From Sutterella wadsworthensis 2_1_59BFAA (lineage in GTDB: Bacteria > Pseudomonadota > Gammaproteobacteria > Burkholderiales > Burkholderiaceae_F): a stretch of 64,000 nt of DNA. Shown in pieces: positions 1-64,000 of the stretch (the stretch's first letter is position 1; every line of letters begins with the position of its first letter). The notes below the pieces were generated by a model. That model saw nothing but the letters and a program-made list of their open reading frames with translations. It made no database searches and had not been told where the DNA came from. The position numbers and the translations under genes are program-made. The stretch is from contig NZ_JH815516.1 in NCBI RefSeq assembly GCF_000297775.1, positions 133,226 through 197,225 on the forward strand, read 5' to 3'.

Positions 1-43
1 CGCTCTGCTGTTTGGCGAGCGCTTTACAGGTGCCATGGAGTAA
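1..43 (+). CDS. IS256-family transposase, C-terminal end only (partial)
   Basis: The last 13 codons, ending in GERFTGAME and a TAA at 41-43, match the C-terminus of the full transposase encoded at 16895-18193. The reading direction is opposite to that copy, so the two insertion sequences face each other. Nothing else of this gene is visible. Confidence 0.9.
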   Translation, partial: ALLFGERFTGAME

Positions 44-174
44 GACAAGGGGTATGATTAGACTACCCGCGCTATCGCATCAGGTCTGGCATACTGCATC
101 ACAAAAAACAAAGGGCAGCCTCGTTGGGCTGCCCCTGGAATAACCTCCCCAGACACAGAAATCCTGACACTCCC
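1..174 (+). mobile_element. Right end of an IS256-family element (copy 1, cut by window edge)
   Basis: Bases 1-174 are the exact reverse complement of 16764-16937, which is the corresponding end of the complete IS256-family copy in this window. The stretch holds the last codons of the transposase, a GGGCAGC/GCTGCCC hairpin near 112-134, and a terminal repeat whose outer bases read AATCCTGACACTCCC and end at 174. Phage sequence resumes at 175. The rest of the element lies to the left of the window, so its own target duplication cannot be checked. Confidence 0.93.
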
Positions 175-263
175 TTCCAGGCCTCTTTTCCTGCAGTCGC
201 GTACTTCTGGATGAAGTCCAAAGCGACGATTGCCATGCGTCTGTATTCTCTTTCAGGTCTCAT
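175..263 (-). pseudogene. Phage early gene, N-terminal fragment cut by the IS insertion
   Basis: The fragment starts at an ATG overlapping the TGA of the preceding gene (ATGA at 260-263) and encodes about 30 residues, beginning MRPEREYRRM. The reading frame then enters IS256-family sequence at 174 and stops inside it near 99, giving a hybrid C-terminus that is not native. The remainder of the phage gene should lie beyond the left copy of the IS, outside the window. The overlap with the upstream gene shows that it was part of the translationally coupled early operon. Its function is not recognisable. Confidence 0.6.
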
Positions 264-547
264 TCCTCTTTCTCCTTTCTGATCCACCACGACGGAATGT
301 CGAGATAGGCCCATGCGATGTCGTCGAAGTCCTCGACTTTGTACTCGTTTCGCTTCGTGACCCTGCAGCCTTTGACGGTCTTTACTTCGTAGAAGAACTC
401 AGTGCCCAGGCCGAAATATCCACGGGGGATAAACACGGGCTTGCCGCCTTTCAGAGCGATGATGATGAGTTCTTTTCCGGTGTCTGGGTGCGTTGCTTCA
501 TCGTCTGCGTCGTACCGTTGCCATTCGATCTTTCCATCTTTTGTCAT
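260..547 (-). CDS. Small phage protein, DUF551-like
   Basis: The gene encodes 95 residues. The start was chosen at 547 because its ATG overlaps the TGA of the DUF3310 gene (ATGA); a longer frame upstream only shadows that gene. The order of features is a Gly-Lys-Glu-Leu stretch near residue 25, a glycine-rich turn followed by aromatic residues, and a C-terminal run with two tryptophans. This resembles the DUF551 layout, in which a W-rich end follows a short beta-rich domain. DUF551 proteins are common in temperate phage early regions and have no assigned activity. The family call is tentative and rests on pattern only. Confidence 0.6.
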   Translation of the reverse strand: MTKDGKIEWQRYDADDEATHPDTGKELIIIALKGGKPVFIPRGYFGLGTEFFYEVKTVKGCRVTKRNEYKVEDFDDIAWAYLDIPSWWIRKEKEE

Positions 548-972
548 TCTTCGTCCTCCTTCTGCTCGACGAGTTGGTAAATGGCCATTCTCACTGCCGC
601 TAAGCAGGAGACAACATCCGTCCTCGGGACGACAAAGCCGTTGGCAGCGGCACCGCGGATCCCGTTCTCGAACAGCCAACGGAGCGGACCGTTGTGCTTC
701 TCCGCGATGAAGCGTGCGGCACAGGCCCCTCTGGCCGACAGAACAGCGGCCATGGAGCCGTTGTCGAGGAGGGCAAGCTGTCGATTGAGGTACCACTGGG
801 CCTTCTTCAGGTCCTCGAGCTCGGGGCACCCCTCCTTATTGCCGGCTCGGCAGAGGTACTTGACGGCGTTGCCCAGGCAGAAGGGCAACTCTTGGCATAC
901 GTCGATGGGCTGAACAAGATAGCCCGCGTCTTCGTAATGTTTGGGGTGGTTGATGTTGTCAACAATTTCCAT
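544..972 (-). CDS. DUF3310 family phage protein
   Basis: The protein has 142 residues. It opens with the DUF3310 signature: INHPKHY near residues 7-13, a PIDVCQ segment, then GNAVKYLCRAGNK and a KKAQWYLNRQL helix ending near residue 66. DUF3310 is the domain found in T7 gp1.7, which acts on nucleotides, and in many phage early proteins. The second half, from residue 70, is not part of the domain and is unrecognised. The gene sits 9 bases after the PP-loop gene and overlaps the next gene by ATGA, so it is part of a tightly packed operon. A nucleotide-metabolism role is inference from the family. Confidence 0.83.
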   Translation of the reverse strand: MEIVDNINHPKHYEDAGYLVQPIDVCQELPFCLGNAVKYLCRAGNKEGCPELEDLKKAQWYLNRQLALLDNGSMAAVLSARGACAARFIAEKHNGPLRWLFENGIRGAAANGFVVPRTDVVSCLAAVRMAIYQLVEQKEDEE

Positions 973-981
973 GGTGTTGTC

Positions 982-1920
982 CTACCTTAGTTCCCGAAAG
1001 GGAATATTCATGAAAGTTAGAACTTCCCGCAAACCTAACTGCTCCATGCAGTATCGATATTGTAGCGGGTGTGTATGTGTCATTCTTTGAAAGCGGTTGG
1101 GAATCGGGTCTTTGTCTATGCCATACATGCAGAACATGCACCCGGTTCTTTGAAGCCCTGTCAGCTCAAGGAGCCCGTCTTCGTTCTCCTTGACCTCTCC
1201 GTACACCGTCGCAATCTCTAACTTGTTCTCGACGACGTAACGAAGCACGTCTTGTTCCGTCCAAAAGCTCATCGGCTGAGAGATCGGACGAGATCTCGTG
1301 AAGGCGTTGCATCCGTACCTCAGCCACGAGGATCTTCGGAGGAAGCTCTCGTCCGCCATAGTTCCGACGATGGCTTTGTTACCAGTCTCGCGCTCGTACT
1401 TCTTTACGGGCGCTTTTTTCATCACGTCGCAGCACTTGTTGGAAATCTTGAATGGCGCGTCGATCAGGAACTTCCACTTCTCGGAGATCTTTCCTTTGCC
1501 CCAACGGTTCCCGTTAAGCCGAATACCTAGTAGCTTCTCCGACTTTGTGGTGCGAGCCTCGTATAGGAACTGGCTTTGCTCCTTAGAAACGACTGGGTAT
1601 CCGTACTTCTCTATCACGTCGTAAAACCGCATGGCTGGATCAAGCCTGATGACGTTCTTCTGACGTAGAGCGAAGCTCCTGACCTCGGGGTACTCAAGCC
1701 CCGTGTTGACAAAGACGCTCGGAATACTCGGATAGAGCGAATCGGCAATGTGCTTGAGCACCGTAGAATCCTTGCCGCCGGAGAAAGAAATGTACACGTC
1801 GCCGCCCCAATGCTCGTGCCATGCCTTGATGCGGGCTTCCGTCATACGCACCTTGGCTTCGAGCGGAAGACTCTGCATTTGCCGAAGGTCTTGCGGAGAA
1901 TGCCGAGGGGTACCGTTCAC
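982..1920 (-). CDS. PP-loop (PAPS reductase-like) phage protein
   Basis: The protein has 312 residues. An SGGKDST loop near residues 47-53 is the ATP-pyrophosphatase PP-loop shared by PAPS reductases, DndC and related enzymes. A CC pair lies near residue 163 and a GCMFCMYG cluster near residue 265; such cysteines could hold an iron-sulfur cluster. The GTG start at 1920 overlaps the upstream TGA and is preceded by GGAGAG. Phage homologues are usually annotated as phosphoadenosine phosphosulfate reductase, but the active reaction in phages is generally unknown. Candidate roles are sulfur transfer to nucleic acid or a metabolic activity. It lies among replication genes, which favours a nucleic-acid role; that is inference. 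Confidence 0.82.
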   Translation of the reverse strand: MNGTPRHSPQDLRQMQSLPLEAKVRMTEARIKAWHEHWGGDVYISFSGGKDSTVLKHIADSLYPSIPSVFVNTGLEYPEVRSFALRQKNVIRLDPAMRFYDVIEKYGYPVVSKEQSQFLYEARTTKSEKLLGIRLNGNRWGKGKISEKWKFLIDAPFKISNKCCDVMKKAPVKKYERETGNKAIVGTMADESFLRRSSWLRYGCNAFTRSRPISQPMSFWTEQDVLRYVVENKLEIATVYGEVKENEDGLLELTGLQRTGCMFCMYGIDKDPIPNRFQRMTHTHPLQYRYCMEQLGLREVLTFMNIPFRELR

Positions 1921-2153
1921 TTGATCTCTCCTTTGTTGAACGCGAGACGGCGCCAGTCGTAGACACTCGTCAGAAAAGTTTCGAGCTTGTGGATCTCAGT
2001 CAGCGGGATGCCCTTGACGCCATCCATGTCGATGACGACCTTGGGCATGCCCACCTTGGAGACGCCGACCACGCGGGCGGTAACACGCACAGAGCTGTCT
2101 TCGCCGTGGATGGCGCAGGTCGGCAAAGGGTATTGATGGGTGATGCAATTCAT
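1917..2153 (-). CDS. Small phage protein of unknown function
   Basis: The 78-residue product has a histidine- and cysteine-containing N-terminus (HQYPLPTC, HGED), then a beta-rich VRVTARVVGVSKVGMPKVVID stretch and a short helical end. The ATG overlaps the stop of the 220-residue gene (ATGA) and its own TGA overlaps the GTG of the PP-loop gene, so it is translationally coupled on both sides. This placement is the main support that it is real. No family is recognised. Confidence 0.7.
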   Translation of the reverse strand: MNCITHQYPLPTCAIHGEDSSVRVTARVVGVSKVGMPKVVIDMDGVKGIPLTEIHKLETFLTSVYDWRRLAFNKGEIK

Positions 2154-2812
2154 GGTTTGATAGGTGTGTAAAGTAAAAGGACAAAGGGTTTGGTTATCGG
2201 CACCACGACATCTTCGTCATGGCAGTGCCACTCCCAGCGGTTCATGGCTTCGTTTCGTTCAATCCAACCTCGTCGGGTCTTCTTGTTGATGACCGCGAAG
2301 CCTCCTCGGCCCTGCACCTTGTCGAAGTCGTCATCGTTGACGGGGTCGACAAGGAAGCCGGAGCCTGTCGGGATGTCGAAGATGTGACCGGACGCCTCAA
2401 GCGCCCACATGGACTTCAGGAGCTCGGAGCGGTTGCACGAGTCCTTCATCTGCTTCAGGTACTCAAGCGCCATGTCGACGGGCTCGAAGAGCGCATCCGG
2501 CAGCTCAGGTTCTTCCCGCTTCTTGAGCTGCGCCATGCAGTTGAGCGAGGCGAACGCGAGAAGGAAAGTGAGCCTCATCGTCGTCTTCTCCTCGAACCCC
2601 TGGCTCAGGACCCACGCGTGGCGAAGCGCGGACTGGACGTGCCATGCGTCCTCTTCGTCCCCCTCGCCACGGCGCAGAACATCGAGGTGGACGTACGGAT
2701 GGATGTCCGACCTCGCGCGGTCCCCCTCCGTCAACTCCCCCAGCGTCAGGGAGTAAATGAAAGAAGGGGCGTGCGTGCGCTTCGGACGGTACTTCTTGTT
2801 TCTCTTTTTCAT
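2150..2812 (-). CDS. Conserved-looking phage protein, 220 aa, unknown function
   Basis: The product begins with a very basic tail (KKRNKKYRPKRTH), followed by an acidic segment and a mostly helical middle part around residues 75-140. The C-terminal third is rich in tryptophan and beta-type residues and ends near a hydrophobic VLLLY motif. No catalytic motif is seen. It lies between a LuxR-type HTH gene and a small orphan gene, overlapping both by ATGA, so it belongs to the replication operon. The basic N-terminus would suit nucleic-acid binding, but that is speculation. Confidence 0.7.
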   Translation of the reverse strand: MKKRNKKYRPKRTHAPSFIYSLTLGELTEGDRARSDIHPYVHLDVLRRGEGDEEDAWHVQSALRHAWVLSQGFEEKTTMRLTFLLAFASLNCMAQLKKREEPELPDALFEPVDMALEYLKQMKDSCNRSELLKSMWALEASGHIFDIPTGSGFLVDPVNDDDFDKVQGRGGFAVINKKTRRGWIERNEAMNRWEWHCHDEDVVVPITKPFVLLLYTPIKP

Positions 2813-3030
2813 TTTTGAACCTTTAAAAGCCCCATTTGGAAGGCCTCGTAAACCGCCTCGGCGGCGTTGTGGACACCCAGCTTCTTAAAGAGCTTCTTCC
2901 TGTGCGCGACGACAGTCGCGAACGAAATGCCCAGGATTTCCGCAATCTGCGTTTGCTCGAGGCCCTTCGCTGTGAGCTGTAGGATTTCCAACTCGCGAGG
3001 CGTCAGGCGCAGGTCTTTCTCTTTTTCCAT
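2809..3030 (-). CDS. LuxR/GerE-type HTH-only protein
   Basis: The 73-residue protein is a stand-alone LuxR-type DNA-binding domain. It shows LTPRELEILQLTAKGLEQTQIAEILGIS followed by ATVVAHRKKLFKKLGV, the two helices and spacer of GerE-type HTHs, at about residues 9-52. There is no receiver or ligand domain. It starts 3 bases after the stop of the DNA polymerase gene and overlaps the next gene. A HTH-only LuxR protein in a phage replication operon could be a switch for later transcription; its target cannot be seen. One candidate set of sites is the GGGTGCATGAG elements in the late region. Confidence 0.86.
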   Translation of the reverse strand: MEKEKDLRLTPRELEILQLTAKGLEQTQIAEILGISFATVVAHRKKLFKKLGVHNAAEAVYEAFQMGLLKVQK

Positions 3031-3033
3031 GGC

Positions 3034-6000
3034 CTAGTCCTTCCTGTATCTGTAGGCTTCGTAGCCCGCCGCTACGAGAGGAAGCCCGGGCGCCCAGTCG
3101 GGCAGCGTCGACATCAGGTGCTCCATCTTCTGGAAGGTGAACTCGTCGGTGTCGGGCGCTTCCGTGATCGCTTCGTCGTGGATGGTCAGCACGGTCTTGT
3201 AGCCCGCAGCGTCCATGCGGAGAAGCCCTTCGGAGAGGAGATCGCAAGCGACTGCTTGGGTAATGTTTTCCACGTTTTTCGCGCCGTATGACTCGATCTT
3301 TTCCCACTTGCGCGAGAACTGATTAACGCCCATATAGGTGAACGAGTCCTTGCCGACCCCCGGATTCGTCTTCGGCGACGGGTAGCAGAGCAGACGGCCG
3401 CTCGGCAGTCGGATGACGAGGAAGCTCTCAGTCCTGGTGAAGGCGACATAGCCGACGCGGACACTCTCTCGAGAGACGATGGCCTTCTGCACGGCCTGCC
3501 CGACGTTCGCCCAGAACTGGACGATCTTAGGGTTCGTCTTTCGCCACAGGCGCTTCAGGACATCACAGGCGATGAAGGCCTCGCGCTCAAGCCCTCCCGT
3601 CATCTTCTTTTCTGCAAAGAACGAGTAGCTGTCGGCAGCATCGAGCCAGTTGGCGCGCGGTGCGCTCGACTTCACGTACTCGGCCATCTCGTTGAGGTCC
3701 ATCCCATACCCAGATGCGAAACGGGCGAACGCCGCGGCTCCTCCGCCATACCCGAGCGCGAGCTCGAGCACCTTGCCGATCTGGCGCTGAGGCTTCGTCA
3801 CGTCCTCAGGCTTCACGCCGAACGCCTTGGCGTAGGCAAGCTTGTAGAGGTCGTGGCCGTGCCCCGCGTCAAAGTCTCGGAAGGCTTGAAGCTTCCACTC
3901 CTCACCGGCAAGCCAAGCGAGCACACGGCCTTCCACGTTGGAGTAGTCGGCGACGATCAGTTTCTTGCCGGCAGGTGCGATGATCTCGCCTCGGAGAAGG
4001 TTGGGAAGGATGACCGATGGGTCGTCGTAGAAGCACTCGAACGTACCGTCGCGCTGCTTGAGCACTTCGGTAGCGAAGTCGATCTCATCCTGTGAAACGG
4101 TTGGGCGAGCCAGATTTTGCAACTGCATTCCGCGGCCGGAGTTCCCTGTCACCCAGACACGACCGTTGCGACGGACCATGAAGAAACCCGTCTTCGTCTC
4201 CGCGCAATACACCGTGCCCTTGAACGCTTGCTTGCTGTGCGCTTCGGGCATAACAACTGAGCGATTGCTACCGTTTTCCCAGATGTTCAGCGTGTAGATA
4301 GTTGACCATCCTTCTTTTCGCCCCGGGCGCTCAAGCAGAATGGCGGCTCGCCCCGACATGTGCGCGAAGGCTTGTACAAAATCTGCGTTTGCGCGAACTG
4401 CCGTGCTGTACTGGAAGGAGTTCTTAGTTGAAACAGAACCGTCCCAGAAGGAAAGCTCGTCGAAGAAAACATCGGGGTCCGCGTCGAACAATGCGGGAGA
4501 GAAAACCTTTTCCTCGAAAGCTCGAAGCCATTCAGGGATATCGCTCGGATACACCGTAAAGACCGTCCCGGTTTCGTAAGTGTTTCGAGAAAACCTAATA
4601 CCTGCTGCAGACAAGAGCATTTGGCAGCGGGCTACCTTTCGTTCTTTCTTAAAGTGAAAAGTCACTCGCCCCCTACTGGAAAAATGCCCATCAGCTTGCG
4701 TCATTACCGCCACTCGAAGAGGGATCTCTTCCACGCAGAACCACGGCAATTTACGGCGCCCGTAATACGGGATACGCACTTTTCCGAGAGCGCATTCCTC
4801 TGCCGTTTTTACGCGCCATTCGCGCTTTGTCCCCCATGCGCACGCCATTCGGTGATCAGGTGTGCTGATCTGCGAAACGCGCTTAGACTCGATAGCGCAC
4901 ATCTCCCCCTCGTACGGGAAGGCCAATGCCTTTGCTTCCATGAAGTCAACGGTTTCATCCACGTTCCAGCACGCGATCTCGCCGCCTTGCCATTCGTCGA
5001 GGCGTACCCAACCGTTCGGCGTGAGCACTTCGTGATCGCCCGTCAGGCACCAGCGGCCAGTGCGTGCCGCGCCTCGGAACTGGAGCCCGCCGCGCATGCG
5101 CCCGTCCTTGTTGACGCGCCGCAGAAGCGCCTTGAACTTCTGGATCGAGGTCTTCGTAGACATGAGGCGGAGCTTCAGAAGCTCACGAACGGGCTCCGGT
5201 ACGGACGGGTCGTCCACCCGCTTCTCAAGCTCGGCCTTCGTCATCGTGTCGATCTTCCAGCCGTACTCGCGAGCCATGTAGTCGATGAGCGCATCACGCT
5301 GCGTGGCGGCACCGACTTCACCGTTCGTCTGCCGTTGAGTCTCTTCAGCAAGAATGCCCTTGCGGCGTTCAGAGAGTTCAACCGCGGCCTTGGCAAGCTC
5401 AATGTCGACTTTGACACCGCGGCGGTTGATCTCGGCATCGAGCACCTGCAGACGATGCTCCCACTCCGTGCAGTTCCACTTGGGCAGCGCCTTGAAAAGC
5501 TCACGCTCCGCTTCCACGTCCAGGCGACAGTAGTTGACGAACTTGATCCAGTCCTCGGGCTTCGTGTAGCGGTCATGACGACGCACCTTGTAGCACTCCG
5601 GCTGCGGCTTGCAGAAGAGCTGGACGAGGCGCTTGCCGTCCTTGTCCTTCGCTTTGTCGGTCGGCATGCGGAGCACGTCGCACAGGTCGCCAAGAGCGCC
5701 GGGGAGCCCGTGCTGATAGGCGATGACCATGGTGTCCACGATCATCTCGAGTGGGATGTGGTAGCCGTGGGCGGCAAGCACAACCGTGTCGAACATCATG
5801 CCGTTGTGCCAGACGATCTTGCGCTCGCCCGCCTGCACTTCCTTGAGCGCCTTGGCAAGCGCTTCGGGCATCTCTTTGGTCTGCGGGTTCGTGCAGTCCC
5901 AGACGCGGGCGGGTTCGTTGTCGATGGCATAGCCCCACAACAGAATCTCGCAGTCTTCCGCATAACGGAAGCTGCCGACTTGGGGGAGATTGAGCGGAGA

Positions 6001-6045
6001 GAAGGTCTCAAGGTCCGCGAAAAGATATTTCATGGAAGACTCCAT
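3034..6045 (-). CDS. Phage DNA polymerase, family A, with an in-frame intein
   Basis: The open frame is 1,003 codons; removal of the 303-residue intein leaves about 700 residues, a normal size for phage family A polymerases. The N-terminus carries the 3'-5' exonuclease motif FADLETFSP (DxE) near residue 10. After the intein come motif A (ADYSNVEGR, near residue 695), motif B (RQIGKVLELALGYGGG) and motif C (TIHDEA, near residue 955). The intein sits within the conserved TGRW-SGRGMQLQN segment, the counterpart of the TGRLSS region of Pol I that contacts primer-template DNA. The protein should therefore be inactive until spliced. The start at 6045 overlaps the end of the zinc-ribbon gene. It replicates the phage genome together with the primase-helicase and ssDNA-binding protein. 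Confidence 0.94.
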   Translation of the reverse strand: MESSMKYLFADLETFSPLNLPQVGSFRYAEDCEILLWGYAIDNEPARVWDCTNPQTKEMPEALAKALKEVQAGERKIVWHNGMMFDTVVLAAHGYHIPLEMIVDTMVIAYQHGLPGALGDLCDVLRMPTDKAKDKDGKRLVQLFCKPQPECYKVRRHDRYTKPEDWIKFVNYCRLDVEAERELFKALPKWNCTEWEHRLQVLDAEINRRGVKVDIELAKAAVELSERRKGILAEETQRQTNGEVGAATQRDALIDYMAREYGWKIDTMTKAELEKRVDDPSVPEPVRELLKLRLMSTKTSIQKFKALLRRVNKDGRMRGGLQFRGAARTGRWCLTGDHEVLTPNGWVRLDEWQGGEIACWNVDETVDFMEAKALAFPYEGEMCAIESKRVSQISTPDHRMACAWGTKREWRVKTAEECALGKVRIPYYGRRKLPWFCVEEIPLRVAVMTQADGHFSSRGRVTFHFKKERKVARCQMLLSAAGIRFSRNTYETGTVFTVYPSDIPEWLRAFEEKVFSPALFDADPDVFFDELSFWDGSVSTKNSFQYSTAVRANADFVQAFAHMSGRAAILLERPGRKEGWSTIYTLNIWENGSNRSVVMPEAHSKQAFKGTVYCAETKTGFFMVRRNGRVWVTGNSGRGMQLQNLARPTVSQDEIDFATEVLKQRDGTFECFYDDPSVILPNLLRGEIIAPAGKKLIVADYSNVEGRVLAWLAGEEWKLQAFRDFDAGHGHDLYKLAYAKAFGVKPEDVTKPQRQIGKVLELALGYGGGAAAFARFASGYGMDLNEMAEYVKSSAPRANWLDAADSYSFFAEKKMTGGLEREAFIACDVLKRLWRKTNPKIVQFWANVGQAVQKAIVSRESVRVGYVAFTRTESFLVIRLPSGRLLCYPSPKTNPGVGKDSFTYMGVNQFSRKWEKIESYGAKNVENITQAVACDLLSEGLLRMDAAGYKTVLTIHDEAITEAPDTDEFTFQKMEHLMSTLPDWAPGLPLVAAGYEAYRYRKD
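4141..5049 (-). other. Intein with LAGLIDADG endonuclease inside the DNA polymerase
   Basis: The intein runs from Cys333 (codon 5047-5049) to Asn635 (codon 4141-4143) of the polymerase frame, with Ser as the +1 extein residue. Block A is CLTGDHEVLTPNGWVRLDEW, block B contains TPDH (the TxxH motif), block F is KGTVYCAETKTGFFMVRRNG, and block G ends VWVTGN. The residue before the terminal Asn is Gly, not the usual His. Between blocks B and F two degenerate LAGLIDADG-type motifs appear: VAVMTQADGHF and FFDELSFWDGSV, about 100 residues apart. The element joins TGRW to SGRGMQ. Splicing follows from the family; activity and endonuclease function are not shown here. Confidence 0.93.
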
Positions 6046-6641
6046 TTACAAGTCAAAGGACTCATCAGTTTGGTCGGGTCAAGGCGTACGAGCACCTTTT
6101 CACGGGAGTAGCCGTTGCGGATCGCCCAGCCGTAGAACTTCTCGAAGTCCTGCCATGCGGGGCAGCAGGCGGCGCGGTCCAACGTCATCCAGTACACGAG
6201 TACTCGATCCTTCGTGAACCGGTCCATCGCATCCCGCCCATACCACTTTTTAAGAGACGGGTTCTCTGGCACGTATAGCGGGCCGTCTTGTTCAGCCTTG
6301 TCATGCCGGCGGACTGCCGCGGCCTTGATCGCTTCTTCGCGTCGGCGCTCCCCCTCCGCAACCGAGCAGCGCTCGCCACTGATCGTGAGGTTCCCGCTCT
6401 CGCGCAACGCGCCGCCGTTCGCACGGGGGCGGCATCCGCAGTTGACGGCTTTGCTGTAGAGGCTGAGTTCTTTCACCTTGAAGGGCTTCCCACAGAAGGG
6501 GCAATGGGCGACGACAAGCCAGCGCTTCGCGGCCGAAGGCGTCGCGTACCAGCCGACGACATCTACGATCTCTTTGCCGGCGACAAGACGGCCTATGCGG
6601 CGTTGCCGCTCATCTTCTGTCGGCTTGTGAAGTTGATCCAT
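6030..6641 (-). CDS. Phage protein with a zinc-ribbon-like motif
   Basis: The start at 6641 was chosen because AAAGGAG lies just upstream of that ATG; a longer frame to 6863 has no such support and looks artificial. The 203-residue product has CPFCGKPF near residues 43-50 and CGC about 20 residues later, a likely zinc ribbon. A charged helical segment around residues 90-115 follows, and the C-terminus is rich in aromatic residues (WYGRDAMDRF, FYGWAIRNGY). It overlaps the polymerase start by 16 bases, so the two are co-translated. No function can be assigned; a nucleic-acid-binding role at the replication fork is plausible by context only. Confidence 0.78.
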   Translation of the reverse strand: MDQLHKPTEDERQRRIGRLVAGKEIVDVVGWYATPSAAKRWLVVAHCPFCGKPFKVKELSLYSKAVNCGCRPRANGGALRESGNLTISGERCSVAEGERRREEAIKAAAVRRHDKAEQDGPLYVPENPSLKKWYGRDAMDRFTKDRVLVYWMTLDRAACCPAWQDFEKFYGWAIRNGYSREKVLVRLDPTKLMSPLTCKWSLP

Positions 6642-6878
6642 GTGAGACTCCTTTGAAAAAACTGGGGAGCCCTTGGGGGAGGATGAGGGCTTGCCGTGCG
6701 GCAAGAGCTGCAGATGCTCATCCTTGCGTGATCGTGGCGCTAGAACTCCGGCATTACTGCCTGATGAATCACCCGACCCGCTACGGCTCTGCGTTCCGAG
6801 CGGTTTCCCCCGCGGCTCTGGATCAAGCCTCCTCCTCTGGGGAGAAGAGGGGGCTTTGTTCAAAGTCGCGTAAGCGCT
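6642..6878. other. Intergenic leader before the zinc-ribbon gene
   Basis: This 237-base gap is the largest inside the replication operon. It contains a perfect CTTGCCG/CGGCAAG hairpin around 6709-6724 and a CCTCTT/AAGAGG pairing near 6833-6850. No convincing open frame on either strand has a ribosome binding site. It could hold an internal promoter or an RNA processing site for the downstream polymerase block, but no clear promoter was found. Confidence 0.4.
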
Positions 6879-7490
6879 TTACGGGATGTCGGTGAAGTCG
6901 GGATCGTCGTCCGCCTTCAGATCATCGAAGTCATCGTCCTTGGCGACGGAAGCGCCGCCGATAGGATCGCCGTCTTCAACAAACTGGATGCCACAGAGCG
7001 TGAAGGAGAAGCCAGGCTGGATGGGCGTGCCATTCTTCGCCTTTCCGCTGTAGCACCAGAGATCCACGACAACGTTGCAGACAGCGCCGCTGTAGATCTT
7101 TCCGTCCTCGGGGCGCAGTTCAACCGTGCGGTCACGACCGACGATGCGCGGGGCCTGCTGGTCGGGACGGCGCTTGGCGCTCAGGAAGTAGAAGCCGCCC
7201 TCGTCGTTGTGACGGAGCCCCTTGTTGTTGTCGATCTTCTCGACACGGGCATTAAAGGCTTTGGCGTCGCGACCCCAGAAGGCGTTAGCGGCCACTTCCT
7301 TCGCGGCGTTAATCATCTCCACGATCTTCATGTGCTCGGGGTTGTCCTCGTAGAGGCGAACCTGCACGGAGTACTCGTCCTTGCCAGAGAGGTCGTTGTG
7401 CTTCGGTTCGAAGACTTCCGGGTAGGCGATGCGCACCTTGCGCAGCACGAGGTGGAGCTTCTTGCGCTCTTCAGCAGTAAGTTTTGCCAT
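6879..7490 (-). CDS. Phage ssDNA-binding protein, DUF2815 family
   Basis: The 203-residue protein starts MAKLTAEERKKLHLVL; the ATG at 7490 follows AAGGAAATACAA, whereas the longer frame would need a TTG. It has the DUF2815 pattern: an opening helix, then VRIAYPEVFEPK, a KDEYSVQVRL strand, FYFLSAKRRPDQQAP, and a late GFSFTLCGIQFVEDG. The C-terminus is strongly acidic and ends DDDPDFTDIP, as in SSB-type proteins that recruit partners through an acidic tail. DUF2815 members are phage ssDNA-binding proteins found beside DUF2800 nucleases and family A polymerases, exactly as here. It should coat single strands during phage replication. Confidence 0.9.
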   Translation of the reverse strand: MAKLTAEERKKLHLVLRKVRIAYPEVFEPKHNDLSGKDEYSVQVRLYEDNPEHMKIVEMINAAKEVAANAFWGRDAKAFNARVEKIDNNKGLRHNDEGGFYFLSAKRRPDQQAPRIVGRDRTVELRPEDGKIYSGAVCNVVVDLWCYSGKAKNGTPIQPGFSFTLCGIQFVEDGDPIGGASVAKDDDFDDLKADDDPDFTDIP

Positions 7491-7517
7491 TTGTATTTCC
7501 TTCAAAAATGACAGGGT

Positions 7518-8840
7518 TTAATTGGCTTGTTCAGCCTTGGGGTCGAGATCGTCAAAGTCGTTCTCGAGTTGCGGCGTCAACGCGGGGCGCTCGTCCGTGC
7601 TGGGCACGATCAGAGGCTTGCCGTCGCTTCGACCAATGAGGTTTGAGAGTCGAGCCCAGTACTTGGGTCCGATCTCGCCCGCCTTGTGGAGCTTCTCGGC
7701 TGTGGTCGGCGAGATCACCTTGCGGTCATACGCTTGATCAACCTTGAGTGCCTTGCGGAGTTCAGCCTCGGCGGCTTCGGCATCCGTCCACTTGCGCGGA
7801 CCGGGGCGACCCGCGACGAGCTTGTAGCCTTCGGTCTCGCCATGGCTGTTGAGGCGGTCGTACATGGCGCCCTCCACGGCGTCGCACCACATGCGAATCA
7901 CCTTGAGCCAGCTGTATGCGGCAGCCAGGCGCTCGGGCGTGGTCGGCACGGGGATCGAGCTCGGGAGCGCGACGGCGACGGGCGCAGCTTGTTCAGCCTC
8001 GGCGACGTCAGCGAGATCCTCGAAGTCCGCTTCGAGCGCCTCCACCGTGGACCGATGCAGGATCGGACAGATCGCTTTCGCCTTGCAGAAGCGGCAGATG
8101 TGATCGTTCGGGATCGCGAAGTCGCCTTCTGGCGTCATGCCGGAGCCCTCGAGCGGCAGGAAGGGGTAGTCCTCCTTCAGGTCTTCGGGGTGCTCGACCA
8201 GGTGGAGCGCACGATCCGACGAGCGGCGGATATTCGTGAGGAGCTCCCCCTCAAGTGCTGCGCGGTCAATCGCCCACGCGCTGATGTTGTCCATGCGCGG
8301 CTGGATGATGTGGAGCACGACCTTTTCGATGCCGAACATCATGCCTTCGGGGTCTAGTTCAGCCATGGCGGCAAGCGCGTAGACGCCGAGCTGCGCGTTG
8401 TGCTTCGCTTCGACTTTGACGCCGGCGCCGTACTTGAAGTCAACGATGTGGAGCACACCGTCTTTGTCGATAACCACGCAGTCGGCAGTGCCGAAGGCGT
8501 CGGGCTCGCCCGTGATCGGCGTTACCGGCAGGCGGACCTCGACGGCGCGATAGAGAGCGCCCCCGGCCAGTTCAGCCACGTGGGACACATACTCGCGCAC
8601 GTGGGGTTCCATGCCGTCGTGAGACAGCTTGATGGCCGCGCGCTCTGCGGCTTCGGCGCGGTTTAGGTCGCGGCCCGCAAACTTCGCCCGCAACTCGAGC
8701 TCACACCAGCGGTGTGCCGCGGTGCCTTCTTCTGCGTAAGGGCTGGAGTCCTCCGGCATGCCCTTCGAGAGAAGGACAGACGCCGGGCAGTAGGCGATGC
8801 GCCCGCAGCTCGACGGGCTAATGAGAGCATGCTTAGCCAT
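7518..8840 (-). CDS. DUF2800 family phage nuclease (PD-(D/E)XK, Cas4-like)
   Basis: The 440-residue protein begins with the typical SPSSCGRIAYCPAS and EEGTAAHRWCE segments. The core nuclease motif is GEPDAFGTADCVVIDKDGVLHIVDFKYG near residues 115-145, giving the D...DxK residues of PD-(D/E)XK enzymes. A CRFCKAKAICPIL cluster near residue 255 supplies cysteines for the Cas4-like iron-sulfur motif together with an upstream cysteine. The start at 8840 has GGAGG seven bases upstream; a GTG two codons earlier overlaps the preceding stop and is an alternative. DUF2800 proteins are phage exonucleases encoded next to DUF2815 ssDNA-binding proteins, and probably work in recombination or genome end processing. 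Confidence 0.9.
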   Translation of the reverse strand: MAKHALISPSSCGRIAYCPASVLLSKGMPEDSSPYAEEGTAAHRWCELELRAKFAGRDLNRAEAAERAAIKLSHDGMEPHVREYVSHVAELAGGALYRAVEVRLPVTPITGEPDAFGTADCVVIDKDGVLHIVDFKYGAGVKVEAKHNAQLGVYALAAMAELDPEGMMFGIEKVVLHIIQPRMDNISAWAIDRAALEGELLTNIRRSSDRALHLVEHPEDLKEDYPFLPLEGSGMTPEGDFAIPNDHICRFCKAKAICPILHRSTVEALEADFEDLADVAEAEQAAPVAVALPSSIPVPTTPERLAAAYSWLKVIRMWCDAVEGAMYDRLNSHGETEGYKLVAGRPGPRKWTDAEAAEAELRKALKVDQAYDRKVISPTTAEKLHKAGEIGPKYWARLSNLIGRSDGKPLIVPSTDERPALTPQLENDFDDLDPKAEQAN

Positions 8841-8842
8841 GG

Positions 8843-9316
8843 TCACGCCTCCGCCTTCGCTAGTTCAGCCTTGACGGCGGCAAGCGCCTCCGCGTAGCGA
8901 GCGCTGTCCAGCGTGCGGAAAGAGCTTGCGCCGATGGCCTCAAGTGCGGCGCGCATGACATCCTTGGCGTCGGAGCGGCCGACGACGAGCGCGTGAAGCG
9001 CGGCCATGAAACCGGCGGGGTCCTTCGGCACGTTTTCGACCTCTGCCGCAGGCGCGGCGGCTTCGGGCGCCAGTTCAGCCTTGACGTCTTCGGCAGGATC
9101 CTCCACGGGTTCCGGAGCGGCCGGGGCGGCAGCTTCGGCGCGGGCCGGCGCGGGCGTCTCTTCGGGCGTGGGGACGGTAACCGGCGCGCCGGTGGTCGGG
9201 GCCTCCTGCGCTGCCGTGTCGGCGTTGAGAGAGCGACCGGCGACGATGGCGCGGGCGATGGTGGCCAGGGTCTTGACCTCATCGGTCAGAGCTCGAATCT
9301 CAGTTTCAAGACTCAC
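8843..9316 (-). CDS. Phage protein with Pro/Ala-rich linker, unknown function
   Basis: The 157-residue product has a short N-terminal coiled-coil-like helix (SLETEIRALTDEVKTLATIARAI), a long Pro/Ala/Glu linker from about residue 35 to 95, and a C-terminal helical domain of some 55 residues with DPAGFMAALHALVVGRSDAKDVMRAALEAIG. The GTG at 9316 was chosen because GGGAGG lies seven bases upstream. It precedes the DUF2800 nuclease directly. The two-domain, flexible-linker layout suggests an adaptor or tether in the replication or recombination complex. No family is recognised. Confidence 0.72.
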   Translation of the reverse strand: MSLETEIRALTDEVKTLATIARAIVAGRSLNADTAAQEAPTTGAPVTVPTPEETPAPARAEAAAPAAPEPVEDPAEDVKAELAPEAAAPAAEVENVPKDPAGFMAALHALVVGRSDAKDVMRAALEAIGASSFRTLDSARYAEALAAVKAELAKAEA

Positions 9317-9379
9317 GATAGAGCCTCCCAAAAAATGAAAGTGAAGGGCGGGGCGGCGTATGCAGTCCCGGGTTACTGC

Positions 9380-9445
9380 GCAGAGAAAAGCCCGCGGCGC
9401 GGGGCTGTAGGCTTTCCTCTGCGGGCCGGCATGACACCGGCCGCG
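9380..9445. other. Two consecutive strong hairpins between early genes
   Basis: The first stem pairs GCAGAGAAAAGCC (9380-9392) with GGCTTTCCTCTGC (9410-9422), with one mismatch. The second pairs GCGGGCCGG with CCGGCCGC just after it (about 9421-9445), with one bulged base. Neither is followed by a T-run on the minus strand, so they are not textbook terminators. They may be transcript processing or stability elements separating the small orphan genes from the replication block. Confidence 0.55.
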
Positions 9446-9451
9446 TGGGCG

Positions 9452-9643
9452 CTACCATCGATAGATGTCCGGTAGCTTTTCGGCTGTCGGTCTGCGCGCT
9501 ACGCGGAAGTACAGCAGCGGAAATCGCAGGCGGGCGCGGCGGGCGTCGGCCAGGGCCTCGCATATGGAGTAGTAAGCACGGGGCAGCACCTGCCAGCGGT
9601 CACCAGTCCGCGCGGCTTGACGCAGTGCAATTACGTAGATCAT
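9452..9643 (-). CDS. Small phage early protein, 63 aa
   Basis: The protein starts MIYVIALRQAARTGDRW at an ATG that overlaps the TGA of the 71-residue gene (ATGA). It is rich in arginine and aromatic residues and has no recognised motif. Translational coupling and operon position are the evidence that it is expressed. It is one of a run of small orphan genes at the front of the early arm, where phages often keep host-takeover or anti-defence genes; its own role is unknown. Confidence 0.6.
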   Translation of the reverse strand: MIYVIALRQAARTGDRWQVLPRAYYSICEALADARRARLRFPLLYFRVARRPTAEKLPDIYRW

Positions 9644-9855
9644 TCGCTGCGCTCCTTGCGCGTGCGGGCGATGACACACGCCTCGAGGTACGAAAAGCAA
9701 ATTTCTGCGAAGTCCTCGCGGCCGGTCATGTCGTTGCGAATCGCGTCCATCGCTGCGGCCACGGTGGCCGCGCCGGTTAGCTCTTTCAAAATCGAACCGG
9801 AAAGTTTTTCGATTCGGCCGGCGGCGTCGACGCGGTAGAAATTCCTTGCTGTCAT
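9640..9855 (-). CDS. Small phage early protein, 71 aa
   Basis: The product begins MTARNFYRVDAAGRIEKLSG and contains a helical middle (AATVAAAMDAIRNDMTG) and a basic end (ARTRKERSE). The upstream sequence TTTGGAGCATTGAGTC carries GGAG at a suitable distance. It is translationally coupled to the 63-residue gene that follows. No family is recognised. Confidence 0.65.
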   Translation of the reverse strand: MTARNFYRVDAAGRIEKLSGSILKELTGAATVAAAMDAIRNDMTGREDFAEICFSYLEACVIARTRKERSE

Positions 9856-9905
9856 GACTCAATGCTCCAAATTTGGCCGCCTCGAAAGGCGGCCGGGGTT
9901 TACTG

Positions 9906-10565
9906 TTACTGGACCTGCGCCCAGGCGATCTCGTTTTCGAGATAGAAACGCTCGAAAGCGTCTAGCGTTTCTTCGGGCACACGGCCCTCAAGCTGATCGC
10001 GCGCATCCGCCCAATCGGCCGCGCTAGGGGCTGCGTAGCACGGGTAGTCATCGCTGTAGCGTCGATAGGCCAATACGTCCGTAAGCTCCGGACCTTCGTC
10101 GGACGGGACGGCGAAAAGGCACCATCCGGACGCGGCGCGGATGTGCTCAGTGCTGCCGGCGCCGTCATGGATGGCAGGCAGATAGAAATCGATGAGCGAA
10201 GGCGTGAGTACGGCCGGCGCTCCGGCAACGTTGAAACCGGGCGTACGGAGCGCATCAAGCAATGCGGCCTCGGCAGTCTCTTCGGCCAGAGCGAGACCGG
10301 CGGCCTCGAGGTCATCGGAATCGAAATCGATCCAGGCGGGCGCCTCATCGTCACGCAGATCGGCGCGGGACAGCACCAGCGTGAACCGCACGCCGATCTG
10401 CGGTGCGGTGCGGAAAAAGGCCGCGCCATAGATGCGGACCGTGCGGCCGTCCGGATCGATGTCATACGAAGACGTGTCGAGGTCGTACATGTCCACGATC
10501 GGGCGAGGGGTTGCGGGGGAAAGGTGGGCGGCGTCAAGGGCCGCGCGGGAGGTGTTTGCGTACAT
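9906..10565 (-). CDS. Acidic phage early protein, 219 aa, unknown function
   Basis: The protein is strongly acidic, with clusters such as DFDSDDLEAAGLALAEETAEAAL near residues 80-105. A beta-rich segment around residues 38-70 (TVRIYGAAFF...VRFTLVLSRADL) is followed by a helical C-terminal half. Its leader contains AGCTAGGACTCACT directly before the ATG, a sequence shared with two neighbouring genes. An acidic, DNA-mimic-like composition is typical of some phage anti-restriction proteins, but no specific family is seen, so this is only a hypothesis. The codons are as G+C-rich as the rest of the phage. Confidence 0.68.
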   Translation of the reverse strand: MYANTSRAALDAAHLSPATPRPIVDMYDLDTSSYDIDPDGRTVRIYGAAFFRTAPQIGVRFTLVLSRADLRDDEAPAWIDFDSDDLEAAGLALAEETAEAALLDALRTPGFNVAGAPAVLTPSLIDFYLPAIHDGAGSTEHIRAASGWCLFAVPSDEGPELTDVLAYRRYSDDYPCYAAPSAADWADARDQLEGRVPEETLDAFERFYLENEIAWAQVQ

Positions 10566-10568
10566 AGT

Positions 10569-10577
10569 GAGTCCTAG
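10569..10577 (-). promoter_or_regulatory. Shared leader element CTAGGACTC (copy 1)
   Basis: The minus-strand reading is CTAGGACTC, placed 4-12 bases before the ATG at 10565. The same nine bases precede the genes starting at 11129 (11133-11141) and 11714 (11721-11729). AGGA can act as a ribosome binding site, so the simplest reading is a shared translation leader rather than an operator. Confidence 0.6.
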
Positions 10578-10682
10578 CTGATGAGTTGAAAAAAGCCCCT
10601 GCGGTTTTGCGGGTGAAAGCGTCCGGACGCCCGGGCGCTCTCATATGCACCCCACCGGTGCGGCGGGGCGGGCTTGTGGGGG

Positions 10683-11129
10683 TTAGATGCGGTCAAACTC
10701 TTCGGCGGCTTCAATCCAGCGAATGAGCGGGCAGTCATTGCAAGACACCTCGAGGCGATCGCCGCCCCATGAGGCCGTCAAGGTCAGGCGCTCCCAGCGG
10801 GATTCGTAGCGAGCGCGAATCGTGGGGCCGCCCACGGTTAAATCGACATCGGCGATATAGCCGCCGCGGCCGGCGCGATAGATTTCCAGCGAGAGGGGTT
10901 CGAACGCGTCAGGCGCGCTTTCTTCGGCCTCATCGTCATCGGGGCATTCATCCTCGAGGCCTTCAGCGACGGGCGCCGAAAGGAAGTAGGCGGCATTGCT
11001 CACCAGACGGGCGAAACATTCCGGGTCCCGGACACTAAGATCGGCGGGATCGAAATCACAGGCCGTGCGAATGCCGGCGGCGGTCAGTGCGTCAAGGAGA
11101 AGGCAAGCGGGGCTAATAGTGGTGGTCAT
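10683..11129 (-). CDS. Acidic phage early protein, 148 aa, unknown function
   Basis: The ATG at 11129 follows CTAGGACTCATC, the leader shared with two neighbours; the longer frame would need a TTG start. The product has an N-terminal helix (ISPACLLLDALTAAGIRTACDF), an acidic run CPDDDEAEES near residues 70-80, and a beta-rich C-terminal half with a CNDCP cysteine pair near residue 132. It resembles its 219-residue neighbour in acidity, not in sequence. No family was recognised. Confidence 0.68.
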   Translation of the reverse strand: MTTTISPACLLLDALTAAGIRTACDFDPADLSVRDPECFARLVSNAAYFLSAPVAEGLEDECPDDDEAEESAPDAFEPLSLEIYRAGRGGYIADVDLTVGGPTIRARYESRWERLTLTASWGGDRLEVSCNDCPLIRWIEAAEEFDRI

Positions 11130-11157
11130 GATGAGTCCTAGCAAGTTAAGTAAGTGA

Positions 11158-11367
11158 TTAGTCTTCGGCAGCGTCGAAAAGCGCGCCGGAGAGGGAAGCG
11201 AAAAGAGCAGAGAGAGCGCAGCCTGCAGCCAGCTTGACCACTGCGACGGTGTAGGCGCCGGCGGTCAGGTCGACCGATGAGGCCGCCGCGCCGGCGGCCA
11301 GCGCCGCCACTGCGAGGGCAGCGGCGCCTAGCGCAAGACGGGCGACCAGAGCGCGTGGGGCGGTCAT
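11158..11367 (-). CDS. Small phage membrane protein with two predicted TM segments
   Basis: The 69-residue product is almost wholly hydrophobic. One membrane segment covers about residues 8-30 (LVARLALGAAALAVAALAAGAAAS) and a second about residues 40-62 (VAVVKLAAGCALSALFASLSGALF). It ends in acidic DAAED. The ATG overlaps the stop of the membrane-anchored gene at 11364 (ATGA), so the two are made together. Two-TM phage proteins of this size include superinfection-exclusion proteins and holins. Its place at the start of the early operon argues for an exclusion or takeover role rather than lysis, but this is inference. Confidence 0.62.
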   Translation of the reverse strand: MTAPRALVARLALGAAALAVAALAAGAAASSVDLTAGAYTVAVVKLAAGCALSALFASLSGALFDAAED

Positions 11368-11714
11368 GCCTTGACCTCGCAGCCGTAGCGAGCAGCGAAA
11401 GCAGCGCGGCGTTCGATGCGCTCGGCGATTTCGCGAAGGGCGTCGATTCGGCTAGCTTTCTGGAAGTCGACCAGGCGATTCCAGTCCGCCGGGAGCTCCA
11501 CGGCGGCGCCGGCGCGGCGGGCGAAGTCGAGATAGAGGGCATCAGTGCGACGGCGGGCGGCGGCGCGATCGGCGGCGCGAATGCGATCGAATTCTTCGTC
11601 ACGGCGACGATCGGCGGCTTCACGAATGAGGGCCTCACGGATGAGCGCGATGGTGAGGAAAACGGCGATGACGGCGATTGCGACGAGGTAGTGGGCGATG
11701 ATGGCGGGTGTCAT
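11364..11714 (-). CDS. Membrane-anchored, arginine-rich helical phage protein
   Basis: The 116-residue product has an N-terminal membrane segment (IIAHYLVAIAVIAVFLTIALI, residues 4-24) followed by a long charged helix rich in Arg and Ala (RRRDEEFDRIRAADRAAARRR) that may form a coiled coil. The ATG at 11714 carries the CTAGGACTC leader; a longer frame to 11837 crosses the promoter region and is not credible. It is the first gene of the leftward early operon. The single-anchor plus cytoplasmic coiled-coil layout also occurs in i-spanins, so a lysis role cannot be excluded. Confidence 0.65.
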   Translation of the reverse strand: MTPAIIAHYLVAIAVIAVFLTIALIREALIREAADRRRDEEFDRIRAADRAAARRRTDALYLDFARRAGAAVELPADWNRLVDFQKASRIDALREIAERIERRAAFAARYGCEVKA

Positions 11715-11830
11715 GGTGTGGAGTCCTAGTTGTGTGTTCATTGGTGCTGAATCGTGCTCGATTCGTGTTAAGTGCATATTACACCTAAACGAGCACAAAC
11801 GAACACAGCAAAGATGAGTACACTTGACAT
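11715..11830 (-). promoter_or_regulatory. Early leftward promoter and operator region
   Basis: On the minus strand an extended -10 box TGTAATAT lies near 11774-11781, upstream of the first early gene. A perfect palindrome GAATCG-tgct-CGATTC covers 11749-11764. The nine bases AGTGTACTC read on the minus strand at 11814-11822 and also occur in the repressor/Cro intergenic region at 14551-14559. A CTTGA-N6-TCAAG inverted repeat lies at about 11824-11839. These sites are candidates for repressor binding; no binding is shown. Confidence 0.55.
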
Positions 11831-11930
11831 AGATCAAGCACGCTCAGGCCGCAGGCACCACCGGCGGGCCCGACGGCCGTATGGCGCGCGCTTTCCCCGG
11901 ACCCCTCAAGGCCACGGGGGCCTCTGCCTC

Positions 11931-12195
11931 TACTCGTTTTTTTTGCGAGTTGGTGAGCAACTCGGTTTTTTTGTTAGTTGGATTGCGGCGATAGGACTTA
12001 CTGAACTGCTGTTTTTTTGCGAGTTGGAACGCAACTCCGATTTTTCGTGAGTTAGCCGAAGAAAAATGCGGTGCTTAGGTGCTTATCTACCCCCTCTCGT
12101 AACTTCTCTCATACGTGAAAACAAAGGGGGTACCCCCCTTATATACGCCTATAGGGGGTTTGTGTTTTTGGCCGAAATAGGCACCTGAGCACCGC
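11931..12195. repeat. T-tract hairpin repeats and inverted repeats, candidate phage origin
   Basis: Two copies of a roughly 45-base unit, 74 bases apart, each have a T7-8 run, a GAGTTG-N5-CAACTC hairpin (11947-11963 and 12021-12037) and a second T-run followed by an AGTT half site. Downstream a perfect GGGGGTACCCCC palindrome lies at 12126-12137. It is bracketed by inverted repeats at 12068-12082 and 12181-12195 that match at 14 of 15 positions. No gene fits here. Iterated palindromes, bent T-tracts and its place between the two gene arms suit a replication origin, but the function is inference. Confidence 0.55.
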
Positions 12196-12565
12196 TGCGG
12201 TTTTTTAGGCCGCGCGTCCCCCTGGCCGAAGGGTGGCGCCGGATGCGGTGCTACGACACGTGGGAACGGCGGACCGTGGGGCTTTGCGGCGTGCGGTGGG
12301 GTGGCGCCGTGGGGTTGGCGGTGCTCTGGCCTACCCGACGCGCCGCGCCGCGTTGCGGGTTTTTGGTGCGGGCGCGCGGGCCGTCCGCCGCCTGGGATGC
12401 CGACCGGTGGCAGCGGTGGCCCGTGGCTGTGTGGGCATTTTTGTATGAACTCACAGCCTCACCGCTCGCCGCGCCTTGATGCGAGGGGATTTCTGCCCGT
12501 CTGTTCGACGGTTGCGGCTTTCGCCGGACGATTGCGGCTAGACTCCGGCCGCAGGAGGAAAGCAC
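12196..12565. other. G+C-rich stretch without a convincing gene
   Basis: Several frames are open here, including a 78-codon plus-strand frame from 12243, but none has a clear ribosome binding site and their products are arginine- and proline-rich, as expected for shadow frames in very G+C-rich DNA. The sequence may be the leader of the 12566 gene. No hairpin with a T-run was found. Confidence 0.4.
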
Positions 12566-12817
12566 ATGACAAAGACGATTGCCGTAAGCGCCGCCGGGCG
12601 ACCGGTCGGCGAAGACTCTGCGCGGTGCCGGTGGCCCGACGCCGTGGTGGAAGAAATCCGCCAGCGTGTGGCCGCCGGTGAGACCGTCACAGCGGCCGCC
12701 GCCCGCTTCGGCGTGCCTTTCAACACCGCGAAGGACTTCGTACGATGCCACCGCCGCGCCGTGCTGCCCGCCGCATGGGTGACGGTCCGCGCGGGGCGTC
12801 GGGTGTCGGTCGGCTGA
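12566..12817 (+). CDS. Small HTH-like phage protein
   Basis: The ATG follows AGGAGGAAAGCAC, an excellent ribosome binding site. The 83-residue product contains a helix-turn-helix pattern at about residues 28-58: EEIRQRVAAGETVTAAAARFGVPFNTAKDFVR, similar to the HTHs of transposase-like and small-terminase proteins. It is the first plus-strand gene after the presumed origin and precedes the small terminase gene. It may regulate the rightward genes or assist packaging. The C-terminus (WVTVRAGRRVSVG) is basic and unstructured. Confidence 0.65.
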   Translation: MTKTIAVSAAGRPVGEDSARCRWPDAVVEEIRQRVAAGETVTAAAARFGVPFNTAKDFVRCHRRAVLPAAWVTVRAGRRVSVG

Positions 12818-12891
12818 GGCGCTCGTCGGGGCCGGGTAGGGGCCCAATTTCGCCGCTCGTCCGCGGGGGACCTAGCCTGACCGGCACACTC

Positions 12892-12960
12892 AAAAAATTT
12901 TTATTTTCGAACTTCCCTTTTTTCTGAGTTCCCGCACCCCCACCGTCCAAAAAAATTTTT
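12892..12960. repeat. Paired A6T5 / A7T5 tracts upstream of the small terminase
   Basis: An AAAAAATTTTT tract at 12892-12902 and an AAAAAAATTTTT tract at 12949-12960 lie in otherwise G+C-rich DNA, with pyrimidine-rich sequence between. Such tracts bend DNA. Their place just before the small terminase gene makes a packaging start site or a promoter UP-like region possible; neither is shown. Confidence 0.4.
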
Positions 12961-12974
12961 AGGAAATTTTCACA

Positions 12975-13835
12975 ATGGCTCAAACCGTCGCAAACAAGAT
13001 CAAATCGATTCAGATCCTCGAGAAGCCCTCTAGCTGGGCCGCTACGGCGTCGACACCCTCGGACGAGCAACCACAAGGGGACGGTCTCTTCGGCGCCTCT
13101 GTGCGCTCAGAAGTCGCCTCTACGGCCTCGTCTGCCCCCGTGGTAAGGATCGTGCATGAAGGGGCGCCCAAGACGGTGTCCGACATGGACCCGTCGAAGC
13201 GACGTGCGCACTACAAGCCCGTGACGCCGGACGAGGACTGGCGCCCGGAGTGGGGGCCGAGGAAGCGTCGTCCTGGGCTGACGAAGGAGGACAGGGCGCT
13301 GATGCGTCGGGTGGCGACTGAGGCGATGGTGGGGCTGCCGGAGGTGCCGGAGGTGCCGGAGTATCTGCCGACGGATGCGGAGACGGGCCGCGTGGTGAAG
13401 TCGCCGGAGCTGTTGGACGCGCTCTGTGCCTACTTGGCGCAGGGCGGGATGATGCTGACTTTTGCGAAGCGTGTGGGTCTTGGCCGCAGCATGCTGTCGC
13501 AATGGTGCTCGAAGGATCCGAAGTGGAAGGCGGCTGTTGCGAAGGCTCGGGAGCAGGGCGTTGACGCGCTAGCCGAGGAGGCGTTGGCGATGGCGACGGA
13601 CCCGCTGATGGTGGAGGACGTGTACGAGCGCTATGACAACGACGGGAACCTGCTGAGCATGGACGTGAAGAAGGGGGATGCGGTGTACGCGAGGAAGCTG
13701 GCGGTGTCGACGCGGCTTGATCTCCTGAAGAAGTGGGCGCCGGAGAAGTACGGCGACAAGGTGGAGGCGAAGACAGACAGCTCTCTTGCCTCCCGCATCC
13801 TTGCCGCCCGACAGCGCGTGGCGGGGAAATCGTAG
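12975..13835 (+). CDS. Terminase small subunit
   Basis: The 286-residue protein starts after TAGGAAATTTTCACA. Its first 125 residues are low in complexity and basic, with a proline-valine-glutamate repeat (LPEVPEVPEYLP). A DNA-binding region follows at about residues 139-190: a helical ELLDALCAYLAQGGMMLTFAKRVGLGRSMLSQWCSKDPKW HTH-like unit, then AKAREQGVDALAEEALAMATD. The end has the RLDLLKKWAPEKYGDKV motif typical of phage small terminases. It should recognise phage DNA and hand it to the large subunit at 18830. It ends two bases before the convergent repressor gene. It is separated from the large subunit by the repressor, Cro-like and primase genes, which is unusual. Confidence 0.86.
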   Translation: MAQTVANKIKSIQILEKPSSWAATASTPSDEQPQGDGLFGASVRSEVASTASSAPVVRIVHEGAPKTVSDMDPSKRRAHYKPVTPDEDWRPEWGPRKRRPGLTKEDRALMRRVATEAMVGLPEVPEVPEYLPTDAETGRVVKSPELLDALCAYLAQGGMMLTFAKRVGLGRSMLSQWCSKDPKWKAAVAKAREQGVDALAEEALAMATDPLMVEDVYERYDNDGNLLSMDVKKGDAVYARKLAVSTRLDLLKKWAPEKYGDKVEAKTDSSLASRILAARQRVAGKS

Positions 13836-13836
13836 G

Positions 13837-14550
13837 TTAGAAAAACGGGCGATAAAGGCCGACACATACCGCCAAAACTTTGTTAATTTTTACGCTTGGA
13901 ATGCTGAATTCCGAGTTGTTGTCGAAAGATAAAAACATTTCGGAAATATCTCTCTTAAATCTTCCAATAATCGCGGAATTATTTTCCGTTTCCGCCAGAA
14001 CGATTTGCCCGGACTTTATGCGGGGCCACTCTTTGCAGAAGTAGAGAGCGTCTCCGTCCTGTACGGCAGGAGCCATAGCGGCGGTCTCCGCGACGATTGC
14101 GAAGTCCGGCGTGGGCACGTTTGTGGTGTAGAGCATTTCGGGCGGGAGCGCGATGAATTCGCAGTTGGAGAATCCTGGCGTGCGGAAGTAATCAGCGGTC
14201 TGGGAGAGCGCCAGGATTGGAATTTCCCGCATGAGGGTCTCGGCATGCGCCCCATGAAAGATGTTTCCTTGGCCTCTCAGCTCTTGAAGATGTTTCTCGT
14301 AGGCCATTTCCGCTCGGTAATCGTCGTCTCTAGCATCGGTTGCGGAGGCCACCCACAAAACTTTAGGGTCAACGGCCAGCGCGGCGGCCAGTTTCGCGAT
14401 TGTGGCGGGGTGCGGGGTCGACTCTCCTGATTTCAGCCGCTGGATAGTTGCGGTAGCGACGCCCGAGAGCTTTGACAATTTGCGTACGGAGAGCCCGTTC
14501 TCGACCATGAGCTCGTGAAGTGTGCTCAAAAAGGTGGTATTGGTTGACAT
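13837..14550 (-). CDS. Phage repressor, XRE HTH plus S24-like domain without catalytic Ser
   Basis: The 237-residue protein has an XRE-type HTH at about residues 8-60 (LSVRKLSKLSGVATATIQRLKSG) and a C-terminal LexA/CI-type domain. In S24 peptidases the motif is SM.P with catalytic Ser; here it reads AAMAP, with Ala158 at that position, followed by VQDGDALYF. The partner Lys appears to be kept (GRFKRD, Lys199). No Ala-Gly or Cys-Gly cleavage pair is visible in the linker. The repressor is thus predicted not to cleave itself, so induction would need something other than classical RecA-driven cleavage. It is divergent from the Cro-like gene, as expected for a lysogeny switch. The start at 14550 matches the HTH family. 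Confidence 0.9.
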   Translation of the reverse strand: MSTNTTFLSTLHELMVENGLSVRKLSKLSGVATATIQRLKSGESTPHPATIAKLAAALAVDPKVLWVASATDARDDDYRAEMAYEKHLQELRGQGNIFHGAHAETLMREIPILALSQTADYFRTPGFSNCEFIALPPEMLYTTNVPTPDFAIVAETAAMAPAVQDGDALYFCKEWPRIKSGQIVLAETENNSAIIGRFKRDISEMFLSFDNNSEFSIPSVKINKVLAVCVGLYRPFF

Positions 14551-14613
14551 AGTGTACTCGCTGTGCTTATTATTCATGTCGCCATACTTGTATTCTATAT
14601 TTTTGGAGCACTC
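14551..14613. promoter_or_regulatory. Repressor/Cro intergenic switch region
   Basis: These 63 bases separate the divergent repressor and Cro-like genes and must hold both promoters and operators. AGTGTACTC at 14551-14559 recurs in inverted orientation in the early promoter region at 11814-11822. A TATTCTATAT stretch near 14590-14600 is a possible -10 for the rightward promoter, and TTTTTGGAG precedes the Cro-like ATG. Confidence 0.6.
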
Positions 14614-14856
14614 ATGTCGAGTAATGACTACATCTCCCCAAAGACGGCCTTGGCTTATCTTGTCCGTTCCGGCCTTAGCAAGCGAGCAGTCGCAAAGTAC
14701 TGCGATATAACTCCAATGACGCTGTACAGGATTCAGAACGCCCCGGATGGCTTTGCTTTTCGCGAAAGCACGGTGAAGAAAATGCACGATGCGTATACGC
14801 GTAGAGAGCAGGAAATGGCGTCGGACGCCCGTGTTCGCAAGGAGCTCGGGTTATGA
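14614..14856 (+). CDS. Cro-like HTH protein
   Basis: The start at 14614 follows GGAG at a proper distance; longer frames cross the switch region. The 80-residue product contains an HTH at about residues 8-33: PKTALAYLVRSGLSKRAVAKYCDITPMTLYRIQ, followed by a basic helical end. It is divergent from the repressor and overlaps the primase start by ATGA, so it begins the rightward operon. The role as Cro is inferred from position and size; a CII-like activator is the alternative. Confidence 0.75.
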   Translation: MSSNDYISPKTALAYLVRSGLSKRAVAKYCDITPMTLYRIQNAPDGFAFRESTVKKMHDAYTRREQEMASDARVRKELGL

Positions 14857-16880
14857 CCTCGTTCATCCGTGAGAAAGGGCCGAGGCTCGTCGAGACCGGC
14901 TACCCCGTGGTTCCGTTGTCGAAAGGCAAGAAGCATCCGACCACGCCCAACTGGCAGAACTCTCCGCTCACCGCCCAGGCTTGCCGACAGCGGCCGGAGG
15001 GTGAGGGCGTCGGCGTGCTGTGTGGGTACGGCGACACTCCGATCTGCGCCATCGACGTTGACTTTCGCGGAACCGACGCGGAGGCGAAGGCGCTTTTTGA
15101 CGCCCTCTGCAAGGCTTACCCTGCGTGCGCGATGGCCGTTTACCGTGTCGGTCGCGCCCCGAAGTTTGCGCTCCTCTTCAGGGCTGAAGGCCGTTGGCTG
15201 AAGCAGACGACGCTTGAGTACGTCAAGAACGGGGACGAGTCCACGAAGTCTCAGTTGGAGGTTCTGGGCAAGGGGCAGCAGATTGTTCTGTATCACACCC
15301 ATCCGGAAACGGGGCTTCCCTACAGCTACCCGGATGCTTTTTTCTCAGGGGAGCCTGTTGACGTTCCGGCTGCCGAGCTCCCTTTGATGACGTATGAGGG
15401 CGTTCAGACGCTCTGCGACGCATTCGAAAAGTTCGTTGAGAGCAACGGGTGGGCGCCGGTCAAGGGTAGTGAGCGCACGATTGCCGTCGATGCCGATGAG
15501 GCTCTAGCGGAAGAGCTCGTACCGAAGCGCCCGATCGGGCTCACGATCGACCAAATTCGCAAGCTGATGACGCCGAGAGTGGAGTCGTGGGGCTCCTACA
15601 CCCCGTGGTACCAGGACGGCATGCGCATCCATCATGAGACGACTGGGTCGCCAGAGGGGCTTGCCCTCTGGGATGAGCTCAGTCAGCAGGCCGCCAAGTA
15701 CGACGGCTTCGAGGAAGTGGAGAAGAAGTGGGCTACGTTCAATAACCGTGGCCTGCGTTCGCTCACGATGTGGCCGATCGCTCGGGAAGCGCGAATGGTC
15801 ATCGCGAGAGCGGAGGCTTTCACGGAAGACGGGCTTCTGTGCCGTGTGCTTCGCGACTGGGGCGATCACCTCCGCTATGCGCCACAGGCAAAGCGCTGGT
15901 ATTACTTTGAGCCTGCTACGAGGCAATGGGACCGCCTCGGGCCGGAGGCTTCGATCTGCACAAGGATTCGTGACGAGATCTTCAATTCGCTTTTGACAGA
16001 GGAGATCAAGGCAGCGAGGGATGCGGGGGATGAAGCCCGAGAAAAGGCGGCGGCCAAGTTCCAGCTGCGCTGTCTCGACGGCGAGAGCGCCATGTTGGAC
16101 AAGCTCCTGAAGAACCTGACCCGCACGCGTGAGCTCTATGTTGATGAGAACGACATGGACGCGATGGAGGAGTTCATCGCGGTCGAGAACGGACTCGTGA
16201 ACCTGAAGACGAGGGATCTGGTGCCGAATGCACCAGATGCCCTGATGGTGAAGTACTGCAATGTGCGGTACGACCCGAGTGCGGACTGCCCCACCTGGCG
16301 CAAGTGTGTTTCCACATGGTTCGGAAGCGAAGAAGTGGCGTGGTACATGCAGAAGGTGCTTGGCAAGATGCTGGCAGGCCGACCGGATGAGGAGGCATTT
16401 TACCTGCTAATCGGCGACGGAGCCAACGGGAAGTCGAGTTTTCTTGAGACGATCAGCGAGGTGATGGGCGGCTACTCGAAGGCGCTGAGCGATGAGACCG
16501 TCATCGGCCGCAAAGGCACGCCGGCAAGTGGGCATCGTGCGGACATTGTGCGTCTGCAGGGTGCCAGGTTCGTGTACTGCTCCGAGACCGGGAGCGGGGA
16601 GTCTTTCCGCGCAGCGGACTTGAAGCGTATTTCCGGTGGGGACAAGATCTCCGCACGAGGCGCGTATGCCGCCGAGGTGAAGGAGTTTCCCGCCAGATTC
16701 ACGCTTTTCATTGCCACCAATTTTGCGCCGAACATGCAGGGAGCGGACAACGCCATGCGCCGCGGGAGTGTCAGGATTTCTGTGTCTGGGGAGGTTATTC
16801 CAGGGGCAGCCCAACGAGGCTGCCCTTTGTTTTTTGTGATGCAGTATGCCAGACCTGATGCGATAGCGCGGGTAGTCTAA
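14853..16880 (+). pseudogene. Primase-helicase (D5/P4 type), 5' part, split by IS256
   Basis: Phage codons run to 16763 (637 residues), after which the frame reads into the insertion sequence and stops at 16880. The N-terminal PrimPol-type domain shows GVLCGYGDTPICAIDVDF near residues 50-70. The helicase part carries Walker A GDGANGKSS near residues 522-530, then FVYCSETGSGESFRAADLKRISGGD and LFIATNFAPNMQGADNAMRR. Removing the IS and one copy of the 8-bp duplication joins AMRR to RIRLIDFPHDF, a normal P4/D5 motif, and gives an intact protein of about 805 residues with the part at 18262-18768. The lesion should abolish helicase function, so this prophage is probably replication-defective unless the element excises or a host function substitutes. 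Confidence 0.93.
16756..16763. repeat. 8-bp target-site duplication TGCGCCGC (left copy)
   Basis: TGCGCCGC occurs directly before the IS at 16756-16763 and directly after it at 18254-18261. An 8-bp duplication is normal for IS256-family transposition. Its identity on both sides shows one insertion event with no later rearrangement at these ends. Confidence 0.93.
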
Positions 16881-18253
16881 TCATACCCCTTGTCTTACTC
16901 CATGGCACCTGTAAAGCGCTCGCCAAACAGCAGAGCGAACTGAGGCATGGCAGCAGACCACCTGGCTGTAGCACGCTTCCAGGAGGTCGTGAAATTCATG
17001 ATAGCCAGGTAGATCAGCTTCCGGGCTGCGTCCTCACTAGGGAATAGAGTGCGCGTCTTGATCACCTTCCTGACAGCGCGGTTTAGCCCTTCAATCGCAT
17101 TGGTCGTATAGATCAGTGTACGGATCTCTGGCGGGAACTGGAAGAACGGGATCACTTGCGCCCAGGCGCGTTCCCAGATCTGGATGATGGCTGGATACTT
17201 CTTGCCCATGTCCGTGCTTCCAAAACGCTCCAGAGCGCGTTCTGCAGCGTCGGCATCCACTGCCTGGTAGATGGGCTTCAGCTCCTTGCATACGGCCGCC
17301 CTGTCCTTCTGAGAGACGAATGAGGTGGATGCGCGGATAAGGTGGACGATGCAGGTCTGGTGGAGGGTCTGCGGATACACGGTTTCAAGAGCCTCCGTCA
17401 TGCCCTTCAGGCCGTCCGTAACGGCGATGAGGATGTCCTCCACGCCTCGGGCCTTGAGCCCGTTGAACACGCTCGCCCAGAAGCTTGCGCCCTCGTTCTC
17501 GGCGATCCACATGCCCAGAACCTCACGCGTACCGTCCGTGCGAACACCAATCCCGAGATGAACAGCCATGTTCTTTACGGCTGCGCCGCTGCGGATTTTG
17601 ACTCGAAGGGCGTCGAAGAAAGCGACGGGATACACACTTGCGAGCGGGCGATTCTGCCACTCCCGGACGTCCTCAAGCACTCTGTCAGTAACCTTGCTGA
17701 CGTAGTCGGGGCTGATGTCCACCCCGTAGAGGTTGTCGATGAAGGCCTGGATGTCACGGGTGCTCATGCCCCTGGCGTACATGGCGATGATCTGCTCGTC
17801 CATCTTGCCGAACGAGCGGCTGTGCTTGGGCACGATGATCGGGTCGAAAGTGTTCTGTCGGTCGCGCGGAACGCTCAGCGGCAGAGGACCAAACTCGGTC
17901 TTCAGGGTCTTGTGGCTAAAGCCGTTGCGCTTGTTGGAAAGCTGGGGAAGCTCGTCAGCGGCGACCTCTTCAGGAGGCGTTTCAGTGGGCTGACAGCCTG
18001 TGAGATGGGCATCCATTTCTCCCTGCAGCATGGCTTCGACGAAGCGTTGGGAGAAGGTACGGACGGCCTCGGAGAAGGCTTCGGGGCCCAGCGGGCGGCC
18101 CGATGCTCGAAGCTCGGAAACGTACTGGTCGATATGGTTATCGAGGGGGTTGGTGGACTTCTTACGAGAATTGCGTTTGGTATTCGTGTTCATTGGATGC
18201 ACCCGATTGGCGGGCTCCGATTATCCCATGGACACAAAATTTCTGACGCTCTC
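16764..18253 (-). mobile_element. Complete IS256-family insertion sequence (copy 2)
   Basis: The element is 1,490 bp. Its ends form imperfect inverted repeats: GGGAGTGTCAGGATTTCTG at the left and, read inward on the other strand, GAGAGCGTCAGAAATTTTG at the right. It is flanked by TGCGCCGC duplications and carries one transposase gene. It splits the phage primase gene. The first 174 bases are identical to the partial copy at the window's left edge, so both insertions are probably recent. Confidence 0.95.
16895..18193 (-). CDS. IS256 (Mutator) family transposase
   Basis: The protein has 432 residues from the ATG at 18193; a GTG three codons earlier is possible. Mutator-family catalytic residues are visible: Asp in FFDALRVKI, Asp in VTDGLKGM and Glu in TTNAIEGLNR, along with the QTCIVHLIR motif between the second and third. 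The N-terminal part contains GEMDAHLTG, typical of this family. It catalyses transposition of the surrounding element in copy-and-paste fashion. The gene is intact, so the element may still be mobile. It is transcribed against the interrupted primase gene. Confidence 0.96.
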   Translation of the reverse strand: MNTNTKRNSRKKSTNPLDNHIDQYVSELRASGRPLGPEAFSEAVRTFSQRFVEAMLQGEMDAHLTGCQPTETPPEEVAADELPQLSNKRNGFSHKTLKTEFGPLPLSVPRDRQNTFDPIIVPKHSRSFGKMDEQIIAMYARGMSTRDIQAFIDNLYGVDISPDYVSKVTDRVLEDVREWQNRPLASVYPVAFFDALRVKIRSGAAVKNMAVHLGIGVRTDGTREVLGMWIAENEGASFWASVFNGLKARGVEDILIAVTDGLKGMTEALETVYPQTLHQTCIVHLIRASTSFVSQKDRAAVCKELKPIYQAVDADAAERALERFGSTDMGKKYPAIIQIWERAWAQVIPFFQFPPEIRTLIYTTNAIEGLNRAVRKVIKTRTLFPSEDAARKLIYLAIMNFTTSWKRATARWSAAMPQFALLFGERFTGAME

Positions 18254-18261
18254 TGCGCCGC

Positions 18262-18768
18262 CGCATTCGTCTGATCGACTTCCCGCACGACTTCGAGAAC
18301 GATCCCAAGTACCGCGCCATGCGCATCAAGGGGCTGTCGCGGGTGCTTAAGGCGGAGCGCTCGGGCATTTTCAATTGGCTTCTAGAGGGACGAGAGGGCG
18401 AGCTGAAGGAGGGCCTGGCCGTGCCGAAGTCGGTGCAGGACGCGTCGAACGCCTATGTCGACTCGCACGATCTTGTCACCCAGTGGTTCGATGAGCGGTG
18501 CGAGATCGGGCGCCCGGAAAAGGAGAACGATCCGTCGACGAAAGAGTTGTTCGAGAGCTATTGCCAATGGCTTGAGAGCATGAACGAGCCGACGTCCGAT
18601 GCGCGGCCTAGGACGTTGACCGAGCGGCTGAAGAAACTCCTTACCAGGAGGGGGGCGTCGTTTCGATTTCGCAAGAGTCACGGCAAAACCCTGGCAGTTG
18701 GCATTCGACTGAAGAGTGCCGTCGACCTAGACCAGCCCGCTCAAGACGACTTCGAAGACATTCCCTAA
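18262..18768 (+). pseudogene. Primase-helicase, 3' part after the IS
   Basis: The frame resumes directly after the right target duplication with RIRLIDFPHDFENDPKYRA, the arginine-finger region of D5/P4-type helicases, and continues for 168 residues to a TAA at 18768. The rest is a winged-helix-like C-terminal domain (PSTKELFESYCQWLESMNEP) and an acidic tail ending DDFEDIP, like that of the ssDNA-binding protein (PDFTDIP). It has no start codon of its own at the junction; an internal ATG at 18319 gives a short product that would lack the ATPase core. Confidence 0.9.
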
Positions 18769-18776
18769 CCAACCGG

Positions 18777-18814
18777 CCCTCGGCTTCCTTTCCGAAGTCG
18801 GGGGTCTTTTTCCA
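18777..18814 (+). terminator. Likely intrinsic terminator after the primase gene
   Basis: CCCTCGGCTTC pairs with GAAGTCGGGGG, partly by G-U pairs, across a short CTTTCC-type loop, and TCTTTTT follows. It lies between the primase stop and the large terminase start. Confidence 0.65.
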
Positions 18815-18829
18815 TGAGGACAATTTTCT

Positions 18830-20599
18830 ATGAATGAACTGTCAGACGACATTGCCGAAGAGCTGGCGCGAGGGTACGACGACCCTCTGCGCTTCGTGCT
18901 TTGGGCGTTCCCGTGGGGCGAGTCGCCCGAGCTGTCGATCGTACCGCTTCCCGAGCCTTGGGCTTCGAAGTACCCGGGGAGCAAGTTCGGGCCGGACAAG
19001 TGGGCGTGTGAGGTCTTGGACGAGATCGGGCAGCAGGTGCGCGCAAACGGTTTCGACGGGATCCATGCCGTCAAGCCCATACGTCTTGCCGTTGCGTCAG
19101 GCCACGGCATCGGTTCGGATATGTGATGAGCCGTCTGAGTCCTTTTCCGCAGTGGTTCTGCGGGGTACCGAAAGGTGCTAACGGGGAAGCCTCTCTGAGG
19201 TAATCCCGTGGGAAGCCCGAACGATCGGGAACCTGTATCGACTATTCCTCGGAAGGGAAGTAGGGCTGAATTAACCTCAGCTCGAAACGGGACTCCCCGC
19301 AATGCGGGTAAGAGATAGTCAGTGCCTCTGGCGACAGGGGATAAAACGAAATCATTTTTGACAGCCTGCCTCGTGATCTGGATCCTCGCCACTCGTCCGA
19401 ACTGTAAGGGCGTAGTGACGGCGAACACTGCGGCGCAGTTGAAGACGAAGACCTTCGCGGAAATCTCGAAATGGCTGCGCCGATCCATTGTCGCCGACAT
19501 GTTCGAGATCAAGGCGGAGTCCATCGAAGCGAAGGAAGCTCCTGAGTCGTGGCGCGTCGACGCGCAGACGTGTAAGGAAGAAAACTCCGAATCGTTTGCG
19601 GGCCAGCATTCTGCGTCCTCTACGTCCTTTTATGTAATGGATGAGGCCTCAGCCGTCCCCGACGTGATTTGGGAAGTGGCGGAAGGCGGTCTGACCGACG
19701 GTGAGCCGATGATGTTCGTGTTCGGCAATCCGACGAGAAACACAGGGCGTTTCCGCGAATGCTTCGGGAAGCGCAAGAACGTCTGGAGCACTCGTCAGAT
19801 TGACAGCCGAAGTGTGTTCATCACGAACAAGGAGCAGATGGAGGAGTGGCGCAAGGAGTATGGCGAGGACTCGGACTTCTTCAAGGTGCGTGTGAAGGGT
19901 GAGTTCCCGAGTCAGTCCGACAAGCAGTTCATCCCGTCGGGCCTTGTGATGGAGGCGGCGATGCGAGACATGCCGCACAACGGGGCGACGTGCGCGATCA
20001 TCGGCGTGGACGTGGCGCGCTTCGGTGATGACGACAGCGTGATCTACACGCGCATCGGCAGGGGTTGGCTCCCGATCAAGCGCTTCAAGGGGCTCTCCAC
20101 AACGCAACTCGTGGCCAAGGTGAAGCAGCACTTCGACGAAGTGAGGGCGCTCGGGTTCCCGAGAGACCGCATCTACATCAACGTGGACGAGGGCGGTGTT
20201 GGCGGCGGTCCGAAGGACCAGCTTCGCGACGACGGGTACCCCGTGCGCGGCATCCAGTTCGGTGCGGGTGCGGACGATCCGAAGACGTACGCCCGTCTCC
20301 GTGAAGAGATGTGGGGGAGGATGAAGCTCTGGCTGATGGACGGCGGGACGATCCCGAACGATCAGGGCCTGATCGACGACTTGACGGCGCCCGAGTACGA
20401 CATCCTGCCTGGCGGGCAGATCAAGCTCGAGTCGAAGAAGGACATGAAGAAGCGCGGCATGCCGTCTCCAGACAGCGCAGACGCGCTTGCGCTTACCTTC
20501 GCATACAGGATCGAGGAGTACATCCCGTTCGCGGAGCTCGAGTACCGCAACCGCAGATCGGGGAGGCGGGACTACGACCCCTTCGCCTGTCTGAAGTAA
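18830..20599 (+). CDS. Terminase large subunit, two exons split by a group I intron
   Basis: Exon 1 is 18830-19114 and exon 2 is 19349-20599; joined they encode 511 residues, a normal size for phage large terminases. The splice restores GHGIG-KSFLT, the Walker A motif, with Gly95 from exon 1 and Lys96 from exon 2. Walker B is FYVMDEAS, with Asp193 and Glu194. The nuclease domain starts with IIGVDVARFGDDDS (Asp316) and ends with an SPDSADALALTFAY motif. Without splicing translation stops at 19124-19126 after three intron codons, giving a dead fragment; an unrelated ATG at 19322 inside the intron opens the frame of exon 2. The protein is the packaging motor and headful nuclease. It starts after AGGA nine bases upstream. 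Confidence 0.93.
19115..19348 (+). ncRNA. Group I intron (subgroup IA-like), 234 nt, no ORF
   Basis: Exon 1 ends in U (GGU) and the intron ends in G, the group I rule at both splice sites. P1 can form between exon CGGU and intron GCCG near 19131. A perfect P2 hairpin is CCGCAG/CTGCGG at 19147-19163. The core GCTAACGGGGAAGCCTC and TAATCCCGTG (19178-19210) closely resembles the P4-P5 core of the T4 td intron. P5 is CCTC/GAGG and P6 is CCCGA/TCGGG. P7 is exact, GACTAT at 19240-19245 with ATAGTC at 19315-19320. P8 is CCCGC/GCGGG at about 19296-19308. There is no homing endonuclease gene. The call is strong from structure; self-splicing is not tested. Confidence 0.94.
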
Positions 20600-20600
20600 T

Positions 20601-20611
20601 GGGTGCATGAG
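20601..20611 (+). promoter_or_regulatory. GGGTGCATGAG element, copy 1
   Basis: GGGTGCATGAG begins two bases after the terminase stop codon. Upstream AAGTAAT and downstream GCGTG are also shared with other copies. The element recurs at 23803, 29950 and 38940, each at the head of a late gene block. It may be a phage-specific promoter core or an RNA processing site. Confidence 0.65.
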
Positions 20612-20647
20612 ACTAAGCTCGCGTGGTTTGATTGACCCTAGAAAAAC

Positions 20648-20683
20648 GAAAGCCGCCAGAAGGTGAAGATTCTGACGGCTTTC
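20648..20683 (+). terminator. Hairpin after element copy 1
   Basis: GAAAGCCG (20648-20655) pairs with CGGCTTTC (20676-20683), and CAGAA pairs with TTCTG inside it, leaving one C-A mismatch and an 8-base loop. Only TAGGATT follows, so it is a weak terminator at best. The same outer stem and mismatch occur at 23853-23886. Confidence 0.6.
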
Positions 20684-20708
20684 TAGGATTCTCATAAGGA
20701 ACGGGCTT

Positions 20709-20942
20709 ATGAATGTCTTAGGGTTGATTTTACCTGACGAATTGGTGTTGAGCATAGCAATGATGGCTTTTTCTGACCTACCTGCGCACGTGCAGGTTCT
20801 GTTGGCACTTGTGGGCGTTTTACTCGCCACATGGGTTGCCGCGCGCGTCATAGACCTTTACGACTATCTGCGCTGTGGTTCTGCGAAGCGTCAGGAGATT
20901 CGGAACAGCCGCCGCTGGTTCAAGCAGTGGAGGGGGCAATGA
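20709..20942 (+). CDS. Small phage membrane protein, 77 aa
   Basis: The start is preceded by AAGGAACGGGCTT. A hydrophobic region spans about residues 15-50 with a central LLALVGVLLATWVAARVI segment, and the C-terminus is basic (RNSRRWFKQWRGQ). The ATG of the next gene overlaps its stop (ATGA). It begins the late block behind the first GGGTGCATGAG element. Holin, spanin-like or structural roles are all possible; no family is recognised. Confidence 0.65.
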   Translation: MNVLGLILPDELVLSIAMMAFSDLPAHVQVLLALVGVLLATWVAARVIDLYDYLRCGSAKRQEIRNSRRWFKQWRGQ

Positions 20943-21394
20943 TTACGTATCAGGAGCTGTCGTTCGGTGAACTTTACGATCTGGACGGCTGGGCGGACTG
21001 GGTGACGGAGTACATCAACGAGACGGCCAACCCTGCCATTGGTGCGGCCGAGGCGCAGGTGTCCCGCTATGCCGCGCTCGACAAGGGCGGTCAGCTCCGC
21101 TGCGTGGCCGTGCTTGACGACGGGCGCCTTGTTGGCGCGGCCGCGCTTCTCGTCACGCAGTCCCAGCACTACCCGTTTCCTCTCGTCGGCGTTGATGCCT
21201 TCTACCTCCGCAAGGCATGGCGCCGTGGGCGTACGGGGCTTGATCTTCTCGGGTGCGCCAAGGCGGTTGCCGCGAAGGAAGGCGCTCCAGGCTTCACCTT
21301 CATGGCGCCGCCGGGGTCGGCGTTCGACAAGCTGTGCGATCGTCTCGGCATGACGCACACGCACAACTGCTACTGGTGCAAGTGCGATGAATGA
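20939..21394 (+). CDS. GNAT-like acetyltransferase-fold phage protein
   Basis: The start at 20939 was chosen because it overlaps the previous stop and follows GGAGGGGG; a longer frame is an artefact. The 151-residue product has a GNAT-like order: AVLDDGRLVGAAALLV (strand 4), then FPLVGVDAFYLRKAWRRGRTGLDLLGCAKAVAAKEGA, where the RxGxTG-type segment resembles the acetyl-CoA pyrophosphate loop, and a last strand near FTFMAPPGSAFDKLCDRLGM. Such proteins occur between terminase and portal genes in BPP-1-like phages. Its substrate is unknown. Confidence 0.7.
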   Translation: MITYQELSFGELYDLDGWADWVTEYINETANPAIGAAEAQVSRYAALDKGGQLRCVAVLDDGRLVGAAALLVTQSQHYPFPLVGVDAFYLRKAWRRGRTGLDLLGCAKAVAAKEGAPGFTFMAPPGSAFDKLCDRLGMTHTHNCYWCKCDE

Positions 21395-21803
21395 TCTTGC
21401 GACACGAGCCGCGGCTGTGGAAGCCCTCGGGCAGGCGCTTGAGGCGGAGTTCCCGCCGATCCACATCGAGACGGAGCACCACCTTCATGCGGGTATGTAT
21501 TCCCGCACGGTCTACGTCCCGAAAGGCGCGGCGGTCGTGGGGCTCACAGTCAAGGTACCGACGCAGTTGATCTGCTGCGGGCACTTCAGAATCACGGATG
21601 GGGGCGTCACGAAGGAGCTTCGCGGCGTCCATATCCTCGACGGCATGGCGGGGCGAAGAGCCGCTGTCTATGCCCTCGAAAACTCGTCCTTCACCATGTG
21701 CTTCGCGACGGATGCGAAGACTGTGGAGGAGGCAGAAAACGAATTTACTGATGAGCCCGATCGGCTCTTAACTCGAAAGGAGAATCTCTTATGTCAGGAG
21801 TAG
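21387..21803 (+). CDS. Phage protein with a beta-rich, cupin-like core
   Basis: The 138-residue product overlaps the acetyltransferase-like gene. Residues 27-75 (HIETEHHLHAGMYSRTVYVPKGAAVVGLTVKVP, then GHFRITDGG) form a beta-rich stretch with histidines resembling small cupin-like phage proteins found upstream of portal genes. The C-terminal part is helical and acidic. The role is unknown. The gene overlaps the next one by 13 bases. Confidence 0.65.
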   Translation: MNDLATRAAAVEALGQALEAEFPPIHIETEHHLHAGMYSRTVYVPKGAAVVGLTVKVPTQLICCGHFRITDGGVTKELRGVHILDGMAGRRAAVYALENSSFTMCFATDAKTVEEAENEFTDEPDRLLTRKENLLCQE

Positions 21804-22090
21804 CAGTTGCCGTTGGCGTAACCGCGGCGTCCATCGGCGCCTCCATGTACAGCGCCAACAAGCAGGACAAGGCGCAGCGCCGCGCCGCCGATCAGCAGGC
21901 CAAGGCGGCCGCCGAGGCGAAGAAGCAGCAGGAGATGGAGTTCAACAAGGCCAACCAGAACGAGGTCGACATTAGCGGCATCATGGGCCAGAATCAAGGC
22001 GGCGGAAGTGCCACGATGATTACGGGTCCGGGCGGCGTCGGCAAGAATGATCTTCTGCTTGGCGGCGGCTCCTCTCTTCTGGGAGGCTAA
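21791..22090 (+). CDS. Small phage protein, hydrophobic N-terminus and coiled coil
   Basis: The 99-residue product starts MSGVAVAVGVTAASIGASMYSANKQDKAQ, a hydrophobic glycine/alanine segment followed by an alanine/lysine-rich helix to about residue 55, and ends in glycine-rich repeats (GGGSSLLGG). An AAAGGAGAATCTCTT ribosome binding site precedes it. The layout is like that of minor virion proteins found beside portal genes in podoviruses. No exact function is recognised. Confidence 0.65.
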   Translation: MSGVAVAVGVTAASIGASMYSANKQDKAQRRAADQQAKAAAEAKKQQEMEFNKANQNEVDISGIMGQNQGGGSATMITGPGGVGKNDLLLGGGSSLLGG

Positions 22091-22092
22091 TC

Positions 22093-23796
22093 ATGGCGGA
22101 CAGTCTTCGCAAACAGTGCGGCAAGCGCTGGGAGGCGCTGAAGTCTGAGCGCTCCTCTTGGATGCCGCACTGGCAGGAAATCTCGGAAGTACTTCTGCCT
22201 CGCGCGGGGCGCTTCCTCGTCTCCGACAACAACAAGGGGGACAAGCGCCACCGCGCCATCCTGGACAACTCAGGCACGCGAGCGCTTCGCACCTTGTCGG
22301 GCGGCATGATGGCGGGCATGACGAGCCCGGCTCGTCCGTGGTTCCGTCTCACGACGAAGAACCCGCAGTTGGACGAGAACTACGAAGTCAAGAAGTGGAT
22401 GACGCAGGTGACGACCCTCATGCAGATGGTCTTCAACCAGTCGAATGTCTACCGCGCCTTGCAGATGGCGTACGAGGAGCTCGGTGCTTTCGGCACGACG
22501 TCTGTGATCGTGCTCGACGACTACGACTCCATCATCCATTGCATGCCGCTCACCATCGGCGAGTTCGCTCTGGCGACCGATGCTCGAGGCGACGTCAACA
22601 CGTGCTACCGAGAGTTTCGCATGACGGTCTCCGCGCTCGTCGGGGAGTTCGGCTACGACAAGGTGTCGCCCAACGTCAGGCGGCTCTATGACCGCGGGAA
22701 CTACGATGAATGGATCGAGGTGGTCAACGCCATTGAGCCCCGCAATTTTCGCGATCCGCAGAAGCGTGACGCGAAGAACATGCCCTATCGTTCCGTTTAC
22801 TTTGAGAAGAACGGGAAAGGCGATTCGATCCTTCGCGAGTCGGGCTTCCGACAATTTCCTGTTCTCGCAGCTCGTTGGAATGTGACGGGCGGCGACATCT
22901 ACGGGACGGGGCCGGGCATGGAAGCGCTCGGCGACCTTCGCCAGCTTCAACAGCAGCAGCTTCACAAGTCCAAGGCCATTGCTCAGCAGGCCGATCCCGC
23001 GGTCATCATGTCGGCCGACATGCGCAATCAGGAAGCGAACCTGGTTCCGGGCGGGATCGTTTGGGCGGACAACGTAGCGCAGGTGCAGGGGGTGCGGTCT
23101 GCCTACGAAGTCAACCTGCGTCTCGACGCGCTTCTGATGGACATTCAGGACGTGCGACGGCGCATTGATGAAGCGTTCTACAAGGACATCTTCCTGATGA
23201 TTACGGGCATGCCTACGACGGCCCGTGCGACGGCGACGGAGATTGCCGAGCGCCACGAAGAGAAGATGCTGATGCTTGGCCCCGTCCTCGAGCGCCTCAA
23301 CGCGGAGATGAACGACCGACTGATCGCCATGACGTTCGACCGCATGGTGCAGGTCGGCATGCTCCCGCCCGTGCCGCAGGAGCTTCAAGGCATCGACTTG
23401 AACGTCGAGTTTGTCTCGATCCTTGCGCAGGCCCAGAGGGCCGTGGCAACCAACGCGGTTGACCGCTTCACGCAGAACCTCGGCAGGCTCGTGGCAATCA
23501 AGCCCGATCTCGCCGACAAGTTCGATGCGGACTACTGGGCGGATTACTACTCCGACGTGCTGGGGCTTGACCCCCAGTTGATCGTGCCTGGCAAGCAGGT
23601 GGCGCTCATCCGCCAGCAGAGAGCCGAGCAGCAGGCGAAGATGATGCAGATGGAGCAGGCCAAGGAGATGGCCTCTGTCGCGAAGGATCTTGGAGCGGCT
23701 CAAGCCGCGGTCCCCGCGTCACCGATGTCCCCGCTTCAGGGAGACCTTCAGTCGGCCTCCCCCGAGCAGATCATGGGGCAGTTCGCGGGCTATTGA
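22093..23796 (+). CDS. Portal (head-to-tail connector) protein
   Basis: The 567-residue protein belongs to the podoviral head-tail connector family. Key segments are the WMPHWQEISEVLLPRAGRF opening, RALRTLSGGMMAGMTSPARPWFRL near residues 60-85, YEELGAFGTTSVIVLDDYDS near 138, and DIYGTGPGMEALGDLRQLQQQQ near 270, which fits the portal stem and clip. The end is a Gln/Met-rich helix. Length is normal for the family. It forms the dodecameric ring through which DNA enters and leaves the capsid. It follows the small virion protein by two bases and is followed by the second GGGTGCATGAG element. Confidence 0.94.
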   Translation: MADSLRKQCGKRWEALKSERSSWMPHWQEISEVLLPRAGRFLVSDNNKGDKRHRAILDNSGTRALRTLSGGMMAGMTSPARPWFRLTTKNPQLDENYEVKKWMTQVTTLMQMVFNQSNVYRALQMAYEELGAFGTTSVIVLDDYDSIIHCMPLTIGEFALATDARGDVNTCYREFRMTVSALVGEFGYDKVSPNVRRLYDRGNYDEWIEVVNAIEPRNFRDPQKRDAKNMPYRSVYFEKNGKGDSILRESGFRQFPVLAARWNVTGGDIYGTGPGMEALGDLRQLQQQQLHKSKAIAQQADPAVIMSADMRNQEANLVPGGIVWADNVAQVQGVRSAYEVNLRLDALLMDIQDVRRRIDEAFYKDIFLMITGMPTTARATATEIAERHEEKMLMLGPVLERLNAEMNDRLIAMTFDRMVQVGMLPPVPQELQGIDLNVEFVSILAQAQRAVATNAVDRFTQNLGRLVAIKPDLADKFDADYWADYYSDVLGLDPQLIVPGKQVALIRQQRAEQQAKMMQMEQAKEMASVAKDLGAAQAAVPASPMSPLQGDLQSASPEQIMGQFAGY

Positions 23797-23802
23797 TCCA
23801 AT

Positions 23803-23813
23803 GGGTGCATGAG
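23803..23813 (+). promoter_or_regulatory. GGGTGCATGAG element, copy 2
   Basis: The element starts six bases after the portal stop. Downstream AGCGTGTCAAAGTA resembles GGCGTGTGACAAAGTA after copy 4, so similarity extends beyond the 11-bp core. Confidence 0.65.
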
Positions 23814-23852
23814 AGCAAAACAGCGTGTCAAAGTAGCTTCAACACATAAAGC

Positions 23853-23886
23853 GAAAGCCGCTCGGGGCGGAATCCGAACGGCTTTC
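23853..23886 (+). terminator. Hairpin after element copy 2
   Basis: The outer stem GAAAGCCG/CGGCTTTC is identical to that of the hairpin at 20648-20683, and the inner stem is TCGG/CCGA with the same C-A mismatch between the two stems. CTAAGACTCTCA follows, similar to CTAGGATTCTCA after the first hairpin. It may be a processing or attenuation element rather than a true terminator. Confidence 0.6.
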
Positions 23887-23927
23887 TAAGACTCTCAACG
23901 TCTAGCGATGAGGACCTATGAAGATCT

Positions 23928-24140
23928 ATGGACAAGTATACCTCGTTTGAGAAGCGGTTAGAAGAGATAAGAACAATGGTTGAAGAACACGACAGACAGA
24001 TGATTCGGGAGGACGAACGTCGCCGAATAGAGAAGGAACGCAAAACTTGGTGGTGGGACGCCTTCAAGAGCGTTGCGGTTCCGATTCTTGTCGGCGTTAT
24101 CTCTTCACTGGTTTCGCTAAAAGTGGCGGGCGTTTTATGA
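23928..24140 (+). CDS. Small phage protein with coiled coil and C-terminal membrane anchor
   Basis: The 70-residue product has a charged helix (YTSFEKRLEEIRTMVEEHDRQMIREDERRRIEKERK) followed by WWW and a membrane segment AVPILVGVISSLVSLKVAGVL. This layout resembles the XhlA family of phage lysis-associated membrane proteins, which have an amphipathic helix before one anchor. It overlaps the Bbp19-like gene by ATGA. A lysis role is possible, but its position between portal and scaffold genes is unusual for that. Confidence 0.6.
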   Translation: MDKYTSFEKRLEEIRTMVEEHDRQMIREDERRRIEKERKTWWWDAFKSVAVPILVGVISSLVSLKVAGVL

Positions 24141-24421
24141 CTGAACAGAAACTGCCCTACGAATCCTCGGACGATTTTGAGTCCGACTTCAAGTGGCTCA
24201 TGCGGGATGTGCGGGGCCGCAGGCTGATGCACTGGCTTCTCACGAAGTCGGGCGTCTTCCGAACGACTTTCGAGGAGGCGCCGATGCGGGCGTCCTACAT
24301 GCCGATCGCGATGGCGCATGCCGAAGGCCGAAAGGACATCGGCTACCGCCTGATGGCGCAGATTGATCGGGTTTGCCCCGACCAGTATTCCAAGATGATG
24401 AAGGAGAACAAGAATGGCTGA
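24137..24421 (+). CDS. Bbp19-like phage protein
   Basis: The start at 24137 overlaps the previous stop. The 94-residue product shows the Bbp19 pattern: DFESDFKWLMRDVRGRRLMHWLLTKSGVFRTTFE, then MAHAEGRKDIGYRLMAQI and a final CPDQYSKMMKEN. Bbp19 is encoded beside the capsid genes of Bordetella phage BPP-1, and the gene order here is the same. The biochemical role is not established. It overlaps the scaffold gene. Confidence 0.75.
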   Translation: MTEQKLPYESSDDFESDFKWLMRDVRGRRLMHWLLTKSGVFRTTFEEAPMRASYMPIAMAHAEGRKDIGYRLMAQIDRVCPDQYSKMMKENKNG

Positions 24422-25082
24422 AGACGGAACCACCGTTGACCCTGTCGATACGACTGAGCCGGCCAATCCCGCAACGCCCGCAGGTGGCGAGGGAAACCCT
24501 ACCGATCCGGCTCCGGCGGCTACCGATCCGGCAACGGGCGCTACAGAACCGCAGGAAGGGATGCAGTCCCTGCTGGACGGCGGAAAGGATGAGGGCAAAG
24601 GTGAGCCGGGAGCCGCTCCGACGGCCCCTGAGGCCTACGAGCCGTTCGACATTGACGGCCAGCAATTCTCCGAAGAGCAAGTGCAGGGCTTTGCCGCTAC
24701 GGCGAAGGAGCTCGGGCTCTCGCAGGAGAATGCCCAGAAGATGCTTGCCGCCATGGTCCCCACGGCGCGTCAGTATCTGGTGGACGACTTGAAGGCGAAG
24801 TCGCAAGAGTGGGCTTCGCTTTCTGAGAAGGACCCTGAAATCGGCGGCGCCAATTTCAAGGCTAATGTCGGTGTCGCGAACCAAGCCCTCAAGCAGTTTG
24901 CGACTCCTGAATTTACGGCGCTTTTGAGAGGATCCGGCCTTGGGGCGCACCCCGAGGTGGTCCGTGTGTTTTATCGCATCGGCAAGGCCATGCAGCAGGA
25001 TCACGGTGTGACGGGAAGCGCTTCCGCTCCGGCGGGCGCTCGACGCCGCTACCCGAAGTCCAACATGGTGGTTGATGTCTAA
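24414..25082 (+). CDS. Head scaffolding protein
   Basis: The 222-residue protein starts with a Pro/Thr/Ala/Gly-rich, disordered region to about residue 75. A middle helical region (FSEEQVQGFAATAKELGLSQENAQKMLAAMVP) and a region with FKANVGVANQALKQFATPEFTALLRGSGLGAHPEVVRVFYRIGKAM follow, typical of podoviral scaffold proteins. The C-terminus is basic (GARRRYPKSNM), as needed for contact with the capsid protein. It lies directly before the major capsid gene, the expected place. It should guide assembly of the procapsid. Confidence 0.85.
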   Translation: MAEDGTTVDPVDTTEPANPATPAGGEGNPTDPAPAATDPATGATEPQEGMQSLLDGGKDEGKGEPGAAPTAPEAYEPFDIDGQQFSEEQVQGFAATAKELGLSQENAQKMLAAMVPTARQYLVDDLKAKSQEWASLSEKDPEIGGANFKANVGVANQALKQFATPEFTALLRGSGLGAHPEVVRVFYRIGKAMQQDHGVTGSASAPAGARRRYPKSNMVVDV

Positions 25083-25093
25083 GGAGATAAGGA

Positions 25094-26113
25094 ATGGCTA
25101 CGACTACTAAGCCGAATCGCAATCCGACGCTCGCCGACATGATGGATCGTCTGGATCCGAATGGCGAGCTCGCTGACATCGTTGAAGTACTCAACGAAAC
25201 CAATGAGATGATGGACGACATCACGTGGGTGGAGGCGAACAACAAGTTCTCTCACCGCACGACTGTTCGTACGGGTCTTCCGACCGTCACGTGGCGCAAG
25301 CTCAACTACGGTGTGAAGCAGTCCAAGTCCACGGTCGCCCAGATCACGGACACCTGCGGCATGCTTGAAGCCTTTGCCACGGTTGACAAGAAGCTCGCCG
25401 AAATCAACGGCATGAAGGAATCTTGGCGCGCTTCCGAAGAACGCCCGTTCATCGAAGCCATGTCCCAGACGCTTCAGCGTGCTCTGATCTACGGCGACTC
25501 CTCCAAGGATCCCGAGCAGATCATGGGCCTTGCCCCGCGTTTCAACACGAAGGATCCGAAGAAGGCTCCGTGCGCCGTCAACGTCATCGACGCCGGCGGT
25601 ACGGGCGCCGACCTCACCTCCATCTGGCTCGTCGGTTGGGGCCCGAACACGGTCCACGGCCTTTACCCCGAAAACTCCAAGGCGGGTCTCTCCAAGGAAG
25701 ACATCGGCGAAGAAGCCGCGCTTGATCCGGATGGCGGCGAGTACCGCGTCCTCAAGACGCACTTCGGTTGGGACGTTGGTCTCTCTGTTCGCGACTGGCG
25801 CTATGTCGTACGTATTGCGAACATCAAGGAAAGCCTTCTCAAGTCCGTTCCGCCGGATGAGAACAGCGCCACGGGCCACAACCTCTACGAGCTTCTCGTG
25901 AAGGCCGTGGCGAAGGTGCCGAGTCTCTCTGGCGCCCGCTTTGCCTTCTACACGAACCGCACGATCGAAACGTATCTGCGTCTGCAGCAGGCCAACTCCC
26001 GCAACGTCCAGCTGAATCTGGCCGATGTCGGCGGCCGCCGCGTGCTGAGCTTTGACGGCATTCCGTTCCGTCGCGTCGACGTGCTTGAGTTCAAGGAAGC
26101 TCAGGTCAAGTAA
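25094..26113 (+). CDS. Major capsid protein (BPP-1 Bbp17-like)
   Basis: The 339-residue protein is preceded by AAGGAGATAAGGA. It shows NPTLADMMDRLDPNGELADIVEVLNETNEMMDDITWVEAN at the N-terminus and TGLPTVTWRKLNYGV, KESWRASEERPFIEAMSQTLQRALIYGDSSKDPEQIMGLAPRF in the middle. A GGTGADLTSIWLVGWGPNTVHGLYP segment and a C-terminal GGRRVLSFDGIPFRRVDVL follow. These are typical of the podoviral HK97-fold capsid group to which the BPP-1 major capsid belongs. It forms the icosahedral shell. Codon choice is strongly biased to C-ending codons, as for a highly expressed gene. Confidence 0.92.
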   Translation: MATTTKPNRNPTLADMMDRLDPNGELADIVEVLNETNEMMDDITWVEANNKFSHRTTVRTGLPTVTWRKLNYGVKQSKSTVAQITDTCGMLEAFATVDKKLAEINGMKESWRASEERPFIEAMSQTLQRALIYGDSSKDPEQIMGLAPRFNTKDPKKAPCAVNVIDAGGTGADLTSIWLVGWGPNTVHGLYPENSKAGLSKEDIGEEAALDPDGGEYRVLKTHFGWDVGLSVRDWRYVVRIANIKESLLKSVPPDENSATGHNLYELLVKAVAKVPSLSGARFAFYTNRTIETYLRLQQANSRNVQLNLADVGGRRVLSFDGIPFRRVDVLEFKEAQVK

Positions 26114-26123
26114 GGAGAAGACA

Positions 26124-26537
26124 ATGATTGTTGACTATCTGATGATGTTCACGAAGGACGAGGGCCAGAAGCTTTCCGCCGCGGCCGCCTCCGACTTCCG
26201 TCTTGACTTCGGTCAGCCCAAGCCGACCACGGGCTATGCCTACGGCGACCTCGTGGCCGTTTTCACGGTGAAGGCCGACGTGACGGGCAACCTCACGATC
26301 TCGCTGCAGGACTCCGACACGGAGACGAGCGGCTTTGCCGACGTGTCCACGGCGGTGACGCTTGCCGCCCCGAAGGCGGGCACCCAGATCGTGATCCCGA
26401 TCCCGTACCATCACAAGCGCTACATGCAGGCGAACTTTGCCGGCGCTGTTTCGGGGGGTACGGTTCACGGCTTCATCACGTCGGGCTTCCAGGACAACGC
26501 GGGCTTTGAACAGGCCCCGTCCATCAAGACGGCTTGA
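26124..26537 (+). CDS. Capsid cement protein (Bbp16-like)
   Basis: The start at 26124 follows AAGGAGAAGACA. The 137-residue product is beta-rich, with AYGDLVAVFTVKADVTGNLTISLQDSDTETSGFADVST and KAGTQIVIPIPYHHKRYMQANFAGAVSGGTVHGFIT. This matches the Bbp16-type cement protein of BPP-1-like phages, which decorates and stabilises the capsid. It follows the capsid gene and is closed by a terminator hairpin. Confidence 0.82.
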   Translation: MIVDYLMMFTKDEGQKLSAAAASDFRLDFGQPKPTTGYAYGDLVAVFTVKADVTGNLTISLQDSDTETSGFADVSTAVTLAAPKAGTQIVIPIPYHHKRYMQANFAGAVSGGTVHGFITSGFQDNAGFEQAPSIKTA

Positions 26538-26562
26538 TCCTCCGTGAAGAGGTGATGACAAA

Positions 26563-26585
26563 GGGGCGCTTCGGCGCCTCTTTTT
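26563..26585 (+). terminator. Intrinsic terminator after the cement protein gene
   Basis: GGGGCGC and GCGCCTC pair across a TTCG tetraloop and are followed by TTTTT. It separates the highly expressed capsid genes from the tail genes and probably lowers their relative expression. Confidence 0.85.
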
Positions 26586-26598
26586 GTAGGAGGTTCTC

Positions 26599-27231
26599 AT
26601 GGCAAGTGCTGTAGAGATTTGTAATTTGGCGTTGTCTTTCCTGGGTGACACCGGGAGCATTGCATCGATTGACCCGCCTGAAAGCCCGGCCCAGGCGAAG
26701 ATGTGCGCGATCTACTACCCGATCGCGAAGTCGGCGATGCTCGAGATGCACGACTGGTCGTTCGCGACGAAGCGCCAGCTCCTCGCCAAGTTGAGCTCGG
26801 AGGAGACGGCGGGGTGGAGAGGCGTCTACGAGGTGCCGTCCGACTGCATGCGCGTCATCCGCGTCCGCCCGCACTCGAAGCAGGAGATGCCGAGCTGGTG
26901 GACGGATAACCCGGTGTGGTTCATGGAGCCCAACGACGCGAACTTCGAAGTGATGGGCGGGAAGCTCTACACGAACGCGGAAAACCCCGTGGCGACCTAC
27001 GTGACGTCGGAGGTCTCGGAGGGCTACTTCTCGCCAACCTTTGTGACGGCGTTCGCGTACTACCTCGCGATGGAGATTGCGGGCTCTCGTGTCAAGGGCG
27101 AAGAGGGGCAGAAACTATCGAGCTTGCTTTCGAAACAGTTCCAAGTGGCGCTCTCGACGGCGAAGACGCGTGACGCGAATCAGCAGCGCAAGCAGGTCTG
27201 CTTCACACCCTCGTGGATCGTAAGGAGGTAG
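26599..27231 (+). CDS. Tail tubular protein A / head-tail adaptor
   Basis: The 210-residue protein follows AGGAGGTTCTC. It opens SAVEICNLALSFLGDTGSIASIDPPESPAQAKMCAIYYPIAKSAMLEMHDWSFATKR, the signature of podoviral gp11/gp4-like tail adaptors, which bind under the portal. The central part has WRGVYEVPSDCMRVIRV, and VTAFAYYLAMEIAGSRV lies near residue 152. It ends in a basic segment. It links the portal to the nozzle and starts two bases before the next tail gene. Confidence 0.88.
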   Translation: MASAVEICNLALSFLGDTGSIASIDPPESPAQAKMCAIYYPIAKSAMLEMHDWSFATKRQLLAKLSSEETAGWRGVYEVPSDCMRVIRVRPHSKQEMPSWWTDNPVWFMEPNDANFEVMGGKLYTNAENPVATYVTSEVSEGYFSPTFVTAFAYYLAMEIAGSRVKGEEGQKLSSLLSKQFQVALSTAKTRDANQQRKQVCFTPSWIVRR

Positions 27232-27233
27232 GC

Positions 27234-29948
27234 ATGGGTATTCGTAAAGTACAAATGTCTTTTTCGGCGGGCGAGCTCTCCCCCGCCATGTACGGGCGAT
27301 TTGACGATCAGAAGTACCAGCAGGGTTTGGCGAAGTGCCGCAACTTCCTCGTGCTTCCGCAGGGCCCCGCGACGGTTCGACCGGGTACGGCGTACGTGAA
27401 CACGACGAAGTATCCGACGAAGAAGTGTCGCCTCATCCCGTTCACGTTCTCGTCCGATCAGACGCTTGCCATCGAGCTTGGCGACAAGTACGCGCGCTTT
27501 CACACGTCGGGCAAAACCCTCCTGGGCGAAGACGGGCAGCCCTACGAGATCGAGACGCCGTACAGCTCGGACGACGTGTTTGACATCCACTATGTCCAGT
27601 CGATGGACATCATGACGCTCGTGCATCCGAACTACCCGCCGAAGGAGTTGCGCCGCTATGGTGCGACCGACTGGCGTCTCGTCGACGTTCAGTTCGGCGC
27701 ACCGCTACCCGCCCCAGGAGCGCCAAGTGTTGAGTACAAAGTGGTGGCGAGTAGCGGTCAGACGATCACGGAAGGTGAGAAGACACGCTACACGTTGAAG
27801 TACCGTGTGACGGCAGTAAAGGAGACTGAGACGGGAAGCGAGCAGGAGAGCCCTGCAAGTCCCGTTGGCGAGACGAAGGGGAACCTGTACCTCAACAACG
27901 CCACCTGTACGATCACGTGGGGCACTGTGGCAGACGCGGAGCGATATCGCGTCTACAAGAATTTCAAGGGCTTGTACTGCTTTATCGGCGAGACGACCGA
28001 AACGTCGTTCATCGACGACAACTACTCGCCTGACGAGGGCATCACGCCGCCTATCTACGACGACCCTTTCTTTATGAGCAAGGGCATTACGTCTGTCACG
28101 GTCAACAACGGCGGTAGCGGTTATGTCTACGACCGCAGAGGCATCACTGCGGACAATTGGCGCATTCTCTCATCGCCGAGCAAAGGGGAGATCGCCGGCA
28201 CCCGCCGCGTGGCGGACTCCGGTAGCGAAAAGAGTCCTTTTTCCGTACGAGTATACGACGAGAACGGTGAGGGCACAGGGGCAACTGTGGAGCTGGTCAC
28301 CTCTCGCCGTGTTTGGAAAGAGCAAATTGACGGCAGCGGTGACAACGGCCCTTCCTACGACGACATGGTCACGACCACCGTCACCGGCATCAAGGTCACA
28401 AACGTAGGCCAAGGTTACTCTCTCCCGCGTGTTGAAATTACGTGGACGGACCATACATGGGTTGGCTCGTGGACTGACTATTTCGGCCGACGTGCTACGG
28501 TTGCCCTCGATGTCGAGCAGTCGTCTCTTCGTATCGACGTCAAGGACTCGACAGGTTGGGGCGCGGAGCTCGTGCCGGTTGTGAAGGACGGGCGTATCGA
28601 GAAGGTAGCCGTGCGGTCCGGCGGGCAAAGCTACACGTCTCCGAAGTTGACGGTTGTTTCTACGGTGGGCAGTGGCGCTTCGCTCACCGCCAACGTAGGT
28701 AAGGCGGGCGACTACCCCGGCGCGGTCTGCTACTACGAACAGCGCCGATGCTTCGCGGGAACGCCGACGCGTCCTCAGATGGTGTGGATGACGCGCTCCG
28801 GTACCGAGTCAGACATGAGTCACACGCTCCCCTCGCAGGACGACAACCGCTTGCGTTTCGCCATCGCGGCGCAGGAGGCGTCGCGCATCCTGCATCTGAC
28901 GCCGCTCCAGCAGATGCTTGCGATGACGAATACGACGGAGTATCGAGTCTACTCGGGCGGCTCCGCCCCGATGGCGCCTGATGCGATTCGATCGGAAGTG
29001 CAGGCGCAGATAGGCGCGTCGAACGTCATGCCTGTGGTGGTCAACTCCACGGTCGTTTACGCTGCCGCCCGTGGCGGGCACGTGCGTGAGCTCGGGTACA
29101 ACTGGCAGTCGTCGGGTTTCACTACAGGCGATTTGTCGATCCGATCCGCGCACTTCTTCGAAGACTCGCAGATCGTCGACATGGCGTTGGCGAAGTCGCC
29201 GGATCCGATCGTGTGGGCGGCGATGGCCGACGGCAGCCTCCTGGGATTTACCTACTTGCCTGAACAGGCGATTGGCGGCTGGCACAAGCACACGACGGTG
29301 AACGGCGCGGTCGAGTCTGTGACGGTCGTCCCTGAGGGGGATGAGGACATCGTTTATCTCATCATCCGTCGAACAGTCAAGGGAGAGGTTGTCCGCTACG
29401 TCGAGCGCATGCACGAGCGTAAGTTCTCGGCGTTGGAAGACGCATGGTGCGTGGACTGCGGCGGGGAGTACATCGGAGACCGGACGACTGAGGTGAAGGG
29501 GCTCACCTGGCTCGAAGGCGAGACGGTCAACATCCTTGCCGACGGTTGTGTGCTCCCTCAGCGCGTAGTGGAGGACGGGAAAGTCACGCTCACCCAATCG
29601 GCGCGTCACGTCATCGTGGGCCTGCCGATCACGGCCGACCTGCAGACGCTCCCGGTGGCGGTACAGCTGGCGGATGGCTCGGTCGGGATGGGGCACATGA
29701 AGAACGTGAACGATGTGTTCCTGCGTGTGCACAAGTCTTCCGGTGTCTTTGTTGGCCCTGACTTTGACAATCTTGTCGAGTACAAGCAGAGAACCGATGA
29801 GCCGTACGGGTCCCCGCCGGCATTGATGGACAAGGAAATCTCCGTCGCCACAATCTCGCAGTGGAACGACTCTGGGCAGATCTGCGTTCGTCAGAAAGAT
29901 CCTCTGCCGCTCACGATCGTTAGTCTCTGTTGGGATCTCGCGAAGTAA
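27234..29948 (+). CDS. Tail tubular protein B / tail nozzle protein
   Basis: The 904-residue protein starts after AAGGAGGTAGGC. The N-terminus is typical of podoviral nozzle proteins: VQMSFSAGELSPAMYGRFDDQKYQQGLAKCRNFLVLPQGPATVRPGTAYV. A FYCIGETTETSFIDD-like fibronectin-type region lies around residues 190-260, and glycine-rich VTGIKVTNVGQGYSLPRVEI repeats follow. Later, CYYEQRRCFAGTPTRPQMVWMTRSG and FAIAAQEASRILHLTPLQQMLAMTNTTEYRV are standard for the family. The inserted Ig/fibronectin-like part around residues 160-480 is larger than in T7 gp12. It forms the lower tail channel. Confidence 0.9.
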   Translation: MGIRKVQMSFSAGELSPAMYGRFDDQKYQQGLAKCRNFLVLPQGPATVRPGTAYVNTTKYPTKKCRLIPFTFSSDQTLAIELGDKYARFHTSGKTLLGEDGQPYEIETPYSSDDVFDIHYVQSMDIMTLVHPNYPPKELRRYGATDWRLVDVQFGAPLPAPGAPSVEYKVVASSGQTITEGEKTRYTLKYRVTAVKETETGSEQESPASPVGETKGNLYLNNATCTITWGTVADAERYRVYKNFKGLYCFIGETTETSFIDDNYSPDEGITPPIYDDPFFMSKGITSVTVNNGGSGYVYDRRGITADNWRILSSPSKGEIAGTRRVADSGSEKSPFSVRVYDENGEGTGATVELVTSRRVWKEQIDGSGDNGPSYDDMVTTTVTGIKVTNVGQGYSLPRVEITWTDHTWVGSWTDYFGRRATVALDVEQSSLRIDVKDSTGWGAELVPVVKDGRIEKVAVRSGGQSYTSPKLTVVSTVGSGASLTANVGKAGDYPGAVCYYEQRRCFAGTPTRPQMVWMTRSGTESDMSHTLPSQDDNRLRFAIAAQEASRILHLTPLQQMLAMTNTTEYRVYSGGSAPMAPDAIRSEVQAQIGASNVMPVVVNSTVVYAAARGGHVRELGYNWQSSGFTTGDLSIRSAHFFEDSQIVDMALAKSPDPIVWAAMADGSLLGFTYLPEQAIGGWHKHTTVNGAVESVTVVPEGDEDIVYLIIRRTVKGEVVRYVERMHERKFSALEDAWCVDCGGEYIGDRTTEVKGLTWLEGETVNILADGCVLPQRVVEDGKVTLTQSARHVIVGLPITADLQTLPVAVQLADGSVGMGHMKNVNDVFLRVHKSSGVFVGPDFDNLVEYKQRTDEPYGSPPALMDKEISVATISQWNDSGQICVRQKDPLPLTIVSLCWDLAK

Positions 29949-29949
29949 T

Positions 29950-29960
29950 GGGTGCATGAG
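29950..29960 (+). promoter_or_regulatory. GGGTGCATGAG element, copy 3
   Basis: The element begins two bases after the nozzle gene stop, within the same AAGTAAT context as copy 1. It precedes a hairpin with a T-run and the first internal virion gene. Confidence 0.65.
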
Positions 29961-29982
29961 GTCCCTTCAACCCGATAACCTA

Positions 29983-30006
29983 GCCCTCAACTATGAGGGC
30001 TTTTTT
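29983..30006 (+). terminator. Terminator-like hairpin directly before an internal virion gene
   Basis: GCCCTC pairs with GAGGGC across AACTAT and six Ts follow. The T-run ends four bases before the ATG at 30010. It may terminate upstream transcripts, with copy 3 of the GGGTGCATGAG element only 23 bases ahead of it; GAGGG within the stem may also serve as the ribosome binding site. Confidence 0.75.
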
Positions 30007-30009
30007 CTT

Positions 30010-30681
30010 ATGGCGCTTACACTTCAAGGGGTCACATATGACCTCGACAACCTTTTGGGCGGCGTTAACTTTGGAACGGATCCACTCACGTTCCAAGGGC
30101 CCGCTGGCACGCAGAACGTATTGACCGCTCCAGATACAGCTTCGTCGGCGGGCGGTTTTAATCAGGTGATGGGCGGTGCATCTATCGGTCTTGCCATCGG
30201 GCAGGCGATCGGCGGCATGTACTCCGCGTGGAAGGGCGGCAAGACGCTCGACTACGTGATGAACAAGCAGGCCGAGATCTCCGAGCAGAACCGTCAGATG
30301 GCGCAGCTCTCCGCCGAGTCTGCGATGCGTCAAGGCGAAGCCGCCGTCGCACAGCTTACCTACCGCGCGGGCCAGATCAAAGCCAAACAGCGCACGGCGT
30401 TCGCGTCGAGCGGCGTGGTGTTGGGCGAAGGCTCGACTGCAGAGGTCACTGCGTCCACCGACATCATGAAGGAGATGGACAAGAAGACCGCCGAGATGAA
30501 CGCGCTCTCCGCCGCCTGGGGCTTCAAACAGCAGGCCCTTCAGGCGAGCGCGCAGGGCGGCATCTACTCTGGCATGGCCGGCTACGCCAAGGCGGCAAAG
30601 CAGTCCGAGGGTTTTTCCAGCGTCATTGACGGAGGCTTTACGGCGGCCGACCGTTGGTACCGATACTTTGGAGCATCCTAA
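30010..30681 (+). CDS. Internal virion protein (gp14-like)
   Basis: The 223-residue product begins MALTLQGVTYDLDNLLGG. A hydrophobic segment GGASIGLAIGQAIGGMYSAW near residue 60 is a possible membrane-inserting helix. The following helical region carries AEISEQNRQMAQLSAESAMRQGEAAVAQLTYRAGQIKAKQRTAFASSGVVLGEGSTAEV, which is typical of the small internal or ejection proteins of podoviruses. These enter the host envelope during DNA ejection. It overlaps the next gene by TAATG. Confidence 0.8.
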   Translation: MALTLQGVTYDLDNLLGGVNFGTDPLTFQGPAGTQNVLTAPDTASSAGGFNQVMGGASIGLAIGQAIGGMYSAWKGGKTLDYVMNKQAEISEQNRQMAQLSAESAMRQGEAAVAQLTYRAGQIKAKQRTAFASSGVVLGEGSTAEVTASTDIMKEMDKKTAEMNALSAAWGFKQQALQASAQGGIYSGMAGYAKAAKQSEGFSSVIDGGFTAADRWYRYFGAS

Positions 30682-33212
30682 TGGCACAAGTTCCCAACTA
30701 CGGCGGGCCACAGGTCATGCCGAGCCTCCTCGGCTATCGACCGATGTCAACCGAGATTCCGAAAGTTCCCGAGATGGACGTGCAGAAGCCGTTGGCGAAG
30801 GCGTCCGCCAAGCTCGATGACTGGTACTCGAAGTTCCTCGCGGAACAGGATGACGCCCGCGTGACGGAGGCGCTCACGGAGCTTCGTCGCAAAGCGATCG
30901 ACATGGAGTCGGGCGAAGGCGGCTGGGCGAGCCAACTGGGCGCCAACGCGCTTGAGCCGGACCTCGACGGAAAAGGCCTTGTCGAGCGGATGGACTCGGG
31001 GCTTCAGGACTACGGCCAGGAGCTCGCCTCCGGGCTCACCGCGCGTCAGCAGAAGATGTTCGGCGAGAAGGCACAGGCGATCTACACCGCGTCCTACTCC
31101 GGCGTCTCTCAGCACGTCTATCAGCAGGCGGTTGCCCAGAAGAAGGCGGCGCACGAAGGCGCGATTGCGCAGGCCGTGGAGTCGGGCGCAGCGTATGCCG
31201 GCAAGCCTGACATGCTTGCGCAGAGCGCTCATGCGATCCATGAGTCCGCGGATAAGCTCGCCGAGTTCATGGGCTGGACGGCCGAGAACAAGGCGCTCTA
31301 CATCAAGAAGAACATGTCGTCCATGTACATGAACGGCATTGACTCGCTCCTGGCAGGCTCCGATCGAAACCCTGCCGTGGCATATCAGGCGCTCGGGCTT
31401 CTTCGTGCGCATTCGAAGGAGATGCTTGGCTCCGACGTCGCACGTGCTCGTCAGCGCATCAACCCGATCGTGCAGGCGCACGAGGATCGTTTGAAGATCG
31501 AGCGATATGCCGCGGGCTTGGGCGGCAACGGGGAGGTGCTCCGAGGAGGTCTTAGCGAAGCTGTGCTGCGAGGTGTTGTGACGCAGGATTTCGTGAAGAC
31601 TGCCAGGGGGTACGATGCACTTACAGCCATTACGTCCGACGGCGGGCACCAGTCTGTCACCACGAAGGAAGGGGCTCCCGCCGAGTGGAAGCACGGCGCG
31701 TCTCAGCTCACCGTTGAGCAGGGCATGGAGGCGGCCAAGGCGGCCAATCAGCCCTGGGATCCTGAAGCGTTCAAGACCGATCGCAACTACAACGACATGC
31801 TGGGCGTAGCCCGCTACAACGATATGCTCACCGAGTTCGCCGACGAGCACATGGCGATGGCGGGGTACATCACCTCCAAGGAGACCGTGCGCGAGGCTGA
31901 GAAGCAGGCGCAGGAGAAGGGCGGCGTGTGGACGGACTATCTGCCCGAGAAGGCGCAGTCGACGCTCAAGAGCGCTGTGGCGAACATGCGACGTGAGAAG
32001 GAGATTGTCGACGAGGCGACGGGTTCCCGCGTCTCCGCGTTCTCGCCGCAGTATGCGGCCGCGGCGAAGACTTGGCCGACGCCTGACCAGATCCGAGAAG
32101 ACCTTCGTCGGACGGACCCGCGTGCCGCCGCGGATCCGCTCTACTGTGACGAGCTCGTGACGAAGGCGGCTGCGCTGGTCGACCAGAAGAAGCAGTCGTA
32201 CGTGCAGGAGCAGAACAACGTCAAGGCGCAGATCTCGAACGTCCTTTTTAAGACGCATGGCGATCTGTCGCAGGTCCCGCAGGAGCTGGTGGCGCGGCTT
32301 GACGTGAACGAGGCCGCCGGGGTGCAGAAGCTAGCCGCGCATTACCAGAGCGATACGTTCGCTTCTGATCCGCGCGCGCTTGGCAAGCTGAGCGATGACC
32401 GTTTCCTCGTGTCCATGTCTGAGGACGAGCTGACGCTCTACCTGAACCAGCTCAACGGAAAGGATCGTCAGCGCATCCTGACGAGGTATTTCAGCCTCAA
32501 GCAGGGCTCGACTTACGCGGCCGACGATGAGGCGGCACGCAAGCGCCTTGCCGCGATGGGCGTGGTACAGGACCCGTTCGTCATTAGCAGTGAGACGATT
32601 GAACGTGCGCTTAAGCGAAACCCCGAGTACGTGAAGCTGAGGGAAGAGTCGCCGGACGTTGCCAATGCCTACTTGGCGCAGATGCAGGAAGTCCTGAGCC
32701 TGCAAGGGCAAGAGATGGGCAAGAAGCTCAACGAGATCGAAGTGGGGCAGCGGATCAATCTCGCAATGCGCGAGATCACGCCCGTCTCCGAACTGCTCGG
32801 CTCGACGAACAAGGTGGCTAGCATGCTCACAATGGACGATTTGCCGAACCACGGCATGACGGATGCCTACAAGGTCGTCGAGCAGACGGCTGAGCATTGG
32901 CTCAAACAGATCGGCCAGGATCGCAAGCCGACGAAGCAGGAGATGCAGTACGTCCTCACCAAGATCATGCTCGGGGATCAGCGGCTCCGCGTGATGATCC
33001 CGCCGAGCGTGAGTTTCGACGAGCCTTTGATGAAGAAGATCGACACTGCATGGAAGGCGAAGCACGGTAACAGCCCGATGCCGCAGGTCGCCCGTCTGCG
33101 CTACTACCTCATGGCGCGCGCCGGCGGTCAGGTCGGTGAAGGCAGTACGGGCCCATCTTGGCTCGGGCACCAGACGACGTATATGTACGGTTTTGACGAC
33201 GGAGGTAACTGA
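30681..33212 (+). CDS. Internal virion protein (gp15-like ejection protein)
   Basis: The 843-residue protein starts MAQVPNYGGPQVMPSLLGYRP, with overlap to the previous stop. It is largely helical throughout, with no membrane segment and no enzyme motif. Its place between a gp14-like gene and a very large protein, and its size, fit the gp15-type middle ejection protein. An N-terminal DARVTEALTELRRKAIDMESGEGGWASQLGANAL segment with a short MESGEGGW turn occurs in related podovirus proteins. It probably forms part of a trans-envelope conduit. Confidence 0.78.
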   Translation: MAQVPNYGGPQVMPSLLGYRPMSTEIPKVPEMDVQKPLAKASAKLDDWYSKFLAEQDDARVTEALTELRRKAIDMESGEGGWASQLGANALEPDLDGKGLVERMDSGLQDYGQELASGLTARQQKMFGEKAQAIYTASYSGVSQHVYQQAVAQKKAAHEGAIAQAVESGAAYAGKPDMLAQSAHAIHESADKLAEFMGWTAENKALYIKKNMSSMYMNGIDSLLAGSDRNPAVAYQALGLLRAHSKEMLGSDVARARQRINPIVQAHEDRLKIERYAAGLGGNGEVLRGGLSEAVLRGVVTQDFVKTARGYDALTAITSDGGHQSVTTKEGAPAEWKHGASQLTVEQGMEAAKAANQPWDPEAFKTDRNYNDMLGVARYNDMLTEFADEHMAMAGYITSKETVREAEKQAQEKGGVWTDYLPEKAQSTLKSAVANMRREKEIVDEATGSRVSAFSPQYAAAAKTWPTPDQIREDLRRTDPRAAADPLYCDELVTKAAALVDQKKQSYVQEQNNVKAQISNVLFKTHGDLSQVPQELVARLDVNEAAGVQKLAAHYQSDTFASDPRALGKLSDDRFLVSMSEDELTLYLNQLNGKDRQRILTRYFSLKQGSTYAADDEAARKRLAAMGVVQDPFVISSETIERALKRNPEYVKLREESPDVANAYLAQMQEVLSLQGQEMGKKLNEIEVGQRINLAMREITPVSELLGSTNKVASMLTMDDLPNHGMTDAYKVVEQTAEHWLKQIGQDRKPTKQEMQYVLTKIMLGDQRLRVMIPPSVSFDEPLMKKIDTAWKAKHGNSPMPQVARLRYYLMARAGGQVGEGSTGPSWLGHQTTYMYGFDDGGN

Positions 33213-36200
33213 TGGATTTCATTGAGCGCATGATTGCGCAGGATGGTGCGGCGCAGGCTCAGACCGACTACGAGCAGGCGCTCATGGACCCTGAGACGCC
33301 TGAGCAGGCGGCTGTGCGGCTTCGCAAGGCGCGTGTCTTCGACATGACACCTGAAGAGACGCCGACGCTTACGCCAGCAGAAGAGGCGGCCGAGAAGGCG
33401 CGGGCGGTCAATTGGGCGACGATGTACACCGAGGCCCCGACCCTCATGGAGAAGCTCTCCGAGCCCGCCTTCGCCAATCTCGTCAAGAATGACCTGTCGT
33501 CTATGGGCGTTCGTGAGAAGCTGATCTGGTCAATGGCGCCCGATACGGGCGAGAAGGATTCGATCTGGGGGACGGTTCGCAACGCCTTCACCAGGAACAG
33601 CTTCTCTGGCGATGCAACCTCGTTCTTCGGCTCGGCTTCAGATGCGGAGGCGTACTCCAAGGAGCTCCGCCGCATCCAAGAGATCGAAGACGAGATCGCG
33701 CAGGGCAAGGACGTGGCGTACCGTTTTGCCACTGCAGAAGACGAGACGGGTCAAGTGGGGCTCGCCGCTTTCATGGCGGGGAAAGAGGGCATGAAGGCCC
33801 GCATCGCGGAGCAGATCGAGAAGGCGTCCGAGCGCACAGCGCGTCTCACACGCTACGCTTCTTTCTTCCCCAGCGCCCAGGCGACGCAGGAGATGATGGC
33901 GCAGGACTCCTTCTCGGGGGTGATGAGCGCACTGGCGAAAGACCCGCTTACGGTCCTTGCCGATTTGGGCGTGGGTTCGCTGACCCAGAACGCGCCCTCG
34001 CTCCTCGCGCTGCCGATCCTAGGGGCGGGTGGCATTCCCGCGCAGATGGCGGGCACGTTCGGGCTCTCCTACTCCATGGACAAAAACGCGAGCGTACTCG
34101 AGAACTTGGCGGATGCAGGCATCGACCTCACCGATCCGAAGTCAATTGCGTCGGCCTACCTTGATCCGACGAAACGCGACATGCTCAAGAACGCCATTGA
34201 CCGTGCAGAGAAGCACGCCGCGGCGACGGCGCTTTTCGATGCCGCATCGGTCGGATTGGCAGGCGTCTCCATGGTGCCGAAGTCCGCCACGCGTCAGATG
34301 CTCGACACGGCGTACAAGCGCGAGTTCGCCAACATGGCCCTGCAGATGCCTGTGCAGGGTGCGATGGGCGGCGCAGGCGAAGCGCTGGGGCAGTATCTTT
34401 CCGACGGCGAGATCTCCTCGTGGGCTGATGTCGTGGCCGAAGTGGTGGGCGAACAGTTCACCGCGCCGGTCGAAGTCCTCACCACGGGTATGAAGGCGCG
34501 CGCCGCGATTGCCCGCGAAGAAGAGCGTGCTCGCCGAAACGCCGAGGCCATGAAGGAGCTGAGCGAAACGCAGTCGGCTGTCGACGAGCTCGATCCCGAG
34601 ACTGCCGCCGCTTACGAGCAGGAAGTGGCGCGACGAGCGGGCGTTGAGGCGATCGAGTTCGATGCGAACTCCTTCCACCAGCGGGGGCTCGACAAGAAGT
34701 TCTCGAGTGTTCCTGAGGTGGCGCAGCAGATGCCGGAGGCGCTCGCCACGGGCGGGACGATCAAGGTGCCGATCGGCAAGGTGAAGGCGATGGTGCAGGA
34801 GGACGAGTCCGTCCTCGAGCTCATGTCGGTCGGCGGCTCCCTCTCCATTGAGGAGGTGAAGGACGTTAAGGGCGCCGTCGAGCTGCAGGCGACGCAGGCG
34901 GCGGGCAAAGCGTTCCGAGACGAGCTCTCCGAGGTGGGGCGTATCGTCGGCAACGGCATCCGTGCGCTCAAGGTGCCGAAGGAGGAGGCGCGCAACCTGC
35001 AGGCGCTCATCCAGACGCAGGTGGCGAACATCGCACGTCAGGTGAATATGTCTCCTAAGGCGCTGTGGGAAAAGTACGGCGGCAAGTTCGTCATGGGCAA
35101 CGGAGAGAACGGTGTCAACGGCGAATACTTTCCGTCGCTTCGCATCGTCGCCCGCTGGAACGGCGCCGATCGCTCCACGCTTCTCCACGAGACGGGGCAT
35201 CTTTTCCTCGACATGCGCACGCAGATCGCGGCGGACGTCATGCAGAACAAGGACATGCCCGACGACATGAAGGCGTATGTGCAGTCCGTGAACGACACCC
35301 TCGCCTGGCTTGGCGTCAAGGACGTGCAGACGTGGGCGGCCATGAAGCCTGAGGATCAGCGCGCGGCGCATGAGAAGTTCGCCCGCACGTTCGAGGCGTA
35401 CATGCTCGAAGGTGAAGCGCCGTCCCAGAAGCTCACGCTCGCCTTCCGAGAGTACGGCCGCTGGCTCCAGGACATCTACACCGTGGCGGAGAACGTCCCC
35501 GGGTCCGCGCTCAATGACGACGTGAAGGCGATGTTCGACGCCATGTTCGTCGCCAAGGAGGACGTGATGGAGTCGATGGTGCGACAGGCGGCGCAGCCCC
35601 TCTTTACGGCACAGGACGAGTCCGGTCTTTCGACGGAGGAGTGGATCGCCTATCAGGAGGCGCAGCAGGCAGTCGGCGCGCAGGCCGAGGCCGAGCTCAC
35701 CGCTCGCAACATCCGCCTGCAGAAGGTTGTCAAGAACATGCGCAACAAGCTCGTACGCGAGTTGAAGAAGGAGCGCAAGGGGCGCATCGCAGAGATTCGT
35801 GCGCAGGTCTCGGAGGAGTTCAAGAAGACGCGCGTCTACCACGCGTGGAACTCTCTGGTGAACGGCAACGAGAAAGACGGGGAGAAGATCCGATGGAAGC
35901 TCGCCTTCGAAGACCTGAGACAGGTCGGCTATACGCCGCGTCAGATCAAGAAGCTCCATGAAGCCCGCATCGCTTCGCCCCAGTCTTTCCGTCAGCCCGA
36001 GAAACTCGAGGACATTGCGCAGGCGTTCGGTTACCCCAACTCGAACGAAATGGTAGATGACCTTCTTGCCCATCTCGACCCTGAAGCGGCCATCGACGCC
36101 TTGACGGTCGAGCGCCTGGTGGAGGAATCCCCTGAGCTCGCCGACGAGTCGACCATGCGCGACATGGCTGACGCCGCGACGTTCAACGATGCGAAGATCA

Positions 36201-38938
36201 AGGTGGTTTCCACGGAGCTCGCCGCGATGGAGAAAGCGCTCAACGGGCAGGCGCGTACCGAAAGCAAGGCCATCGATGCGTTCGCCTATTCGGTTGTGCA
36301 GGATATGAAGATCGCCGGCCTCAAGCCCGCTTCGTTCGCCCGTGCGGCCAACCGTGCCGCCCGAAACGCGCGCAAGGCGTGGGCGAAGGGCGCCGTGGCG
36401 GAGGCCGTGGCGTTCAAGCGTCAGGAGCTCTACCAGGCGGCGTTGGCCAAACATGCCCGACAGTCGCTTATGCGCATCTCGAAGTCTGTGCGCGGCTTCA
36501 AGAAGTTCAAGGTTGCAACGCATCGCGCCATGGATACGCGCGTTCTCGAAGTGCTCCAACGTGCGCTTGTGAACATGGGTTTCGTGGACGCGAAGGACGT
36601 GCACGTCAACGATCCGGACGCCTCCTTCTATGACAAGGTGAAGGAGCTCGAGAACGAGCTTGAACATGGGCTCGAAATCACGAGCAACATGACGCGGGCT
36701 ATCGCGGACCGCGACACCTCTGCGCTTGAGACTGTTGGTGGCATGAACAGCTTCATCGATGCGATCCAGTTGCTGGAGGCTCAAGCTCGTCGAGAGAAGC
36801 ATATCTCCACCGTCATGGGCAACGAGCTTCTCGAGGACACGCTAGAGCGCGCTGCCAAGGTGGTGCAGGAGACCGCTGTCGCGCACGGCCGCGACGCGAA
36901 GAAGTGGCACGAACAGCTCGGCATGTCGAAGCGCTTCGCAGAGATGGTCGAACGCTTCGGCCTCGTGCATGCAAGAGCGGCCAGGCTTGTGGCGACGCTC
37001 GAAGGCGGATGGGAAGGACTCCTCGCCAAGCTCTTCATCTATCCCGCCGACAAGTGCGTTACGAAGGAGGAAGAGCTCAAGTCCAAGTACGCCATGAAGC
37101 TCGACAAGATCCTCAGGCCTTTGAAGGAGTCTCTGACCGACCTGAAGGCCAAGACGAGCAAAACCTTCAACCACGCGTTCACCACGCAGGAGGTGTTCGT
37201 TCTTCTCCTCAACTACGGCAATGAAGGCAATCGTCAGCGAGCGCTTTCCACGATGACGTACCACACCGACTACAAGTTCTTTGAGGGCTTGGACAAGAGT
37301 GATCCGTCCTACGAAGCGAAGCTCGCCGAAGCACAGGCAAGAGCCGATCAGCTCATGGCGGCGTTCTTCGCGGAGTACCTGACGGAAGAGCACTACAAGG
37401 CGGCGGAGGCCGTCTGGGCGCTTTTCGACGACATCAAGGAGTCGTCAGGCAAAACGTACAGACGCATCGTGGGGCGCGAGCCGGATTGGGTCGAGCCGAC
37501 GGCAGTCCGCGTGATTACGCCCGAAGGCGTTCGCACCCTGACGGGCGGATATTACCCGATCTCGTACGACCGTGAGTCCAGTCTCCACGGGAAGGATGTG
37601 GGCGAGATCCAGGGCATGGAGGACCTGAAGCCGCTCATGGGCGCAGGCGGTGTCGCCGACGGGTGGTCGAAGTCGCGAGCCAAACACTTCGACAAGCCGC
37701 TCGTCATGACCAGTCGCGCCATGTTCGAAGGGCTTGATGAGCAGATCCATTACATCGCGTGGGCTGAGTTCGTCAACAGCACTCGCAAGCTTCTGAAGAA
37801 GGAAGGCGCGTTCGCGCAGGCCGTCCATCAGCACTACGGCGCCCGCTACTTCAAGGCGCTCGAGGACTGGGTGAAGGACTGCCGCAACGGGAACCACGGT
37901 CAGACTTCGCCTTCGGACATGATCCCGAACGAGTTGCGCCGCGGTGTCTCTCTTGCCGGTGTTGGTTTGAACTTCGGTACGGCAGCGCTCCAGCTCGTGG
38001 GCTTCACGCAGTCCGTTGCCTACCTCGGGCCTAAGTGGGCCGGAAGAGGCGTGAGTGAATTCATCCGCCTCGGCATTACTGGCGGCGCGTACAAGGCTGT
38101 GGCGGGGAAATCCACCATGATGCGCAACCGCATGCGCACCCAGTTCCGAGAACTCACCGAAGTGCAGGCGAAGCTCAATGGCGGGCAGGGGGAGCTGAAG
38201 GACAGAATGATGCGTCTTGCGTACATGCCGCTCTCCGTCATGCAGATGGCGGTCGACCTCCCCACTTGGCTTGGCGCGTATGAGAAGGCCTTGGCGGAGC
38301 GGAACGGCGAGGAGATGGCGGTCCTGATCGCGGACCGTGCGGTTAAGAACTCCCAGGGGTCCGGTAGCTTGGCGGACTTGTCGGCCATTGAGCGAGGGAG
38401 CGCTTGGTCGAAACTCTTCACGGTCTTCTACACGTTCTTCAACACGGCGCTCAACCTTGCCGCCGTGAGCTTCAAGACGGAGAAGGGGTTCAAGCGTGCG
38501 GGCACTCTCCTGATGGTGCTCGTCATGCAGCCTGTCATCGAAGGGTTCTTGCGAAGCGCCATCGGTAGCGCACTCGGGGAGGATGATGACGATTGGCTTG
38601 AGAAGGCCGTCAAGGCGTCCGGCTCGAGCGTGGTCTCCTTCAATCTCGGTCTTCTCGTGGGCGTTCGCGAACTGGCCTATCTCACCACTGACTATGGCTA
38701 CCGCGGCCCGTCGGGTCTTCGCAAGATTACCGACTTCGGTCGAGCCTACAACGCGACGGTGCACGCCATCGAGAACGGCGAGGTCTCCGAGGCAGACGTG
38801 AAGGCGTGGGTGAGCTTCGGCGGAACCATGGCGCCGTACCCGGTCACGCCGATCAACCGCGCGATCTCCGGCGCCAACGCGCTCTACAACGACGAGACTG
38901 ATAACCCGCTTGCGCTTCTCACCGGGCACTCCAAGTAG
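33212..38938 (+). CDS. Very large internal virion/ejection protein with HETGH zincin motif
   Basis: This 1,908-residue protein is the largest in the window. The first 640 residues are mostly helical with a hydrophobic glycine-rich segment (VGSLTQNAPSLLALPILGAGGIPAQMAGTFG, near 255-285). At residues 655-668 STLLHETGHLFLDM gives an HExxH-type zinc site, as in polyvalent proteins. A long coiled-coil region rich in Glu and Ala follows. Near the C-terminus are likely membrane segments (TLLMVLVMQPVIEGFLRSAIGS and VVSFNLGLLVGVREL). By position it matches the T7 gp16 role, but no lytic transglycosylase motif is seen; the zincin could replace it as the wall- or protein-cutting activity. That is inference. 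Confidence 0.85.
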   Translation: MDFIERMIAQDGAAQAQTDYEQALMDPETPEQAAVRLRKARVFDMTPEETPTLTPAEEAAEKARAVNWATMYTEAPTLMEKLSEPAFANLVKNDLSSMGVREKLIWSMAPDTGEKDSIWGTVRNAFTRNSFSGDATSFFGSASDAEAYSKELRRIQEIEDEIAQGKDVAYRFATAEDETGQVGLAAFMAGKEGMKARIAEQIEKASERTARLTRYASFFPSAQATQEMMAQDSFSGVMSALAKDPLTVLADLGVGSLTQNAPSLLALPILGAGGIPAQMAGTFGLSYSMDKNASVLENLADAGIDLTDPKSIASAYLDPTKRDMLKNAIDRAEKHAAATALFDAASVGLAGVSMVPKSATRQMLDTAYKREFANMALQMPVQGAMGGAGEALGQYLSDGEISSWADVVAEVVGEQFTAPVEVLTTGMKARAAIAREEERARRNAEAMKELSETQSAVDELDPETAAAYEQEVARRAGVEAIEFDANSFHQRGLDKKFSSVPEVAQQMPEALATGGTIKVPIGKVKAMVQEDESVLELMSVGGSLSIEEVKDVKGAVELQATQAAGKAFRDELSEVGRIVGNGIRALKVPKEEARNLQALIQTQVANIARQVNMSPKALWEKYGGKFVMGNGENGVNGEYFPSLRIVARWNGADRSTLLHETGHLFLDMRTQIAADVMQNKDMPDDMKAYVQSVNDTLAWLGVKDVQTWAAMKPEDQRAAHEKFARTFEAYMLEGEAPSQKLTLAFREYGRWLQDIYTVAENVPGSALNDDVKAMFDAMFVAKEDVMESMVRQAAQPLFTAQDESGLSTEEWIAYQEAQQAVGAQAEAELTARNIRLQKVVKNMRNKLVRELKKERKGRIAEIRAQVSEEFKKTRVYHAWNSLVNGNEKDGEKIRWKLAFEDLRQVGYTPRQIKKLHEARIASPQSFRQPEKLEDIAQAFGYPNSNEMVDDLLAHLDPEAAIDALTVERLVEESPELADESTMRDMADAATFNDAKIKVVSTELAAMEKALNGQARTESKAIDAFAYSVVQDMKIAGLKPASFARAANRAARNARKAWAKGAVAEAVAFKRQELYQAALAKHARQSLMRISKSVRGFKKFKVATHRAMDTRVLEVLQRALVNMGFVDAKDVHVNDPDASFYDKVKELENELEHGLEITSNMTRAIADRDTSALETVGGMNSFIDAIQLLEAQARREKHISTVMGNELLEDTLERAAKVVQETAVAHGRDAKKWHEQLGMSKRFAEMVERFGLVHARAARLVATLEGGWEGLLAKLFIYPADKCVTKEEELKSKYAMKLDKILRPLKESLTDLKAKTSKTFNHAFTTQEVFVLLLNYGNEGNRQRALSTMTYHTDYKFFEGLDKSDPSYEAKLAEAQARADQLMAAFFAEYLTEEHYKAAEAVWALFDDIKESSGKTYRRIVGREPDWVEPTAVRVITPEGVRTLTGGYYPISYDRESSLHGKDVGEIQGMEDLKPLMGAGGVADGWSKSRAKHFDKPLVMTSRAMFEGLDEQIHYIAWAEFVNSTRKLLKKEGAFAQAVHQHYGARYFKALEDWVKDCRNGNHGQTSPSDMIPNELRRGVSLAGVGLNFGTAALQLVGFTQSVAYLGPKWAGRGVSEFIRLGITGGAYKAVAGKSTMMRNRMRTQFRELTEVQAKLNGGQGELKDRMMRLAYMPLSVMQMAVDLPTWLGAYEKALAERNGEEMAVLIADRAVKNSQGSGSLADLSAIERGSAWSKLFTVFYTFFNTALNLAAVSFKTEKGFKRAGTLLMVLVMQPVIEGFLRSAIGSALGEDDDDWLEKAVKASGSSVVSFNLGLLVGVRELAYLTTDYGYRGPSGLRKITDFGRAYNATVHAIENGEVSEADVKAWVSFGGTMAPYPVTPINRAISGANALYNDETDNPLALLTGHSK

Positions 38939-38939
38939 T

Positions 38940-38950
38940 GGGTGCATGAG
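38940..38950 (+). promoter_or_regulatory. GGGTGCATGAG element, copy 4
   Basis: The element starts two bases after the stop of the 1,908-residue gene, in an AAGTAGT context. The sequence after it, GGCGTGTGACAAAGTA, resembles that after copy 2. It precedes the tail fibre block. Confidence 0.65.
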
Positions 38951-38995
38951 AGAAAAGGCGTGTGACAAAGTACAGGCATTGCGAGGATTTTTGCC

Positions 38996-41644
38996 ATGTC
39001 AGTACAAAACATCACACGCCGAGCAGGGCCGTACGTGGGCACCGGGCTCGTCTCCGCGTACACCTTCGCGTTCAAGGTCTTCCGATCAGAAGACGTGAAG
39101 GTGGTTCGGTCCGAGTCCGCTGATGCCAGCGCGCAGGATGAGGCACTTAAGTTCGGCACCGACTACACTGTCAAGCTCAACGCCAACCAGGACGAAAAGG
39201 CGGGCGGCACCGTCACGCTTGCCTCCCCATTGGCGGAGGGCTTGCGTCTGTCCATCTTGTCGGCGATTACGCCGGACCAGCAGATGGTGCTCACCAACCA
39301 TGACGGTATGCTCCCGACGACGCTCAACGACTCTGCGGACAAAGCGATCGCGCTCATCCAGGAGTTGAAGGAAGCAGTCGGCCGCACCCTGCGCGTGCCT
39401 GCTTCTTCGGACAAGACGCCCGAGGACCTGACCGAAGAGCTTCTGTCCGCTCAGAACGACGCCCGCAAATACGCCGACGCGGCTCAGCAGTCCGCCGAAG
39501 AAGCGAAGAAGTCCGAGCTGAAGACCGCCGAGTACGCCGAAGCCGCAACCGCCATCGTCCCGTTCAAGGCCGAGATCAAGACCGTTGCGGACAACATCGA
39601 GACGATCAAGACCGTTGGGCAGAACGTCGAGTCCGTCAAGTCGGTGGCGTCCATCAAGGACGAGACCGTGGCAGTGGCAGGAGCACTTGACGACATCGGT
39701 ACGGCGGCTGCGCCCGAGAACCTCGAGGCCTATAAGACCGTCGCCTCGATCAAGGATCAGGTCGTCACCGATGCGGAGATCGCCAGCGAGATTATGGCGG
39801 TCGCTGGCATGAAGAATCATGTCGTTACCGTATCGACGAACATCGATGACGTGAAGGATGTGTCCGCCAACATGGACAAGATCGGCGCTGTCGCGGGCGA
39901 TCTGCAGGGTGGCAAGTGCGTGCCCGTGAAGTTCTCCGCAGGGCGTCTGACCGATGAGCCTTCGCAGGACTGCACTGCCGAGGGCGGCAACATCAAGACT
40001 GTGGCGGACCACATCGTTGCTGTCGACAAGGTGGCGGGCGCTGTCGATGACGGAACGCTCGAGAAGGCCGCAAACTCTGTTGAGGCAAGCGCAGAGAATG
40101 CTCTTCGTGCTGAGGCTGCGCGGGTTGGTGCAGAGTCTGCCAACGCGTCTGCGCAGTCCGCGAAGACATCGGCAGAGCAGTCCGCGGCGTCCGCAGGTTC
40201 GAGCGCTACGACTGCGAAGGCGTGGGCAACCCAGATGGGCACGCCTGTCGAGGGCGATCTCTACAGCTCAAAGCACTACGCCGAGGTTGCGTCTGGTGCG
40301 GCGGGATCTTCGAGCGAAGTGCTCGCCGAAGTCAAGAAGGCCGGTCAGGATGCCGTCGCGGCCATCACGCAGGAGGGCGGCACGCAGGTTGCCGCTGTCA
40401 CGGCGGAAGGTCAGAAGCAGGTCAAGGCTGTGGAGACCGCTGGCTCTACGCAAGTCGGTGCCGTCAACGCCGCGGGGGCCGCTCAAGTTAAGGCGGTCGA
40501 GACGGCGGGCGCTACGCAGACTGCCAACGCAAAGGCTCAGGCCGATGCCGCGGCGGCTTCTGCTACTGCGGCAGCCAACGCCAAGAAGGCGGCGGAGACG
40601 GCCAAGACGGGAGCTGATACGGCCAGGAGCGGTGCGGAGTCAGCAAAGACTGCGGCCGTGACGGCGCAGGGCATGGCCGAGACCGCGGCCAACACTGCGA
40701 CGACCAAGGCGACTGAGGCTACGACGAAGGCGAGCGAGGCGGCGAAGTCGGCGCAGGCGGCGGCAGAGTCTGCAAAGACGGCGGCCTACGCCATGCGCCT
40801 GACGTCGGCCAACATGAGTGCGAGCGGCACTGCTGCAATCTCCTCGCTCACGCCTTCTACCAATGCGAAGGTTGGCGACACGGTGATCGACCCCGATGGC
40901 GAGGTCTTCTCGATCACTGCGGTCTCTGGGGGCAACTTCACCGTGGGCGCGAAACTCACGAGCCTCAAGGGCCCTCAGGGCATTCGGGGAGCGAAGGGCG
41001 ACACGGGTCCTCAGGGCGCTCAGGGACCTCAGGGCCTGAAGGGCGACACGGGACCTCAGGGCGTGCAGGGCCCACGGGGGCCGCAGGGCGACACGGGAGC
41101 ACCACTCTCGATCAAGGGTAGCTTTCCGACGCTCGACGAGCTTCAGGAGCAGCACCCCGTCGGTCAGCTGGGCGACGCCTACATGGTCGGCACGCACCTC
41201 TACTCGTGGAATGGCTCGGCATGGCAGGACGTCGGCGACATCAAAGGCCCTAAGGGCGACAAGGGCGATGTGGGTCCTCAGGGTGTTCAGGGGGTCCAGG
41301 GGCCTAAAGGTGACGCGGGCGCAAAGGGTGAGACCGGCGCTACCGGCCCTAAGGGTGCACAAGGGCCGCAGGGTATCCAGGGCATTCAGGGTGAGAGGGG
41401 CGCAACTGGCGCGGCAGGTGCCAACGCCACTATCACTGGTGCTACGGCTTCGGTGGACGCCACAACGGGCACGCCTAAGGTGACTGTGACGGTGGGCGGG
41501 ACCGCTCAGGCAAGGACATTCGCATTCGCTTTCACGGGTCTAAAGGGCGCAACGGGCCCCGCAGGCACGACGACGTGGGCGGGCATCACTGGCAAGCCTG
41601 CCTACTTCACTGGCAAGGGCATTTCTATGGGGAGGTTGCCGTAA
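38996..41644 (+). CDS. Tail fibre protein with T7 gp17-like N-terminus and collagen-like repeats
   Basis: The 882-residue protein opens with [33 protein letters not shown], the particle-binding domain of T7-type tail fibres. A long Ala/Glu/Lys/Thr-rich region of coiled-coil repeats (about residues 140-610) follows. Two collagen-like blocks of Gly-X-Y triplets (about 660-702 and 755-800) flank a beta-rich insert with [43 protein letters not shown]. The end contains TATVSVDATTG-like beta repeats and a short [14 protein letters not shown] linker. It should be the main fibre shaft, with the tip made by downstream genes. Confidence 0.9.
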
Positions 41645-42423
41645 TGGCTTACTCAGCATTTGGGATCAACTACGACACGGCGGCGAAGATCTCTGCCTAT
41701 GGCGGGGATGCCGAGACGCCCGCCCAACCGATCTGGGCGGAGGACACACATCAGCTGTGGATCGTCCACGGCACGGGCGGAAAGTATCGTGTCGCCATGG
41801 CGTCTGAGCTCGCAAGCTACCTGACGACGTCTACCGCTTCGGCCACGTATCTGTCGAAGACGGATGCGGGGAAGACCTATCTGACGCAGGCCAACGCTTC
41901 GCAGACGTACCTCACGCAAGCGGCGGCAGGGCAAACGTACTTGTCCAAAGATGACGCCGCTTCCACGTACCTCGGCATCTCGGCTAAGGCGGCTTCTGCT
42001 GCCGTGGCCGATAGAGCAACGTCGGCCGATAGCGCTACTACTGCCAATAGCGCTACGACAGCGGATTCGGCAAATTCTGCGGCGTCCGTCCCGTGGACTG
42101 GTGTGAGTGGCAAACCGCAACTCATCCCCGGAACGGGTGACGCGGGAACGATCAAGACATACGAGACCGTTGTGGCGGCAACCACCGTGTCAGACACGTC
42201 GGCGCGAGCTATGAGCCTTGCCAGTGGCGGCACGCTCACGGTCAACAACGGCTCCAGCAATAAAGCGTGGATCACCGTCGTGGCGCTTGCGGGAACTGCC
42301 ACGATCACTCTTGGCAGCTCTTGGTCGTGGAGCGGTTCTGCTCCGACGCTTGCGAAGGGGCTTGTCACGCTTGCATGGTACGGGACTTTCGGAGTCGCCA
42401 CTTTCACCAAATTTGGGAGCTGA
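41644..42423 (+). CDS. Second tail fibre protein (tip or distal fibre)
   Basis: The 259-residue protein starts at an ATG overlapping the fibre stop (TAATG). The first part, NYDTAAKISAYGGDAETPAQPIWAEDTHQLWIVHGTGGKYRVA, resembles phage fibre head domains. A repeat of about 11 residues follows with TYLSKTDAGKTYLTQANASQTYLTQAAAGQTYLSKDDAASTYL, then ADSATTANSATTADSANSA. The end is beta-rich (SGGTLTVNNGSSNKAWITVVAL). Such TYL repeats form trimeric fibre shafts. It is probably the receptor-contact portion. Confidence 0.82.
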   Translation: MAYSAFGINYDTAAKISAYGGDAETPAQPIWAEDTHQLWIVHGTGGKYRVAMASELASYLTTSTASATYLSKTDAGKTYLTQANASQTYLTQAAAGQTYLSKDDAASTYLGISAKAASAAVADRATSADSATTANSATTADSANSAASVPWTGVSGKPQLIPGTGDAGTIKTYETVVAATTVSDTSARAMSLASGGTLTVNNGSSNKAWITVVALAGTATITLGSSWSWSGSAPTLAKGLVTLAWYGTFGVATFTKFGS

Positions 42424-42427
42424 TTGA

Positions 42428-42892
42428 ATGATTAAGACATGGACGTACAACGGCGTTGCCTACCAGTCTGAATGGCAGGTGCGTCAGGACATTTTCAACA
42501 GGGACCATGTGTCCTTTGGCGAAGCGCCAGAAGAAGGCAAGGTCGAGTTCTGGGCGCAGTATGGCGTGACCTACTCTGAAAGAGGGCTGACGCCTGAAGA
42601 ACAGGAAGCACAGAATCTTGCCATTGCCAAGCGTGAACGTGCAGCACAGGTTGCCTCCATCAAAGTTGTGGTTGATGGTATGACGTTTGATGGTGATGAG
42701 GCTGCTCAGTCCCGTATGGCTCGTGCAATCACAGCAGCTGAGACTGCAGGGCTTGAGTCTACTGTTTGGGTGTTGGCGGATAACACAGTGAAGAATGTAA
42801 CCAAGGCGCAACTTCAACAGGCTTTATCCAAGGCAATGCTTGCCATGGCTGAACTATGGACTAAGCCTTATACAGAGGAACCTAAGGCATGA
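42428..42892 (+). CDS. DUF4376-type tail fibre-associated protein
   Basis: The 154-residue protein begins MIKTWTYNGVAYQSEWQVRQDIF. The C-terminal half has the DUF4376 pattern, VVVDGMTFDGDEAAQSRMARAITAAETAG followed by VWVLADNTVKNVTKAQLQQALSKAMLAM. These proteins are encoded beside tail fibres in many phages and may act in fibre assembly. Base composition is slightly less G+C-rich than in the structural genes. It overlaps the next gene by ATGA. Confidence 0.75.
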   Translation: MIKTWTYNGVAYQSEWQVRQDIFNRDHVSFGEAPEEGKVEFWAQYGVTYSERGLTPEEQEAQNLAIAKRERAAQVASIKVVVDGMTFDGDEAAQSRMARAITAAETAGLESTVWVLADNTVKNVTKAQLQQALSKAMLAMAELWTKPYTEEPKA

Positions 42893-43134
42893 AACATCCT
42901 AATGGATTCCAAGTAATGGTAGCTGTTGATCAACTTGTCAATACTTTACTTGGTGGTTGGGCTGATGAGACGTTAAGTGCTCGGGCCTACCGCCACGCGG
43001 AAATCAAAAAGGATCGTCGTTGGCCAATGCGGCTGATCGACGCACTTTTCTTCTGGCAGGAAGGCCATTGCAAGCAGGCTTATGAGTCTGAGCTTTCCAG
43101 AGCTCACCTTCCGCAGGAGGAGCGAGATGCTTAA
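42889..43134 (+). CDS. Small conserved phage protein, 81 aa
   Basis: The product reads MKHPNGFQVMVAVDQLVNTLLGGWADETLSARAYRHAEIKKDRRWPMRLIDALFFWQEGHCKQAYESE. This pattern (DQL.N.L.GG..DETLS.RAYR, then LFFW..GHC..AY.SE) is common in temperate phage genomes near the tail end and lysis genes. It has no agreed function and is sometimes misnamed. It overlaps the last phage gene. Confidence 0.72.
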   Translation: MKHPNGFQVMVAVDQLVNTLLGGWADETLSARAYRHAEIKKDRRWPMRLIDALFFWQEGHCKQAYESELSRAHLPQEERDA

Positions 43135-43546
43135 CACAAAGATCATGACCCTTTCCGGGCAGGGGTATCGAGATCTATCCACATGGCCTGAATTCACTAC
43201 CGTCGTATCATTTAGCTACTACAGCGATTGGGGGTATACTGGGATTGACATATGGTCTTACGAGCCACGAGTAATTACCTTGCCGACGGGAGTATCACTT
43301 AAGTTTGCAAATTATACGTGCACGGGTTCGAATTGGCCAATTTTGTGCGATATAACGGGCGAAACGGCGCTAGTCCCTCGCGTAATTAAAATTAGCGGTC
43401 CCAGCGGGACGCGTAATTGCACCGGAAATCCTATGCAAGTTAATCCCAACCGTATCTCCTTTGATGATGCTGCCAGAGTATTTTCGAACATACATTCAGG
43501 ATCTACTGAAGATACTATACGCATTAAATTCATAGGCTGGGGGTAA
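43127..43546 (+). CDS. Last prophage gene, unknown, more A+T-rich than neighbours
   Basis: The start at 43127 follows GGAGGAGCGAG. The 139-residue product is beta-rich and aromatic (FSYYSDWGYTGIDIWSYEPRVITLPTGVSLKFANYTCTGSNWPILC). Two cysteines near residues 60 and 69, and one near 97, could form a disulfide. The base composition is visibly A+T-richer than in the rest of the phage, and codons such as ATA and TTA are frequent, suggesting recent acquisition. By position it could be a fibre-tip, receptor-binding or lysogenic-conversion gene. No family is recognised. Confidence 0.65.
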   Translation: MLNTKIMTLSGQGYRDLSTWPEFTTVVSFSYYSDWGYTGIDIWSYEPRVITLPTGVSLKFANYTCTGSNWPILCDITGETALVPRVIKISGPSGTRNCTGNPMQVNPNRISFDDAARVFSNIHSGSTEDTIRIKFIGWG

Positions 43547-43622
43547 CCCTTATACAAAATTAAGAGGCTGTCAATACATGATCAGCTCCCCAATGGCAAG
43601 GGCTAACCTGAATTTTTAATAA

Positions 43623-43658
43623 GCCTTCAAGGGAGCCTCAATTCCCTCGAAGGCTTTT
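43623..43658 (+). terminator. Intrinsic terminator of the late operon
   Basis: GCCTTC pairs with GAAGGC and AGGGA pairs with TCCCT inside it, with one A-C mismatch between the two stems; TTTTG follows. It closes the rightward late transcript. Confidence 0.8.
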
Positions 43659-43728
43659 GTTTGATGGTAGCCCGACGCTCACTTTATTGATGTAGATTAA
43701 ACATCCTTGAGCGATGGGTACAATCCCT

Positions 43729-43761
43729 AGGGCGACCTCATGTCATTCATGAGATCGCCCT
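43729..43761. other. Strong hairpin in the prophage-host junction region
   Basis: AGGGCGA pairs with TCGCCCT and CTCATG with CATGAG, with one C-A mismatch and a five-base loop. No T-run follows on either strand. It may be a recombination-site arm or the remains of a terminator. Confidence 0.5.
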
Positions 43762-43816
43762 AACACGAAAGGCATGCCGCCCCTCCTATAACAAAACATT
43801 TGCTGAGATCTTACCC

Positions 43817-43845
43817 TTGACCTCCCTCTCCGTGCAAGCTACACT
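43817..43845 (+). promoter_or_regulatory. Sigma70-type promoter for the DIP1984-family gene
   Basis: TTGACC (43817-43822) and TACACT (43840-43845) are separated by 17 bases, a good -35/-10 pair. It lies 107 bases before the chosen start and marks the beginning of the bacterial chromosome. Confidence 0.75.
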
Positions 43846-43951
43846 ATGTATGAACAAGCGTATGAGATGTGCGTGATTTCTTATGAAATCTCTGATTCTC
43901 AGAGAAGTCAGGCCGCCAACTGGGCGACCGAGCTCTGCTGAGGAGAACATG

Positions 43952-44407
43952 ATGAAGCTTGCCGAAGCACTCAACGCCCGCAAGGAGCTCGAGGCGCGCC
44001 TCACGCGTCTTGAGGAGAGGCTCCACGCCTCGGCCCGCGTTCAGGAGGGGCTTGAGCCAGACGAGTCACCTGACGCGCTCTATGCCATGCTCGAGAAGGC
44101 CGCCGCGGCGCTTGTCGAGATCGTCTCAAGGATCTCCCGCACCAACGTCGAAACCGTTGTCGAGGGCCGCATCCTCGCCGACTGGATCGCCGAACGCGAC
44201 GTCTCCTGGAGACGCCTGCGCGTGCTCCAAAGCGCCCTCCGGGCCGCCGCCCCGTCCTACGACCGCCACGGCGGTCCCGGCTCGGTCAGGTCGGTGACGA
44301 CCTTCAGCACCGCCCGCCGCCATGCAGAGCTCGACGCGCTCGCGCTTCGCATCAACGCGATCGACGCCCGCATCCAGCAGGCGAACTGGGAGACCGAGCT
44401 ACTCTAA
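43952..44407 (+). CDS. DIP1984 (septicolysin-like) family protein
   Basis: The start at 43952 has AGGAG six bases upstream; an adjacent ATG at 43949 is too close. The 151-residue product matches the DIP1984 pattern: MKLAEALNARKELEARLTRLEERL, then ARVQEGLEPDESPDALYAML, ISRTNVETVVEGRILADWIAERDV and a last DARIQQANWETEL. The family is helical and of unknown activity; some members are called septicolysin. It is a host gene by composition and has its own promoter. It is the first bacterial gene after the prophage. Confidence 0.87.
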   Translation: MKLAEALNARKELEARLTRLEERLHASARVQEGLEPDESPDALYAMLEKAAAALVEIVSRISRTNVETVVEGRILADWIAERDVSWRRLRVLQSALRAAAPSYDRHGGPGSVRSVTTFSTARRHAELDALALRINAIDARIQQANWETELL

Positions 44408-44600
44408 CGATCATGCCGTCCGGCGAAGCCTCGTGAAGGCGGAGCCGCCGCTGTCAGGCCGGATCGGCCGGAAGCCGCCGGTCAGAACTGCACTTTTACG
44501 ATTCACTTCCACGCTCGTACTTTCACGGTTCAGCACGAAGCCTTCTTACCACTGGCTCGATTCACGGAATTCGTTCGGACGGCACCCATCCAAAGCCTCG
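44408..44600. other. Gene-free stretch after the DIP1984-family gene
   Basis: It contains GCCGGATCGGCCGG and other short G+C-rich inverted repeats, but no T-run and no frame with a ribosome binding site. Confidence 0.4.
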
Positions 44601-44630
44601 AGGCGCTGCATCTTGTGATGCGGCGCCTTT
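44601..44630 (+). terminator. Likely terminator downstream of the DIP1984-family gene
   Basis: AGGCGC-T-GCAT pairs with ATGC-G-GCGCCT across CTTGTG, with a T-G wobble; TTTG follows. Confidence 0.6.
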
Positions 44631-44639
44631 GTGAATCCT

Positions 44640-44666
44640 CCCCGCCCAATTATTAATTGGACGGGG
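44640..44666. repeat. Right-end hairpin of the TnpB element
   Basis: The hairpin begins CCCCG and ends CGGGG, with a C-A mismatch and CCAATT/AATTGG inside. It sits 67 bases past the tnpB stop, where a guide (omega) RNA scaffold and the element's right end are expected. Confidence 0.7.
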
Positions 44667-44732
44667 CTTCCCTGCCTTTTACCAGCAAGGACTGCCTGGG
44701 CACAGATAGCGGGCAAACTCAGAAATCTGCGC

Positions 44733-46052
44733 TCACATGGAGCGCAGCTCCGCGTTAACCCGAATTAGAGTGTCCAGGGTGCGTGTGATCCTCGTAGCGC
44801 ATGACGGAACTTTAGCCGCAATGCGCCGCCATCTCGTTGCCGAAATGGACTTCTCGTACTCCCTGAGGAAGTACCGAGCTCCGATGTTGTACGAAGCTGA
44901 CAGGTCGCACGAATAGCGCTTCCCCGTCTGGAACGTACACATGCTGTAGTTGTCCGTGTCTCTCGTAACCTCACCGGTTCCGTCAAAGGCCAGCTTCGAT
45001 GTATTCCAAGCACACACGCGACGAATGCGGGTACCGCAACGATGTGCCTGGTGCTCCACGATCTGCTGGACATACTTGGCACGCCAGTGATGAAGCCGCT
45101 GACGCTTGGAGCCACGTTTGCGCCCGGCGAGATCGAGGTGTTCCATGACGATGACGTCGACCTTGAACTCGTTTGCAACCGTCATGATGAAGCCTGCCGT
45201 CTTGACGGCGATGTCCTTGTTGACCCCCTTTGCTCTCGCCCAAAGCCTCGGCATGCGTTTTGCGCCGTTGCTTTGAGCTTTCCTGATGCGCCGCAAGGCA
45301 CGTTCCAAAGAGTCTTGCTCTACCGGCAGCTTCTTAAAACGTCTGCCGATGATAGTGCCCTTTGAATCCATGACCGAGCACACGCATGCATTGTTGATCC
45401 CAAGATCAACGCCAAGGACGCGCTGCGTGTCAAGAGACACCTTATCCAGAATAACCTTCTCCTCAAAAGAGAAGTCCAGATACCATTTCTTCCCGCGCTT
45501 TCTCAATGCCGGCGACAATTCGTTGCGGGTAGCGCAATGAAGTGCAATGTAATCGACATCGTGCTTGTCGAGCTCGACATCAACCCAGTCCCAAGTATTG
45601 CGAATGCGAACTTTGAGTTTCACGCTGTTGCGTCCGGCTCTGATGAACGTATTATCGCGGTACATGACCGGAAAGCTTCTGCCGGCCTTCGGCAGACCGG
45701 GCTGCCGGCCCTTTTGCCCCGGCTTCGCTTTCCATTGAGCCAGATGCGTTTGATACGACGACACCTGTCCGTATGCCGCCATGATGGCGGCTCGGCGAAG
45801 GTAGCACGGAAATTTCACGAAGTCGTGGCAGAAGTTGTAAGGCGTCATCAGACGCTTTTTCGTACGAACGCTCAGACCTTCGGCAACACGAATGCAATCG
45901 TTGGCACGACTGAGATTGGCGAAGTGAGTATTCCAATTCGCAATCACGAGTTCGATGAAGTAATCCACGGCGTGGCGATACACCTCAACCGTGTCGTCAA
46001 AGACACGGTTGAAGTTGCGCAAACGCACGGAGTAAGTGGACGTGATCTTCAT
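44733..46052 (-). CDS. tnpB: TnpB-like RuvC nuclease, IS605 OrfB family
   Basis: The start at 46052 gives MKITSTYSVRLRNFNRVFDDTVEVYRHAV and 439 residues. RuvC motifs are present: LGVDLGINNA (Asp), IVMEHLDL (Glu) and CDLSASYNIGARY (Asp), so the nuclease is predicted active. The zinc-ribbon region is unusual. Instead of two CxxC pairs it reads RVCAWNTSKLAFDG, then MCTFQTGKRYSC, leaving too few cysteines for the usual ribbon. TnpB proteins are RNA-guided nucleases that keep their element in the population. The 3' end and following 90 bases would encode the guide RNA scaffold. No tnpA is nearby. Confidence 0.88.
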   Translation of the reverse strand: MKITSTYSVRLRNFNRVFDDTVEVYRHAVDYFIELVIANWNTHFANLSRANDCIRVAEGLSVRTKKRLMTPYNFCHDFVKFPCYLRRAAIMAAYGQVSSYQTHLAQWKAKPGQKGRQPGLPKAGRSFPVMYRDNTFIRAGRNSVKLKVRIRNTWDWVDVELDKHDVDYIALHCATRNELSPALRKRGKKWYLDFSFEEKVILDKVSLDTQRVLGVDLGINNACVCSVMDSKGTIIGRRFKKLPVEQDSLERALRRIRKAQSNGAKRMPRLWARAKGVNKDIAVKTAGFIMTVANEFKVDVIVMEHLDLAGRKRGSKRQRLHHWRAKYVQQIVEHQAHRCGTRIRRVCAWNTSKLAFDGTGEVTRDTDNYSMCTFQTGKRYSCDLSASYNIGARYFLREYEKSISATRWRRIAAKVPSCATRITRTLDTLIRVNAELRSM

Positions 46053-46292
46053 CGTTGCATGGCGATGGGTTGGCGAGAATACTCCGTATGGTATCAAGCA
46101 TCACACAACCTGACGCAATTAATCGACAATTCTATGAGCTCAAGCAAAAGTGCTGCATTAGAATCGCAAAATGATCCTGTGATTTTGCGCTCTTTTTACT
46201 ATTTAATACCTGTGCAAGAAGGGATTTGTGAACTTATCCACTGGATCATCTTGAATAACTTGAGATTGACTGACTTCGTCAGCCCCGCTTGA

Positions 46293-46321
46293 CCCCACCC
46301 ATGTGTGCCACATGGATGGGG
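46293..46321. repeat. Left-end hairpin of the TnpB element
   Basis: CCCCA pairs with TGGGG and CCATGTG with CACATGG around a three-base loop, with one C-A mismatch. The layout matches the hairpin at 44640-44666. Confidence 0.65.
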
Positions 46322-46927
46322 AATGCGCGGGGAATCCGTTCAAGGCGTCCGAAGGCGGGCGGACAATTCTTGTTGCACTTTTCACTGTATGCCCGGTTCT
46401 GGAAATGCGACCTCCTGACGGGAACTGAATTGATCGAGCACTGAACGAGTCGTTTTGTAGGAGGCGGGGGCGGGAAGGCAAGATGAGGCGAAATGCGTGC
46501 GGTTTCGTCCGTTCTTTTTGTGCGTACGGCAGTGAATCTCGTGAGCTCCAACGGGTTTCGCGTGTGCGATGAATTCTTGGTTTTTCTTGATGCAGAGTGC
46601 TTGAGCGTGAGCGGATGTGTGACCTTATGGGCGTCTCCTGCCCTTCTTGCATTGTCGGCTCCCGCTTCGTGTGAACGATCTGCAGAATCGTTTGCTTGAC
46701 GAGGCGTTTGAGTTCGAACGCGCTCTGCAATGCGATGCTCGGGCCTGTTCCCGGGCGTCTGCAGCAGGCAGCATGCGTACCTCAGGAAACCGCTGAAGAA
46801 AAAGCGGGAATACCGTCATCCGGGATGGACGCACGAAGAAGCCTGCATGTTGTAGAAACTGTGGCCCTCGTGCTATCGGCTTGTGTGTGTCGATAGTTTT
46901 TTCAGACTTCGCTCATACGGGACGCCC
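46322..46927. other. Gene-free stretch between the TnpB element and yqhA copy 1
   Basis: No frame here has both a ribosome binding site and protein-like content; a 175-codon minus-strand frame is basic and low in hydrophobic residues and is judged spurious. From about 46823 onward the sequence is a close duplicate of 50945-51046, upstream of the intact yqhA gene, including a CTATCG/CGATAG hairpin and T-run at about 46874-46901. Confidence 0.5.
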
Positions 46928-47265
46928 ATGGAATCGTTCTTCGAAAAACTCTTCTACAGCGCGCTGGATTCTTGCGCCGTTCTTTCTCGGCCTGTCGCTT
47001 GCGCTTCTGGCGCTGGCGCTCAAGTTCTTCCATGAGGTCTGGCACGTGCTGCCGCACGTCTTCGAGCTCTCGGAGTCCGACCTCATCCTCTCGCTTCTTT
47101 CGATGGTCGACATGGGCCTGGTGGGCGGCCTGATCATGATGGTCATGTACTCGTCCTACGAGAACTTCGTTTCGAGGCTTGACCTTGACGAGAAGGATTC
47201 GGAGCGTCTCGGCTGGCTCGGCAAGATGGACGCGGGCAGCCTCAAGAACAAGGTGGCCTTATGTT
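46928..47265 (+). pseudogene. yqhA: yqhA (TIGR00645) duplicate, frameshifted and truncated
   Basis: The sequence is nearly identical to 51047-51382. Two bases are missing in the run TACAGCGCGCTGG (GCGCGCGC in the intact copy), so the frame breaks after [12 protein letters not shown]. The second frame then continues [23 protein letters not shown] to SLKNKVA. Homology ends at about 47262 in ATGTTAG, and the last 55-60 codons are absent. It arose by duplication of the intact gene and was broken by the joined fragment that follows. Confidence 0.92.
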
Positions 47266-47340
47266 AGTTGGAATTTATTCCCGTTTCTTTTGAAAATGAT
47301 TTCAAAGGTGGAATTGATTCCAAGAAACATAAGTGAACGT
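47262..47340 (+). pseudogene. 5' fragment of a DUF4143 ATPase gene
   Basis: The sequence ATGTTAGTTGGAATTTATTCC followed by AAGGTGGAATTGATTCCAAG closely matches the leader and first codons of the DUF4143 ATPase gene at 49377 (ATGGAACTGATTCCAAGAAA). It encodes KVELIPRNI, the counterpart of KMELIPRKY. Only the leader and about nine codons remain, in the opposite orientation to the intact gene. It marks a second, deleted copy of that gene whose insertion or deletion truncated yqhA copy 1. Confidence 0.65.
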
Positions 47341-48045
47341 GTTGGTCTCCAACGCGCTCGAATGAAGCGGCGCGGCTTGGCGGCCATCCATTGCGCGAAG
47401 GCCAGGCGAAGCGCGTGGCGCATGAAGTCGGCGGGCGGCGAGGGCTCAACCGCCTTTCGGTGAAAGAAGGAGACGGTGAGGGGAGAAAGCGGAAAGAGCG
47501 CAGGGTGAAGTGCGTCGAGGGCGGCCTGCGTAGAGGCTGTCCTCAATGACGCTCAAGGGAGAGAGGGTCAAAGCGTCATTGCGTCCCTTGAGCGCATCGA
47601 TGCCGAAGAAGTCGCAGAGCGTCACTCGCTCGGGTGAAATGCCGAGACCGCCGAGCTTTTCGAGAAGAAAGCCTTCGTCCTGCACGGTGGTGAGCCACTC
47701 GCTTTGGGCGAACACCGTTTTGAGATCCGCATCGGGCGCGAGCACCGGATGGCCGGGGGCCGCGACGATGCCGTGGTCGACCTCAAAGAGCGGCTCCTCG
47801 ACGAGCGCGGAAAGTTCTGCAGTCTGAGAAAAAGCCGCTCGTGAAGACGAGCTTGACGGCGGGTCGGCGGCATTGAGCCTCAGGTTCAGAGCGCTGCGCT
47901 CAAAGAGCGGTGCGCCGAGATCCGACTCGAGCTGGCCGATGGATTTGGCGACCGTCGACGGCGTGAGACAGAGCTTCTTGGCCGCCGGGCGCACGCCGCC
48001 CGTGGACACGATGGCCAGAAACGCCTTGATTTGACGAATTTTCAT
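47340..48045 (-). pseudogene. LysR-family regulator, internally deleted and frameshifted
   Basis: An intact LysR HTH opens the gene: MKIRQIKAFLAIVSTGGVRPAAKKLCLTPSTVAKSIGQLESDLGAPLFER. After residue 65 the frame jumps directly to a later part of the effector domain (SALVEEPLFEVDHGIVAAPGHPVLA), so roughly 70-80 residues are missing. Near 47530 the frame breaks again; the end continues in another frame as LFPLSPLTVSFFHRKAVEPSPPADFMRHALRLAF. The start at 48045 is the usual one for LysR proteins. It is not functional. Confidence 0.82.
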
Positions 48046-48171
48046 GAAGAACCTCAGGGCGGCTGCCCGAGGCGATGGATCGAAGGATGACGGTACCTGC
48101 ATCCATTGTCTCGAATATCGCGCAATGGGAGCCATGCAGGCCAGGTGCCGTCGCCGGCGGCGAGAAGAGCC

Positions 48172-49377
48172 TCACGGCTTTCGCGTCAGCAACCATTCCA
48201 ACGCATTGCACTGCCGGATGCCGTCGTGATCCATGTCCGGGTCGTCGTCGAGGGTGAGCAGGAGTTTCGGATAATGGTCCTTGATATTCTGCAAGGGCCT
48301 CAATTCCCGTGCAAGGGTGTCGGGATCCCGCACGGTTGCCGACACTTGGATGTATTGGTAGCCGTCAGCCGATTTGGCAACGAAGTCCACTTCCGTCTGA
48401 TCGACGCGCCCGACGTAGACTTCAAATCCGCGGCGCAGCAATTCGAGATAGACCACATTTTCCAGCGTGTGCCCAACATCCATCGCCTTGTTGCCGAGCA
48501 CCGTTCGGCGAAGCCCAAGGTCAACCAGATAGTATTTCTCCAAACGGGCCAGCTCAGCCTTACCGTGAATGTCGAAGCGTCTCGCTTCATAGAGTACAAA
48601 GCAGTCCATCAACGCATTGAGGTACTTGTCGACGGTTTTGACGTCGCACTTTCGACCCTGTGCATTCAGGTAGTCCGCAATTCGTTTGGGTGCAACAAGG
48701 CTCCCAATATTCTCAAAGAGAAAGCGACAAATGCTCAGAAGGAGCGACGTGTCCGAGAGCTTCAGCCGCAGCGCCAAATCCTTGAGCAGGATTGTGCTGA
48801 AGACTCCCTCATAATAAGTGCGCACCGCCTCGGCATTGGGAAGAGAGAGCGCATAAGGGAAGGAGCCGACTTCCAGATATCGGCGATAGCTTTTACTGAG
48901 CGAACCATTGGCGTGAGTGCCTTCAACAAACTCGCCGAAGGACATCGGGAGCATCTTGATTTCGACATACCTCCCGCTCAACAGTGTGGCGAGGTCTGAG
49001 GACAGCATCGTGCCGTTTGATCCCGTCAAATAGATGTCGACATTGTCGCGAATGTAGAGGCTGTCGATGACGCGCTGGAAATCCGAAACGTTTTGGATTT
49101 CGTCGAGAAAGAAATAGACGGTCTTTCCGGGCTGTAGCTTCGACTTCAGATAGGCATGCAGGGCTTTCGGGTCGGTCAGCTCAATGGCGTCATAGTCTTC
49201 GAAGTTGATGCGAACGATCCGCTCGTCTTCAATGCCACCTGCCTTCAGCTCATTGATGAAGAGCGTCATCAAGGTGGTCTTTCCGCATCGACGGACGCCC
49301 GTGATGACTTTGATGAGCTGGGTGTCTCGAAATGTGCGCAGCTGGCGCAGATAGTATTTTCTTGGAATCAGTTCCAT
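48172..49377 (-). CDS. AAA+ ATPase with DUF4143 domain
   Basis: The 401-residue protein starts MELIPRKYYLRQLRTFRD. Walker A is TGVRRCGKTTLM near residues 25-36, Walker B is YFFLDEIQNV near 90, and LTGSNGTMLSSDLATLLSGRY is the sensor-type motif. The C-terminal DUF4143 domain contains LENVVYLELLRRGFEVYVGRVDQTEVDFVA, a PD-(D/E)XK-like fold with the GR..Q.EVDF motif. The substrates of this family are unknown; members are widespread, often in multiple copies and in variable regions. A fragment of a second copy lies at 47262. The start at 49377 lacks a strong ribosome binding site. Confidence 0.92.
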   Translation of the reverse strand: MELIPRKYYLRQLRTFRDTQLIKVITGVRRCGKTTLMTLFINELKAGGIEDERIVRINFEDYDAIELTDPKALHAYLKSKLQPGKTVYFFLDEIQNVSDFQRVIDSLYIRDNVDIYLTGSNGTMLSSDLATLLSGRYVEIKMLPMSFGEFVEGTHANGSLSKSYRRYLEVGSFPYALSLPNAEAVRTYYEGVFSTILLKDLALRLKLSDTSLLLSICRFLFENIGSLVAPKRIADYLNAQGRKCDVKTVDKYLNALMDCFVLYEARRFDIHGKAELARLEKYYLVDLGLRRTVLGNKAMDVGHTLENVVYLELLRRGFEVYVGRVDQTEVDFVAKSADGYQYIQVSATVRDPDTLARELRPLQNIKDHYPKLLLTLDDDPDMDHDGIRQCNALEWLLTRKP

Positions 49378-49906
49378 CTTAGACGTGTTTTGCAAAGGAG
49401 TTGGACTAAATTCCAATATAACATGGGTCTGCATGGGTGGTTGGCTTTGGAGCCGTTCAGTTGCTTCTGTTTGTTCCAAGTCGGCATTCAGGTGGTGTTC
49501 GGGTCTGGGTTGCGCAAGCTTGGAAACGAAGCGGCCTTCCGTCTGCAGAGCTAACGTGCGAACGAAAGGCCGCGGAGGAGTCTTCAGATGTCGGCGCAAG
49601 CCTTATGCGGCGGCGAGTTCGCGGCCGACGAGCCAACCCCAGGTGGCGATCCTTCGCCTGCACGATACGAAGCGCTCGCTCGCCGATGCGCTTCTTGAGG
49701 GCGCCGACATGTCGAGCCGTCTCTCGAAGGAGGAGCTCCTCAAGCTCCTTTCCGACCAAGGCTGACAACCTCAGACACATGGCGATGGACGCCCCGCCGA
49801 ACGACATGCGTTCGGCGGGCGCAGACGAACACGAACGGAGAAATCGATGGGCGATGCGACCTCGACGACGCTTGACCTCTCAGACCTGACGGACGTTGAG
49901 CCTAAA
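49378..49906. other. Debris between the DUF4143 gene and a TnpB remnant
   Basis: Plus-strand coding fragments are visible. One ends SLADALLEGADMSSRLSKEELLKLLSDQG at 49765, resembling the tail of a small regulatory or antitoxin-like protein. Another begins at 49847 after ACGGAGAAATCG and reads MGDATSTTLDLSDLTDVEP before running into the TnpB end hairpin at 49908. Both look like truncated host genes. Confidence 0.5.
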
Positions 49907-50935
49907 CAACCTCTCCACTGAAGTGGGAGGGTTTCGATACAGTCGAGGCTTTTCGCCTCGGGGTTGCCCCCGATTTGCCGTCACTCCGACCACGAAATCC
50001 TTGCTGACGCAGCCCTTGTACGGCAAGGGACGGAATCCCCCGCCGTCGGAACCTCCCGAACTCGCGCTCGGTGATTCCTTCTCGGGCTTGAATGACTGCG
50101 ACACCGGCGTCAAGCCATGCTGTTACTCCGGCTGGAACGGCTTCACGGATCCGTTCCGGGGCGTAGGCTTGATTTTCAAGATCTGCGTACAACAGGTTCA
50201 GACAAGCCGCCGCATCGCGGTCGATCCGTCGATCGTCGTCATCTTCACCCAGTCGCGCGCGGCGCTCCCAAAGTTCGTGCTTGACAAACGTGTCCGTCAG
50301 CAGATTGTGCTGAGAGGGCTTGAGTTTCTTTGGCGATACGACTTCCACCAACAAACCGGCGCTTTCAGCCTTGCTTGCGAGTTGAGCGTATAACGCTGCC
50401 GGCGCATGTCGCCCGATGGCCTTGCCGAAGCGTCCCTTCTGGAACGCCTTATAGCTGTTGTCCTCCACAATGATGTGACCTGCATGGCCGAGAAGCCGGT
50501 TGCAGACTTCACCGTGCTCGCGTTTTCGCGTGGCGGCGCAAAGACGAAGCATCTCCGCAAGTTCCGACCGGAGCTTTTCGTAGCGTTTCGAGAAACGCCA
50601 CTGAAGCCTTCCGGACTTCACCTTCAGAGACTTGTGCTTCTTGCCGTGACGAACCACCTCAACCGTTTCGTAGTTGTCGGGATTCGTCGCTTGGCGGCTG
50701 CGCTCCATCGCACGCTGAAGCTTGCGCACGGCACGGTGATCCGTGTCCGCGCTTGGCGCAATCTGCACTTTGGCAATTGTCCCGTCCTCAGTCGCATAGG
50801 TGAGCGCCCCGAGTCCCAGATCAATGGCCATGCGCAGATCCTTGCCGGCGTAGGCGTGCTTCAGAGGTCCCTGCTCCGGGAGCAGTGGACGACTGCACAG
50901 ACGCCATCCTCCGTTGCCTCTTCGGCATGCAGTCA
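49902..50935 (-). pseudogene. TnpB-like transposase remnant, N-terminus missing
   Basis: The C-terminal part of an OrfB/TnpB protein is intact: MAIDLGLGALTYATEDG (RuvC Asp), HIIVEDNSYKAFQKGRFG (Glu) and DDRRIDRDAAACLNLL (Asp). The first part of the protein is absent: homology stops near 50935, where the duplicated yqhA upstream region begins. As in the other TnpB, the usual CxxC zinc-ribbon cysteines are lacking. The stop lies inside an end hairpin. It belongs to a different subgroup from the tnpB at 44733. Confidence 0.8.
49908..49933. repeat. End hairpin of the truncated TnpB element
   Basis: ACCTCTCCACT pairs with AGTGGGAGGGT around GA, with two G-U pairs if transcribed. It overlaps the tnpB stop, as is usual for right ends of this family. 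Confidence 0.65.
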
Positions 50936-50988
50936 TTCGGAAGGGACGCACGAAGAAGGCTGCATGTTGTAAAATCAGCGGACCTCGT

Positions 50989-51020
50989 GCTATCGGCTCA
51001 TGTATGTCGATAGCTTTTTT
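50989..51020 (+). terminator. Terminator or attenuator hairpin just before yqhA
   Basis: GCTATCG pairs with CGATAGC around a 12-base loop and TTTTTT follows, 27 bases before the yqhA start. The same arrangement precedes yqhA copy 1, so it was part of the duplicated unit. It may end upstream transcripts or act in a leader. Confidence 0.75.
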
Positions 51021-51046
51021 CAGACTTCGTTCATACGGGACGACCC

Positions 51047-51559
51047 ATGGAATCGCTTTTCGAAAAACTCTTTTACAGCGCGCGCTGGATTCTTGCGCCG
51101 CTCTTTCTCGGCCTTTCGCTTGCGCTTCTGGCACTTGCGCTCAAGTTCTTTCAGGAGGTCTGGCACGTGCTGCCGCACGTCTTCGAGCTCTCTGAGTCCG
51201 ATCTCATCCTCTCGCTTCTCTCGATGGTCGACATGGGCCTTGTGGGCGGCCTGATCGTGATGGTCATGTACTCTTCCTACGAGAACTTCGTCTCCAGGCT
51301 CGACCTTGACGAAAAGGATTCGGAGCGCCTCGGCTGGCTCGGCAAGATGGACGCAGGCAGCCTCAAGAACAAGGTGGCGGCGAGCATCGTGGCGATCTCC
51401 TCGATCCACCTTCTGAGGATCTTCATGAACATCAGCACGATCGAGAACGACAAGCTGCTCTGGTATGTGATCGTCCATTTGACCTTCGTTCTCTCAGCTC
51501 TCGTGATGTGCTGGATCGACCTGCTGACGCGCAAGGCACACCAGCACGACGGGCACTGA
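51047..51559 (+). CDS. yqhA: YqhA / TIGR00645 (UPF0114) family membrane protein
   Basis: The 170-residue protein matches the UPF0114 family in length and motifs: [33 protein letters not shown], then [22 protein letters not shown] and [16 protein letters not shown]. Three to four membrane segments are predicted at about residues 12-35, 55-78, 103-125 and 133-155. It acts in the inner membrane and its function is unknown. It has a terminator after its stop at 51598-51634. A broken duplicate lies about 4.1 kb upstream. Confidence 0.93.
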
Positions 51560-51600
51560 CGAACCCTGACGCTCGGGGATCGCATTTCAGCTCGAGGAAA

Positions 51601-51634
51601 ACGGCCGCTTCGGATCTTCCGGGCGGCCGTTTTT
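51601..51634 (+). terminator. Intrinsic terminator after yqhA
   Basis: ACGGCCGC pairs with GCGGCCGT and TTTT follows. Confidence 0.85.
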
Positions 51635-51658
51635 GTCCGTGTCCTTCCCGGCCTGCCG

Positions 51659-52552
51659 TCAGGCGATCGGTTCGATGCTGCAGGCCTGGAAAAAGGCGCT
51701 GCGAAGCGCGCCTTCGGCGTCCCTGCGCCAGACGGCCCAGATCTTTTGGCTGTCCGCAAGCTCGGTGGAGGCGGGCTTCATGATTTCGACGAGGTCTCCC
51801 CTGAGGATCTCCTCGCGCACCGAAAGGTAGGGAAGGAGTGCGACGCCGAGTCCCGTGCCCGCCGCGCGCTTAACGGCGCCCATGGTGTCCATCGTGACGG
51901 AGTGGCGGATGCGGATGCCTCTGGCCTCGAGGTGCGCGAGGACGTCGCGCTGCGTGCGCTGCTCGCGCTCGAGCACCCAGGTGGCGTCGGAAAGTTCGCG
52001 GGCGGTGACGTAGGCGGACATCAGCGGACTGCCGAGGCCGACCACGAAGGCGAAGCGGTCCTCGAAGCACGGAAAGCCGTCGAGGTCGGGATTCGTGGGG
52101 CGTCCGCTGATGAAGCCGACGTCGATCAGGTGGCCAGCGACCGCGTCCTCGACGACGTCGTTGTCCTCGATCATGAGGCTTGTCTCGATGGCGGGCATCC
52201 TGCGCTTCATGTGCATCAGGCGTCTCGAGAGCACGTAGATGCCGAAGCGCCTGTTGGCGCCGACGGCTAGCGTGCCCGCACGGCCTTCGCCAGCTTCTGC
52301 AAAGAGCGCCTCCACCTCGTCGGCCTTGTCGACGAGAAGCGTGGCGTAGGGCAGGAGCGTGAGTGCGGCGGGCGTGGGCGTGAGGCCCTTGCTCTCGCGA
52401 ACGAAGAGGCGGGCTCCAAGAGCGCTCTCGAGCTCCTTGAGCGACTGGCTCACGGCCGATGGCGACAGGTGCAGGCGTGCGGCGGAGGCCGAGACGCGGT
52501 GCGTCTCGTAAAGACTTCGGAAGACGGAGAGCTGTCGGAGCGTGATTCTCAT
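51659..52552 (-). CDS. LysR-family transcriptional regulator
   Basis: From the ATG at 52552 the protein has 297 residues. The N-terminal HTH is MRITLRQLSVFRSLYETHRVSASAARLHLSPSAVSQSLKELESALGARLFVRESKG, and the effector domain starts with GTLAVGANRRFGIYVLSRRLMHMKRRMP. Length is normal for the family. It lies 145 bases from the convergent-strand end of the AspT-type transporter gene, with a terminator between. Its likely target is a nearby operon, possibly the transporter, but the effector is unknown. Confidence 0.93.
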   Translation of the reverse strand: MRITLRQLSVFRSLYETHRVSASAARLHLSPSAVSQSLKELESALGARLFVRESKGLTPTPAALTLLPYATLLVDKADEVEALFAEAGEGRAGTLAVGANRRFGIYVLSRRLMHMKRRMPAIETSLMIEDNDVVEDAVAGHLIDVGFISGRPTNPDLDGFPCFEDRFAFVVGLGSPLMSAYVTARELSDATWVLEREQRTQRDVLAHLEARGIRIRHSVTMDTMGAVKRAAGTGLGVALLPYLSVREEILRGDLVEIMKPASTELADSQKIWAVWRRDAEGALRSAFFQACSIEPIA

Positions 52553-52619
52553 GGGCTGCTGTCGGTTCGGGATGAAGACGTCGGGTGCGGACGTGCCGCA
52601 GGCATTCATCGTACACCTG

Positions 52620-52655
52620 AAAGGCCGCCGTCGGAGCGCTTCCGGCGGCGGCCTT
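52620..52655 (-). terminator. Intrinsic terminator after the AspT-type transporter gene
   Basis: AGGCCGCCG pairs with CGGCGGCCT around a loop, with CTTTC following on the minus strand. Confidence 0.7.
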
Positions 52656-52697
52656 CGGTTTGTCTGCGACTGGCTTTCAGTGTGACCTTCGCCTCTT

Positions 52698-54374
52698 TCA
52701 GAGGAACGGCCAGAGGATGACGAGGATGAGCTGCCCCATCAGGATCCTCAGGAACATGGCGAGCGGGTAGACGGTCGAGTAGGCAACGGCCGAGGAGTTG
52801 CGCTCGGAGAGCGTGCCCGCGTAGGCGAGGGCGGGAGGATCGGTGGTGGCGCCCGCCATCAGGCCCACGATGCTGTGGTAGTTGATGTGCAGGAAGCGCC
52901 TTGCGATCACGCCCACGATGAGAAGCGGGATTACGGTGATGAGGACGCCGAGCGCCATGTAGAGCGGCCCGTTGCCGTCGGTCATGGCGGCGACGAAGCC
53001 GTCGCCTGTGGCAAGGCCCACGGAGGCGAGGAAGAGACAGATGCCGGTCTCGCGCATCATCATGTTGGCTGACGGCGTCGTGAAGGTGACGAGCCGCATG
53101 GTCGGACCGAAGCGGCCGAGCAGGATGGCGACGATGAGCGGACCGCCCGCGAGGCCGAGCTTGAGCGGGACGGGCAGGCCGGGCACGGCAAACGGCACGC
53201 TGCCGACGATGACGCCGAGCAGAAGCCCGATGAAGATCGTGATGATGTTCGGATGGTCGAGCTTCTTCACCTGGTTGCCAAGCTTGGCCTCCATGCGCGC
53301 GACGGCCGTCTCGGGACCCACGCAGTAGACCTGGTCGCCCACCTGAAGGTGGAGCTTCGCGGACGGAAAGAGCGTCATGCCCGCGCGGAAGACGCGGGTA
53401 ATGTTGACGCCGTCCAGACGGTTGAGTGCGAGATCCTCGATGCGCATGCCGTTGACGGATTCGCGCGTGACCATGAGCGTGCGCACGACGAGTGGAGACT
53501 TCTCCTCGGCGAGGTCGATGTCGGTGCGCTCGCGTCCGAAGAAGGCGACGATCGCCTCCTTGACGTCGGGCTGGCTCACGATGCGCAGGCAGTCGTCCAT
53601 GTGCAGGACGGTCGAGCCGTTGGGACTCGAGATGCTGCTGCCCGAGAGGATTCGGGAGGCGATGAAGCCGCGGCTGATGAAGTTCCTCACCTGTTCGATC
53701 GTGCGGCCTTCGAGCGCCCGGTTGCTGACCTCGACGTGGAAGAAGACGGGTTCCTGATGGTGGGCCCGCTCTTCGGCGTCCCACGCCTTGTCCTCTTCGG
53801 CAAGCTTGATCCGGAAGATAAAGCGGATGAGGATCGCGGAGCCGATCGTGCCGATGACGCCGAGCGGATAGGCGCATGCGTAGGCAACGGCGATGTTCTC
53901 ACCCGTGTACTTGAAGAGCTCGAGCGTTTCCTGAGTGGCGCCGAGACCGGGCGTGTTCGTGACGGCGCCATAGTGGACGCCGAGCATCTGCGGCAACGAC
54001 AGCGTGTCCTTGAAGAGGATGTAGAGCGCGATCGTCACGGCGACGCCAAGGAGCACCTGCAGGACGGTGAGGAGATTGAGTACCATGCCGCCGCTCTTGA
54101 AGGACGAAAAGAACGAGGGGCCCACCTGAAGACCGATGAAGTAGATGAAGACGGTGAGTCCGAAGTCGCGCAGGAAGTAGAGCACGGCGGGATTCACGGT
54201 GAAGCCGAAGTGCCCCGCGGCAATGGCCGCGAAGAGCACGAAGGTGACGCCAAGTGAGACGCCGAAGAGCCGGATGCGCCCGAGCAGCGCGCCTACGGCG
54301 ATCACAAGCGAGTAAACGAGAATGATGTGAGGGACGGAGGAGACGTCCGTGAGCAGATGAGCCAGCCAGTCCAT
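52698..54374 (-). CDS. AspT/YbjL-type aspartate-alanine exchanger family transporter
   Basis: The 558-residue protein has two blocks of about five membrane segments (residues 10-190 and 390-558) separated by a cytoplasmic part with two RCK_C (TrkA-C) domains, near residues 205-290 and 295-375. The motif GAVTNTPGLGATQETLE in the first block and GLMAGATTDPPALAYAG in the second are the paired signature of this family. AspT exchanges aspartate for alanine; other members carry other dicarboxylates such as succinate. Near a fumarate reductase gene a C4-dicarboxylate role is reasonable, but it is not shown by the sequence. Confidence 0.93.
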   Translation of the reverse strand: MDWLAHLLTDVSSVPHIILVYSLVIAVGALLGRIRLFGVSLGVTFVLFAAIAAGHFGFTVNPAVLYFLRDFGLTVFIYFIGLQVGPSFFSSFKSGGMVLNLLTVLQVLLGVAVTIALYILFKDTLSLPQMLGVHYGAVTNTPGLGATQETLELFKYTGENIAVAYACAYPLGVIGTIGSAILIRFIFRIKLAEEDKAWDAEERAHHQEPVFFHVEVSNRALEGRTIEQVRNFISRGFIASRILSGSSISSPNGSTVLHMDDCLRIVSQPDVKEAIVAFFGRERTDIDLAEEKSPLVVRTLMVTRESVNGMRIEDLALNRLDGVNITRVFRAGMTLFPSAKLHLQVGDQVYCVGPETAVARMEAKLGNQVKKLDHPNIITIFIGLLLGVIVGSVPFAVPGLPVPLKLGLAGGPLIVAILLGRFGPTMRLVTFTTPSANMMMRETGICLFLASVGLATGDGFVAAMTDGNGPLYMALGVLITVIPLLIVGVIARRFLHINYHSIVGLMAGATTDPPALAYAGTLSERNSSAVAYSTVYPLAMFLRILMGQLILVILWPFL

Positions 54375-54498
54375 TGCAAGAAAACCCGATCGGTGAGGTT
54401 CTGTCCTGATGCCTTGGGAAAGGCGCGCATTTTACGCCAACGGAAGCGATACGAGAATCGGGTTTTCCCTTGGGCGGGGGCGCCGTCGGCTCCCGCTG

Positions 54499-55046
54499 CT
54501 AGATCACGACGTCGAAGGAGACGAGTGTGCGCTCGATGCGGCCGCGGTTGATGCGGTACTCGACGGGTTCCTTCGTGATGTCGTAGGAGACGCGGTCCGT
54601 GCGCAGCATCTCGAGCCCCTCGGGCAGGTCGAGGCTGCGGGCCGCATCCGCCGCCACGCGCTCGAAGCGGACCTTGCATTTCTGGCGGATGATGCCAATG
54701 CCGAACTCGCGGTCGTAGAACTTGTAGAGCGTGTCGTCCTCAAGAAATCCCTTCGTGAAGCGCTCGGGCGTGAGGCCCGCAAAGCGCTCCATGAGGATGA
54801 CGGGCGCCTTTCTCGGCAAACCCGGGGCATCGGCCACGAAGTCGGGCGCGGCGACGGTCGAGATCGAGACGAGCTCCTTGCGCGTGCCGCGCGACCTGCC
54901 GTCAAGCCCCGAAATGATGTGGAAGGGATTCCTGTTGCCGGTGCCCTTGTACGTCCCGAGCCCTCGCGCCTGCTGATGACGCCTTCGTCCTCGAGCCCGC
55001 CCAGGCGCGCGGACGCGTTCCATCCTGCAACCTCGTGCAAAAGCAC
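54499..55046 (-). pseudogene. GntR/UTRA-family regulator, frameshifted
   Basis: The C-terminal UTRA domain is intact in one frame (VSISTVAAPDFVADAPGLPRKAPVILMERF, then DDTLYKFYDREFGIGIIRQKCKVRFERVAADAARSL). The end of the HTH domain is in another frame (LEDEGVISRREGSG), meeting the first at GTYKGTGNRNPF near 54960. The upstream part of the HTH is degenerate. A working GntR protein would need about 240 continuous residues. The gene appears dead. Confidence 0.75.
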
Positions 55047-55437
55047 TCCGAATTTCCATGTTGTCCATGATTCTGGCCGCCTTCGGCGTCCTTGTTGCCT
55101 CTCTGCTTCCCGTTCTCAAGAAGCGCTGCGTGCCTCTCTGCGGATGATCCTCTCGAAGCCTGCGCGCGCCTTCGGGTACGCCTCCAATCGCTTGGGCGCG
55201 CACAGGCCTCGAAACCCATTCTGAAAATCGTTCCCTGTGCCGGTTGCCCCGGGCTGCAGCCGGCTTTGCTGCCCCGGTCCGCTCTTGGTCCGGGGTTCTT
55301 TTTATCTTTGGTGACGACGAAGGCGCCGTCTGCGGACGCACAAGCCGCAGACGGCGCCTTCATTTTCATCCTGCGGGCGTCTCCCTCAGACGCCTGCAGG
55401 AAATGCCGTCCTGCCTTTTATGTTGAGGCGGCTGCGC
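55047..55437. other. Gene-free stretch with two strong hairpins
   Basis: A terminator-like hairpin CCCCGG/CCGGGG with TTCTTTTT lies at 55272-55303 on the plus strand. A perfect 14-bp stem, GGCGCCGTCTGCGG with CCGCAGACGGCGCC around nine bases, lies at 55322-55358 and probably ends the flavocytochrome transcript. No credible gene was found. Confidence 0.6.
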
Positions 55438-57222
55438 TCACTTCTGTTCGAGCGCGTACTTCGCAGCGTGTTCGCCTGCACGGCGGCCGAAGACCACGGT
55501 GTCGGCGACGGCGTTGCCGCCGAGGCGGTTGAAGCCGTGCACGCCGCCCGTCACTTCACCTGCGGCATAGAGGCCGGGCATCGGACGGGACTGGATGTCG
55601 AGGACCTCGCTTTCGGTCGTGACGGCCACGCCGCCCATCGTGTGATGGATGCCGGGCGCAACTTCGACGGCGTAGAAGGGCGCCTTCGCGACGGCGAGCG
55701 GCATGTCGGGACGCCCGAACGCGTCGTCATGGCCCTTGGCGCGGTACGCGTTGTAGTCGGCGAGCGTCTTTTCAAGGACCTTCGGATCCATGCCGGCAGC
55801 CTTGGCAAGCCCTTCGATCGTGTCGGCCTTCTTCAGCATGCCGAGGTGGTCGTAGCCGCGGACCATCTTGGCCTTGGCGTAGAGATCGGCGTCGAAGACG
55901 AGCCAGGCGTGGCGGCCGGGCTGCTTGAGGATCGCGTCGGAGGCGCGGTCGCGGGTCGTGAGTTCGTTGACGAAGCGCGCGCCCGTTTCGTTGACCATGA
56001 CGGCGCCGACGCCGCGGACCGTTTCACTGATGAGAATGCGGCTTCCCTTGCCGACGGTCGGGTGGGCCTGGATCCAGTCGATGTCGGTCATGCTCGCGCC
56101 GGCTTCAAGTGCCATGCGCACGCCGTCGCCGGTGCTCGTGACGTTGTTCGAGCTCGTCATGCCCTTGAAGGTCGGACGATAGAAGGCCACCATCTCCTTG
56201 TTCTGGCCGTAGCCGCCAGCAGCGAGCACGACCGCTTTGGCGTTGACGCGGTAGAGGCCGCTGTGCTTGCCTTCGACCACGACGCCCCTGACGGTGTGGT
56301 TTTCGTCAACAATGAGCCTGACGGCGCGGGAGTTGAGGCGTGCGGGCACGCCGTCCTTCTCGGCCTGAGCGCGCAGAGTCTTGACGATGTGCGGACCGAC
56401 CGTCTCGCCGCCCGTCGGGCGATGCGTGCGGTCGACGCGGGCGCCGCCCGAGCGCTTCACTTCTGAGAGGTCCGCGCCCATGCCCTCGAGCCATTCGACG
56501 CCTGCGGCACTTTCCTTCGCGAGGATTTCAACGAGGGCTCGGTCGTTCTTGCCGCGGCCGCCCTTGAGCGTGTCCTCGACATAGGCTTCGACCGTGTCGG
56601 TGATGCCTTTGGCCTTCTGTTGCTTCGTGCCGACGGCGTTGTAGCCGCCCGCGGCGAGCATGGAGTTGCCACCCGAGAAGCTGTTCTTTTCAAGAAGGAG
56701 AACGGAGGCGCCGGCACGCTTGGCGGCGATCGCTGCGTTGAAGCCCGCGCTGCCCGCGCCGATCACCACGACGTCATAGGATTCGCGCGGCTCGGCCTTC
56801 ATTGCCGCCTCGATGGCCGCTTCGTCGGGGGAGACCTTCGGTGCGGCTTCGGGCGCATCGGCGAACGGCATCTTGTTCGGGAAGGTGTGGCAGTCGTTGC
56901 AGACGAGCTTCGGACGGGCGTGCGCGGTGTGGCAGCTCGTGCAGTTGATGTCGCCGAGATGCGAGTGGTGCGGATCGATCTCCGTGCCCGTCTTCCTGAT
57001 GTCCTTATAGGACCCGTGGCAGGTTTGGCACTGCGCGTTGAGCGCATGCTCGTCGTCGGGGACGGACGCCGCCGTCACGGCGTTCGTGCCGTGGCACGAG
57101 GCGCAGCCGCCCATCTTCGAGTGAAAGTCCGCGAGCGTCTGGCCCGCCGCCGCTTCGCCGCCGATGAGGGCGCCGCTCAGAAGCGCGCCGATCATCAGGC
57201 CGAGTGCCTTCTTCGTCATCAT
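55438..57222 (-). CDS. Flavocytochrome c fumarate reductase-type protein, four hemes
   Basis: The 594-residue protein has a signal peptide (MMTKKALGLMIGALLSGALIGGEAAAG), so it works in the periplasm. Four CxxCH heme sites follow: CASCH, CQTCH, CTSCH and CNDCH, between residues about 37 and 115. The flavoprotein domain starts YDVVVIGAGSAGFNAAIAAKRAGASVLLLEK and carries SGGNSMLAAGGYNA. HPTVGKGSRILISETVRGVGAVMVNETGARFVNE and GGVHGFNRLGGNAVADTVVFGRRAG are typical active-site and FAD segments. It resembles Shewanella FccA; related proteins reduce other enoates. An FNR-like box lies upstream. The start has AAGGAG in front. Confidence 0.94.
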   Translation of the reverse strand: MMTKKALGLMIGALLSGALIGGEAAAGQTLADFHSKMGGCASCHGTNAVTAASVPDDEHALNAQCQTCHGSYKDIRKTGTEIDPHHSHLGDINCTSCHTAHARPKLVCNDCHTFPNKMPFADAPEAAPKVSPDEAAIEAAMKAEPRESYDVVVIGAGSAGFNAAIAAKRAGASVLLLEKNSFSGGNSMLAAGGYNAVGTKQQKAKGITDTVEAYVEDTLKGGRGKNDRALVEILAKESAAGVEWLEGMGADLSEVKRSGGARVDRTHRPTGGETVGPHIVKTLRAQAEKDGVPARLNSRAVRLIVDENHTVRGVVVEGKHSGLYRVNAKAVVLAAGGYGQNKEMVAFYRPTFKGMTSSNNVTSTGDGVRMALEAGASMTDIDWIQAHPTVGKGSRILISETVRGVGAVMVNETGARFVNELTTRDRASDAILKQPGRHAWLVFDADLYAKAKMVRGYDHLGMLKKADTIEGLAKAAGMDPKVLEKTLADYNAYRAKGHDDAFGRPDMPLAVAKAPFYAVEVAPGIHHTMGGVAVTTESEVLDIQSRPMPGLYAAGEVTGGVHGFNRLGGNAVADTVVFGRRAGEHAAKYALEQK

Positions 57223-57313
57223 GATGTCTTCTCCTTTTGAGTGTTGTTGTGACGAGAGGCGGTTCATGCCGCCTTCCGATGAATCGAGTCTAGGCGCTAG
57301 GGAGGTCAAAATC

Positions 57314-57327
57314 TTGATTTGCGTCAA
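57314..57327. promoter_or_regulatory. FNR-like box upstream of the flavocytochrome gene
   Basis: TTGAT-ttgc-GTCAA differs from the FNR consensus TTGAT-N4-ATCAA at one position. It lies about 99 bases before the flavocytochrome start. Oxygen-dependent control by an FNR/Anr protein fits a fumarate respiration gene. Confidence 0.6.
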
Positions 57328-57491
57328 GTCGAAAACCGAAGGCGCCGCAAAGTTCTGCAGGAGTATTAAGAAAAACTGGAAATGCTTGGGTTTTCGAGTA
57401 TGTCGATTCAGGTTTTTTGCGGGGTGCGGGGCGAAGAGTGCGGTGCAGAGGTGCATGCGGGAAGAGGGCGGAATGTGAGGGCGAAAGACGA

Positions 57492-57527
57492 GAGAGGGCC
57501 CGCAGACGCAAGCCTGCGGACCCTCTC
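57492..57527 (-). terminator. Terminator-like hairpin beyond the torA remnant
   Basis: GAGAGGG pairs with CCCTCTC and CCGCAG with CTGCGG, with one mismatch. It lies just past the end of the torA-like remnant. Confidence 0.6.
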
Positions 57528-57584
57528 GGGATCCGTCGGGATCAGCCGGCCGCGGGTTCAGGACCGGGCCGGTCTCGGACGTCA

Positions 57585-58442
57585 GTCGTCCTCACGCACT
57601 ATTTCGGGCTGCTCCCAGACGCGCATGCGCGGGAGGTTCTGCCGAGCATCATCGCGACGTCGGTGCCGGGACGCGGCGCGATCCCCTGCGCCTTGTCGCC
57701 GAAGCATTCGGCCGTGTCGGGCTTGAGCGGGTTGATCGCCACGACCTTGACGCCGCGGGCCTTAAGGGCTAGCAGGCCGCCCGCGTTCTCATGAATCGTC
57801 GTGCACCAGTCGATGTCGTTCGTGATCGTCGGATCGGCGCCCCAGAGGACGACGAGTTCGGTCTTCTCGTTGATGAGCTCCCAGGACGTCACCTGTTCGT
57901 AGACGCCGTTGGAGCCGATGACGTAGGGCAGCACCACTTGGGCGCAGCCCGTGGAGTAGTCGCCCGTATAGGTCGTGTAGCCGCCGTTGAGGTTGAGGAC
58001 GCGCTGCAGGAGGTTTCGGGCGTTGCCCACGGAGCTCGTTCTCATCCAGCCGTAGGAACCGCCCCAGATGGCGCCGGGATCGTAGGTCTCGCGAACGCGC
58101 TTGAGTTCGCCCGCGACGAGCTTCGCGGCCTTTTCCCAAGAGACTCGCACGAACTGATCGGACTCGCGGCCTTCGCCGCCTGCGCGGTGGCCCTTTTCAA
58201 GCCAGCTCTTGCGAACCATCGGATGGCGGATGCGGGCGTGGTTGTAGGGCTGCTGGGCAAAGGCCTGCAGCCGGAGCGACGGCGCGAGGTCGCGCTTGAA
58301 GGGCTCTGATGCGGCCGCCCTTGAGCGTGCGCACGCCGTTCATGCCGGACGGGTGCTTGGGAGAGGCCGCATGAGCGGCGGGGATGAAGGCGGCGCCGGC
58401 AAGCGCGCCGGCTGCGCGGAAGAGATTTCGGCGATTGGTCAT
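57585..58442 (-). pseudogene. TorA-like molybdopterin reductase, deletion remnant
   Basis: The gene opens with a Tat signal, NRRNLFRAAGALAGAAFIPAAHA. A frameshift at about 58290-58200 breaks the next part, and the open frame resumes with HARIRHPMVRKSWLEKG and continues through GGSYGWMRTSSVGNARNLLQRVLNLNGGYTTYTGDYSTGCAQVVLP and ELVVLWGADPTITNDID. At APRPGTDVAMMLG the sequence jumps to a C-terminal tail seen in another frame, LPRMRVWEQPEIVREDD, ending at about 57585. Some 500-600 residues of the normal enzyme of about 800 are lost. It was a TMAO/DMSO/biotin sulfoxide reductase-type enzyme exported by Tat, paired with the cytochrome remnant upstream. Confidence 0.85.
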
Positions 58443-58526
58443 GTCGCTTTTTCCTTGTTCACGGTTGGTCGGAGTGTGAATGCCTGTTGTCCCGAAGGCT
58501 GTTCGGAAGCGGACGGCGGGGACGTG

Positions 58527-58910
58527 TTACATGGGCTTGGCGTGCGCCTGCAGCCACTTGAACATCAGTTCGTTGGCGCCCGCGCTCGAGTGGCCGGTGC
58601 GGCCGCCGCGCTTGGGCAGCTGGCCCGCCCATTCGTTGGCGGTGTGGGCGGAGGCTTTGGGCGCGCCGTGGCAGGTGGAGCAGGCGTCGGCGTGACGCAC
58701 CTCGGCCTTCTTCCAGAGTCCGTCGAGATCCTGAGTGAGCCCGGCGGGGGGCACCCAGCCTTCTGCGCTCGCGGCCTGCCAGGCGTTGCCCTGAACGGAC
58801 TTTTCGGCGCCCGAAAGCTTCACGGCGCCGTCCTCGTCGAAGGCGGCGTACTGGATGCGAAGGCCGGCATCGTGCAAATCACTCGCCGCGTGTGCGCTCG
58901 GCACAGTCCT
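58527..58910 (-). pseudogene. TorC-like cytochrome c, C-terminal remnant
   Basis: The remaining part matches the C-terminal monoheme domain of TorC: GLTQDLDGLWKKAEVRHADACSTCHGAPKASAHTANEWAGQLPKRGG with a CSTCH heme site, ending FKWLQAHAKPM. The four-heme NapC-like N-terminal domain and its membrane anchor are absent; upstream of about 58910 the frame is proline/serine-rich shadow sequence. It lies 85 bases before the torA remnant, so both belonged to a torCA-type operon. Confidence 0.82.
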
Positions 58911-59062
58911 CGCCTCCTCCGCGCTTTTGTAACGGTTTTGCGAGCGTTTGGAATGAGAGCGAAGTGGTATCCATCCCGTGAGTGGCGGGTGTTCGGAGGA
59001 GGGCGGGAGGGGAAGTCGGCTTGCGGGAGAGGGAAAAGGAGGGGCGTGATGGGGAGATGAGG
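58911..59062. other. Gene-free stretch upstream of the torC remnant
   Basis: Nothing protein-like was seen on either strand. The missing 5' part of the torC-like gene would have been here. Confidence 0.4.
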
Positions 59063-59099
59063 AAAAAAAGGGGACGGCGCTCTGCTGCAACGCCGTCCC
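59063..59099 (-). terminator. Intrinsic terminator after the M20 hydrolase gene
   Basis: On the minus strand GGGACGGCG pairs with CGCCGTCCC across TTGCAGCAGAG and a run of seven Ts follows. Confidence 0.9.
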
Positions 59100-59159
59100 G
59101 AAACCCCCGCGGCCTTTGCCGGACCGCATGGGACAGGAAATCAATGTGTGGATGAGGCC

Positions 59160-60449
59160 TTATCTGATGTCGTCCATGAAGGCCACGTAGGACTCTCGGT
59201 CAAGCCGGGGCTTGAAGGCCGTGCAGATTTCGTCGGCCTTCTGCGCGCCGTCTGCGAGCAGGTCGACGATCGTGAGGGCCAGGGCCTGCGGGATGCGGGT
59301 GAAGGCGGCCTCGCGGTCGCGAAGCTCGTAGTCGGCGCCGTGGAGAACGCCGTCGACGCAGCCGACCCAGGGGTGGATGACGGGCATGAGGAGCGAGACG
59401 TCGCCCATGTCGGTCGAGCCCGAGCTGTGTTCGCCGAGCGTGACCTTCTCCTTGCCGAAGAGTTCGACGGCGTTGTCACGCAGGACTTCGCGGAAGGCGT
59501 CGTCGGGGGCGAGCGGGAGGTAGCCCGGCAGGTTCCTGATCTCGCACTTCGCGCCGATGGCGTCGCCGCCCGCCCTGAGGGCGCGGTCGACGGCCTTGTT
59601 GTAGCGGGCCATGGCGTCGATGTTGGAGGCGCGCACGTAGCTTTCCATCTTGACGTAGTCGGGGATCACGTTGACGAGGTCGCCGCCCGCGTTGATGATC
59701 GGGTGGAAGCGCACGTGGTCCTGGTCGCGGAAGGTTTCGCGGATGGCGTTGACGCCCATGACGCCCATCATGGCGGCGTTGAGGGCGTTGATGCCTTCTT
59801 CAGGTGCAAAGGCGGCGTGAGCGGGGCGGCCGTGGTATTCGATGAGCTTGCCGATGAAGCCGTTGCTCGAGGCGCCGAGATTGAATTCGTCGCCCGAGGC
59901 CACGTGCATCTGCATGGCCATGTCGATGTCCTCGAAGGCGCCTTCGGCGATGAGCTGCTGCTTGCCGCCGAGGTACTTGAGACGACCCTCGTCGCGCTGG
60001 GCGTTGCGCCAGTCGATCTCGACGTACTCTTCGGCGGGGACCGCGAAGAGGACGACGTCGCCGTCGAGTTCGGACATGACGTCGCGCAGGCCGCAGGCCA
60101 CGGCGATCATGTTGGCGATCTGGATGTTGTGGCCGCAGCAGTGGGCGGCGCCCGTGACGGGGTCGGCGTTCCTGTGGTTGCGGCAGACGATGGCGTCGAG
60201 CTCGGCGAGCATCGCGACGGTGCGCTTCGAGTTCCTGCCCTTCATGCGGGCCTTGACGCCCGTGATGCCGTGGCCGGCCGTGAATTCGATGCCGAGCCTC
60301 TCGAGCGCCTCCTGCACCTTGCGGGAGGTCTTCACCTCTTTGAAGCCGAGTTCGGGCTCGGCGAGGATGGCTTCGGAAATCGCCTCGATGTCGGCGCGGT
60401 GTGCGGCGATGGCTTCGCAGACTTTCTGCTTGATGGCGGCTTTGTCCAT
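59160..60449 (-). CDS. M20-family metallohydrolase (AbgB/amidohydrolase type)
   Basis: From the ATG at 60449 the protein has 429 residues. M20 features are visible: an N-terminal helical part with LAEPELGFKEVKTS, ELDAIVC near residue 80, GAAHCCGHNIQ near 97 (metal-binding His and Cys as in the AbgB-type group), VPAEEYVEIDWR with the catalytic Glu pair near 133, and a dimerisation domain with GRPAHAAFAPEEGINALNA. The C-terminal HSSGSTDMGDVSLLMP supplies a further metal ligand. It resembles p-aminobenzoyl-glutamate hydrolase subunit B. It is likely to cleave an amide-linked amino acid imported by the following transporter genes. Confidence 0.9.
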   Translation of the reverse strand: MDKAAIKQKVCEAIAAHRADIEAISEAILAEPELGFKEVKTSRKVQEALERLGIEFTAGHGITGVKARMKGRNSKRTVAMLAELDAIVCRNHRNADPVTGAAHCCGHNIQIANMIAVACGLRDVMSELDGDVVLFAVPAEEYVEIDWRNAQRDEGRLKYLGGKQQLIAEGAFEDIDMAMQMHVASGDEFNLGASSNGFIGKLIEYHGRPAHAAFAPEEGINALNAAMMGVMGVNAIRETFRDQDHVRFHPIINAGGDLVNVIPDYVKMESYVRASNIDAMARYNKAVDRALRAGGDAIGAKCEIRNLPGYLPLAPDDAFREVLRDNAVELFGKEKVTLGEHSSGSTDMGDVSLLMPVIHPWVGCVDGVLHGADYELRDREAAFTRIPQALALTIVDLLADGAQKADEICTAFKPRLDRESYVAFMDDIR

Positions 60450-60536
60450 GATCTGTACAGGGGACCGTTTCCGGCGCCTGATGGCGGCGACTGCGGTCCG
60501 CTCCTTTCTATATCTGGTGATTGACGGGACCGGGTG

Positions 60537-60562
60537 CGCCCGCCCCCGCAGGGGCGGCGGGC
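60537..60562 (-). terminator. Terminator-like hairpin after the small transporter gene
   Basis: GCCCGCC and GGCGGGC pair around CCCGCAGGGG. No long T-run follows on the minus strand, so it is a moderate candidate. Confidence 0.45.
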
Positions 60563-60598
60563 ATTCGGTCCATTGTAGAACGATTGTCGGAACGAGGA

Positions 60599-61072
60599 TC
60601 AGAAGATGCCCTCGAGGTGCAGCATCAGCTCGGCGAGCGCGGTGGCGCAGAGGAAGCTGCCCGAGGCGACGGCCATGGCGACGGGGACGATGCGCCAGGA
60701 GAGTCGCTTGAAGGCCTCGAGGTCCTTGCCCAGGCACAGGCCGCCGTAGGCGAGGATCGGGGTCGTCGTGGCGAGGAAGTTGATGTGCTTGGTCTGCTCG
60801 ACGATCCACACGCCGCTGGGGAAGCTCGGGATCGAGACGATGACGGCGGTGAGCGAGACCCAGAAGACGACGGGGAGCTTGTTGAAGCCGGGCAGCATCT
60901 GGATCACGACGCCGAAGAAGGCGATCGCGACGATGACGAGGATGCCCACGGCGCCTTGGGCGAGGTCGCCGTTGTAGCCGAAGGTGTTGGCGACGACGGT
61001 GTAGAGGCCGGTGACGAGCAGGATGAAGATGTAGTCCTTGAGCTTTTCAAGATGGGCGGCAATGGCGTTCAT
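60599..61072 (-). CDS. Small membrane protein, probable transporter partner
   Basis: The 157-residue product has four to five membrane segments: FILLVTGLYTVVANTFGY, GAVGILVIVAIAFFGVVIQML, VVFWVSLTAVIVSIPSF, LATTTPILAYGGLCLG and VPVAMAVASGSFLCATALAELML. It is preceded by the DUF3100 gene with a 47-base gap and followed by the M20 hydrolase, so the three probably form one operon. A two-part membrane protein of small plus large subunit resembles other two-component carriers; the substrate is unknown. Confidence 0.8.
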   Translation of the reverse strand: MNAIAAHLEKLKDYIFILLVTGLYTVVANTFGYNGDLAQGAVGILVIVAIAFFGVVIQMLPGFNKLPVVFWVSLTAVIVSIPSFPSGVWIVEQTKHINFLATTTPILAYGGLCLGKDLEAFKRLSWRIVPVAMAVASGSFLCATALAELMLHLEGIF

Positions 61073-61119
61073 GATGTACTTTCCTTGTGACGGGGGGCGG
61101 TGCGGTGTGTTCAGGTCTC

Positions 61120-61893
61120 TCAGGCGGCGCGCTTGTCGCCGGTTACGAGTTCGTAGATCTTGACCGTGACGGGCAGCGAGATGAAGAGCGCGAAGTAGAT
61201 GCCGAGTACAGAGGTCATCAGGTTGGCGGCGGCCGCGTAGGCGCCGACGGTTTCGGCGGCTTCGGGGTAGGCGGCGATGATCGAGCCCGTGCCGGCGGCC
61301 ATCATCGAGGCCGAGCCGATGCCCGCGCCCATGGCGAGGGAGTGCGGATGGAAGATGTCGAGGCCCGCGACCACGCCCGCGAGGATCGAGATCCAGAGCG
61401 CGCCGAAGACGGTGCCGCAGATGTACATGCCCATCACGCCGCGGCCCTCGGGGCTGTCAAGGCCGTACTTCTCGCCGATGATGGCGACGTTGGGCTCGCG
61501 GTCGATCGAGTAGCACGCGCCGATGGCCTCGCGTTTCATGCCGAGGAGCAACGCGACGGGCAGGCCGAAGATCAGCGTGCCGAAGAAGTGGCCGAACTCC
61601 TGCATGATCAGGGCCCAGCCGGAATTGAGAAGCATCTCGAGGTTCGGCCCGATGCCCAGACCGATCTTCGTCAGGAGGACCAGCATGGCGATCGGCATGA
61701 ACTTCGCGGCGCGGTCCATTTCGGCGAACTTCAGGATCCCGAACTTCGGGAAGGAGAGGATGCCGCCCAGCACCAGCGCGTAGAGCAGCGGCAGCAGCAC
61801 GACGAGGCCGAAGCGGTGCATGCCGATCGATTCGGCCACGATCACGACGATGAGGGCCAGCAGATGAAGCTTCCAGTTCTTGATGAGATCCAT
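61120..61893 (-). CDS. DUF3100-family membrane protein, probable transporter
   Basis: From the ATG at 61893, preceded by GGAGACTCAAC, the 257-residue protein has seven or eight membrane segments. The motif MKREAIGACYSIDREPNVAIIGEKYGLDSPEGRGVMGMYICGTVFGALW near residues 120-170 is characteristic of DUF3100. The family often sits beside M20 amidohydrolases in anaerobic bacteria, as here. Its transport role is inferred from topology and neighbours. Together with the 157-residue partner it would supply the substrate for the hydrolase at 59160. Confidence 0.87.
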   Translation of the reverse strand: MDLIKNWKLHLLALIVVIVAESIGMHRFGLVVLLPLLYALVLGGILSFPKFGILKFAEMDRAAKFMPIAMLVLLTKIGLGIGPNLEMLLNSGWALIMQEFGHFFGTLIFGLPVALLLGMKREAIGACYSIDREPNVAIIGEKYGLDSPEGRGVMGMYICGTVFGALWISILAGVVAGLDIFHPHSLAMGAGIGSASMMAAGTGSIIAAYPEAAETVGAYAAAANLMTSVLGIYFALFISLPVTVKIYELVTGDKRAA

Positions 61894-62521
61894 GTTGAGT
61901 CTCCTAGTTTTTCCTGTGGGGCGAAAGGCCCCGTCCATGGGTGTGGACGGTCTTCCGGCGGGGTTTCCCGGCTCTTTTGACGGATTTCGGGTGCAGTGGG
62001 GCCTTGAGCCTTCAGTGCGCCGAAATGCAAAATCGGCCGGTCGGATTGTCAAAGGGGGTGTTGGGGAAGGGGCGGCGGACGTTCACGGCCGGGGAGGCCG
62101 CAACGGCGCCTGATATCGCACGCGCGGGCTTAGAGGGAGCCGCGCGTGGATGTAGAGGAGGATGTGGAGGAGGAGGCAGAGGTGACGGACGTGAGCGCAA
62201 GCATGGCTTCAATCTCGTTCAATGGCTGCCTTGCGAGGGCCAGCGCCTCAATTCTGCATTCCGGCATTTTCCTGCTCCAGTGGTGTTCTTCAATGCCCGC
62301 CGCATTTGTCTGCAGGGGCGTAACAGGAAATACCCTAGCAGACCTGAAACAGATGTTCTCAAATTCGAACATGGAGTTTGACGAAAGTCAAAGCTTTATG
62401 GGCGGAAGTACTTGGATTTCATGTGATTGCGCCCGGGTGCCTGCACCCGATCGGGGTCTCAATCCCGTGCTTTGAAGATGGCTTGTGCGGCGGGCGTTTT
62501 GGCGCTGCTTAAGAAATGAAG
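61894..62521. other. Long regulatory gap between the DUF3100 operon and an M20 gene
   Basis: A perfect palindrome TTTGAC-gaaa-GTCAAA lies at 62377-62392, an FNR/Crp-type half-site pair. Several short frames are open on both strands but none has a convincing start; an 80-codon minus-strand frame from 62372 has mixed composition and is doubtful. The 3' part near 62130-62212 is Ser/Thr-codon repetitive. The gap should hold the promoter of the DUF3100 operon. Confidence 0.5.
62377..62392. promoter_or_regulatory. FNR/Crp-like palindrome
   Basis: TTTGACGAAAGTCAAA is a perfect palindrome around four bases. It differs from TTGAT-N4-ATCAA by one base in each half. It lies 484 bases upstream of the DUF3100 start and downstream of the M20 gene, so its target is uncertain. 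Confidence 0.45.
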
Positions 62522-62552
62522 GCGGGGCCGTCCGTGTGGTGGACGGCCCCGC
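62522..62552 (-). terminator. Intrinsic terminator-like hairpin after the second M20 gene
   Basis: GCGGGGCCGTCC pairs perfectly with GGACGGCCCCGC around seven bases, 28 bases past the stop. The T-run on the minus strand is weak (GCCTTCATTTC). Confidence 0.75.
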
Positions 62553-62579
62553 GGGGGAGCGATGCGGCTTTGTGATGCG

Positions 62580-63680
62580 TCAGCCGACGTGCTTGAGGGC
62601 GGCGGCGGTGAGGACCCTGACGCCCATGTCGAGCTGGGTTTCGTCGAAGGTCATGTTGCGGGCGTGGAGGCCGGGCGTGCAGCCTGCGCCCACGCCGAAG
62701 TAGGCGGCGCGGATGTGCGGGCGTTCCTTCTTGAAGAAGTGGAAGTCCTCGCCGCCACCGCCGCAGTCGCGGGCGAGGCATTCGTCGCCGAGGACCTCGC
62801 GGATCGTGCCGGCGAGTTCGGCGACGAGGTCCTCGTCGTAGACGGCGGCCGGGATGACGACGCCGGGGAGGATGACTTCGGCGGTTGCGCCGTAGGCAGC
62901 GGCGGTGCCCGCGGCGGCCATGCGGACCTTCTCGAGGAGTTCGTCCATCAGTTCGTTCGTCTGGGCGCGGATGTCGAGCTTGAGGGTTGCGGTGTCGGGG
63001 ATGATGTTGACGGCAGCGGCGCAGGCCTGGATGCTCGTCACCTTGCAGGACCACACCTTGGCGGGGTCGCCCTTGATGGCGGCGACGGCCTGCGTGACGG
63101 CGGCGGCCACTTCGGCGCAGTTGACGCCGAGGTGCGGGCGCGAGGCGTGGGCCGTGCGGCCGTGGATCACGATGTCGGCGAAGGTGCTCGAGGTGTGGCG
63201 AACGGCGGCGGCGCAGGTGCCCGTCGGGATGTCCTGGATCGGACGCACGTGGCAGCCCAGGGCGATGTCGACGTCGTCGACGGCACCCGACTTCAGGACC
63301 TCGAGCGCGCCGTGGAGCGTCTCCTCGCCCGGCTGGAAGAGGATCTTGAGGGTGCCGCGGCGCACGCGGTCCGCGAGTTCGGAGGCGGCGGCGAGCACCA
63401 TCGCGCAGTGGCTGTCGTGGCCGCAGGCGTGGACGGCCTCGATCGAGCCGTCATCGTTCCTGAAGGGCAGGGCGTCCATGTCGGCGCGAAGCATCAGGAC
63501 GGGGCCGGGCTCGGCGCCCCTGATGACGCCCATGACGCCCGTCTTCCCGACGCCGCGCGTGACGGCGTAGCCGAGCTTTTCGAGGGCCTCGGCAAGGTAG
63601 GCGGAGGTCTTGTTTTCTTCAAAACCGAGTTCGGGCGTCTTGTGCAGGTCGCGCCAGATCTCGACGACGTTGAGTGCCAT
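62580..63680 (-). CDS. M20-family amidohydrolase (hippurate hydrolase type)
   Basis: The start at 63680 follows GGAGACCAGC. The 366-residue protein carries LHKTPELGFEENKTS, LMLRADMDALPF (metal Asp), HACGHDSHCAM (metal His) and LFQPGEETLHG (catalytic Glu pair), plus the dimerisation domain with GRTAHASRPHLGVNCAEVA. GGGGEDFHFF near residue 315 supplies the last metal-binding region. This is the standard aminoacylase/hippurate hydrolase layout. It removes an acyl group from an N-acylated amino acid; the natural substrate is not clear. It is divergent from the Tat-exported gene at 63920. Confidence 0.93.
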   Translation of the reverse strand: MALNVVEIWRDLHKTPELGFEENKTSAYLAEALEKLGYAVTRGVGKTGVMGVIRGAEPGPVLMLRADMDALPFRNDDGSIEAVHACGHDSHCAMVLAAASELADRVRRGTLKILFQPGEETLHGALEVLKSGAVDDVDIALGCHVRPIQDIPTGTCAAAVRHTSSTFADIVIHGRTAHASRPHLGVNCAEVAAAVTQAVAAIKGDPAKVWSCKVTSIQACAAAVNIIPDTATLKLDIRAQTNELMDELLEKVRMAAAGTAAAYGATAEVILPGVVIPAAVYDEDLVAELAGTIREVLGDECLARDCGGGGEDFHFFKKERPHIRAAYFGVGAGCTPGLHARNMTFDETQLDMGVRVLTAAALKHVG

Positions 63681-63919
63681 GCTGGTCTCCAATGTGAAGC
63701 GGATGGGTTGGTTGGATGAATTCTCAATATTACCGCGCCCGGCGCAGGGCCGCAGGCCTGAGGTTTTCCTTCAGGGGCGCCCCGGGAGGCCGCCCGATGG
63801 CCGAAAAAGCGCATCGAATGTCCTTCCTGAGGTTAGTGCGCCGAAGTGTTCCGTCGTAGCATGAAAAGGACGTCGGACGTGACCGGTCCGGCGCCGCTCA
63901 AGACAAAAGGAGAGAAATC
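63681..63919. promoter_or_regulatory. Divergent promoter region
   Basis: These 239 bases separate two divergent genes. GGCCGCAGGCCTGAGG and GGCGCCCCGGGAGGCCGCC are short G+C-rich inverted repeats. AAAAGGAGAGAAATC just before 63920 is a strong ribosome binding site. No clear -35/-10 pair was found. Confidence 0.45.
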
Positions 63920-64000
63920 ATGCAAGCTGCACGCCGCAATCTGCTCAAGACCGGCCTCATGTGCACGGGTGCCGCCGCTGCCGCAGGCGTCTCGCTCCCG
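63920..64000 (+). CDS. Tat-exported protein, N-terminus only (cut by window edge)
   Basis: The 27 visible residues begin MQAARRNLLKTGLMCTGAAAAAGVSLP. RRNLLKTG is a twin-arginine motif followed by a hydrophobic stretch, so the protein is exported folded to the periplasm. AAAGGAG precedes the start. In this type of bacterium such signals are common on molybdopterin enzymes and flavoprotein reductases; the visible part does not show which. Confidence 0.8.
   Translation, partial: MQAARRNLLKTGLMCTGAAAAAGVSLP

Follow-up and report, generated by a model that had tools for sequence, protein, structure and literature searches.

A compact phage-type group I intron, predicted to self-splice, interrupts the Walker A codons of a prophage terminase gene in Sutterella wadsworthensis

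A prophage of the gut bacterium Sutterella wadsworthensis 2_1_59BFAA was found to carry an interrupted gene for the terminase large subunit (terL) in the window analysed here (64,000 nucleotides of contig NZ_JH815516.1). The interrupting sequence of 234 nt is very probably a group I intron of a common, IA-like phage family, self-splicing and devoid of an endonuclease gene, located where the codon for Gly95 meets that for Lys96. Observed are the insert itself, relatives with an empty site, a full core with covariation and membership of the RNA family. The insert adds a further compact, endonuclease-free example to a well-known type of phage intron and does not constitute a new kind of element.

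The upstream terL reading frame (18830-19126) closes with SGHGIGSDM and a stop codon three codons past GHGIG, while the downstream frame reads DKTKSFLT and ends at position 20599. This confirmed on the sequence what a first-pass annotation had described, namely a frame that closes behind GHGIG and resumes at KSFLT after 234 nt, with U at the 5' site (U19114) and G at the intron end (G19348). Viral contigs and bacterial genomes supplied about 85 homologues for which both flanks were mapped on the fetched loci, and in these TerL was uninterrupted across GHGIGKS, including the nearest homologue (72% identity, Parasutterella muris), where the site is empty. The piece to be excised for a match to these homologues is 19115-19348, exactly 234 nt between GGU and AAA. 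This leaves a 5' exon (18830-19114, forward strand, as are all intron and exon features below) of 95 aa ending in ASGHGIG, the first part of Walker A, and a 3' exon (19349-20599) whose first residues are KSFLT with the Walker A lysine Lys96; the predicted junction of the ligated exons is GGCATCGGT followed by AAATCATTT. The placement in Walker A and the joining of Gly95 to Lys96, both proposed earlier, are thus supported by the comparison with homologues, with splicing itself the predicted step. The spliced protein matched the PHROG terminase large subunit family phrog_2 (E 7.9e-43) and shows both Walker A (GHGIGKS) and Walker B (FYVMDEAS) of a terminase large subunit; neither half alone had a match in Pfam. 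An identical break was seen only in records of the same genome or contig (L001, L002, L135), and a search for other introns with the same P4 core right after GHGIG returned the same contig alone.

Neither frame is interrupted, and a GTG start is available to the second at 19322, as might be expected if terL were a true split gene that encodes two polypeptides and is naturally divided within the P-loop. However, this start falls within the intron, the P-loop lysine would be parted from its glycines, no homologue examined was split at this point without an insert, and the intervening RNA matched a group I core (E 5e-26). We consider a split gene extremely improbable.

The interpretation of positions 19115-19348 as a group IA-type intron draws on the homologue gap, a covariance model and the predicted fold. 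In the minimum free-energy fold and by sequence, P1 (19111-19133) is formed by the exon-intron boundary CGGU/UCG (19111-19117) and the internal guide UGAGCCG (19127-19133), with a U19114.G19130 wobble at the 5' splice site, and an in-frame UGA stop (19124-19126) sits in its loop upstream of the guide. The 5' strand of P3 (GAGUCCUUUUC, 19137-19147) pairs at 11 of 11 positions with its partner at 19284-19295 (GAAACGGGACUC), a helix that was also examined in a fixed-register test (below). Between P3 and P4 lie two hairpins common to the phage family (19148-19178; CGCAG/CUGCG and GUACC/GGUGC), recovered by the fold and as covariation helices 2 and 3, the former of which (19148-19152/19158-19162) is the hairpin first labelled P2. 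P4 (19181-19209; ACGGG at 19181-19185 and CCCGU at 19205-19209) encloses P5 (CCUC at 19190-19193 and GAGG at 19197-19200), as identified by the covariance model and the P4-P5 pattern. It is followed by P6 (19216-19229; CCCGA/UCGGG), placed by the fold and by relatives, many of which carry their endonuclease gene in its loop. The 5' strand of P7 (GACUAU, 19240-19245; partner AUAGUC at 19315-19320), found by the covariance model, is invariant in 11 relatives. P7.1 (19246-19258; covariation helix 8, 100% paired) and P7.2 (19263-19283; GGGCUGA/UCAGCUC, covariation helix 9, 98.7% paired) lie between this strand and the 3' strand of P3, which is the arrangement of subgroup IA. P8 (19296-19308; CCCGC at 19296-19300, GCGGG at 19304-19308) was recovered by fold and covariation, J8/7 with the 3' strand of P7 (UAAGAGAUAGUC, 19309-19320) is conserved in the aligned relatives, and P9 (19325-19340; CCUCUG-GCGA-CAGGGG, fold and covariation helix 12) has a GNRA loop. 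Judged from sequence only, a P10 is possible between AUCA of the 3' exon (19351-19354) and UGAU at 19124-19127, in register after two mismatches. The intron ends in GGAUAAAACG, ten bases that recur at the equivalent point of a relative (L203).

Folding the 234 nt recovered the group I helices, with P1, P3, P4-P6, P7.1, P7.2, P8 and P9 in the correct order. Fold, covariation and covariance model together gave the core order P3-P4-P5-P6-P7-P3'-P8-P7' with the P3/P7 pseudoknot, and P1 has its U.G wobble, the last intron base is G and excision restores the host gene (GHGIG/KS, as in the continuous homologues). The perfect P2, P7 and P8 helices and the core resembling P4-P5 of the T4 td intron, as claimed in the first-pass annotation, were all found at their positions.

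We found the P4-P5 pattern TAACGGGGAARCY..GGYAATCCCGTG in at least 120 viral contigs, and in many of these the P6 loop holds an endonuclease-like frame. We aligned the core of 11 compact phage relatives, leaving out the window intron, and built a covariance model from this alignment. The model scored the insert at 105.2 bits (E 5.1e-26 in 120 kb), and this was the sole match in the 2.7-Mb genome. The same model found the T4 introns td (44.5 bits) and nrdB (27.5 bits) and the phiEa1h DNA polymerase intron (37.0 bits), which links the family to introns that have been proven experimentally. Introns of Enterococcus phage EF1 and of Vibrio phage henriette 12B8 were picked up too, and the two terL introns of Shewanella phage KASIA gave weak matches. 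Matches were present in 24 of 300 genomes of the order, the host genome counted, and two of the five further bacterial loci that were checked exceeded Rfam's own group I cut-off.

In the alignment of the 11 relatives 87% of cells were paired for the proposed structure versus 72% in shuffles, and double-change cells numbered 114 versus 37 expected; no shuffle out of 500 did as well. This signal collapsed when the structure was shifted by a single base. P3 was tested separately in a fixed register because MAFFT mis-registered it in some rows; here 129 of 143 cells in 13 introns were paired, with none of 20000 shuffles as good. P7, P4 and P5 are invariant and therefore uninformative by covariation, and the agreement in P4-P5 is partly built in because the search that yielded the relatives used a pattern from the P4-P5 of the window intron. 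P3, P7, P7.1, P7.2, P8 and the T4 matches are independent of that pattern. In a simple rejoining test three relatives (L203, L157 and L207) rejoined to open frames at sites of the U..G type, and three others (L231, L164 and L223) failed to do so. When the intron was compared with phages by BLASTN, just short, weak core matches appeared, all of them in unannotated stretches later called as introns by the model or adjoining such introns. Taken together, the comparison with homologues, covariation and a model free of the window sequence support the identification as a group I intron.

A match to the Rfam group I model RF00028 had been proposed as a check, and its absence counted among the refuting outcomes. 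Nothing useful was found in the insert by this model at the gathering cut-off or at E 10, but the check proved invalid, since proven introns of T4 and other phages fail it as well: in our control the cut-off of 50 bits was missed by nrdB (35.7 bits) and phiEa1h (34.2 bits), and even at E 10 there was no match to td. The miss is therefore uninformative. The RF00028 gathering score is the usual criterion for annotation and not a defining property of group I introns, and a published account that warns about Rfam's phage coverage agrees with our result (PMC11878797). In the same order, we noted that the phage-trained model found compact cores of about 112 nt (L302-L310) in many genomes; for L302-L304, Rfam at its cut-off reported none of them.

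Just upstream of terL an IS256/Mutator-type transposase gene (16895-18202, reverse strand) splits a phage D5-like primase gene, of which the parts at 14853-16880 and 18319-18768 (forward strand) flank the transposase and match phrog_1156 at positions 12-678 upstream and 702-836 downstream of it. The prophage may thus be replication-defective or not viable. The statement in the first-pass annotation that no packaging motor can do without splicing would require a live prophage, and given this possible inactivity it has to be regarded as unproven. The split primase would also agree with a decayed group I intron that has lost splicing, within a dead prophage whose terL is a pseudogene, as would the fact that introns lacking an endonuclease gene can be remnants. 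Nevertheless, all core helices are intact, with P3 paired throughout, the P1 U.G and the terminal G are present, both exons are open, and further downstream the genes for portal, capsid and tail have open frames as well. We regard decay as unlikely and a splicing-competent intron as the better reading.

No endonuclease reading frame was detected in the 234 nt, in line with the earlier claim of an intron without an endonuclease gene. No second copy came to light when the own genome and 66 other genomes of the family were searched by DNA sequence and with the model. Separately, a family A DNA polymerase gene in the window (3034-6045, reverse strand) contains an apparent in-frame intein (GRWCLTGDHEVLTPNG .. 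WVTGNSGRG), in which neither Pfam nor NCBIfam detected an endonuclease domain. The idea that the intein's enzyme moves the intron was dropped, as the intein lies at an unrelated site and nothing ties it to the terL site.

A further possibility, an IStron or other transposon-borne element instead of a homing-type phage intron, could be suggested by TnpB-like reading frames at 44733-46097 and 49902-51134 (both reverse strand). Both of these genes for TnpB-like RNA-guided nucleases match NF040570 below its curated cut-off. They lie, however, 25-31 kb away, the 234-nt insert consists of the ribozyme only and ends at the splice sites, and it is single-copy in the genome; intron copies joined to transposon ends were not found in the own genome and the 66 family genomes. 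We judged such an element very improbable and dropped this reading, as we did the split gene.

Introns in terL are already well known from phages LL-H, Moonbeam, SIOphi, 2972 and KASIA. The closest precedent for the position is terL intron 1 of Shewanella phage KASIA (MZ568826), for which RT-PCR showed splicing in infected cells (PMC8541194). Comparison with the uninterrupted gene of Colwellia phage 9A showed that it splits CGRAY/GKT and is thus, like the window intron, a group I intron within the Walker A of terL, a placement not remarked upon in those parts of the literature on such introns that were consulted. It differs in its unrelated TerL, its site 4 nt further upstream, its codon phase, its greater length, an HNH gene in the same locus and its weak match to our model (15.3 bits). 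T4 td and nrdB share the P4-P5 core with the window intron and were both found by the model, and td also shares the layout of P7, P7.1, P7.2, P3', P8 and P7'. They are located in other host genes, and td carries the I-TevI gene, which the window intron does not have, and has no equivalent of the two P3-P4 hairpins. Group I introns are also described in terL of Lactobacillus phage LL-H and Bacillus phage Moonbeam (PMC4299906), those of Moonbeam with endonuclease genes in contrast to the window intron, of SIOphi, spliced in vitro and in vivo, and phiAGATE, spliced in vivo (PMC11878797), and of Streptococcus phage 2972 (PMC6356513). We additionally noted introns of the same family in terL of other phages (L179, L198, L212), at sites other than Walker A and some with endonuclease frames.

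Inteins can also occupy this loop. The mycobacteriophage inteins TerL1-a/b, which differ from the window intron in relying on protein and not RNA splicing, insert in the P-loop Walker A of TerL, with TerL1-a between Lys and Thr (PMC5050341). In L060 (2690-5275), a homologue of the window TerL, GHGIGKS is interrupted between Lys and Ser by an intein of about 340 aa, at a distance of one codon from the site of the window intron; this intein appears to start with Ala rather than Cys or Ser. This adds one more case in which the P-loop of TerL has been entered by an RNA intron and, at no more than one codon's distance, by an intein in a homologue.

GGU ends the 5' exon in 24 of 50 P1 helices of the family, as predicted automatically, and a guide of this kind in about half of them would favour glycine codons. 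It is therefore conceivable, though doubtful, that the family's guide reads a GGU glycine codon and so repeatedly settles in glycine-rich nucleotide-binding loops. The sites in question are the Walker A of TerL in the window, a GFGIG-type loop (L207) and the DPDG motif of a topoisomerase-like gene (L157). We present this preference as a lead and not as a result.

From the sequence we infer splicing in vivo at exactly the bases given above. The 5' exon end CGGU would pair with the internal guide of the transcript in P1, with U.G at the junction, and a guanosine bound at P7 would cleave the RNA behind U19114. In the second step the released exon would attack the junction behind G19348, so that GGU is ligated to AAA and the GHGIGKS motif is re-formed. 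In an unspliced transcript translation would halt at the UGA (19124-19126), and because this codon lies inside the P1 loop before the guide, the ribozyme core would stay free of ribosomes.

A structurally complete phage group I intron is here overlooked by the standard Rfam model, and genes affected in this way may often be annotated as broken. If the intron is spliced, the ATP-binding lysine of the packaging motor meets its loop only after splicing, and packaging would then be gated by ribozyme activity and GTP, as already proposed for other phage introns (PMC11878797).
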